In this document: positions 1 to 30,277 of the stretch, in pieces
How the letters are laid out: each line of letters begins with the position of its first letter
Position numbering within the stretch: position 1 is the stretch's first letter
IMG/VR virus record: IMGVR_UViG_3300037104_000734
Location: 1-30,277 of that record
Length of the DNA: 30,277 bases
Source of the DNA: a virus
Reading direction: 5' to 3' (one strand)
Position numbers and translations under genes: made by a program
The notes under the pieces: model-generated
The model's database searches: none
What the model saw: the letters and a program-made list of their open reading frames with translations, nothing else
What the model was told of the DNA's origin: nothing

Positions 1-861
1 ATAAGCAATATATTGCCACCATTCACTTAGTTGCGGAACATCAGTAGATGCCAGCAATACAGATGGCCGTGTAAAGCATTCCATAGTTATCTTATATGGT
101 TGGTCAGGAACAGGTCTTAAAATGAACGTATCGTCAAAATAGAGCATTGCTTGAGGTCTTGCTGGAACGAATGGTATTGTCTGGCTATTAATTACCGCTT
201 GGCTTTGGGGTGCCACTGGAAAGAAGAACCCATATTGCCCCGTAATATAATTGATGAATCCGACATTTGTTGGTGAAGTATTATAGATGCTTGTTGGGAT
301 AATCAAGTCGCCAAGGTCTGAATTTGCACGAGGCTGGTCAATTATAGATAGTCCGTTATTGTTTATATCGACAGAACTAAAAAGTACTTCATTTCGAATA
401 ATAGGAACAAATCCACCACCAAAACCAGCTTGAGCGCTTGCAAGATATCCAGTATAAGCAGTTGTAACACCATCGCCATATGCTATAGCATTAATGCTAA
501 AAGTAAGTGGATAGATACCAAAAAATTGTTCACGCGATTCGGATAACATAGCTGGAAATCCGGCCATAGTTATCTGTTTCTCGATGCTGAGATACTGGTT
601 CTTAAAATTGTAGAACTGGTCGTTGGGGTTAGTAGTATTAGTCGTATACCGATCAATATAGGGATTACAATAGAATGAAAACGTCTTGTGCAGCGAGAAT
701 ATCTTTAGATTTTCTGGTAAGTCATACAGGATAAACGTATTAACGTAATCGTTGATTTGGCTATCAGTAATCTGAGATGCTGAAGGCGACCTTGTCAGTC
801 TACGTACCTTAATATTAATCTGCTGTAAGGTCGATAATGTGGTATCTGGGGCTACTGGCAT
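1..861 (-). CDS. Virion neck/adaptor-like structural protein, C-terminus outside the window
   Basis: An open frame of 287 codons starts at ATG 859-861 and is still open at base 1, so the C-terminus is missing. The start has AGGAG five bases upstream. The N-terminus (residues about 7-45) reads TLQQINIKVRRLTRSPSASQ and continues as a short helical domain ending DYVNTFILYDLPENL; this opening resembles conserved, poorly characterised head-tail connector or tail proteins of metagenomic podoviruses, as I remember them. The last visible residues are LSEWWQYIAY. It is the most downstream gene of the capsid transcription unit, where neck and tail-tube genes usually lie. A virion role is therefore likely; the exact part (adaptor, tube or nozzle) is inference. 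Confidence 0.6.
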   Translation of the reverse strand, partial: MPVAPDTTLSTLQQINIKVRRLTRSPSASQITDSQINDYVNTFILYDLPENLKIFSLHKTFSFYCNPYIDRYTTNTTNPNDQFYNFKNQYLSIEKQITMAGFPAMLSESREQFFGIYPLTFSINAIAYGDGVTTAYTGYLASAQAGFGGGFVPIIRNEVLFSSVDINNNGLSIIDQPRANSDLGDLIIPTSIYNTSPTNVGFINYITGQYGFFFPVAPQSQAVINSQTIPFVPARPQAMLYFDDTFILRPVPDQPYKITMECFTRPSVLLASTDVPQLSEWWQYIAY

Positions 862-869
862 ATTACTCC

Positions 870-1274
870 TTAAGGTAAAATATTCTGAACTGCACTTGTT
901 AACATACTATTGTCTTCTGCAAAGGGAACTACCTGAGCACATGTCTGGGCCCAAGGGGGTATAGGCGCCAATGGGATCACAAATGGGTCATATTTGGTCG
1001 TATCAGCGGCTATCGTAAACGTTGTAGGACTTGTGACGATTATCTCGCCAGCAAATCCATTCAACTGTTGCATACCACATGCAACGGGAATATCTAATCT
1101 CACAGTAAGTCCTGATTCATAACCATGGGGAGCCGCAACTGCTACTAAAACTCCTCCTGTAACCTGTGTATTGTTGGTCGTGGTTATGATTGCTGGCGAT
1201 GACTGAGAAATAGACAAGATAAGCCGAGCCACTGGGTAGAAATATGCATTTGGATTCACGAAACACGTGCTCAT
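870..1274 (-). CDS. Small virion-associated protein, paralogue of the C-terminal part of the 349-aa virion protein
   Basis: 134 aa, ATG with AGGAG four bases upstream. Residues about 54-130 align by eye with the C-terminal third of the 349-aa protein at 1990-3039: both have a V-R-L/F-x-x-P-x-A-x-GM-x-QLNG motif, then a beta-rich stretch, then a PF-x-ED-like segment near the end. The GM-QLNG region is like the small beta domain often annotated as E1 FCCH-like in phage structural proteins. The start overlaps the stop of the upstream 64-aa gene by four bases (ATGA), suggesting translational coupling. It lies between capsid and neck genes, so a head-decoration or connector role is the best inference. 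Confidence 0.6.
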   Translation of the reverse strand: MSTCFVNPNAYFYPVARLILSISQSSPAIITTTNNTQVTGGVLVAVAAPHGYESGLTVRLDIPVACGMQQLNGFAGEIIVTSPTTFTIAADTTKYDPFVIPLAPIPPWAQTCAQVVPFAEDNSMLTSAVQNILP

Positions 1275-1465
1275 CGTTCTCCTAGATCGATATCTTCATA
1301 CTTACAATATTCTTTTAAATCTGACTCAAAGTCTGGGTCTAGCATAGGCCGAGGCTTAAAATCATCTTCATCATCCAGAACAATTATGTCGATATCCGGT
1401 TGAATTGGTTCTTCTGGAGGTGTTGCTAAAACTGTAACACTAAATACTGTAACTAACACGATCAT
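1271..1465 (-). CDS. Small acidic protein with N-terminal hydrophobic segment
   Basis: 64 aa. The first 15 residues (MIVLVTVFSVTVLAT) form a short hydrophobic segment that could be a signal peptide or membrane anchor; the rest is strongly acidic, with DIDIIVLDDEDD near the middle. It starts three bases after the stop of the 144-aa gene and overlaps the next gene by four bases, so it is read as part of this operon. No known family recognised. A membrane-anchored or exported acidic peptide inside the head gene block is unusual; function unknown. Confidence 0.5.
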   Translation of the reverse strand: MIVLVTVFSVTVLATPPEEPIQPDIDIIVLDDEDDFKPRPMLDPDFESDLKEYCKYEDIDLGER

Positions 1466-1468
1466 TTT

Positions 1469-1903
1469 TTATCTCATTGGTTCTATATGTTCTACGGTTA
1501 TTATTTGTTTATCACCGATATTCAAATCTTCAATATCAACAAATTCCAAGCTCTGGAAGCCAAAACGTCTTACTTTTTGTCCAATTCGAGCCAATGGTTT
1601 GCCGCCTTCATCAACTGAGTGTACATGTACTGGATACCAGCCGTTTTTATTAAGATGCTTAGCAACACCAAGAGGAAGCGTATAAACTTGACCATCAACT
1701 AAATCATAGCGCGCTACTGGATCTTCTTTGTACACTTTAAAAACAAAACTCATTGATCCGCCTGGAACTTCATAAAACCTAAAGATCCCCTTAACGTTCT
1801 CGCGATCTTTATCGTGTTGATACTTAAGATTAACGGGCGTCTTTGCTTCTTTAACAGGCGAACTTGTTGTTTTATTTTCCATATTTTTATTATCACTTGC
1901 CAT
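1469..1903 (-). CDS. Conserved-looking phage protein downstream of the capsid gene
   Basis: 144 aa from ATG 1901-1903, chosen over an upstream in-frame ATG because AGGAG sits five bases before it and because the longer form would begin inside a transcription terminator. The N-terminal ~25 residues are polar and Asn/Lys-rich; residues about 35-130 form a compact domain with YDLVDGQVYTLPLGVAKHLN and a KVRRFGFQSLEFVDIEDL segment. Proteins of this kind commonly follow capsid genes in metagenomic podoviruses; their role is not established. Transcription probably reaches it by read-through of the terminator at 1922-1954, so it should be less abundant than the capsid protein. Confidence 0.6.
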   Translation of the reverse strand: MASDNKNMENKTTSSPVKEAKTPVNLKYQHDKDRENVKGIFRFYEVPGGSMSFVFKVYKEDPVARYDLVDGQVYTLPLGVAKHLNKNGWYPVHVHSVDEGGKPLARIGQKVRRFGFQSLEFVDIEDLNIGDKQIITVEHIEPMR

Positions 1904-1921
1904 CTTGTCTCCTAATGGTCC

Positions 1922-1954
1922 TAAAAAATAGGGAGGGGAGATTAATCCCTCCCT
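1922..1954 (-). terminator. Rho-independent terminator after the 349-aa virion gene
   Basis: Arms 1947-1954 and 1930-1937 form an 8-bp GC-rich stem (AGGGAGGG with CCCTCCCT) with a 9-nt loop, followed on the minus strand by A and six T. It lies between the 349-aa gene (stop at 1990) and the 144-aa gene. A smaller inverted repeat (ACACAT-taa-ATGTGT, 1955-1969) sits just before it. No good promoter fits between this hairpin and the next gene, so it probably works as a partial terminator that sets expression ratios. Confidence 0.8.
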
Positions 1955-1989
1955 ACACATTAAATGTGTTAAACCACAATTACGCTTGA

Positions 1990-3039
1990 TTAAAATACTG
2001 CAGGAATAGGCTGAACGAGATTATTGAATGAGCTACCAGCTCTCCAATAAATTACATCGCCAGACGTACCGCCAGCACTGCCTAACGCAACTGCTGCTGC
2101 CGATGAATCTGTTCCTAATATAATTCCTGTCCATCCCGTGTTAACTGTCGAATCAGCTAAAATATTGGCATTAAGAGCCAATGCAATAGCCGTATCTTCA
2201 CCTACAGGGATAATTTCAGCATAACTAAACGGAACCGCAGCGGCCAATGGGAATACAAACGCGTTAAACCCAGATGAGTCAATATCTACGGTTACCGTGT
2301 TATTTCCTGTTGTGCCAACTTGGTTTACTGCAAGAACTGTTCCTTGAAGACCATTAAGTTGGGTCATACCAAATGCTGCAGGAACAACAAATCTTACAGA
2401 CTCACCAACATTGAAACTGTTCGTTACTGATGTAACTAAAGTTGTTGTTACACCCGTTGTTACTTGTGTAATGTAACGACGACGTGGATAGTACAATGAT
2501 GGATATTGGATTTGTCGATAGAATCCTGTTCCGCCAGCTATTGGTTGTGGCATATGAGCAAGCGAAAAGCTTGTTGTAGGAACCACTGCGCCAATACTGA
2601 AATCAATTCCACACATTTGTGGACCAGTTGTAAGACCAGATAGACGAACAACAGACTTATTTGGAATAAGCCCAGTCGTTGTACCGGTCTGAACAAGAGG
2701 AGGGTTAGCTGCAGTAACACCTGTTACAGCAATAGCTGCTCCAATTGTCTGAGCACTGGTATTAACTGCGCTTATCCCATGATAAGTAGCACCATTATAA
2801 CCAGTTGAACAAAAGCTCGTTGAAACAATTTGGGAAGCGGTAGAGTGAAACTCTTGAAGAGCATCATCTTGAGCCATCCCATATTGCCAGTAGAACTTTG
2901 TTGCTGCCCATTGGGTAGAGGCGATCGTTTGGGTATAGTTAACAACTTCAACCCAATCTGCGCCATTAATTAAAGGAATCCAAAGGTTGTTACCGGTAGC
3001 GGTTAACACGCCCTGTTGGATAGTTGTGTTTGTAGCCAT
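1990..3039 (-). CDS. Virion structural protein (349 aa) directly downstream of the major capsid gene
   Basis: Starts at ATG 3037-3039 with AGGAG six bases upstream, 12 bases after the capsid stop. It is rich in Thr, Ala, Val and Gly and low in Lys, typical of beta-rich virion proteins. The N-terminus has a hydrophobic IPLINGADWVEVVNY segment. The C-terminal third contains the GMTQLNG domain shared with the 134-aa protein at 870-1274. It lacks S74 or fibre modules. Position and predicted high expression (same strong leader as the capsid, ahead of a terminator) suggest an abundant head protein, possibly cement/decoration; this role is inferred. Confidence 0.65.
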   Translation of the reverse strand: MATNTTIQQGVLTATGNNLWIPLINGADWVEVVNYTQTIASTQWAATKFYWQYGMAQDDALQEFHSTASQIVSTSFCSTGYNGATYHGISAVNTSAQTIGAAIAVTGVTAANPPLVQTGTTTGLIPNKSVVRLSGLTTGPQMCGIDFSIGAVVPTTSFSLAHMPQPIAGGTGFYRQIQYPSLYYPRRRYITQVTTGVTTTLVTSVTNSFNVGESVRFVVPAAFGMTQLNGLQGTVLAVNQVGTTGNNTVTVDIDSSGFNAFVFPLAAAVPFSYAEIIPVGEDTAIALALNANILADSTVNTGWTGIILGTDSSAAAVALGSAGGTSGDVIYWRAGSSFNNLVQPIPAVF

Positions 3040-3051
3040 GTTTATCTCCTA

Positions 3052-3999
3052 TTACGCTAATGTGGCTTTAAGGTTGATAATCCACAAATCGTTACAGATT
3101 CTTGGGACTTCAGCGAACTTATAACCGACGCTAGCATTAAGAGCTAATGGACCATCGTATATTGGTGGGCGATAGATAAAGCTTGCGCTATAACCATCTT
3201 GCTCAATACAGGCATAAGCTTCCATACCAACACAGAAAATGTTATACACATCTGCGCCATTAACAGAAGATTGTGGGCTTACTGAACCAATCGATGATAC
3301 CAAGAATCTTAAGTTTCCAATTGAACCCCATTCAGATCGAAGGGCATTCATTGGTGATGGGTATTGGTTCTTATGAATGAAACCAGCAACCGCATCAAGA
3401 TTACCTGTCATTTGGGTAGAAGTAAGTGCAAAGTACGCATCACGAACTGGTGCTGTACCGAACTTATCTTCACCTTCAATGTTATCCAAAATGGTGTAAG
3501 CATTGTTATTTAACAATGTTCTAACCACTTCATCAACGTCTGCTCGAGTGATTTCTGTTGGGGAATCACCATTTGCACCAGCCGTACAATTAATCGTTGA
3601 TGCTGTAGAAGCAAGCATATCACGAGTCAATTGATCTTCTGTTTGACGAAGTGAAACACCAAGACGAGCCGCGCATTCGTTGAGCACGGGATCTTGAGAT
3701 TGTAACGTCACCTGTTCATTGATCTGGACGTAGGTTCCGTAAAATGATATTGTAGCATCGATGTCTACGGCGGTCAATAGCTGAGGTGGAGGAGTTACGC
3801 CGCTATTTCCAAGTGGTACCATTGCGGTAGCCAATGGATTGTATCGACGCATACGCAACGTACGACCACCATTCCTAGGCATTGCTTTATGCATTGCTGG
3901 AATCTTATGGATCATATTTGGTACTGGAACCGACAGGAGCTTATAACTAAAGCTCTGTTGCACTGGCGATGGAAGTACCGATGTAGTTGTAATAGGCAT
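3052..3999 (-). CDS. Major capsid protein, N4-gp56 type
   Basis: 315 aa from ATG 3997-3999 (MPITTTSV); an in-frame ATG 33 bases upstream lacks a ribosome binding site, while AAGGA precedes the chosen one. The middle part has the order typical of the N4-gp56 family of HK97-fold capsid proteins: a basic RTLRMRRYNPL segment, then VTPPPQLLTAVDIDATISFYGTYVQINEQV, shown here only in its key pieces RRYNPL, VTPPPQLL and DIDATISFYGTYV, and a C-terminal domain ending in an NDLWIINLKATLA strand. Length fits the family. It follows scaffold-like and portal genes and has its own promoter and an unusual leader (4000-4182). It should form the icosahedral shell. Confidence 0.88.
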   Translation of the reverse strand: MPITTTSVLPSPVQQSFSYKLLSVPVPNMIHKIPAMHKAMPRNGGRTLRMRRYNPLATAMVPLGNSGVTPPPQLLTAVDIDATISFYGTYVQINEQVTLQSQDPVLNECAARLGVSLRQTEDQLTRDMLASTASTINCTAGANGDSPTEITRADVDEVVRTLLNNNAYTILDNIEGEDKFGTAPVRDAYFALTSTQMTGNLDAVAGFIHKNQYPSPMNALRSEWGSIGNLRFLVSSIGSVSPQSSVNGADVYNIFCVGMEAYACIEQDGYSASFIYRPPIYDGPLALNASVGYKFAEVPRICNDLWIINLKATLA

Positions 4000-4062
4000 A
4001 GAATTCCTTAGTGTTAAAAATAACTTCAACAACTAAGTTGACGAGGCTTAGAATTAACGTCT

Positions 4063-4160
4063 GGGGCCTGCGAGTTCCCCGTACACCCGAGGGTGGTAAC
4101 GCTGTGGCCTGCGAGTTCCACGTAACGCGATTTTTGAGGCCTGCGAACTCCTCGTAACGC
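4063..4160 (-). promoter_or_regulatory. Triple hairpin repeat in the capsid gene leader
   Basis: Three repeats lie between the promoter and the capsid gene. On the plus strand they are 4063-4080, 4104-4121 and 4136-4153. Each is a 4-bp stem around a 10-nt loop: GGGG/CCCC, GTGG/CCAC and GAGG/CCTC, around CCTGCGAGTT (twice) and CCTGCGAACT. The second stem pair changes G-C, T-A, A-T with pairing kept each time, while loops stay nearly constant. A 7-mer GTAACGC (4096-4102, 4122-4128, 4154-4160) accompanies the units. In the transcript this is a row of three similar hairpins in the 5' untranslated region. Between the first two is a further small hairpin. Function unknown; protein or RNA binding is likely. 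Confidence 0.7.
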
Positions 4161-4167
4161 TAATACT

Positions 4168-4173
4168 ATTATA
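4168..4173 (-). promoter_or_regulatory. Probable -10 box of a capsid gene promoter
   Basis: A perfect TATAAT reads on the minus strand directly downstream of the terminator at 4183-4218. The -35 position falls in the T-rich tract of the terminator stem end and has no clear TTGACA, so this would be an unusual or factor-dependent promoter. It would produce a transcript with a leader of about 160 bases containing the three hairpins. Confidence 0.5.
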
Positions 4174-4182
4174 CACTTTTTT

Positions 4183-4218
4183 AAAAAAATAGGGCCGCGG
4201 TAGTTCAAATCGCGGCCC
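4183..4218 (-). terminator. Strong rho-independent terminator before the capsid gene
   Basis: Arms 4211-4218 and 4192-4199 form an 8-bp all-GC stem (GGGCCGCG with CGCGGCCC) with an 11-nt loop; on the minus strand it is followed by TA and seven T (4189-4183). It ends transcription of the upstream genes (110-aa gene and others) just before the capsid promoter. The stretch 4000-4264 thus holds no gene but a terminator, a -10 box and the hairpin leader. Confidence 0.85.
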
Positions 4219-4264
4219 GAAAAAAGAAGAGGCAATTATGCCCCAAGTAAAAAAGGAGAGTAGT

Positions 4265-4597
4265 CTAACCAAAGATTTTCTTCCACATAGCCTTCGCCCA
4301 ATTGAAGATTTCAACAAGGTGAGCATAGGCAACTTTAAGCCATGTCTCAATAACATCAAAAAATGGCCTAAGAGCAGTAAGAAGATTTTTTAAAATTTCA
4401 TACCAATCAGCCACTTCTGTTGATATGTCACACATTTGCGTAAATCCCTTTTGCAAAAGATCAGCGCCTTTAACGTGATGAGAAACAAGTTCATTTATTG
4501 CAGCAAGCGCTGCATCTTTAACATTAGCAACTAATTCATGTGCTGTTGGAACAGCTGTAGTCGTTGAATTAGCTGGAGCTACCACAAAATCTGCCAT
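4265..4597 (-). CDS. Unknown small helical protein
   Basis: 110 aa; ATG with AGGAG five bases upstream, overlapping the stop of the preceding 140-aa gene (TAATG). The N-terminus is Ala/Thr-rich; residues about 20-110 are predicted by eye to be amphipathic helices, ending WLKVAYAHLVEIFNWAKAMW, a Trp-rich segment with a basic tail (KKIFG). No signal peptide. No family recognised. An amphipathic, Trp-rich C-terminus next to small membrane/exported proteins could fit membrane association (for example a lysis or entry factor), but this is speculation. Confidence 0.5.
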   Translation of the reverse strand: MADFVVAPANSTTTAVPTAHELVANVKDAALAAINELVSHHVKGADLLQKGFTQMCDISTEVADWYEILKNLLTALRPFFDVIETWLKVAYAHLVEIFNWAKAMWKKIFG

Positions 4598-5019
4598 TAT
4601 GTCTCCTTTTGAGTTACTTTAACGCAAGCGTTAACTGTACTTATTACTTTTGGATTCGTTACTTGGCCATTAGCATCGATAAGATTTAAAGCCTTAAGTT
4701 TTACTTGGTCTTCTGCAGAGATTTTATTTGCTTCGTTTTTACACGCATTAGCAAGAGCCAATAATTCAGGGCTTATTGTTTTAAATAATGCTACAAGTGT
4801 CGATAATATTGCTTTATCGGCAACGCGAGGATCAGCAACCAAAACAATTTCGAGTGTCTGCTCGCCAAAATCAAGCACTTCAGACAAATCAGCAAGGCAA
4901 CAATTCAAAAACATGCAGGTCTTAGACATGCACGATGCATTTTGATTCATTGCATTTAGTCCATCAGTAATTGCTATTAAAGAAAAAACGAGAAGAGAAA
5001 TCTTGGTGAGTTTGTTCAC
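4597..5019 (-). CDS. Exported cysteine-rich protein of unknown function
   Basis: 140 aa if it starts at GTG 5017-5019, which has GGAG six bases upstream; the longer ATG version adds 18 residues ahead of the signal peptide and has no ribosome binding site. The start MNKLTKISLLVFSLIAITDGLNA is a typical signal peptide (basic n-region, hydrophobic core). The mature part has four Cys within its first ~20 residues (C-x4-C-x4-CC pattern), later one Cys near the middle and one near the end, suggesting disulfides outside the cytoplasm. Rest is helical. No family recognised. Its place between scaffold and capsid genes is unusual for an exported protein. Confidence 0.55.
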   Translation of the reverse strand: MNKLTKISLLVFSLIAITDGLNAMNQNASCMSKTCMFLNCCLADLSEVLDFGEQTLEIVLVADPRVADKAILSTLVALFKTISPELLALANACKNEANKISAEDQVKLKALNLIDANGQVTNPKVISTVNACVKVTQKET

Positions 5020-5046
5020 AAAATCTCCTTTATATTCTTGAAAGTT

Positions 5047-5075
5047 GGTTGACGATAAGCATACTATCGCCAACC
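5047..5075 (-). promoter_or_regulatory. Long hairpin in the leader of the exported protein gene
   Basis: An 11-position stem with a single mismatch: GGTTG-x-CGATA (5047-5057) pairs with TATCG-x-CAACC (5065-5075) around a 7-nt loop. It is between the 45-aa gene and the GTG start of the 140-aa gene. No T-run follows on either strand, so it is not an ordinary terminator; it may be an mRNA processing or stability element. Confidence 0.45.
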
Positions 5076-5088
5076 GTCAGGGAGTAAT

Positions 5089-5226
5089 TTACTTATTAAA
5101 AAGCGTTCTCTCATAAGATCGCCGCGTAATTTCATCTGATAAGTTTTTAAACGCTGCAATCATTCCCAAAAACCCAACAATAAAGGTAAGAAATAATATT
5201 ACAAGAAAAATTGGGAATACTTTCAT
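5089..5226 (-). CDS. Very small single-span membrane protein
   Basis: 45 aa from ATG 5224-5226, four bases after the scaffold gene stop, with AGGT five bases upstream. Translation: MKVFPIFLVILFLTFIVGFL, then GMIAAF and a polar, basic tail DEITRRSYERTLFNK. It is one hydrophobic span of about 22 residues with a short charged cytoplasmic-type tail. The architecture is compatible with a small holin-like or other inner-membrane protein, but no family motif is visible and no lysozyme gene neighbours it. Confidence 0.5.
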   Translation of the reverse strand: MKVFPIFLVILFLTFIVGFLGMIAAFKNLSDEITRRSYERTLFNK

Positions 5227-5229
5227 AGG

Positions 5230-5952
5230 TTACCTGTTTTTTCTAGCTTCAGCCATCTCTTGTAACAATTGTTTTTGTAGCTCTGGTGTTAGCCCATTAG
5301 CAAACGCATTAGCTCTCGAAAGAGGGCTATCTCCTTGCTGTGGAGATACGCTAGCCAAAGGTTTAGGTTTAGAAGCGTTCTTTTGCGCCAATTCTCTATC
5401 TGCCACGTAATTGTCCTCCACGTAAAGTCCGAGCTTCTTAATATGTTTATAAGCCGATATAGCCTTAGCCCGAAAAGAACTAGATGTATCAAGCATCTCA
5501 GCAAACTCGGGATCAGACTCACGAAGTGCATCAAGGTTTTCCTTGGTAACAACTTTATCTATATCTGGATACTGGGCCTTAAGCATAGCCTCTGCAGACA
5601 TTGTTGTCGAAGCCTGTTCGTATTTTCTTAGCTTCTCTTCCATACGCTTTATCTTTTGCGTTATGGCCTTAACATGTTTGCCTTCAGCTATATCATCATT
5701 TCCGATATTGATCTCTTCGTCTGGTTCTTCTACCGGAGCATGTTTTTCTTGGGCTAATCTTAATGCTTCATCACGCTCGCGCTCAACCTCTCTCATCTTC
5801 TTAGCCATCGCCCTTAAATTGCGATCAGCTGGAGTTTCAACTGGAGCTTGAACTGGTGATTCTTGGGCGGGAACTTCTTGTTGTTCTGGCTGCTGTTCTG
5901 GTTGCGTTTGTTCTGGTTGTGTTTCTTCGACTATTTTTTCATCATCAAACAT
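5230..5952 (-). CDS. Probable capsid scaffolding protein
   Basis: 240 aa. The N-terminal ~45 residues are disordered and made of Glu, Gln and Pro (PEQ repeats). Residues about 45-120 are a highly charged coiled coil (MAKKMREVERERDEALRLAQ and similar). The middle has a helical region DPEFAEMLDTSSSFRAKAIS; the C-terminal end is basic (LLQEMAEARKNR), as in scaffolds whose basic C-terminus binds the capsid protein. It lies between portal and major capsid genes, the classical scaffold position, and has a suitable length. Sequence of scaffolds is poorly conserved, so the call depends on position and composition. Confidence 0.7.
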   Translation of the reverse strand: MFDDEKIVEETQPEQTQPEQQPEQQEVPAQESPVQAPVETPADRNLRAMAKKMREVERERDEALRLAQEKHAPVEEPDEEINIGNDDIAEGKHVKAITQKIKRMEEKLRKYEQASTTMSAEAMLKAQYPDIDKVVTKENLDALRESDPEFAEMLDTSSSFRAKAISAYKHIKKLGLYVEDNYVADRELAQKNASKPKPLASVSPQQGDSPLSRANAFANGLTPELQKQLLQEMAEARKNR

Positions 5953-5960
5953 ATCTCTCC

Positions 5961-6464
5961 CTATTGAATAATTTCTGATGTCTCTAGTTTCTCATTATTA
6001 AGTTGCTTAGCAAGTTTAAATAGTGTGCCATCGGCAAATTTCAGCACATAGTGTAATAATCCCCATTCTTCTGGTGCTATTGATGAAGCTTGTTCCATAA
6101 AGGTTAAGCAGGCTTCTTTGGATGGAATCACCCACAAAAACTCTATATCTTCTTTTTCTCGGTGGTATTGGTAAACGGTTTGATCATAATCAGGGGTTGG
6201 GCAAGAATGCCGCGAAAAATAGTAATGACGTAGTACATTTTGCATGAGCGGCTCTTTTTTAGTGAGCACAATAACAAAAAAGTCCCCGTCAAACTGATTT
6301 TTGTTGGATTCTACGCATTCAAGTATGTTTTTAACGTAATCTTTGTGGAGTTCACGCTCTATTTCAATGGGATCGGTAGAATTTGGGGCTTTTGATAATA
6401 GCTCGGTTGATATTTTACCAACTGTTTCACGCGAACGCGTGTCCCTACCATTGATCTTCGTCAT
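5961..6464 (-). CDS. Conserved-looking phage protein, function unknown
   Basis: 167 aa, soluble, alpha/beta in character: DFFVIVLTKKEPLMQNVLRH, YYFSRHSCPTPDYDQTVYQY and a middle part EFLWVIPSKEACLTFMEQAS. The ribosome binding site is weak. It lies eight bases before the scaffold gene. I associate proteins of this sort with podovirus head modules next to the portal, but cannot name a function. Nothing suggests membrane location. The 72 bases upstream (6465-6536) carry no gene; they include a short AT-rich palindrome CTTATATAAG. Confidence 0.5.
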   Translation of the reverse strand: MTKINGRDTRSRETVGKISTELLSKAPNSTDPIEIERELHKDYVKNILECVESNKNQFDGDFFVIVLTKKEPLMQNVLRHYYFSRHSCPTPDYDQTVYQYHREKEDIEFLWVIPSKEACLTFMEQASSIAPEEWGLLHYVLKFADGTLFKLAKQLNNEKLETSEIIQ

Positions 6465-6536
6465 GGTTAATCTTTTCGAAAAATTTTGTAATTTTATCTA
6501 TCACTTGTCTTATATAAGCAAAAATGGACATTTGTG

Positions 6537-6737
6537 CTATTTTTTTTTCTTAGGCGCGCGTGCCTTGGCGGGCTTTACTTTCTCTCCAGCTTTGCGTGCT
6601 TCACTCAAGGCTATCGCAATCCCTTGCTTAGGGTTTGTTACAATAGGGCCCTTTTTAGAGCCAGAATGTAACTTGCCTTCTTTAAGCTCGGTCATTACTT
6701 TAGCGACTTTTCCTTTGCTCTTTTTCTTTGCTGCCAT
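6537..6737 (-). CDS. DUF6496-like small basic protein
   Basis: 66 aa, ATG with AGGA before it. Lys/Ala-rich ends flank a core VMTELKEGKLHSGSKKGPIV and QGIAIALSEARKAG, which is the signature I know from the short DUF6496 family found in phages and bacteria. The C-terminus is a Lys-rich tail. Net charge is strongly positive, so nucleic-acid binding is plausible; the family function is unknown. Confidence 0.65.
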   Translation of the reverse strand: MAAKKKSKGKVAKVMTELKEGKLHSGSKKGPIVTNPKQGIAIALSEARKAGEKVKPAKARAPKKKK

Positions 6738-6745
6738 CTCTTTTC

Positions 6746-6814
6746 CTAATAACAGGTTTCGTCATAACCAGTCGATTTAGTAGGTTTCTTGTCTTTCTTT
6801 TCTTTCTTTGCCAT
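6746..6814 (-). CDS. 22-residue lysine-rich micro-ORF
   Basis: ATG 6812-6814 has a perfect AGGAG five bases upstream. Translation is MAKKEKKDKKPTKSTGYDET then CY. It shares the Lys-rich style of its neighbours (66-aa and 54-aa genes). Supported by the ribosome binding site, the structured leader (6829-6887) and the compact packing, but it could equally be a leader peptide; nothing else is known. Confidence 0.4.
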   Translation of the reverse strand: MAKKEKKDKKPTKSTGYDETCY

Positions 6815-6828
6815 GTATCTCCTAATTT

Positions 6829-6887
6829 TACTCAACGTATTGAGTATTTTTTGGCGGGCTGCTGCAACCACTACAGGACAGCCCGCC
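6829..6887 (-). promoter_or_regulatory. Two hairpins in the leader of the 22-aa ORF
   Basis: First in transcription is a 9-bp GC stem (GGCGGGCTG with CAGCCCGCC; 6879-6887 and 6853-6861) with a 17-nt loop. It is followed on the minus strand by six A, not T, so it is not a terminator for this strand. Then comes TACTCAA-tacg-TTGAGTA (6829-6846), a perfect 7-bp stem ending just ahead of the AGGAG. Roles in mRNA processing, stability or translation control are possible. Confidence 0.45.
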
Positions 6888-6904
6888 ATCGAGGCAATTA
6901 TCGA

Positions 6905-7060
6905 TTATCGCACGCGAATAGTTTCTTCATAGGTCAACTTCTTCTCGCGTTCGCTTTTCTTATCAATATCAGGATGTTCTGAATGCTTGATAGGTTTGCG
7001 ACCGAAGATTTGATCGACTATCTTCTGAAACTTGGGGTCGGTACGCAACATTGTAGGCAT
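6905..7060 (-). CDS. 51-residue charged protein of unknown function
   Basis: ATG 7058-7060 with AAGGTG upstream. Translation begins MPTMLRTDPKFQKIVDQIFG, then a run of charged residues (EHPDIDKKSEREKKL) and ends EETIRVR. No signal peptide, membrane span or known motif. It follows the 115-aa gene by 18 bases and belongs to the run of small charged genes between portal and scaffold. Confidence 0.45.
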   Translation of the reverse strand: MPTMLRTDPKFQKIVDQIFGRKPIKHSEHPDIDKKSEREKKLTYEETIRVR

Positions 7061-7078
7061 TTTACACCTTTCAGGTGG

Positions 7079-7426
7079 TTAGACTTTCTTAGGAGCAAAG
7101 TCTTTATGCATGCCTGCTTCATCTGTTCCGATTTGATGATCGACGCCGCGCATTGTATCATCAAGATTCTCTGGCATGCCGCTATATGGACGAGCAACCG
7201 TCTTCAAAATGACTTCGGTTGGCAAGTTGGCCATATACATGTGTTGAGATTCCCCAAAAAGGGATGCATCTTCGCGCTCTTGTTTACGCCTTTCTTCCAT
7301 ACCTTCATACATACCTTCATGCCCAGCATGATGCACGCTGTGAATAGTATGTTTTACCAAGTGATGCACAACTTTTTTCTCAACATTGTGAGGCGTGTGC
7401 ATTTTTGCTGAATGATGTCTTGCCAT
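7079..7426 (-). CDS. Histidine-rich small protein
   Basis: 115 aa, ATG with AAGGAG seven bases upstream. The first ~45 residues hold about ten His (MARHHSAKMHTPHNVEKK, VVHHLVKHTIHSVHHAGHEG), followed by a Met/Glu/Arg-rich segment and a less biased C-terminus NLPTEVILKTVARPYSGMPE. His clusters could bind metal ions or sense pH; small virion-linked proteins with such ends occur in phages, but no family is recognised. A three-hairpin leader precedes it. Confidence 0.5.
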   Translation of the reverse strand: MARHHSAKMHTPHNVEKKVVHHLVKHTIHSVHHAGHEGMYEGMEERRKQEREDASLFGESQHMYMANLPTEVILKTVARPYSGMPENLDDTMRGVDHQIGTDEAGMHKDFAPKKV

Positions 7427-7448
7427 TATTGGCTCCTTAAGTAGTTAC

Positions 7449-7500
7449 TGAGGCTCGGGGCCTCAAGGTTAAACCTCTAACCACCGGACCATATTGGTCC
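7449..7500 (-). promoter_or_regulatory. Three adjacent hairpins in the leader of the His-rich gene
   Basis: In transcript order: GGACCA-ata-TGGTCC (7486-7500), GGTTA-gaggtt-TAACC (7467-7482), and TGAGG-ccccgag-CCTCA (7449-7465). The last has the 5-bp stem and 7-nt loop of an anticodon arm, and the second resembles a D arm, but there is no acceptor or T arm, so it is not a tRNA. The block ends 12 bases before the AAGGAG of the 115-aa gene. Confidence 0.4.
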
Positions 7501-7511
7501 ACATGTCTAGA

Positions 7512-7676
7512 TTATTTTTTCTTCTTAGCTTTCGACATAGACTTGATAATTTTGCTTACTTCTTTGTCGTGCGTCTTTTCATGGCGAGCTTCTTCAGCTT
7601 CTTCCACGCGATCGTGACGTCTTTCTTCTTTTTCTTGTTTATTTTCTATCTTTTTGATAACCGACTTTTTCTTCAT
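7512..7676 (-). CDS. 54-residue highly charged coiled-coil protein
   Basis: ATG 7674-7676 is chosen because GAGGAG lies six bases before it; a longer in-frame version has no such site and would overlap the lipoprotein gene. The protein is almost entirely Lys, Glu, Arg and His (KKIENKQEKEERRHDRVEEA) and ends SKAKKKK, probably one long helix. Function unknown; it may bind nucleic acid or a partner protein. Confidence 0.45.
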   Translation of the reverse strand: MKKKSVIKKIENKQEKEERRHDRVEEAEEARHEKTHDKEVSKIIKSMSKAKKKK

Positions 7677-7689
7677 TTTTCTCCTCTCA

Positions 7690-7887
7690 TTATACAGCAC
7701 ACCAATAATCATCTTGTTTTTCTTGATCTCGCCGGTCATTGTCGTCGTCTTCATCCGTATCAACAATATCAGCTAGACGTGAAGTGCTCCAATCTATCTT
7801 TTTTAGACCGTCATCTCTTTTTTTACATCCACTAAAAGAACTTAAAAGAACTATACCAACCACACATAATGCAATTGATATCTTCAT
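7690..7887 (-). CDS. Small predicted lipoprotein
   Basis: 65 aa, ATG with AGGA eight bases upstream. The N-terminus MKISIALCVVGIVLLSSFSG followed by Cys-21 is a lipoprotein signal with lipobox-like FSGC. The mature ~45 residues are highly charged (DTDEDDDNDRRDQEKQ). Phages use such small lipoproteins as outer-membrane spanins or for blocking superinfection; without a neighbouring inner-membrane spanin or lysozyme gene, neither can be chosen. It is directly downstream of the portal gene, an uncommon place. Confidence 0.55.
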   Translation of the reverse strand: MKISIALCVVGIVLLSSFSGCKKRDDGLKKIDWSTSRLADIVDTDEDDDNDRRDQEKQDDYWCAV

Positions 7888-7895
7888 ATACTTCC

Positions 7896-9917
7896 TTATT
7901 GTATTGGCTGCTCTTGGGCAGCATTTGTTTTTTGTTGTCCTTGCTCGTGCTGTTTAACAATACTTAACATAGATAATAATTGTTGAATATGGGCAAGATC
8001 TACTCCTTCTATCTCTTTAATGGCTTTAATCATATCAAGCGTTGCAGCATCTTCATCTTTAGCAGCTGCAGCCATTCGTTCAACGGCTAAAGCCTTATTT
8101 TCTTGGATACGGCTCATACGCTCAAGGCCAAGCCCCTGATCAGCCATAGACCGAGACCTGGCCAATTCAGCCTGAGCCTGTAATTGTTCAACCTGGGCCT
8201 GTTGTTGAGCCTGGGCGACTTGCTCTTGTTGCTGACGAGCTTGAGTAATTTTCTCAACAAGTTGTTTCTTATTCTGGACGGTGCATGCATCAAGCAAAAC
8301 ATCATCGGGAATAGGAATACCAACTTCTTTAAGTTGAAGCAATTGGAGAAGTTGCATCTGGCGTTGATTAGTTGTATTAAGCCCTTCTTCAACAGAAGCA
8401 TCATATTTACCGAATGCTTTATTGTAGAACTGAGCCGATGGTTGTTTTCCTTCAAGGATCTGAGAGATCTTACCCGGCGTGAAGTTATTTTGGATGATAT
8501 CTAATATAATCTTGCCCAATAGTTTTTGGGATCTGTCTAATTTATCAAAAAGGCCTTGTAGGGTAGTAAGCGCAGCCCCTTGACGAAGCATGGCAAGAAC
8601 GCCAGCTTTTTCATCCATAGCAGATCCCAAAAGTTCTTCATTTACGCCAGAGATTTGTTGAAGCTCATTGGCTAAACTTTCAGATAGTTGCATCATTGAT
8701 GGCGGAACTTGTGGAGCTTGGATTTGCTCAACATCAGACATCTGGGCTTCTGATTTAAGCGCCAGTCCTCGACCTTGCCCATTTAAAAATATGTCTTTTG
8801 GATTAACAAGGGCATCTTCTTTATATTTGAACCCAGAGTTTATCTGAGATTCGAAAATGTCCAACTCAATAATTTTGCGACGATTATAAAGATACTGAGC
8901 ATCACGCATACCTCGAACAACACCTTGTATCCTCCACGGATAGTAGGGTATTTCAGGCGTATAATAAGCCATGACAGGAACGAAAGGATAATTATCGATT
9001 CCCAGAGGATTCTGTCCATCGTAAAGCACTTTCCCAGAAACAACGATCGCTAGGTTAACGGTTGGTATATCTTGGTAAATCACGGTCATTTGTGGGTATG
9101 TCTGCAAAAACAGCTTTAAGCGATCTTCATCTGGATGCTTCCACTCCATCACTTGTCCGGTTTGTGTATCGACTAACATCTTTTGAGGTCTATATGTTCG
9201 ATAGTAATATTCGTCATAGGTAACAAGATTCTTCATGCCGTAGTTATAAGTCTCGGGCATGAACTGAAACTTGCCGTCTCGCTGAGAATCGCCCGCCATC
9301 GAAAGTATTTCATCATCATGACCAGGCATCAAGGAGCAAGCTTCTCGTTTAGTTAAAAACGATCTCTTCCATATAGCATTACAGTCAGAAAGGTCAGATT
9401 TTCTAAAAAAGGGATCTATCAGGAATGAATTATAAGAACAGTTATCTACTTTAATATTGCCCGATACTGGATCGGATCTGTAATCCACCCAGACCTGCAG
9501 CAAATTCATGCCGGTAACCAAAGCGCCTTCAAATGACTCAGAAATTGTCTCAAGAACACCTTCTTGCTGATTGAGCCACATAAATACTTTAGTGAATTGA
9601 TCAGCCGTTTCTTCATCGCCATTTTCCACGGGAACACAAATAGTGCTCTTGCGGTTACGGCGTTGATGACCAGAGATCATATTAATAACGCGCCGAATAC
9701 GATTAAAATTAAACTGTCGGCGTCTATTGGCCGGCAAGTTGGCATACAAGTCGTTCCATAAAGTCTGATCACCTGCAAAGAATCTGGCATCGGTATCTGC
9801 CTCGCCCCAGTAGGACTGGTTTATTGATATACTTTCCGCATAAAAAGCAGACATCTTAGCGATCATGCTTTTATCTTTTTCATCATAATATTCAGCGCCA
9901 AGTTGGGGGAACAGCAT
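7896..9917 (-). CDS. Portal protein, P22-like
   Basis: 673 aa, close to the usual size of P22-type portals. ATG with AGGAT upstream. N-terminal region contains WGEADTDARFFAGDQTLWND and FNFNRIRRVINMISGHQRRN, the segment typical of this family where NK/RR-x-I-x-x-x-x-G-x-x-R is conserved; then SFEGALVTGMNLLQVWVDYR and YNSFLIDPFFRKSDLSDCNA. The C-terminal ~120 residues are Gln/Ala-rich coiled coil (QQEQVAQAQQQAQVEQLQAQ), matching the long helical barrel of P22-like portals. It forms the dodecameric ring through which DNA enters and leaves the head, and binds the terminase encoded at 12862-14235. Confidence 0.88.
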   Translation of the reverse strand: MLFPQLGAEYYDEKDKSMIAKMSAFYAESISINQSYWGEADTDARFFAGDQTLWNDLYANLPANRRRQFNFNRIRRVINMISGHQRRNRKSTICVPVENGDEETADQFTKVFMWLNQQEGVLETISESFEGALVTGMNLLQVWVDYRSDPVSGNIKVDNCSYNSFLIDPFFRKSDLSDCNAIWKRSFLTKREACSLMPGHDDEILSMAGDSQRDGKFQFMPETYNYGMKNLVTYDEYYYRTYRPQKMLVDTQTGQVMEWKHPDEDRLKLFLQTYPQMTVIYQDIPTVNLAIVVSGKVLYDGQNPLGIDNYPFVPVMAYYTPEIPYYPWRIQGVVRGMRDAQYLYNRRKIIELDIFESQINSGFKYKEDALVNPKDIFLNGQGRGLALKSEAQMSDVEQIQAPQVPPSMMQLSESLANELQQISGVNEELLGSAMDEKAGVLAMLRQGAALTTLQGLFDKLDRSQKLLGKIILDIIQNNFTPGKISQILEGKQPSAQFYNKAFGKYDASVEEGLNTTNQRQMQLLQLLQLKEVGIPIPDDVLLDACTVQNKKQLVEKITQARQQQEQVAQAQQQAQVEQLQAQAELARSRSMADQGLGLERMSRIQENKALAVERMAAAAKDEDAATLDMIKAIKEIEGVDLAHIQQLLSMLSIVKQHEQGQQKTNAAQEQPIQ

Positions 9918-9941
9918 CTCTTTATCCTTTTAGTGACGGGC

Positions 9942-10286
9942 CTAGATCTCTTTTTCAGAAGAAGATTCCATTTGCACCTCACTATTATAGAGATTCAGCA
10001 ATAACTTGAATAGATATTCCGCATCTGGGTGTTTATGATGGATAAAATGCAGGGCATATCCTTGGACGGGTTCTAAGATATCCATAAAAAGAAAGAACCG
10101 CTCCTGAAAGGAAGTTGGAGCCTGAGTTTCGATATCAGTAATATTATGAAGACTTTGAACCCCAAACCCATCGCGTGTCTTATATTTAACTATTCCATCA
10201 AGGCAAAGCAAAATCATGCAGTCAAGCATGTCATAAAGCTCTGCCTTATTATAGGCGTTTATCTGTTTCTTCTTGTATGGATACAT
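9942..10286 (-). CDS. Unknown soluble phage protein before the portal gene
   Basis: 114 aa, ATG with GGAG seven bases upstream; the start lies 38 bases inside the end of the CHC2 gene, so translation is probably coupled. It looks helical (AYNKAELYDMLDCMILLCLD, FQERFFLFMDILEPVQGYAL). No signal peptide or catalytic motif is visible. Unknown function. Confidence 0.5.
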   Translation of the reverse strand: MYPYKKKQINAYNKAELYDMLDCMILLCLDGIVKYKTRDGFGVQSLHNITDIETQAPTSFQERFFLFMDILEPVQGYALHFIHHKHPDAEYLFKLLLNLYNSEVQMESSSEKEI

Positions 10287-10602
10287 TACTACTCCAAGAA
10301 TTGGACTTCTGTAAGTTATCCAGAAATCTGGCTGCTGTTGCTTTATTCATATTGCCCATTTTTGCCATAAACGCTATGACATCACCCCTCGAATGACATC
10401 CAAAACAGTAGAACGTTTTCTTCGTTGGGCTGACGCAAAATGATTTGCCGCACTTTTCATCAAAGGGACATTTACCTTCAAGATAAGAGCCATCTCCTCC
10501 ATCTAAGGGGATATATTTCTTAATGGTCTCTATTATGTCGACCGTTTCTATAACACGAATATATAAATCTGTATGTGTAACACTAAGTGTTTTATCTTCC
10601 AT
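10249..10602 (-). CDS. Stand-alone CHC2-type zinc-finger protein (DnaG primase N-terminal domain-like)
   Basis: 117 aa, ATG with AGGAG four bases upstream. Residues about 23-90 match the zinc-finger domain of DnaG-type primases: VDIIETIKKYIPL, EGKCPF, SFCVSPTKKTFYCFGCHSRG and DVIAFM. There is no TOPRIM or RNA polymerase domain, so it cannot be a complete primase. Where DnaG has the zinc-binding His (CPFH) this protein has Asp-48, while extra Cys are found at 51 and 56, with Cys-66 and Cys-69 in the normal place; the ligand set seems rearranged. It may help recognise priming sites with a host or separate primase, or act in transcription. Family call sure, role inferred. Confidence 0.75.
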   Translation of the reverse strand: MEDKTLSVTHTDLYIRVIETVDIIETIKKYIPLDGGDGSYLEGKCPFDEKCGKSFCVSPTKKTFYCFGCHSRGDVIAFMAKMGNMNKATAARFLDNLQKSNSWSSNVSIQEETDKRL

Positions 10603-10619
10603 TTCTCTCCTATCTTATA

Positions 10620-10693
10620 TAGCCCTAGGGGGAGTCGAACCCACCATTGATCACTTGAAAAGCGATTATCCTTGCCAGTTAGATGATAGGGCC
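10620..10693 (-). tRNA. tRNA-Glu (anticodon TTC)
   Basis: Reads on the minus strand with a seven-base acceptor GGCCCTA pairing with TAGGGCT (first pair G-U), positions 8-9 TC, a D arm ATC...GAT containing TGG, an anticodon stem ATCGC/GTGAT around TTTTCAA with anticodon TTC, and a T arm with loop TTCGACT. One T-stem mismatch is present. The 3' CCA is not encoded. Glu identity comes from the anticodon. It is co-oriented with the late genes. It may supplement host decoding of GAA/GAG. Confidence 0.8.
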
Positions 10694-10717
10694 ATGTCCT
10701 ATCTATATTATTTCGGG

Positions 10718-10841
10718 AGGCGCCGGAAGGAATCGAACCCTCGTTCTTCTCTTTTCTATTAAGAGCGCTCTTATCTTTAAGCTAGTCCCGGACGCTTAAA
10801 AGATCTGCCAATAATTTAGGCCACCATTGAGCTACGACGCC
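10718..10841 (-). tRNA. Interrupted tRNA-like gene with a 50-nt insert in the D loop (probable pseudo- or intron-bearing tRNA)
   Basis: Acceptor strands GGCGTCG (10835-10841) and CGGCGCC (10719-10725) pair over seven positions. TA follows, then D-stem GCTC (10829-10832) that pairs with GAGC (10767-10770). The D loop starts AATGGT and ends AA, but 50 bases (10773-10822) lie between; removing them restores a normal D arm. The anticodon stem CTCTT/AAGAG (10749-10765) has loop AATAGAA, so the anticodon would be TAG, but the invariant T33 is A. The T arm (10726-10742) is perfect with TTCGATT. The insert has its own hairpin (10-bp, one bulge). Isotype unsure. Between 10842 and 10904 another fragment begins GGCGTTGTA like a second degenerate tRNA 5' end. 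Confidence 0.5.
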
Positions 10842-10904
10842 ATTCATATGTATCTTTTATTACAGTCAAGTCGGCTAGAAACCAGCCTCCTACAACGCCA
10901 CATA

Positions 10905-11186
10905 TTATCTACCCGCCGCCATATCATATTCATCTTGCAATCTATCAACAATTGCTTTTACATGAGCATCACGCTTTACTCCAAACAACATCTTTGAATC
11001 AAGATCCAAAAGCTCTGAGAGAATAACTAAAAGTCTCATAGAAGGCATACTTCTATCTCCTTCAAGCATCGTTAAATAGCTTGGAGAAAGCCCGTGCTTT
11101 TTATCTTTGATTAATTTTATTAACTCTCGACAGGTCAATCCCTTTTTGGTGCGAGCGTCCCTAATTATGTTTCCAAATGTTTCCAT
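10905..11186 (-). CDS. XRE/Cro-CI family helix-turn-helix regulator
   Basis: 93 aa. Residues about 5-65 are an HTH_XRE domain: FGNIIRDARTKKGLTCRELI, then LSPSYLTMLEGDRSMPSMRL as recognition region, then VILSELLDLD. The C-terminal tail (~25 residues) is short, so there is no CI-type cleavage domain. It is the last gene of a three-gene unit with a candidate promoter at 11922-11949. As a Cro-like repressor it may bind the palindromes in the control region at 16512-17000; its actual target is unknown. Confidence 0.8.
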   Translation of the reverse strand: METFGNIIRDARTKKGLTCRELIKLIKDKKHGLSPSYLTMLEGDRSMPSMRLLVILSELLDLDSKMLFGVKRDAHVKAIVDRLQDEYDMAAGR

Positions 11187-11189
11187 ATA

Positions 11190-11531
11190 TTACTCTTTAT
11201 CTTCTGATACTTCTCTAGATACAACATGCTTAAATATATTAAGACCACAAAAAGCACAGAATCTACCAGGAACGTAATCGCCGGTATAATCAGTTACTGC
11301 TTGCGTTAAGCTTAATATCTCTGATTGCGTGAGATCAGCTAATCGTTCTACAACAAATTCTTCGCTAGGGAAAAGTCTATATTCATGGCAATTTGGGCAG
11401 GGCATTCCGATGTAATGATCCATTTTAAATAACCATTCATCTTTGTTCATGTCTGGAGCTGTATATGGTTGCATGCCAAAAGCTGGGGTAGTTAGCAATA
11501 GAGCTGAAAATATTAATGATTTCTTAAACAT
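11190..11531 (-). CDS. Exported zinc-ribbon-like protein of unknown function
   Basis: 113 aa. MFKKSLIFSALLLTTPAFG is a clear signal peptide with cleavage probably after AFG. The mature protein has CPNC at residues 45-48 and CAFC at 92-95, a pattern of two CxxC knuckles about 44 residues apart that could bind one zinc ion. It ends three bases before the XRE gene start and overlaps the 106-aa gene by eight bases. A secreted metal-binding protein linked to a repressor looks like an accessory (moron) gene acting on the host envelope; that is inference. Confidence 0.6.
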   Translation of the reverse strand: MFKKSLIFSALLLTTPAFGMQPYTAPDMNKDEWLFKMDHYIGMPCPNCHEYRLFPSEEFVVERLADLTQSEILSLTQAVTDYTGDYVPGRFCAFCGLNIFKHVVSREVSEDKE

Positions 11532-11844
11532 CTAAACGCACCTTATTTAATTCTTCACGTATTTCTTTTATTTTAAACAATTCTCTTTTGGCTTTTTCTT
11601 TAACTTCATTATTTACAAATTCCTGTTCTACTAACAATTGCCAAATAATAAAAGCAACATTCCAAGTATTCCAATCAGATAAGCAATTGCCTACGTCATG
11701 GCTATACTCTTTATAAAGATATTGTGGGTCATTGTCTTCGGTGAATTCTGTGACGATCATATCCGCAACTTCAAATCTGCAATTTTCTTCATTAAATTTC
11801 TGATTCCAAAGTATACGAATATCTTTCTTAAGTAACTCTTTCAT
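11524..11844 (-). CDS. Unknown soluble protein
   Basis: 106 aa starting at ATG 11842-11844, preferred because GAGAGG lies seven bases upstream; longer in-frame starts (up to 11949) lack a ribosome binding site and would overlap the proposed promoter. Sequence is acidic with a Trp-rich middle (WNTWNVAFIIWQLLVEQEFV) and a charged helical C-terminus. No motif recognised. It is first in the unit with the exported zinc-ribbon and XRE genes. Confidence 0.5.
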   Translation of the reverse strand: MKELLKKDIRILWNQKFNEENCRFEVADMIVTEFTEDNDPQYLYKEYSHDVGNCLSDWNTWNVAFIIWQLLVEQEFVNNEVKEKAKRELFKIKEIREELNKVRLDV

Positions 11845-11921
11845 AATTGCCTCTCTGAATAATGGTTTTTTCTGGTTTTTCTTTGCGCATCGCGTACTCA
11901 TGTAGATATACGGCCACAGAT

Positions 11922-11949
11922 AGGATACATAGCCAATAATGGCTGTCAA
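11922..11949 (-). promoter_or_regulatory. Candidate promoter for the XRE operon
   Basis: Minus-strand TTGACA (11944-11949) and TATCCT (11922-11927) are 16 bases apart. An inverted repeat AGCCA-ttat-TGGCT (11931-11944) covers the spacer beside the -35 box and could be an operator. The TTGACA is inside the 19-nt direct repeat that flanks the HNH gene. Confidence 0.5.
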
Positions 11950-11959
11950 TGGCTTATTT
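11941..11959. repeat. 19-nt direct repeat, copy 1 (flanks HNH gene)
   Basis: GGCTGTCAATGGCTTATTT occurs here and again, identical, at 12844-12862. Copy 1 covers the stop codon of the HNH gene; copy 2 begins at the stop codon of the large terminase gene. The segment between (about 0.9 kb) is the HNH gene plus its leader. This looks like the footprint of an insertion after the terminase gene. Confidence 0.75.
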
Positions 11960-12712
11960 AATTAAATATGGGTTTCTTGTTTTTAACATTGATACAATTG
12001 CACATTTTTTACTACAGGTTTTTTTAAGGGCATATTTATTGCAAAAGAATAAAGTTGTGCATACACAACAAGCTCTATATATGAAATCTTTTCTATAAAT
12101 AACTCTGTTTTTCGTTTTACAAGCATTAGAACAGAATAATTGATGAGCAACTTCTCCAAAGAATTCTTTCGAACAACATTTACATATTTTTTTATATTTT
12201 TTCCCGGTACATGCCGGTAATGATTTTTGGGCATGATTTCTATGCCATTCCCTACCTTCTTCACTTCTATGCCATTCAGTAGCCTTTGCATTAAGGCTTC
12301 TCAGGACTTGTTTACATCTTTCTGATTGAGCCCAACTTTCAGGTCTAAGCATGTGTTCCGATTGATGTTGCGATCCAAGAACACAACGCAAATTAGAGAT
12401 ATGATTATTTCTTCTGTTCCCATCAACATGATGTACGTGATGTTTTTCTGGAATTGGCCCATTATAAAACATCCAAACATATCTATGTAAAGTTGAACAA
12501 GGATTGAGTGGGGTTCGGGCAGAAACATAGTAAAAATTATTCCACCTAAAAAAATAACCATTAAAAATTGCTTGAACTCCATCTTCAGATAAAAGAAATT
12601 CTTCTGTAATCCTTTTAAACTTAACGCCCTTGATTACTATATATATTTCTTTTTCAGTGATTTCATTAGCAATTTGATTTGTTTCCCGAAGCTTGATATC
12701 TTCTGGATTCAT
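11954..12712 (-). CDS. HNH endonuclease with two C-terminal zinc fingers
   Basis: 252 aa, ATG with AAAGGA upstream. The core LHRYVWMFYNGPIPEKHHVH continues HVDGNRRNNHISNLR (residues about 75-109), the HNH motif of phage homing endonucleases with His-94/His-95, Asp-97/Asn-99 and Asn-103/His-104. The C-terminal half has two treble-clef-like fingers: C177-x2-C180-x13-C194-x3-C198 and C215-x2-C218-x14-C233-x3-C237, likely for DNA site binding. It is a free-standing gene between terminase and the XRE unit, flanked by a 19-nt direct repeat, and AT-richer than its neighbours, so it is probably a mobile homing gene. Confidence 0.82.
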   Translation of the reverse strand: MNPEDIKLRETNQIANEITEKEIYIVIKGVKFKRITEEFLLSEDGVQAIFNGYFFRWNNFYYVSARTPLNPCSTLHRYVWMFYNGPIPEKHHVHHVDGNRRNNHISNLRCVLGSQHQSEHMLRPESWAQSERCKQVLRSLNAKATEWHRSEEGREWHRNHAQKSLPACTGKKYKKICKCCSKEFFGEVAHQLFCSNACKTKNRVIYRKDFIYRACCVCTTLFFCNKYALKKTCSKKCAIVSMLKTRNPYLIK

Positions 12713-12730
12713 GCATTCCTTTCGATTCTG

Positions 12731-12753
12731 GGCCAGTTACTGCTGGCCTTTTT
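12731..12753 (+). terminator. Terminator-like hairpin reading on the plus strand
   Basis: GGCCAG-ttactg-CTGGCC (12731-12748) is followed on the plus strand by TTTTTCTTT. All genes around are on the minus strand, where the hairpin is followed by no T-run and lies in the leader of the HNH gene. It may block antisense transcription or have come with the HNH insertion. Confidence 0.45.
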
Positions 12754-12843
12754 CTTTATTTAGCTCTCTAGATCGTCTTTTTCCTTGCGCGATGTGATCC
12801 CTATATTGATGTATTGCTATAATTAGTCTATATGCACAATAGA

Positions 12844-12862
12844 GGCTGTCAATGGCTTATTT
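12844..12862. repeat. 19-nt direct repeat, copy 2
   Basis: Exact copy of 11941-11959, starting at the terminase stop codon. It too carries TTGACA on the minus strand; a TATAGA follows 14 bases later, a poor spacing, so it is a weak promoter candidate for the HNH gene. The stretch 12713-12861 otherwise contains only the plus-strand terminator-like hairpin. Confidence 0.7.
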
Positions 12863-14235
12863 CAGTATTTTGGTGCATCGTCTCGAAACATCGGAGGAAG
12901 GTTATTATTATCGCCATAAACCGCCTCGCGATAGCGAGCGTCGAGTTCTTCTGCGCTTAGACCTAATCGGGTCTTTGGCAAAGATATCGCAAGGTATCGC
13001 ATGCTGTCACAAAAATGGCTATATTTGTCGTGGACCGGCATCTCTTTATAAGTTTGTCGCTTCTCGTCAAATTCTCTTCTATAGTTTTCTAACGATTTTA
13101 TGAGATCTGCACAATTTCGTTCATCAATCCAAGTTTTACTTAAAACGGATCGTACGGTTTCTATGCCATCTTCTATCGGTAGATTATTTGCTATCGTAAA
13201 AGTTACTCCTAATTGTCGTGCTTTCTCTAGGCGTGTTTGTCCTTGAGAACTTGCCCATTCTCGGCAACGAAGATCGTGGGGTCCCACATGCTTTCCGTAC
13301 ATTCCGGCCCATGGTTTTTGATTGATTACTTTAATATAATGCTCAAGTCCTTGGCTAGAGTTTTCATAAGCATCAATTATGCGAACTATTTGTCCTACCG
13401 TCTGGAAGAAAATAATTGAGGTTGCGTCATGCCCAATATCCCATGAAGTATGCACAGGAAATCCTGTTTCGTAAGGTACCATGCCAATTTGGCTATTAAC
13501 GCGCATACGATCTAAATACTGAGAATAATAGGATCCCGATACACCCATATCAAAACTTGTCATATATTCTTGGTTGCTCATATCTCGGGAAAGCTCTCCC
13601 TGAGCCACTTCTCGTTCAATTTCCTTAAGTGATATATGTTGTGTATCATTTACCGTAAGTTTACTAACAAAGAAGTCATTTTTATTGTGTAAGGCTATCT
13701 GGTAGAGCTCATAAAAAGCATTATGGCCACGAGGTGTTGAAATGAAAAGTGCCCATCCGTCGTTGTGTGTGAGAGCAGGGCGAAGAAATTGGTAAGCTTT
13801 TGGATCTTGAAGAGCATATTCAGAAAATACGCATCCCAAAGGATTTGTACCGACAATAGCATCGATGTTATCAGATCCTATAAGTTGGATAATAGATCCG
13901 TTAATAAACGTATATTTTAGTTCAGTAGAATTGGTTTTAGACAAAAGTTCAGGTGGTATAAAATCAGCAAATCGTTTGCCCGAAGATGTTATTGAATCAT
14001 AAATTACTTTTCTAGCTTGGCTATAGGTTGGGAATATATAAAAAAAGACGCCAACTGTTTTAATAGCACATCGTATCATGTAGTTAAAGGCAACGATGTC
14101 TTTTCCTGCTCTGCGGGGCCAAACTGCGATAACTCGCTTGTATCCTTTGTTTTCGAGCGCATCAAGAACAGGAATCTGATAGGGTCGTGGTTTAAAAAGA
14201 TTCAACTTGATTTGAGTTTCCGACGAAACGTTCAT
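12862..14235 (-). CDS. terL: Terminase large subunit (packaging ATPase-nuclease)
   Basis: 457 aa from ATG 14233-14235, which has AAGGA before it; a version 18 codons longer lacks a ribosome binding site. Walker A WPRRAGKD (residues about 39-46) and Walker B-like GCVFSEYAL (about 134-142, with Ser before the catalytic Glu) define the ATPase; STPRGHN (about 167-173) is the coupling motif. The RNase H-like nuclease has SWDIGHDAT (Asp-266, Asp-270), RIIDAYE and a late HFCDSMRYLA (Asp about 410). It cuts and pumps concatemeric DNA through the portal. The gene overlaps the small subunit gene by 44 bases, giving coupled expression. Confidence 0.9.
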   Translation of the reverse strand: MNVSSETQIKLNLFKPRPYQIPVLDALENKGYKRVIAVWPRRAGKDIVAFNYMIRCAIKTVGVFFYIFPTYSQARKVIYDSITSSGKRFADFIPPELLSKTNSTELKYTFINGSIIQLIGSDNIDAIVGTNPLGCVFSEYALQDPKAYQFLRPALTHNDGWALFISTPRGHNAFYELYQIALHNKNDFFVSKLTVNDTQHISLKEIEREVAQGELSRDMSNQEYMTSFDMGVSGSYYSQYLDRMRVNSQIGMVPYETGFPVHTSWDIGHDATSIIFFQTVGQIVRIIDAYENSSQGLEHYIKVINQKPWAGMYGKHVGPHDLRCREWASSQGQTRLEKARQLGVTFTIANNLPIEDGIETVRSVLSKTWIDERNCADLIKSLENYRREFDEKRQTYKEMPVHDKYSHFCDSMRYLAISLPKTRLGLSAEELDARYREAVYGDNNNLPPMFRDDAPKY

Positions 14236-14713
14236 CTTCCTTTTGCCTTTCTGGGACAACTGCAGTGGTTTGTACTGAATCCATGACAACAGTTAAATTT
14301 CCGGTTTTGTTCGCTTGATTTCTTGCTTGAATAGCCATAGTTACTTTCGAGCATACCCAATCTCTATAAGCTTGGTTATACTCTGGTAAAAGTTCGGAAC
14401 ATGCTTTTGAATCAAAGTCTTTATGAATCCATCCATCTTTTATTCGAGCGCTTATAATATATTGTGCACATTCTAATGCTTCGGCAAAATATTCATTACT
14501 TTCTGCAACTTTATAAAACCTATATGGCGACATTTTTAATTTGTTGGGAAATTTATCAAGATCAAGTATCTGTGTTTCATCTACATAAACCAACATTTCA
14601 TCAGCGAGAGCGTTCTGAGTTTTTGAATTAATTGGAATCCTGCAAAAAGCATTCTTGATAGTTTTTGTAGGCAAATATTCAATTTTTCTTCTTGGTGCTT
14701 TCACTTTCTCCAT
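14192..14713 (-). CDS. Probable terminase small subunit
   Basis: 173 aa, ATG with GGAG six bases upstream, overlapping the RusA gene end by 35 bases. It is upstream of and overlapping the large terminase, the normal place for the DNA-recognition subunit. Residues about 40-90 are helical and HTH-like (FPNKLKMSPYRFYKVAESNE then YFAEALECAQYIISARIKDG), as in small subunits that have a helix-turn-helix followed by oligomerisation helices. No direct motif proves it; position and size make it likely. Confidence 0.7.
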   Translation of the reverse strand: MEKVKAPRRKIEYLPTKTIKNAFCRIPINSKTQNALADEMLVYVDETQILDLDKFPNKLKMSPYRFYKVAESNEYFAEALECAQYIISARIKDGWIHKDFDSKACSELLPEYNQAYRDWVCSKVTMAIQARNQANKTGNLTVVMDSVQTTAVVPERQKEDERFVGNSNQVESF

Positions 14714-15191
14714 TGGGCTCCAAACGAGTTATTGATAGCTCAGTTCTAGCTATCCGGCTATAAATTTTATTTGCTACAATACTTGATACAAGGGCGTCAT
14801 CACAAATAATAATTCCATTTGCACAGTCTAACACAAACTTAATGAGATTATCCAGATCGGGTTTGATGTGATGCGGCATGTAACAAGCGATTTGATCTTT
14901 TTTTGCACGGCGTAATGGAATTGGCATAAAGAAAGTTATCTCGACTTTGAGTGGCCCTTCAAATGGCATAGTATATTCGTGTTGAGATTTAAGTTGAAGA
15001 GATGCGCCCATTTTTTCACGTTTCTGAGAATCATAAACGTGGTCAACACCAAATCTTGGTCTTTTTAACGGAATTGGTGATCCTTCGATTGTATAATGAG
15101 CAGAGCTTCCTATATTCAACCACGGATTTACATTTTCACGTATCATATTTGACTTCAGCTGAGCTTTTTCTTTTATCTGGATATCTTTCAC
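14679..15191 (-). CDS. rusA: RusA-type Holliday junction resolvase
   Basis: 170 aa from GTG 15189-15191, with GGGAG seven bases upstream. The C-terminal half carries the RusA signature KPDLDNLIKFVLD (residues 110-122, with Asp-112, Asp-114) followed by NGIIICDDALVSSIVANKIY (DD at 131-132, Lys-142), the metal-binding and catalytic set. The N-terminus includes the expected SPIPLKRPRF strand. It resolves or debranches recombination intermediates before packaging, which fits its place just before the terminase genes and pairs with the ERF annealing protein in the plus operon. Confidence 0.88.
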   Translation of the reverse strand: MKDIQIKEKAQLKSNMIRENVNPWLNIGSSAHYTIEGSPIPLKRPRFGVDHVYDSQKREKMGASLQLKSQHEYTMPFEGPLKVEITFFMPIPLRRAKKDQIACYMPHHIKPDLDNLIKFVLDCANGIIICDDALVSSIVANKIYSRIARTELSITRLEPNGESESTKKKN

Positions 15192-15212
15192 CTACTATCT
15201 CCCTTCGTTGCG

Positions 15213-15258
15213 CTATCGTCAAAAACAGTCGCCTTTTGAAAAGGCTCCTATCGTCAAA
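15213..15258 (-). promoter_or_regulatory. Direct repeat with central hairpin in the RusA leader
   Basis: CTATCGTCAAA occurs at 15213-15223 and 15248-15258, and exactly between them is the palindrome GCCTTTTGAAAAGGC (15231-15245). The whole lies between the 165-aa gene stop and the GGGAG of the RusA gene. The symmetric layout resembles a regulator binding site or a duplicated operator, but the regulator is unknown. Confidence 0.4.
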
Positions 15259-15259
15259 T

Positions 15260-15757
15260 TTAATCGTTATCCACATACCATGGCTCCGAACGTCCATGAC
15301 TTGGCTTGCGTGGTTCTTCTTTCTTTCTGCTATTGTCTATGTTACCTACTTTAAATGCTGGAGACAATGGGTGAGTTCTATGCCATCGCGTTACTTCATC
15401 CATTTCGTGCGATTGTTTCTGCCACCAAATCGATGGGCCTGATCGTGGTGGATGCTTCCTGGACCAAACTGGCGCTTCTGGTCCCCCATAAATTATTTGT
15501 TTGCTTTCTTTTTTGAGGAATTCCTGCTCTTGAAGATTTGGTTTTGGAGTTGGCATTTGTGGTTGTGCTTGTTGTTGCACCGGCGACTCTTCAAAGAGAT
15601 CATCAAATGGGTTTATTGGCGTAGCGCATGTATCATTTCCAAAGCAATTTTTAACCACGCATGGTTGTTTTTGGGGGGTAAAAACGCCCAACGATGGTTG
15701 TTTTACAGGGGTACTTTGGGCCAAAAATGGTTCTTTTTCAGGGATAGTTTCAAACAC
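15260..15757 (-). CDS. Proline/glutamine-rich, largely disordered protein
   Basis: 165 aa if started at GTG 15755-15757, which has GGAAAG seven bases upstream; TTG two codons earlier is the alternative. The N-terminal half is Pro/Gln-rich with imperfect repeats of the type (F/S)-x-P-x-KQP (PVKQPSLGVFTPQKQP). The C-terminal half is Trp/His/basic (WSRKHPPRSGPSIWWQKQSH, RWHRTHP). No enzyme motif. It overlaps the initiator-like gene by eight bases and precedes RusA, so a role in replication or recombination, perhaps as a linker protein, is possible but unproven. Confidence 0.5.
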   Translation of the reverse strand: MFETIPEKEPFLAQSTPVKQPSLGVFTPQKQPCVVKNCFGNDTCATPINPFDDLFEESPVQQQAQPQMPTPKPNLQEQEFLKKESKQIIYGGPEAPVWSRKHPPRSGPSIWWQKQSHEMDEVTRWHRTHPLSPAFKVGNIDNSRKKEEPRKPSHGRSEPWYVDND

Positions 15758-16511
15758 GTTCAAGCTTTCCGTTAATAATTGTACATTTTGCTCTCGCCAA
15801 CCAAGCCAAAGTTGATGGGTGTTGTGAAATTGTTTTTGGAAGATTTTCTACCGTCTCGATTGCTCTCTTTTTTGTAATGTCTTTTTCTAAATTTGTCACA
15901 CAAACTTTTTCTCTCGCGCGCACACACTCTTTGTTCATATTCATGAACGAAGAAGAAGGATTAGGATAAGAGCTATAGGGATTGTTATTAAGAATTCTTA
16001 ATATTGCTGTAACCCCTTTTTTTCTGTTGATAACTCTCTTATGCTGTAACCTTTCTGTTGATAACTTTTGTCCAAAATCCCACGCTTCTTTTTCTACGTT
16101 TAATGCTGCCTGCAAAACAACTCCAAGAGATGGAAGAACCTCAAAAAGGATTTTTAATTTCTCAATATTAAAACAAGCACTTCCTAAATAATAAGTACAT
16201 ATTCCATTCTTTCTTGGATCCCATTTTTGCTTACTATGAACTTTTTTTATTATTCCTAGATTAACTAGCCTACAAATAGATTTATTAGTGCTCTTGCGCG
16301 AAAGATCACAGCTTTTTGCTATAGTCATTTGATCTTCTTTTAGTTTGCCGTTTCTTAATATTTTCAAAATCATATCATCTGCTACTGCCAAAGAAAAACC
16401 TTTTTTCAATTTGTATATTTCAAGCCTATACAAATGAAGCTTAGATGGTTTTGAAAAAAAATGTTTTGTTTCTGCTTGATCTTTAAAAGATTTTGTTTTA
16501 AGATTTGTCAT
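15750..16511 (-). CDS. Winged-helix replication-initiator-like protein
   Basis: 253 aa, ATG with AAGGAG six bases upstream. Residues about 45-95 form a winged helix-turn-helix: MILKILRNGKLKEDQMTIAK, SCDLSRKSTNKSICRLVNLG, IIKKVHS, as in phage replisome organisers and initiator proteins. The C-terminal half is basic and ends in a separate helical segment TISQHPSTLAWLARAKCTII. Inside the gene (15986-16066) lie two DnaA-box-like repeats and a long AT palindrome, as in lambda O where the origin sits in the initiator gene. It is the first gene of the minus operon after the divergent control region, the usual place for replication genes. Confidence 0.65.
   Translation of the reverse strand: MTNLKTKSFKDQAETKHFFSKPSKLHLYRLEIYKLKKGFSLAVADDMILKILRNGKLKEDQMTIAKSCDLSRKSTNKSICRLVNLGIIKKVHSKQKWDPRKNGICTYYLGSACFNIEKLKILFEVLPSLGVVLQAALNVEKEAWDFGQKLSTERLQHKRVINRKKGVTAILRILNNNPYSSYPNPSSSFMNMNKECVRAREKVCVTNLEKDITKKRAIETVENLPKTISQHPSTLAWLARAKCTIINGKLERV
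15986..16066. other. Candidate replication origin inside the initiator-like gene
   Basis: On the minus strand TTATCAACA (one base from the DnaA box TTATCCACA) occurs at 16025-16033 and 16056-16064, 31 bases apart. Each copy is part of a longer repeated unit: plus-strand TGCTGTAACC..., a T-rich tract, then TTCTGTTGATAACT (16005-16035 and 16042-16066). Next to it is an 18-base perfect palindrome TATTAAGAATTCTTAATA (15986-16003), an AT-rich element that could be the unwinding site. Position in the initiator gene parallels lambda. Confidence 0.5.
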
Positions 16512-16544
16512 ATGTTTTCTCCTTACACGGGGAACAGAATTGGT

Positions 16545-16582
16545 AAAAAGCCGGTTTAACTGTGGTAGTTAATACAACCGGC
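16545..16582 (-). terminator. Attenuator-like terminator in the leader of the initiator gene
   Basis: On the minus strand GCCGGTT (16576-16582) pairs with AACCGGC (16550-16556); an inner stem TAACT/AGTTA lengthens it. Five T follow (16545-16549). It is about 40 bases before the initiator start codon and after the likely promoter, so it would cut transcription unless read through. Confidence 0.6.
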
Positions 16583-16583
16583 C

Positions 16584-16613
16584 TTTACTGTTTTTTAATG
16601 ATATCATTATATT
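16584..16613 (+). promoter_or_regulatory. Opposed promoters with a palindromic operator in the divergent control region
   Basis: Plus strand: TTTACT (16584-16589), 18-base spacer, TATATT (16608-16613), driving the 87-aa gene at 16631. Minus strand: TATAAT (16606-16611) overlapping the first -10, with TTGACA 20 bases upstream (a long spacer), driving the initiator gene. A 14-base perfect palindrome TAATGATATCATTA (16596-16609) overlaps both -10 boxes and is a likely repressor site; binding there would block both directions. Confidence 0.5.
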
Positions 16614-16630
16614 GCTTTCAAGGGAAAAAT

Positions 16631-16894
16631 ATGTCAATTAATATCAATGAAATACCTTACATTTTTCGACTAAATACCTCGCTTGCTATGTTAATAGATG
16701 TTTTAGAGTATGTTAGACATCAAGACGTGAATTCTTTATTAGATCCTATTGGATATGACTATAAAATAAAAAGAGAATATGAAGAAGTAGCTCAAAAATT
16801 ATCAGATTCTTTTAACAATTGTTATATACAGGCATATGAAACCAGAAAGATGGAAAAAATTGCAGCGCAAACAAAAGAACTTATGAATAAATAA
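16631..16894 (+). CDS. Unknown early protein
   Basis: 87 aa from ATG 16631-16633 with AAGGGA six bases before it; a start 23 codons earlier has no ribosome binding site and would overlap the promoter. Acidic to neutral, helical: MSININEIPYIFRLNTSLAM, LIDVLEYVRHQDVNSLL, ending MEKIAAQTKELMNK. It is the first plus gene and is closed by its own terminator at 16924-16955. No family recognised; an early host- or switch-acting protein is a guess. Confidence 0.55.
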   Translation: MSININEIPYIFRLNTSLAMLIDVLEYVRHQDVNSLLDPIGYDYKIKREYEEVAQKLSDSFNNCYIQAYETRKMEKIAAQTKELMNK

Positions 16895-16923
16895 TCTAGT
16901 CCATTTACAATCATTTAATTCAG

Positions 16924-16955
16924 AGACCCGAAAATAACATTCGGGTCTTTTTTTT
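16924..16955 (+). terminator. Rho-independent terminator after the 87-aa gene
   Basis: AGACCCGAA (16924-16932) pairs with TTCGGGTCT (16940-16948), a 9-bp stem with a 7-nt loop, followed by seven more T. It separates the 87-aa gene from the next promoter. Confidence 0.88.
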
Positions 16956-16971
16956 ATTTATTAACAAACCC

Positions 16972-17000
16972 TTGACAACCCTACCATACCCTGGTAAGAT
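16972..17000 (+). promoter_or_regulatory. Strong sigma-70-type promoter with inverted-repeat operator
   Basis: TTGACA (16972-16977), 17-base spacer, TAAGAT (16995-17000). In the spacer is the inverted repeat TACCA-taccc-TGGTA (16982-16996), placed as a classic phage operator between -35 and -10. A second inverted repeat GAATT...AATTC (17010-17030) follows the start point. It drives the operon 17047-18806. Confidence 0.75.
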
Positions 17001-17046
17001 TAGAACATGAATTAAATGTAGTTCAATTCGATTCAGAGGGTATTCG

Positions 17047-17301
17047 ATGCAATTATTAAAAGATCTTTTAGATGCTACAATAAAATATCAAGATGTGATA
17101 GATGATGACAATAATAAAACAATATTTCTTTATTACGACATGTTGATAAAAGCGAATAAAGCTCGACAAGAATATCCAAACGTTATAAATCAATTCACGT
17201 TTGAACGTTGCGGTGACCGCATGAAAGAATTCGAAAATCTTCAAATGTTTATAGCATATATGCGAGAATATGAATCAGAAATGGGGAGCGAAGATTATTA
17301 A
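17047..17301 (+). CDS. Unknown early protein
   Basis: 84 aa, ATG with AGAGGG eight bases upstream. Acidic helical protein (LKDLLDATIKYQDVIDDDNN and NLQMFIAYMREYESEMGSED). First gene of the ERF operon. No signal peptide or motif; the helical acidic build could mimic DNA or bind a partner, but that is only a possibility. Confidence 0.55.
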   Translation: MQLLKDLLDATIKYQDVIDDDNNKTIFLYYDMLIKANKARQEYPNVINQFTFERCGDRMKEFENLQMFIAYMREYESEMGSEDY

Positions 17302-17342
17302 CAAAATCAATACGAAGAATGAAAGGAACAGGGAAGTCCATA

Positions 17343-17552
17343 ATGGCTAAACCAATGAAAATCAGATCTCCAATCAAATATGATGATTATCTAACGGTTG
17401 GAGAGGCAGCCAAACTACTTGGCGTTTGCATCAGAACATTGCATAACTGGGATAAGAAGGGAAGGCTTAAAGCCTATAGACATTCGATATCAAATTATCG
17501 ATTATATAAACTTGTAGATATCAATAAATTGTTGGAAGGGAAAGGAGAATAG
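17343..17552 (+). CDS. MerR/excisionase-type small DNA-binding protein
   Basis: 69 aa from ATG 17343-17345 (GGGA upstream). Residues about 14-62 are a MerR-like winged helix: DYLTVGEAAKLLGVCIRTLH, NWDKKGRLKAYR, YRLYKLVDINKLL, the domain used by phage excisionases and by small regulators. No integrase is in the window, so either the integrase lies outside or the protein is a regulator. Second gene of the plus operon. Confidence 0.75.
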   Translation: MAKPMKIRSPIKYDDYLTVGEAAKLLGVCIRTLHNWDKKGRLKAYRHSISNYRLYKLVDINKLLEGKGE

Positions 17553-17553
17553 A

Positions 17554-17784
17554 ATGTTTGGTTTTTCTAGAGCTAGACATAAAATTAAAAATCCAGAGGA
17601 AATAGCCGAAGAGCGGTTGCTCAATGATTTAAAGGCTTCTCTTGGTGACGAGCAACCAATGATAACCGTTCTTAAGAATCGATTAAGAATTATCGATCTT
17701 GAAGATAAAGTCATTAAACTTGAAAGATATGTTAAAAGATTAGCCAGTGGCCATAAAAACATTATTCCAAAAAAGGGAAAATAA
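17554..17784 (+). CDS. Small coiled-coil protein before ERF
   Basis: 76 aa, ATG with AAGGAG seven bases upstream; its stop overlaps the ERF start (TAATG). Basic and helical: NPEEIAEERLLNDLKASLGD and LRIIDLEDKVIKLERYVKRL, with a basic tail. Close coupling to ERF suggests a recombination accessory, but there is no recognised domain. Confidence 0.5.
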   Translation: MFGFSRARHKIKNPEEIAEERLLNDLKASLGDEQPMITVLKNRLRIIDLEDKVIKLERYVKRLASGHKNIIPKKGK

Positions 17785-18539
17785 TGGAAATCAACTTTAA
17801 AGAACAATTGGAGTTTCTCCAGGAGTTCAACAAGATCATAGATGAACGCACACAGGCAGCCCTCAAAAACGTCCCAGAAGATGCGTATGAATCCGAGTCG
17901 ACTAATGAGATAGCCACAGCATTATCTAAAGCCCAAGGGGAATTTCCACGTATAAACATCAATCAGGAAAATCCTTACTTCAAATCAGGGTTTGCGGATC
18001 TTAATAATATTATCCGGTCCATAAGACCCGCTTTGGCTAAGTATGGTTTGTGTGTTACCCAACAGACGAAGATATTGCCCGATGGCGCAACGATTCTTGT
18101 TTCAAGGGTTAGACACTCTACCGGGCAGTGGATCGAATCACGTGTTCGAATTATACCCCCTAAAAATGATATGCAGTCTTACGCCTCTACCTTGAGCTAT
18201 ATGAAACGTCATGCAGTTATGGCTTTGTTGAACGTTACTATCGACGCTGACTTTGCTGATGACGATGCTGAAATAGCCATGGTCAGCCAACGAGATACCT
18301 TTGCTAAGGGGACGGCTATAAACCGTAAATATGATCCTCGGGAACAATCACCTGATGTCATAACCAAAGAACAACTTGAAGAACTTGAATATGAACTTGC
18401 TGAGTTCCCTGATATCACTGAAATGGTTCTTGATGGCTTAAAGATACAAGCCCTTGCTGATATGCCTAAATCCAAATATATGGTAAGCATAGAGCGCGTA
18501 AGAGCTATTAAAAATGCAAGGAATGGCGTCGGCAAATAA
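17784..18539 (+). CDS. erf: ERF-family single-strand annealing recombinase
   Basis: 251 aa. Residues about 43-75 show the ERF hallmark: IATALSKAQGEFPRININQE, NPYFKSGFADLNNI, then RPALAKYGLCVTQQ. Further on are VRHSTGQWIESRVRI and SYASTLSYMKRHAVMALLNV followed by an acidic DFADDDAE, all in the family order. The C-terminal ~60 residues are a helical domain (VITKEQLEELEYELAEFPD). ERF proteins anneal complementary single strands and help circularise or recombine phage DNA; here it can work with RusA. Confidence 0.9.
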   Translation: MEINFKEQLEFLQEFNKIIDERTQAALKNVPEDAYESESTNEIATALSKAQGEFPRININQENPYFKSGFADLNNIIRSIRPALAKYGLCVTQQTKILPDGATILVSRVRHSTGQWIESRVRIIPPKNDMQSYASTLSYMKRHAVMALLNVTIDADFADDDAEIAMVSQRDTFAKGTAINRKYDPREQSPDVITKEQLEELEYELAEFPDITEMVLDGLKIQALADMPKSKYMVSIERVRAIKNARNGVGK

Positions 18540-18548
18540 GGAGAATTA

Positions 18549-18806
18549 ATGGAGACACACGCGTGTGATGGCGATATTATCTTACGATACACAACACCAA
18601 CCAGATATGACAAAGCGTCTTATGGAGCTGTTTGCAAAATACTTCGTGAAGGGGAAAAGCACGAATATTACATTCAGGTCTCTCATGATAATATAGAAAA
18701 TAGTGAATGGATGCGGGTTGGGGATTTTCTTGAGATAGCATTCAGAAAAGCAATAAATGATAGAATATTTATAGACGATTGCCTTAAACTCTACGAAGAA
18801 AAGTAA
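18549..18806 (+). CDS. Unknown early protein after ERF
   Basis: 85 aa, ATG with AAGGAG six bases upstream. Sequence METHACDGDIILRYTTPTRY, then EYYIQVSHDNIENSEWMRVG and FRKAINDRIFIDDCLKLYEE: a small alpha/beta protein that looks like short phage proteins co-occurring with recombinases. No motif for a specific activity. Last gene of the plus operon; a bidirectional terminator follows. Confidence 0.55.
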   Translation: METHACDGDIILRYTTPTRYDKASYGAVCKILREGEKHEYYIQVSHDNIENSEWMRVGDFLEIAFRKAINDRIFIDDCLKLYEEK

Positions 18807-18818
18807 ACTCGAACAAGC

Positions 18819-18857
18819 AAAAAGGGGCGAGAATGGGTTAGAAACTCGTCCCTTTTT
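18819..18857. terminator. Bidirectional terminator between convergent operons
   Basis: AAAAAGGGGCGAG (18819-18831) pairs with CTCGTCCCTTTTT (18845-18857), 13 positions with one G-T pair, so that T-runs end the stem on both strands. It serves the plus ERF operon and the minus fibre operon. Confidence 0.88.
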
Positions 18858-18885
18858 AGAGTAGTAAAGTACCCTTATTTTGATC

Positions 18886-19581
18886 TTATGCAACAGTGAT
18901 ATTGCCCTGAGAGCTTAACACATTAAACGCTGTATCTGCAACAGAACAAACAATTTCTATCGAATTATATGTTCCCGTCGATGTTAATGTCCCACCAACT
19001 GATGTATCTACCGCCCCAAAATGAATTGTTTGGCCCGTATTGGCCTGTATTTGCCAACCCGTTGCATTATTTATTCCCGTAACTTTAAAGACAGATCCAG
19101 CTGGCGACACTGCTGGAAGTGTAATAACTATTGTTCCAACACCATCTACGATATAACCACTATCAATTGCTGCTGGAGTATTTGCATTTATTGTCGACCA
19201 AGTGACACCACCACCACTACCACTAATCGTTATTGTATTTGGAACTGTCCCATCAGTTGTAATTCCAAGCGTTCCGTGAATTGTTACAATATTTCCTGGC
19301 GCGGGAACCACTGGTCCACCCGTATCAGTAGTAAATGAGATTATTCCACCACCAGAACTTAATTGTGTCCATGTGGCAACATTGCCTGATTTGCTGGTGA
19401 GAATAAAAACATCTGAGGTAGGGGGAACTAACCATAAAGTACCAATGGGAAAGCGAATATAATCGTTAGGAGTTGGAATTCTGTTCTCAGTTACTAATTG
19501 AGGTGGAGTAGTTGGATTAACTCCCATATAAGAAAGGGGATTTAATCCATTTAGGTCTCTGTTGATATCACTTTGGCTCAT
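18886..19581 (-). CDS. Tail-fibre-like protein with shared GWQ C-terminal module
   Basis: 231 aa; start overlaps the stop of the next fibre gene by four bases (ATGA). Residues about 1-75 are unique, with PNDYIRFPIGTLWLVPPTSD. The last ~100 residues are the module shared with the genes at 25073, 26506, 27133 and 28453: GYIV...ITLPA, F-K-V-T, GWQIQANTGQTIHFG, GGTLTST, IEIVC, and a final SSQGNITVA. Low charge, Thr/Gly/Ser-rich, beta structure. It is the last gene of the operon. Role as a short fibre or receptor-binding tip is inferred. Confidence 0.65.
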   Translation of the reverse strand: MSQSDINRDLNGLNPLSYMGVNPTTPPQLVTENRIPTPNDYIRFPIGTLWLVPPTSDVFILTSKSGNVATWTQLSSGGGIISFTTDTGGPVVPAPGNIVTIHGTLGITTDGTVPNTITISGSGGGVTWSTINANTPAAIDSGYIVDGVGTIVITLPAVSPAGSVFKVTGINNATGWQIQANTGQTIHFGAVDTSVGGTLTSTGTYNSIEIVCSVADTAFNVLSSQGNITVA

Positions 19582-20969
19582 GATAACCCTTTCTCGGCTA
19601 ATTGCGCTTCAAGAATCTTCATTTCTGCACTCAACTTTTGAAATTCATTTAATAACATTGCTGGAAGTAAGTGATAATGTACAGTGAATGGTTTCCCATC
19701 TTTATCATAAGATACAAGTTCTGGGTATATCTGCCCTACTTCTTCTGCAATCAATCCGTATTGGGCATTTTTGTCGCTGTCTGACTTATAATTAAAAGTC
19801 ACGGGGCGAAGGTCGATAAGTTTAGAACTGTCGTCAGCCATATCTTGGATATTTTCTTTGTAGCGGGCCGAGGAGACAAGAACTCCAAGTTGATCTGATG
19901 CGCTTACATAAACAGCTGAGCCACTAACCGATTTTCCATAAATACCGGCAATATAAGCTGAATTTAATTGACCGTCTCCAGTGCCTGTCCCAGCTCCAAT
20001 CCTGAGAGTATTTGATTCACCAGGTGTTCCACCAACATTATATCCAATACAAATATTTGAGCCTTCACTTCCAGTATAATTATATCCTGACAAGGCCCCT
20101 AAACAACTATTAAAAGATCCGCTTATTATTTGGGCCAAGGACTGATATCCATAAGAACAATTTCCTTTAGAAGTCGTTAATGACATAGATGATTGAAAGC
20201 CACATGCACAATTTTGAGAACCTGAGGTACAACTTTCAAGTACCTGAGATCCTATGCCAACGTTGCCATTTGATTGTCCACTTATAGCACCAGTTAGACT
20301 TGAAAGTGCTTGATATCCTATACCTATATTCTGATTAACATTAGCTCCAGCGCTAGGATTTCCAGCAAGAGATCCCAAGAAAATGTTTTCTGAATCCAAT
20401 GATCCTTGATGCCAAACATTTAAAAAAGAATCACCGCCTATAGTAATTATAGGTGATGCTGGATTTGCCGGATAAGTAAATGCAAAACTCTGCGCTGAAA
20501 ATGCTCCAGTTATTGTAACAGTTCCGCTAAATATTGGACTTCCAGTCCACGATGGGTTCGCTCCAGTATTTCCCATCAAACATGATCCAGTTGGGCCAAC
20601 AACACTTAATGATTGAATTCCTCCACCTGAAGCTCCAACTTCAACGGCATATTGTGTTTGTCCGGTGATAGGTCCACCACCACTATTTACAACCCATGTT
20701 GGATCTGATCCAGCACCATTTGTTTGAAGTACATAAGTAGATGTTCCAGCAGCTAAAAATTTAGGTGATGCTGCCGTACCTACAAGAATGGTTCCAGCCG
20801 CCCCAGTATCAACTTCTCCTAAAATACCCGCATTGCTGATAGTGATTATGCCACTTGCCGGCGTTGAGGAAAGAGGAGTCAGAGTTATTGATCCAGTACT
20901 TACAGTAAGTCCTCCAGAAGTTACTGTAAACGGAGCACTTGCATTATCTAATGCATTATTTGTTGCCAT
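19578..20969 (-). CDS. Tail fibre with S74 intramolecular chaperone, fibre 1
   Basis: 463 aa. Residues 1-100: common N-terminal module of this array (GGLTVSTGSITLTPL ... SPKFLAAGTSTYVLQTNG). Residues about 190-330: YadA-head-like repeats with G-x-x-A/S-L steps (NIGIGYQAL, NVGIGSQVL, NICIGYNVGG) for a trimeric beta-roll. Residues about 366-463: Peptidase_S74 domain; Ser-366 and Lys-371 in SSARYKENI form the self-cleavage dyad, followed by LRPVTFNYK, QYGLIAEEV and a coiled coil that drives trimerisation and is cut off after folding. Start with GAGG upstream, overlapping the previous gene stop. Confidence 0.85.
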   Translation of the reverse strand: MATNNALDNASAPFTVTSGGLTVSTGSITLTPLSSTPASGIITISNAGILGEVDTGAAGTILVGTAASPKFLAAGTSTYVLQTNGAGSDPTWVVNSGGGPITGQTQYAVEVGASGGGIQSLSVVGPTGSCLMGNTGANPSWTGSPIFSGTVTITGAFSAQSFAFTYPANPASPIITIGGDSFLNVWHQGSLDSENIFLGSLAGNPSAGANVNQNIGIGYQALSSLTGAISGQSNGNVGIGSQVLESCTSGSQNCACGFQSSMSLTTSKGNCSYGYQSLAQIISGSFNSCLGALSGYNYTGSEGSNICIGYNVGGTPGESNTLRIGAGTGTGDGQLNSAYIAGIYGKSVSGSAVYVSASDQLGVLVSSARYKENIQDMADDSSKLIDLRPVTFNYKSDSDKNAQYGLIAEEVGQIYPELVSYDKDGKPFTVHYHLLPAMLLNEFQKLSAEMKILEAQLAEKGLS

Positions 20970-22360
20970 TATATTTCCTCAAGTTTTAATTTAATATACT
21001 CTTTCCGTTTAATAAGCTTCTGAAGTTCATTTAGTAAGATAGATGGCAATTTTTCATAATAAACACTGAATGGAGTGCCATCTTTGTCATAAGATACGAG
21101 ATCTGGAAATAATTTAGCAACTTCTTCGGCTATAAGACCATATTGCTTGGTTTTATGAGTATCTTTTTTGTAGGTAAATGAGACCGGTCTGAGATCCATT
21201 ATTTTATGACTATATTCATTCATATCTTCGATATTTTCCTTGAAACGAATCGAAGAAGATGTTGCCCCAAATTGATCCGAAGAACTTACACTCAGTGCAT
21301 TGCCTATTACCGATGTTGTTTGGATGCCAGAAATATATGCTTTGTTTAAATATTGTGCTGATGATCCAGTTGCTTGTCCAATGCGTAATCTATTATTTGC
21401 CATATAAGGAGCGGATCCATAAACAGTGGCACCATTTATTGAAATAAAATTATTATAATTAGATGTATTTCCAACAGCGGATTGAAATCCGAATGCTGTA
21501 TTGTTTGAACCATCACCATCACTCATCGAAGAATGTCCAAAAGCACTTCCATAATTTGAATACTGATTTTGTCCTGAAGAAGATACTCCCCATGCTGTCA
21601 ATCCAGTGCCATTAATAATCCCGGTTAAACTTAAAACTCCAACGGCAACATTAAAACATCCTTGCCCTGTGCTAGCGCCAACTAAATACCTCATTGATTC
21701 AACACCAATTGCCACATTATCAGTTGCATTAGCTGTATTTAAAATAAATGTTCCAGATGGTCCGGCAGAACCTACATATTCTCCCATAAAGGTATTATTG
21801 GTACCATAAGCTTGAATAAATGCTGTAGCACTCGAAAGAGCACCATAATACCACTGAAATACACCAATTTTTGAAGATGTTGTTAAGGGCAAAGCCAAAC
21901 TCCCAACAATTAGACCATTAGCGGTAATCGTTCCTGAAAACGAAGGGCTTCCCGTAAAAAATGGATTTGCTGATGTATTTCCCATTAATATTTGATTATT
22001 ACTTCCTAATGGAATCGAAGTAATTCCACCAGTAGAAGCTCCAACAACAACAGAATATTGCGTTAATCCTAATCCAGGGGGCATCCATTGTGGATCGAAC
22101 CCAGCGCCTTGAGAAGTAAGTACGTCACCAGGAGTGCCAGCTGCCAGAAATTTAGGGGACGTTAAGGTCCCCACAAACACTGTCCCCGATCCACCAGTTT
22201 CTACTTCTGATAGAACGCCACTACTATTAATAGTTACGATGCCAGTAGCGGCAGTTGATGCAATTGGCGTCAATGTTGTGCTACCAGCAGAAACCTTTAA
22301 CCCATTGTTAACGGTGAAGCCATTGGAGGAAAAATCATCGATAGCATTATTAGTTGCCAT
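20969..22360 (-). CDS. Tail fibre with S74 intramolecular chaperone, fibre 2
   Basis: 463 aa with the same build as fibre 1: N-terminal module (VNNGLKVSAGSTTLTPIAST, SPKFLAAGTPGDVLTSQG), a distinct central region (residues about 150-330, Asn/Gly/Ser-rich, with NVAIGVESM and NVAVGVLSL repeats), then S74 with SSIRFKENI (Ser-369, Lys-374), LRPVSFTYK, QYGLIAEEV and a Lys-rich terminal helix. The centre differs most from the other fibres, as expected if it carries receptor specificity. Stop and start codons overlap on both sides. Confidence 0.84.
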   Translation of the reverse strand: MATNNAIDDFSSNGFTVNNGLKVSAGSTTLTPIASTAATGIVTINSSGVLSEVETGGSGTVFVGTLTSPKFLAAGTPGDVLTSQGAGFDPQWMPPGLGLTQYSVVVGASTGGITSIPLGSNNQILMGNTSANPFFTGSPSFSGTITANGLIVGSLALPLTTSSKIGVFQWYYGALSSATAFIQAYGTNNTFMGEYVGSAGPSGTFILNTANATDNVAIGVESMRYLVGASTGQGCFNVAVGVLSLTGIINGTGLTAWGVSSSGQNQYSNYGSAFGHSSMSDGDGSNNTAFGFQSAVGNTSNYNNFISINGATVYGSAPYMANNRLRIGQATGSSAQYLNKAYISGIQTTSVIGNALSVSSSDQFGATSSSIRFKENIEDMNEYSHKIMDLRPVSFTYKKDTHKTKQYGLIAEEVAKLFPDLVSYDKDGTPFSVYYEKLPSILLNELQKLIKRKEYIKLKLEEI

Positions 22361-23712
22361 TAGTTCTCCTGCGATTCAAGTTCTTCTATTCTTCTACGAA
22401 GTTTTTGAATCTCATTCAATAACATCGCTGGAAGAACATGGTAGTAAACCGTAAACGGTTTGCCTTCTTTATCATACGCTATTAATTCGGGATATATTTC
22501 AGCCACTTCTTCTGCAATAAGACCATATTGCATGTTTTTGTCTTCGTCAGACTTATAATTGAAAGCAACGGGCCTAAGATTATGAAGATTATCGCTATCA
22601 TCGCCCATCTCACGAATATTTTCTTTAAATCTTCTCGATGAGACGGCAACGCCAAGTTGATCTGAAGAACTTACCAAAACTGCTGATCCAGTAACGGTTA
22701 TTGTCTGTATACCAGAAATATATGCTGCATTTATTTGTCCTGATCCAGTTCCTGTTCCTGCGCCTATTCTAAGCACATTGCTTTCGCCGATTGTTCCACC
22801 AACATTATATCCGATGCATATATTTCCTGTTTCGCTTCCGGTATAATTACCCCCCGATAATGCACCTAGAGCTATATTATATGAACCTGAAACTAGTTGA
22901 TAGAGGCTATTATATCCACATGCCGTGTTATATCCAGTGGTCGTTACTGCAGCCAAGGCTCCTGATCCACATGCCGTGTTTCTTGTTCCCGAAGTACAAG
23001 CGGCAAGCGATCCCGCTCCTACGCCAGTGCAATTATTAGTGGACGCTGCAGAACTCAAAACATTGTATCCAATTCCCGTATTGAAAGCAGAAGTCATGGT
23101 AAGATTACCAGCATTTATGCCGACGAAAGTATTACCAGAAGTAGATCCTCCATATGCATGCATAAATAAAGATCCACCAAGCGTAATTTGACCTATAGTT
23201 GCCGTTGTAGCAGGTAGAGATAAATTACCAGAAGTAACCGTTAAATTACCAGAACCAACAGTAACCGACCCGCTAAATGATGGACTTCCAGTCCATGATG
23301 GATTTGCTCCAGTATTGCCCATAAGTGTAGTATTAGAAGCACCTACCAATAATGAAGCTATACTTCCGCCAGAGCCTCCCACTTCAACTGCATATTGGGT
23401 TTGTCCAGAAATAGCGCCGCCGCCAGCATTTACCACCCATGTAGGATCTGCGCTTGCACCATTTGTTTGTAATACATATCCAGAAGTTCCAGCTGCTAAA
23501 AATTTAGGCGAAGTTGCAGTACCAACAAATACTGTGCCTGCAGCGCCTGTTCCTACTTCTGCAAGAATTCCTGCATTGCTTACTGTTACTACTCCAGTTG
23601 CTGCTGAAGATGCAATAGGAGTTAATGTTGTAGATCCAGTGCTTACCGTAAGTCCTCCTGTAGTAACAGTAAAAGGAGCACTCGCATTATTTAAAACATT
23701 ATTCGTAGCCAT
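22360..23712 (-). CDS. Tail fibre with S74 intramolecular chaperone, fibre 3
   Basis: 450 aa. N-terminal module nearly equal to fibre 1 (TGGLTVSTGSTTLTPIASSA, SPKFLAAGTSGYVLQTNG). Centre has regular beta-roll repeats (NTGIGYNVL, NTACGSGAL, NTACGYNSL, NIALGALSG, NICIGYNVGG) and shares the final repeats with fibre 1. S74 domain: SSRRFKENI (Ser-358, Lys-363), LRPVAFNYK, QYGLIAEEV, ending in a charged helix RRRIEELESQEN. Fibres 1 and 3 look like the most recent duplicates of the four. Confidence 0.85.
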   Translation of the reverse strand: MATNNVLNNASAPFTVTTGGLTVSTGSTTLTPIASSAATGVVTVSNAGILAEVGTGAAGTVFVGTATSPKFLAAGTSGYVLQTNGASADPTWVVNAGGGAISGQTQYAVEVGGSGGSIASLLVGASNTTLMGNTGANPSWTGSPSFSGSVTVGSGNLTVTSGNLSLPATTATIGQITLGGSLFMHAYGGSTSGNTFVGINAGNLTMTSAFNTGIGYNVLSSAASTNNCTGVGAGSLAACTSGTRNTACGSGALAAVTTTGYNTACGYNSLYQLVSGSYNIALGALSGGNYTGSETGNICIGYNVGGTIGESNVLRIGAGTGTGSGQINAAYISGIQTITVTGSAVLVSSSDQLGVAVSSRRFKENIREMGDDSDNLHNLRPVAFNYKSDEDKNMQYGLIAEEVAEIYPELIAYDKEGKPFTVYYHVLPAMLLNEIQKLRRRIEELESQEN

Positions 23713-25061
23713 TATCTACCCCTTTTAAATTCTAAAGCATCTGTTCTTTTATTAAGTTGCTGAATTTCCTGTAATAAAATAACCGGTAATTTATCATAAT
23801 GAACGCTAAATGAACTACCATCACTTGCATAACAAATAAGTTCTGGATATATCTCAGCAACTTCCTCTGCTATAAGCCCATATTGTTGGTGTTGTGATTC
23901 ATCTTGTTTATATGTAAAAGATACCGGCCTAAGTTGCATTATCTTATCATTATTACCGCTTAAATTTTGGATGTTTTCTTTAAATTTTTCTGAAGATGAT
24001 GCAACGCCAAGTTGATCAGATGTACTTACTTTAACTGCAGTTCCTGTTATTCCAATGGTTTGAATCCCAGATATATAAGTAGCATTTATTTGTCCAGGAG
24101 AGCCATTTCCAGTTGTATCACCTATAAAAAGTAAATTTGGATTATGATTACTAGGAGATCCTATATATTCACCTGCAAAAATAAATATTGAACTCGTAGA
24201 ATTATAAGCAGTACTGCTTCTCTCACCAAAACTAGTTGAATATGGATAGGAGCCACCAGCAAGATATCCAACAGCGGTACCATATGCACCAACACCAGCA
24301 ATTGAAGCGCCTTCGCCAAATACAGTCCAATGACTTACTCCGCCAGAAAAACCTGAAGCTGCCCCCACTCCAATACATGTAATATTACTATCAGAAGTAG
24401 AAGCAGTGGAGCCTGAAGAATATCCAACAAAAATACAATTAGTTATGGTAGCTGTGTTAACCGTTCCTGTATTACCAGCCTGATCACCTAAATTAAGATT
24501 TGATACTCCATATGCATATGCAAACGGATAAGTCGTATCAGAAGTTACGCCTTTTATCCAACCAACGCTTGCTGTTGTAGAAGGCAATGCTAAATTTCCT
24601 GAAGTTATAGTAATATTTCCAGAGCTAGCGGTTAAAGTTCCCGAATAGGATGGGCTTCCCGTAACCGATGGATTTGCGCCAGTATTGCCCATAAGACATT
24701 GGCCAGTAGTTCCGGCTGGAAGACTTGTTATGCTTCCAGAAGAAGAACCAACAACCACTGCATATTGAGTTAATCCATAACCACTCAACCATTGTGGGTC
24801 AAATCCAGAACCTTGAGATACCAGTCTTGCTCCTGATGTTCCAACAGCGAGAAATTTTGGAGAAGTTGATGATCCAATAAATACTGTTCCTTGAACCCCT
24901 GTTTCAACATGGGATAATACTCCAGAAGAATTTATAGTTACTACTCCAGTCGCCGCTGTTGATTCAATAGGCGTTAATGTTGTGTTACCAGAAGTTACCG
25001 TTAAGCCTCCGGTAACTGTCAGGCTTGGAGCCGCATCATTGATAACATTATTTGTAGCCAT
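23712..25061 (-). CDS. Tail fibre with S74 intramolecular chaperone, fibre 4
   Basis: 449 aa. N-terminal module GGLTVTSGNTTLTPIESTAA and SPKFLAVGTSGARLVSQG; central region has different beta repeats (LNLGDQAGN, CIFVGYSSGS, CIGVGAASGF, GTAVGYLAGG). S74: SSEKFKENI (Ser-356, Lys-361), LRPVSFTYK, QYGLIAEEV and HYDKLPVILLQEIQQLN. The terminal helix is short and basic. First of the four S74 genes in transcription order; start 11 bases after the stop of the 455-aa gene. Confidence 0.84.
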   Translation of the reverse strand: MATNNVINDAAPSLTVTGGLTVTSGNTTLTPIESTAATGVVTINSSGVLSHVETGVQGTVFIGSSTSPKFLAVGTSGARLVSQGSGFDPQWLSGYGLTQYAVVVGSSSGSITSLPAGTTGQCLMGNTGANPSVTGSPSYSGTLTASSGNITITSGNLALPSTTASVGWIKGVTSDTTYPFAYAYGVSNLNLGDQAGNTGTVNTATITNCIFVGYSSGSTASTSDSNITCIGVGAASGFSGGVSHWTVFGEGASIAGVGAYGTAVGYLAGGSYPYSTSFGERSSTAYNSTSSIFIFAGEYIGSPSNHNPNLLFIGDTTGNGSPGQINATYISGIQTIGITGTAVKVSTSDQLGVASSSEKFKENIQNLSGNNDKIMQLRPVSFTYKQDESQHQQYGLIAEEVAEIYPELICYASDGSSFSVHYDKLPVILLQEIQQLNKRTDALEFKRGR

Positions 25062-25072
25062 GATCGAGCTCC

Positions 25073-26440
25073 TTAAGCGACAGTTATATTTCCAACACCA
25101 GAAATTACATTATAAGTCGTATTAGCCACAATACAGACAATCTCAACTGAATCACGTATCGCAGTAGATGTGAGAGTTCCACCAGATGTTGTATTTTGTG
25201 TCCCAAAATAAATAGTCTGGCCTGTATTTGCTTTAACTTGCCAACCAGTAGCAGTATTCATGCCGGTAAACTTAAATACTGACCCAACAGCAACAGTTGC
25301 CGGCAAATTATAAACAAGTGTTCCGGCATAGTTAGCTATATATCCTGTATTTATAGCAGCTGTAATAGGCGTCGTTGTATTAGGAGTTGAAGACCATGCA
25401 AATCCTCCACCACCTCCACCCGCCGCCCAAATAGGAACTACACCTGCTCCTTGAGCAGTAAGTACATAGCCAGAGGTTCCGCCTGCTGTTGCAACAACAC
25501 CAACCTGATTAGTTCCAGTACCAATAACCACATCACCGGTTGCTATAGTCGCTGGATAAGTAGCAGTCGTCCATGCCGGATCTGCTGAAGTGTTCGCTTG
25601 GAATATTTGTCCTGTTGTACCACCAGTTAGAAACTTAGGTGACGTAGAAGTGCCAACAAATACCGTTCCGGCGGCTCCAGTTTCGACTTCAGCAAGCACG
25701 CCAGCGGAAGATATAGTCACCACGCCAGTAGCTGCTGTACTCTTAATAGGAGTCAATGTCGTTGATCCAGCAGTTACTGTTAGGCCACCTGCTGTTACTG
25801 TAACACCACCCGCAGTTGCCGTTAAACCGTTTGAAACAGTAGTAGTTCCACCAAATGTAGGAGAACTTGGGATAGATATAGTTAAGGTAGCGCCAGAAGC
25901 TACTGTTGTAATTTGGTTGGTTGTACCTGCTATAGTTACCGTAGTTCCAGTAGCTGTTCCGGTTCCTCCAGCAAGAGTTGTAATTCCAGTTGCAGAAGCA
26001 GCTCCCCATATAGGAACTACACCTGCTCCTTGAGCAGTAAGTACATAGCCAGAGGTTCCGCCTGCTGTTGCAACAACACCAACCTGATTAGTTCCCGTAC
26101 CAATAACAACGTCGCCCGTAGCAATCGTTGCCGGATAAGTAGCCGTCGTCCAACCAGGATCGGACGAAGTAGTTGCTCTAAATAATTGTCCCGTTGTTCC
26201 CCCCGCAAGAAACTTAGGTGAAGTAGAAGTACCGACGAATACGGTTCCGGCGGCGCCTGTTTCTACTTTAGCTAAAACTCCAGAAGAATTAACCGTTACT
26301 ACGCCAGTGGCTGCTGTTGATTTAATCGGAGTCAATGTGGTGTTACCGGCTGTAACGGTTAAACCGCCGGCAGTGACCGTTAAAAGATTTTCGACAGTAA
26401 AAGTTCTACTATCGTTATTTAATGAATTAACTTTAGCCAT
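25073..26440 (-). CDS. Tail-fibre-like protein with internal duplication and GWQ C-terminal module
   Basis: 455 aa from ATG 26438-26440 (GGGGAA upstream); a GTG six codons earlier is possible but has no site. The N-terminal S74-fibre module (LTVTAG, TTLTPIKSTAATGVV, VFVGTSTSPKFL) is followed by TATYPATIATGDVVIGTGTN and GVVATAGGTSGYVLTAQGAG; the whole block of ~115 residues is then repeated (about residues 30-150 and 220-340). The C-terminus is the GWQ module (GWQVKANTGQTIYFG, GGTLTST, final GVGNITVA) rather than S74. It is thus a hybrid of the two fibre types present. Confidence 0.72.
   Translation of the reverse strand: MAKVNSLNNDSRTFTVENLLTVTAGGLTVTAGNTTLTPIKSTAATGVVTVNSSGVLAKVETGAAGTVFVGTSTSPKFLAGGTTGQLFRATTSSDPGWTTATYPATIATGDVVIGTGTNQVGVVATAGGTSGYVLTAQGAGVVPIWGAASATGITTLAGGTGTATGTTVTIAGTTNQITTVASGATLTISIPSSPTFGGTTTVSNGLTATAGGVTVTAGGLTVTAGSTTLTPIKSTAATGVVTISSAGVLAEVETGAAGTVFVGTSTSPKFLTGGTTGQIFQANTSADPAWTTATYPATIATGDVVIGTGTNQVGVVATAGGTSGYVLTAQGAGVVPIWAAGGGGGGFAWSSTPNTTTPITAAINTGYIANYAGTLVYNLPATVAVGSVFKFTGMNTATGWQVKANTGQTIYFGTQNTTSGGTLTSTAIRDSVEIVCIVANTTYNVISGVGNITVA
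25431..25516. repeat. 86-nt exact repeat inside the 455-aa fibre gene, copy 1
   Basis: Identical by eye to 26010-26095, 579 bases apart, in the same orientation and frame. It encodes the GVVATAGGTSGYVLTAQGAG segment. Sequence around it differs at third positions, so the identity points to a recent duplication or gene conversion. Confidence 0.8.
26010..26095. repeat. 86-nt exact repeat inside the 455-aa fibre gene, copy 2
   Basis: Second copy of 25431-25516. The flanking protein-level duplication is longer (about 115 residues) but diverged at nucleotide level. Confidence 0.8.
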
Positions 26441-26457
26441 TCTTTCCCCTAGCAACA

Positions 26458-26485
26458 CAAGGAGGCCTAATTACAAGCCTCCTTG
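26458..26485 (-). promoter_or_regulatory. Intergenic hairpin between fibre genes
   Basis: CAAGGAGGC (26458-26466) pairs with GCCTCCTTG (26477-26485) around a 10-nt loop. No T-run follows on either strand, so it is not a normal terminator. One arm contains AAGGAGG, a perfect Shine-Dalgarno match not placed before any start codon. Possibly an mRNA stabiliser between the 202-aa and 455-aa genes. Confidence 0.4.
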
Positions 26486-26505
26486 ATGGGTTATTTATGC
26501 GTATT

Positions 26506-27114
26506 TTAAGCGACTGTTATATTACCTATGCTTGATAGAACCTGCCATCCAATGTTGGTAGCAATACAAACAATTCTCAGGCAATCGCCAACGGCCGTTG
26601 TGGTCAAAGAACCGGTAATACCAGGCGTTGTTGTTTGATTACCAAAATTGATGTATTGAAGAGCATTTTGAGCTATTTCTACTGCATATGTTGGATCAGC
26701 ATCAGCTATTTCAAATATATCACCAACCACTGCGGTCGCTGGCAAAGTTGCTGTGATGGCAGCACCAAGGCCGGTAGCGATATAGCCATTACCAGCAACT
26801 ATATTGAAAGAAGTTGCTTCTGGAGTCCATACAACTGCTTCATTAATAGCTGCTATAGTAATCGAATTAGCGCCTGGTGTAATAGTGATATTGCTGCCTG
26901 GGGTCAATGAAGCCCAAATTGGATTGGAGCCGTCTGACTTTGATATAAGTAATTGACCGTCAACCGCTGGATTTTCAACGTGACTGATGATGCCCGTTGT
27001 TCCCGAAAGGGTAACACCGCCGTAGGTTCCTGTTAAGTTAGTTACGGTGAGGTTACCCGCGGTAACGGTAAATGGCGACGAATCGTTATTAACCGAGTTA
27101 TTAGTAACTGCCAT
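26506..27114 (-). CDS. Short tail-fibre-like protein (GWQ module), copy A
   Basis: 202 aa, ATG with GGGAG upstream. N-terminal FTVTAGNLTVTNLTGTYGGV and ISHVENPAVDGQLLIS; middle NITITPGANSITIAA; C-terminal GWQ-type module in the variant form AVEIAQNALQYINFG, LRIVC, GWQVLSSIGNITVA. Strong full-length similarity to the 199-aa protein at 27133. Beta-rich, low charge. Likely a short fibre or fibre-tip protein. Confidence 0.65.
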   Translation of the reverse strand: MAVTNNSVNNDSSPFTVTAGNLTVTNLTGTYGGVTLSGTTGIISHVENPAVDGQLLISKSDGSNPIWASLTPGSNITITPGANSITIAAINEAVVWTPEATSFNIVAGNGYIATGLGAAITATLPATAVVGDIFEIADADPTYAVEIAQNALQYINFGNQTTTPGITGSLTTTAVGDCLRIVCIATNIGWQVLSSIGNITVA

Positions 27115-27132
27115 GGTAAAAGCTCCCTAAAA

Positions 27133-27732
27133 TTAAATTAAGTCTATATTGCCAACGCTTGATAGTACTTGAAATCCAACGTCTGTTGTTACGCATACAA
27201 ATCTCAAACTATCACCAACTGCTGAAGATGACAGCGAACCACCAGTCCCAACCGTTGTTGTTGAATCACCAAAATTAATGTATTGAAGTGCGTTTTGAGC
27301 AACTTGGAAACCAGCAGCGCCAATATTCGTGATCTCGAACAAATTACCTACGGTTGCAGTTGCAGGTAGTGTTGCTACAACCAAAACTGATGGCGCATTG
27401 GTTATATAACCATTTTCTGCAACCATTGAAAAGCTGGTCGTCTTAGGTGTCCAGGCTACTGAACCAGTTGCGGCGATGGTGATCGAGTTCGTACCAGGGG
27501 TGATCGAGATGCCGGCGCCGGGGCTCAAAGATGCCCATATTGGATTTGTACCTGCAGCCGCAGATATTAAAAGCTGACCATCGGTTGTTGGATTTTCTAC
27601 GTGAGATATAATCCCTGTAGTTCCAGAAAGAGTTACACCGCCGTGAGTACCTGTCAGGTTAGTTACGGTGAGATTACCCGCGGTAACGGTAAACGGTGCA
27701 CTTTTCTCATTTATACAATTTTTTAATGCCAT
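27133..27732 (-). CDS. Short tail-fibre-like protein (GWQ module), copy B
   Basis: 199 aa, ATG with AGGAG upstream. Same layout as copy A and nearly identical N-terminus (FTVTAGNLTVTNLTGTHGGV); C-terminus FQVAQNALQYINFG, LRFVC, GFQVLSSVGNIDLI. The two are a tandem duplication. Copy B follows the HNH gene 27758-28411, which separates it from the 251-aa fibre gene. Confidence 0.65.
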   Translation of the reverse strand: MALKNCINEKSAPFTVTAGNLTVTNLTGTHGGVTLSGTTGIISHVENPTTDGQLLISAAAGTNPIWASLSPGAGISITPGTNSITIAATGSVAWTPKTTSFSMVAENGYITNAPSVLVVATLPATATVGNLFEITNIGAAGFQVAQNALQYINFGDSTTTVGTGGSLSSSAVGDSLRFVCVTTDVGFQVLSSVGNIDLI

Positions 27733-27757
27733 TACAAAAACTCCTAATATTACGCGA

Positions 27758-28411
27758 TCAAGATTCTTTACGCTTTAAATATGCTTGTCTACACTTTTCA
27801 ATTGTTTCTGGAGAATGTTTCTTTCCTTTATTCCATCCTCCTGGAAGATGACAATTAATTTTACCATGTAAGTATCCGTGGCAACTATTGCACAATGTTC
27901 TTCCATTATCTACTTCAAATCTTAATTCTGGATTATCCTTCCAAGTAATAATATGATGGGCGACTAAATTATTAGCCGTTAAACAATCTTGGCATATATA
28001 TTTATCACGTTCAAATACAGCTTTCTTCCATTCTTTATAATCAATACTTCCTTTGCATTGTGCTTGCCCTTTTTTTCTTCTAGATAAAGACATTTTTACA
28101 CAACTTTCTGGCGAATGATGCCCACCTTTATTCCATGGAACTAATCCTATTTTAAATCCGTTTGTAGGAACTAAGCCTTTTTTAAATTGACCAGAATTTT
28201 CTTTAGTAATAGTCTTTTTCTTCCCCGTAGTTGCAAGACTTATTTTTATTCTAGTCTCTTCTGGCATTGGTCCTCTTATTCTACCTTTCCTCTTTGCCCC
28301 TGCTCTTTTGAGGTTTTCTATAGCCTGAAGGGAACGCGGTTTAGGTATTCCCTTCATGGCTTTTGATATCTTTAGTTTATGTTCTGCCGTTAATATTCTT
28401 TTCTTTCGCAT
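27758..28411 (-). CDS. HNH homing endonuclease with NUMOD3-like repeats
   Basis: 217 aa. The catalytic HNH is at residues about 125-180: YKEWKKAVFERDKYICQDC, LVAHHIITW, RFEVDNGRTLCNSCHGYLH, with C140/C143 and C174/C177 as zinc ligands and His-152/His-153, Asn-169 and His-178 as the active site. NUMOD3-like DNA-binding motifs occur near residues 8-22 and 51-64 and as WNKGGHHSPESC (about 93-104) and WNKGKKHSPETI (about 193-204). It is a free-standing gene inserted in the fibre array. Its ribosome binding site is buried in a hairpin (28411-28437). Fibre genes as homing neighbours are known in other phages. Confidence 0.85.
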   Translation of the reverse strand: MRKKRILTAEHKLKISKAMKGIPKPRSLQAIENLKRAGAKRKGRIRGPMPEETRIKISLATTGKKKTITKENSGQFKKGLVPTNGFKIGLVPWNKGGHHSPESCVKMSLSRRKKGQAQCKGSIDYKEWKKAVFERDKYICQDCLTANNLVAHHIITWKDNPELRFEVDNGRTLCNSCHGYLHGKINCHLPGGWNKGKKHSPETIEKCRQAYLKRKES

Positions 28412-28437
28412 ATAATCCTTTCGTTACAAGGATTATA
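28411..28437 (-). promoter_or_regulatory. Hairpin that hides the HNH gene ribosome binding site and holds a -10 box
   Basis: TATAATCCTT-gtaacga-AAGGATTATA: a perfect 10-bp stem with a 7-nt loop. The 3' arm contains the Shine-Dalgarno AAGGA and the A of the start codon. The 5' arm contains TATAAT (28432-28437) with TTGCAT 17 bases upstream (28455-28460), a possible promoter whose start point would fall in the loop and so remove the 5' arm. This parallels the control of I-TevI in T4. Confidence 0.65.
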
Positions 28438-28452
28438 CTATTATTATATTAC

Positions 28453-29208
28453 CTATGCAATTAAAATATTCCCCATACTTGAAACCACGCTCCAGGTCGT
28501 ATCGGGAACACGACATACTAAATAAACGACATCATATTGATTTACTGATTGAAGGCCGCCGCCAAGTCCAGTAGCTGTGCTTACAAAACCAAGTTGGATA
28601 CTTTGTCCGGCGTTTTGTTTAATTTGCCAACCGCCAGAAGATTCTCCCATAACAGCGATAATTGTTCCCAAAGTAGCCGTTACAGGAAGAGTATATGCCG
28701 TTAATCCGACATTCGTATTTATGTACCCATGGTTTACTACCATAGGAATAGTATCGCCAGTTTCTCGAGTCCAATTAATACCACCAGGAAGTGTTGGTTG
28801 CCAACTTGGATCAGCGCCAGTATTGCCCGTAAGTACTAACCCATTGGTTCCAACTGGTAAAGAATTTAAACTTCCAAGTGCATCGCCTACTTGAACTGCA
28901 TGATTAGTGGTGCCGGTAAGATTAAGTACTATAGTTCCGGCAATGGTTCCATTGGTGGTAATATTATTGCCACCATAAACTTTAATTACGCCACCAACAG
29001 GAAATACTGGACCACCTATATCAGTGTCATACTGGCTAGCAAAAGCAGCCCCAGAAATGGTTAGCGTTCCCGTTATATTATTGCCGGCTACGGTTATACC
29101 GCCAGCGCCTAAAAGGTTTAAATTTGAGGCAATAGGACTTATCTTCCCGCCCGTATTTCCTGTAATGGTTTTGATAGATTCAAAACCAAAAATCCCGTAC
29201 TGTGACAT
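28453..29208 (-). CDS. Tail-fibre-like protein with GWQ C-terminal module (251 aa)
   Basis: ATG with AGGGAGG eight bases upstream. N-terminal half is Gly/Thr/Asn-rich (NTGGKISPIASNLNLLGAGG, GGPVFPVGGVIKVYGGNN), then VQVGDALGSLNSLPVGTNGL and LTGNTGADPSWQPTLPGG, a block shared with the S74 fibres (N-term TGNTGANPSW). The end is the GWQ module: GGWQIKQNAGQSIQLG, VYLVCRVPDTTWSVVSSMGN. Downstream of its stop, 28440-28452 reads like a leftover of another module end (see findings). Confidence 0.65.
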   Translation of the reverse strand: MSQYGIFGFESIKTITGNTGGKISPIASNLNLLGAGGITVAGNNITGTLTISGAAFASQYDTDIGGPVFPVGGVIKVYGGNNITTNGTIAGTIVLNLTGTTNHAVQVGDALGSLNSLPVGTNGLVLTGNTGADPSWQPTLPGGINWTRETGDTIPMVVNHGYINTNVGLTAYTLPVTATLGTIIAVMGESSGGWQIKQNAGQSIQLGFVSTATGLGGGLQSVNQYDVVYLVCRVPDTTWSVVSSMGNILIA

Positions 29209-29220
29209 AGATATCCCTCC

Positions 29221-29568
29221 CTATATTTCTGCACCATAAAAAGTAGTGAGATAGAGAGAACCGCTTGCTGGAATATCAGTAGGGTTTAACAATTTTGCAT
29301 AAAGACGCTGCCTCTGGGCCATGAAAAAGCCTTGCTCTATTGTTTTATTTGCTGTGATATCAAGGATCAAATAAGAGCCAGAAGCGATTGGTAAATGATC
29401 ATTTGTTCCATCGAATGAAATCATGACATTTACATTAGTAAAATTTTGAATAACAAACATTCGGATAGGCTTTGTCATCGCTGTCCCGATGCCGATATAG
29501 ACAGCGTTTAATGAGCCAAAAGCCACAGAACGAAGAATATCAGGCACCAGTCTTATAGCGAGTGACAT
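29221..29568 (-). CDS. Small virion-associated protein A
   Basis: 115 aa, ATG with AGGAG six bases upstream. Beta-rich: RMFVIQNFTNVNVMISFDGT, HLPIASGSYLILDITAN, then KLLNPTDIPASGSLYLTTFY. It aligns by eye with the 111-aa protein at 29585: ITNASDADLGISYDGT / IQNFTNVNVMISFDGT and ASGSLYLTTFY / GTGSIYLAGYY. The pair are paralogues, probably virion components such as baseplate or fibre-attachment proteins. Confidence 0.6.
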   Translation of the reverse strand: MSLAIRLVPDILRSVAFGSLNAVYIGIGTAMTKPIRMFVIQNFTNVNVMISFDGTNDHLPIASGSYLILDITANKTIEQGFFMAQRQRLYAKLLNPTDIPASGSLYLTTFYGAEI

Positions 29569-29584
29569 ACCTTTCTCCTAATTG

Positions 29585-29920
29585 TTAATTTTGATAATAG
29601 CCCGCCAAATAAATGCTTCCTGTTCCAGGACCAGTTCCTTTAACGTAGATCTTAGTTCCCTTGGCCATAACGCAATTATAACCAGTAGGGCCAGCATTAT
29701 TTTGTAAATCTAGGGTAACCACAGAATCACTAGGAATGTAATCACTAGTGCTGGTACCGTCATAACTAATACCCAGGTCAGCGTCAGAGGCATTGGTAAT
29801 TCTCAACTTAAAACATGAGTGGGCGAGCCCATTTGCATTTATAACATCATAACCGCCAGTCAGCCCGGCAGTATCAAAACTGCTCAGGCTGACTGCTTTA
29901 ACTGTACTCGTTAGAGCCAT
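29585..29920 (-). CDS. Small virion-associated protein B
   Basis: 111 aa, ATG with AAAGGA seven bases upstream. SCFKLRITNASDADLGISYD, YIPSDSVVTLDLQNNAG, IYVKGTGPGTGSIYLAGYYQ. Paralogue of protein A. Both have a small beta-sandwich look and end in an aromatic strand. They precede the fibre genes in transcription order, so an adaptor joining fibres to the tail is reasonable inference. Confidence 0.6.
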   Translation of the reverse strand: MALTSTVKAVSLSSFDTAGLTGGYDVINANGLAHSCFKLRITNASDADLGISYDGTSTSDYIPSDSVVTLDLQNNAGPTGYNCVMAKGTKIYVKGTGPGTGSIYLAGYYQN

Positions 29921-29931
29921 CTTGATTTCCT

Positions 29932-30156
29932 TTAGTTTTCTATAGGACCCTCGGAAGTAGCAGCTTCTTTAGCTTTTGCTTCATCTAGAGCTTTCTTAGA
30001 AGACTCTAAGGCTTGCTTAGAAAATTCTTGAGCTGCCCCAAGCATTTCAAAAACTACATCAAATACTTCTCCAAATGGAGCTCCCACAGGGATGATAAAT
30101 TGATATACGCGTTCTTCTTTTTTGCGCTCAAATATAAGTGCTGCTTTCTGTTCCAT
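29932..30156 (-). CDS. Small cytoplasmic protein at the start of the fibre operon
   Basis: 74 aa, ATG with AAGGGA nine bases upstream. N-terminal half is a compact strand-rich segment (ALIFERKKEERVYQFIIPVG, APFGEVFDVVFEML), the second half a charged helix (SKQALESSKKALDEAKAKEA). Similar short proteins precede tail genes in metagenomic phages, but I cannot name a family. First gene of the fibre operon visible here. Confidence 0.5.
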   Translation of the reverse strand: MEQKAALIFERKKEERVYQFIIPVGAPFGEVFDVVFEMLGAAQEFSKQALESSKKALDEAKAKEAATSEGPIEN

Positions 30157-30218
30157 CGCGAAAATCCCTTCTAGGGCAATATACCCCTTAAAAAGTTAAA
30201 ATATTTATCACTATGTAT

Positions 30219-30247
30219 AGAATATATCGACTATCCCGTGATGTCAT
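30219..30247 (-). promoter_or_regulatory. Candidate promoter of the fibre operon
   Basis: Minus-strand ATGACA (30242-30247), 17-base spacer, TATTCT (30219-30224), giving a leader of about 55 bases before the 74-aa gene. Five and four of six consensus bases. No other gene is seen in 30157-30277. Confidence 0.5.
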
Positions 30248-30277
30248 GAGATTAGTGAAATCCTTCAAAAGTTTTAC

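Follow-up and report, generated by a model that had tools for sequence, protein, structure and literature searches.

The leaders of ompA and papA carry 5'-terminal stem-loop stabilisers, and tandem pseudoknots are contained in the 3' regions of plant viruses and flaviviruses (the upstream domain of TMV and pairs of xrRNAs). In the mRNA leader of T4 gene 32, a 5'-terminal pseudoknot of ~28 nt upstream of the ribosome binding site serves as the operator for autogenous control (PMC535899). Type III antitoxins (ToxI, CptI and TenpI) are tandem H-type pseudoknots (PMC5086642), and phages can carry such repeats, as phage PhiTE does with its pseudo-ToxI (PMC3475682). In the timP mRNA leader, a pseudoknot and a conformation that sequesters the Shine-Dalgarno sequence have been proposed to be mutually exclusive (PMC11228461). 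There is precedent for pseudoknot leaders, for antitoxins built of tandem pseudoknots and for bistable leaders, and structured RNAs that control the capsid genes of tailed DNA phages have been little described. The array that we describe here is a new RNA family; we know of no earlier example of a capsid mRNA with pseudoknots in variable number arrayed from +1.

We analyzed a 30,277-nt stretch of viral DNA (positions 1 to 30,277 of IMG/VR record IMGVR_UViG_3300037104_000734; hereafter the window). The capsid gene and the signals ahead of it lie as follows:

3052..3999, minus strand: major capsid protein gene, 315 aa, matching PHROG 1357 (major head protein; hmmscan, 4.5e-32)
4168..4173, minus strand: -10 box TATAAT, with transcription predicted to start at ~4161
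4183..4218, minus strand: intrinsic terminator of the upstream transcript, identified from the sequence, just ahead of the capsid promoter

The match of the capsid gene to Pfam Phage_capsid_4 (6.5e-05) is under the Pfam cut-off, and a P22-type portal gene (9917-7896) is found upstream of the capsid gene in minus-strand gene order. The strong terminator at 4183-4218 and the adjoining TATAAT, which were the starting point of the original prediction, are both present on the minus strand (TATAAT at 4173-4168); the terminator (4218-4183) has arms GGGCCGCG and CGCGGCCC around an 11-nt loop, followed by T7. Elsewhere in the window, there is a tRNA-Glu (TTC) gene (10619-10694, minus strand), an HNH endonuclease gene (11954-12712) and, on the opposite strand, an ERF-family recombination gene (17784-18539). 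At 19578-26458, five paralogous proteins of 449-463 aa are encoded in a row, most full-length pairs being 42-63% identical; four of the five end in a Peptidase_S74 intramolecular chaperone, as in an array of tail-fibre or spike paralogues.

Between the promoter and the capsid gene, we found all three repeats that had been predicted, with stems GAGG/CCTC (4153-4136), GTGG/CCAC (4121-4104) and GGGG/CCCC (4080-4063) on the minus strand and loops of AGTTCGCAGG, AACTCGCAGG and AACTCGCAGG, respectively. The pattern GNGGARYTCGCAGGCCNC has three mismatch-free matches in the window as compared to 0.19 expected, 0 of 100 shuffles reached three, and there are no further sites in the window at up to three mismatches. 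These repeats had been read as three hairpins with a nearly constant loop. The stems are real; however, each is only half of a pseudoknot, because the CGC in the loop (the 3' strand of S1) pairs with a GCG located 4 nt upstream of the stem (in unit 3, an inserted hairpin makes this distance greater). A fourth unit at 4061-4033 had been overlooked. The window leader is thus almost certainly, on the evidence of comparative sequence, an array of four tandem H-type pseudoknots, listed here with their segments in the order S1 5' strand, loop 1, S2 5' strand, loop 2, S1 3' strand, loop 3 and S2 3' strand:

4136..4161, minus strand: pseudoknot unit 1 (AGCG TTAC GAGG AGTT CGCA GG CCTC); S1 GCG 4160-4158 with CGC 4145-4143, S2 GAGG 4153-4150 with CCTC 4139-4136; descriptor match and covariation in relatives
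4104..4129, minus strand: pseudoknot unit 2 (CGCG TTAC GTGG AACT CGCA GG CCAC); S1 GCG 4128-4126 with CGC 4113-4111, S2 GTGG 4121-4118 with CCAC 4107-4104; descriptor match
4063..4103, minus strand: pseudoknot unit 3 (AGCG TTAC, hairpin, TAC GGGG AACT CGCA GG CCCC); S1 GCG 4102-4100 with CGC 4072-4070, S2 GGGG 4080-4077 with CCCC 4066-4063; descriptor match
4084..4095, minus strand: hairpin CACC/GGTG within loop 1 of unit 3, folding at -6.1 kcal/mol
4033..4061, minus strand: pseudoknot unit 4 (GACG TTAATT CTAAG CCT CGTC AA CTTAG); S1 GACG 4061-4058 with CGTC 4043-4040, S2 CTAAG 4051-4047 with CTTAG 4037-4033; descriptor score 21.0, the top of the four

Units are ~25 nt long, with 29 nt in unit 4 and 41 nt in unit 3 including its hairpin insert, and S1 is 3 bp in units 1-3, where only the GCG:CGC pairs form. 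A plain hairpin as the unit is ruled out by the pairing and covariation of the upstream strand with the loop.

We compared the leaders of related capsid genes (82-100% identity), in which arrays have 2-5 units, for example GACG TAC GGG ACT CGTC AA CCC and GACC CAATC GAG CCT GGTC CC CTC. A loose descriptor found 180 units as compared to 26-35 in shuffles, and a stricter descriptor found 188 units, present in 67 of 68 distinct leaders, as compared to 9-16 in shuffles. When we calculated mutual information between columns without a structure model, the top seven column pairs were exactly those of two crossing stems (0.634 to 0.170; null maximum 0.125). A second capsid clade (~60% identity) has the same arrays, and in 305 units from both clades the identical seven column pairs have the top mutual information. 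The outer pairs of S1, in units anchored on the constant letters only, are formed in 83% and 80% of units, as compared to 61% and 55% when the 3' halves are permuted (maximum of 2000 permutations, 69% and 64%) and 60% and 51% when each unit is given the 3' half of a sister unit in its own leader. Because the sister-unit control has the same ancestry, relatedness does not explain S1 pairing. We also aligned 67 units without gaps, after taking out three visibly out-of-register sequences and near-duplicates. In this alignment, 91.9% of cells pair (76.4% when shuffled and 31.6-50.1% in slid registers) and the covariation score is 0.495 as compared to 0.209, reached in 0 of 500 shuffles. The claim that the untranslated leader of the capsid gene is under selection as a folded RNA thus gains strong support from the units of relatives and their covariation; the opposite pattern, a kept loop with broken stems, which had been named as the main evidence that would count against it, is not what we found when the relatives were checked.

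Other features of the units point the same way. All loop 1 inserts of at least 16 nt in convincing units fold on themselves (10 units: unit 3 of the window and nine from relatives), one-base bulges occur in S1, and G-U pairs outnumber A-C pairs by 97 to 64, which favors the capsid-sense RNA as the folded strand. A purely DNA-level operator, with repeated protein sites in promoter-proximal DNA and no role for RNA, would fit repeats that adjoin a promoter, but it is scarcely credible and largely refuted by covariation: the two crossing stems covary base by base, and the variable loop lengths, the self-folding inserts, the S1 bulges and the excess of G-U over A-C argue against it as well. Chance repeats or a recent duplication are ruled out by the rarity of the pattern, the descriptor counts relative to shuffles and the covariation in two clades. 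A coding repeat is likewise ruled out, as the gaps between units vary (10th to 90th percentile, 1-23 nt) and keep no frame. The idea that neighboring units have different S1 stems to avoid mispairing was unsupported (0.202 observed, 0.228 expected).

To find the array independently of the capsid gene, we used three DNA-pattern searches that ignore the capsid across 2.9 million viral contigs, and found 51 stretches, 47 of which directly precede this capsid gene. The first search gave 19 stretches, 17 of them directly ahead of this capsid family (54-90% identical), and the later two gave 28 and 6 (32 distinct), with 30 of the 32 ahead of this capsid gene. Of the remaining four stretches, two are copies of a single coding sequence whose would-be stems do not pair, one is probably a chance match, and the last is on a contig that breaks off right behind three good units. 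An initial scan of the collection with GNGGARYTCGCAGGCCNC was too loose and was set aside: the 72 matches besides one relative (L140) were single matches only. In ten near-complete genomes, clusters of true units are found only at the capsid gene. Each of two scans found at least ~600 related capsid loci, nearly all of the 129 distinct leaders examined have an array, and the same array is present ahead of the capsid gene in well over 100 related uncultured phages. Two related capsid genes lack the leader array (L155, 77% identity, and L264, 84% identity); here there is almost no gap between the capsid gene and the gene before it, so that promoter and array appear to have been lost together. 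In Page, vB_Pun_Y3 and StenR_269, isolated phages whose capsids are ~25% identical, only a few to ~22 nt separate the capsid gene from the preceding annotated gene, too little to hold an array.

Several relatives have a tRNA gene upstream of the capsid gene (L019, L080 and L170). The capsid gene of this family is also interrupted in a number of loci by inserts of ~240-1220 nt at several codons (about 10-14, 97, 117, 144/145 and 181; L158, L161, L165, L167, L169, L170, L175, L177, L178, L324, L325 and L335, and also L035, L063, L067, L159, L369 and L385). Some inserts have endonuclease-like reading frames, and the array is upstream of the first exon in the loci checked; a scan of nine of the loci gave no match to Rfam group I introns.

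The array begins at the predicted 5' end of the transcript, which goes beyond the original prediction. Among relatives, TATAAT-like hexamers end 5-7 nt ahead of the first unit in 43 of 65 cases, as compared to ~3 at each of the other offsets, and in clade 2 the -10 box likewise ends 5-7 nt before the first stem. If transcription starts the usual 7 nt after the -10 box, the distance between the predicted start and the first stem is at most 2 nt in 79 of 90 leaders. S1 of the first unit is longer or more often extended than that of other units (p=0.0018). Comparative sequence establishes both stems and their crossing order, and also that they are placed just downstream of the -10 box and occur at this capsid gene only. 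The pseudoknot structure is near certain, and its function we infer.

An array that begins at the predicted +1 of a structural-gene transcript and has multiple structured units could in principle be an antitermination element, like the HK022 put sites, through which the 5' end of the nascent RNA acts on RNA polymerase. To our knowledge, however, the put layout differs from tandem pseudoknots, and in the same 65 relatives, of which 18 have terminator-like sites in the 170 nt before the array, there are none in the 170 nt after the capsid stop. This reading is very unlikely.

The array was also compared with type III systems, since it is likewise made of tandem H-type pseudoknots placed between a single promoter and a protein gene. 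A phage decoy or antitoxin RNA carried in the strongest transcript, as PhiTE pseudo-ToxI is carried against a type III toxin, would have precedent in those antitoxins (PMC5086642) and in the phages that carry such repeats (PMC3475682). In ToxIN, CptIN and TenpIN, however, an endoribonuclease toxin gene is found downstream and a terminator is intergenic; here the downstream gene encodes the major capsid protein in the window and in relatives, and the array is followed by neither a terminator nor a toxin gene and is always ahead of the capsid gene. In the window, there is no Rho-independent terminator between array and capsid gene, the terminator being located upstream of the promoter, and PADLOC found no toxin match among ten neighbors. 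ToxI repeats are almost identical, whereas both stems differ among the units of one array here, and the coupling to the capsid Shine-Dalgarno sequence in clade 1 (see below) argues for a cis role. We consider a decoy highly improbable.

In line with the earlier view that no described family has this layout, Rfam 15 at the gathering threshold gave no match beyond tRNA in the window leader or in ten relatives, a permissive scan gave only sub-threshold sRNA and terminator matches, and we found no matching layout for tandem pseudoknot arrays in phage leaders in the searchable literature. The TMV upstream domain and xrRNA pairs also place several pseudoknots in series on a viral mRNA, but at the 3' end of RNA virus genomes, with unrelated sequence and host.

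The array very probably controls the amount of capsid protein made, and we are confident, short of certainty, that it does so as a cis-acting control of the capsid mRNA. One part of the mechanism that we propose is a clamp at the 5' end. Transcription would start on the first stem, and the nascent RNA would fold at once and leave no unpaired 5' end; by promoter prediction, there are few or no unpaired 5' nucleotides, as expected of a 5'-terminal stabiliser. The ompA and papA leaders resemble the array in having pairing at the very 5' end, which is expected to block 5'-end-dependent decay, but they have one hairpin where the array has tandem pseudoknots with conserved loop letters. A paired 5' end would slow decay by enzymes that need a free 5' end (RppH and RNase E), and closely spaced units would serve as backups. 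RNase E is slowed more than tenfold when the 5' monophosphate is base-paired rather than accessible, and the RppH of B. subtilis, when purified, needs two or more unpaired nucleotides (PMC3997798). We found RNase E/G in all five Chlamydiota genomes tested, Chlamydiota being the presumed host and thus the presumed source of the decay enzymes.

The second part is a gate on the Shine-Dalgarno sequence, a competition that the original prediction had not included and that is found in part of the family. In the window, the 3' strand of the last unit can pair elsewhere:

4007..4037, minus strand: alternative hairpin CTTAGT 4037-4032 with ACTAAG 4012-4007, which buries the Shine-Dalgarno sequence AAGGA 4009-4005 and excludes S2 of unit 4

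This hairpin is predicted to fold at -14.2 kcal/mol with the last unit free and at -5.4 kcal/mol with the last unit held as a pseudoknot; in a clade 1 relative (L014), the equivalent pairing is TCTTAAGTAT with ATACTTAAGG. In clade 1, which includes the window, the last-unit strand scores 14.6 against its own Shine-Dalgarno sequence as compared to 11.07 in permuted leaders (maximum 12.1) and 9.3 for non-last units, a result that was repeated on 79 leaders. A strong anti-Shine-Dalgarno stem starts inside the S2 strand in 43 of the 79, and the S2 strand alone gives a small signal in this clade (7.90 as compared to 7.50, maximum 7.87). When the last unit is held as a pseudoknot, predicted Shine-Dalgarno accessibility goes up in 38 of 79 leaders and down in 2 of 79, with the mean rising from 0.31 to 0.49 and the window from 0.32 to 0.60. 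In contrast, there is no signal in clade 2 (10.58 own, 10.47 permuted), so that a family-wide gate is unsupported and the gate is not the universal role of the array. Thus, folding predictions suggest that the last unit is a likely translation gate in the clade of the window, as a feature of that one clade. The 3' strand of the last pseudoknot would leave the Shine-Dalgarno sequence free when it is within the pseudoknot, so that capsid is made, and would turn capsid off when it is on the Shine-Dalgarno sequence; a candidate for tipping this balance is a phage protein that reads the near-constant C-G-U-A...U-C-G core. The timP leader is alike in its pseudoknot and Shine-Dalgarno-sequestering conformations, which here are predicted for clade 1, but unlike the array it has a single pseudoknot, belongs to a type I toxin gene and is controlled by an sRNA. 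The full mechanism of clamp and gate as stated is a tentative proposal that we place a little short of an even chance.

A plain hairpin would suffice as a 5' clamp, so the conserved loop letters and the 2-5 copies call for an explanation beyond clamping. In 345 units, counted with a descriptor that itself favors these letters, the inner CG:CG is present in 328 and the U before the 3' strand of S1 in 341, and mostly UA or CA follows the 5' strand of S1. By analogy with T4 gp32, core letters and copy number make more sense if the units are also read by a protein, which is compatible with clamp and gate. The main rival takes this further and makes the array a protein-bound operator, in which a phage protein (capsid, scaffold or other) reads the pseudoknot core and cooperatively represses or activates capsid translation. 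The near-constant core and the tandem copies, which fit cooperative binding, are consistent with such an operator, and the 5'-terminal ~28-nt pseudoknot of T4 (PMC535899) offers a model, being like the array a pseudoknot upstream of the ribosome binding site in a phage mRNA leader (here in silico). T4 has one pseudoknot rather than 2-5, though, at the gene for a single-strand DNA-binding protein, and we know of no shared sequence. Since the stems vary freely, a protein would have to recognize the units by shape and a few bases, and in 17 units the inner pair is swapped to CC:GG. We regard an operator array as rather unlikely, if less so than the other rivals. A new class of multi-site RNA sensor in phages is an unlikely extension: here every pseudoknot would bind the same ligand, be it capsid, scaffold or some other factor from phage or host, cooperativity would depend on how many units there are, and occupancy would be turned into Shine-Dalgarno exposure by the last unit.

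To identify possible hosts, we looked for capsid relatives in bacterial genomes. With a threshold of E 1e-38, 8 of 234 genomes of Chlamydiota had one, as compared to 1 of 239 and 1 of 230 genomes sampled from two further phyla. One Parachlamydiaceae assembly (L158/L359) has a 98% identical capsid segment with three units; among the other Chlamydiota matches for which the capsid start could be read (one at 77% identity and three at ~40%), we found no array. The likely hosts are environmental Chlamydiota, as a lead from draft assemblies. The concentration of capsid relatives in Chlamydiota draft genomes (L155, L158, L350 and L351-L360) suggests tailed phages of environmental chlamydiae.

Taken together, these data describe an array that is widespread, has exceptionally clean covariation across two clades and is located exactly at the predicted transcription start. 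It is a small, modular RNA of variable copy number that is directly testable for mRNA decay, translation or protein sensing. If the multi-site sensor were true, the phage would count its own capsid supply via a string of RNA knots. Should the host lead hold, the array may serve as a marker for tailed phages of environmental Chlamydiota, which are hardly known so far.
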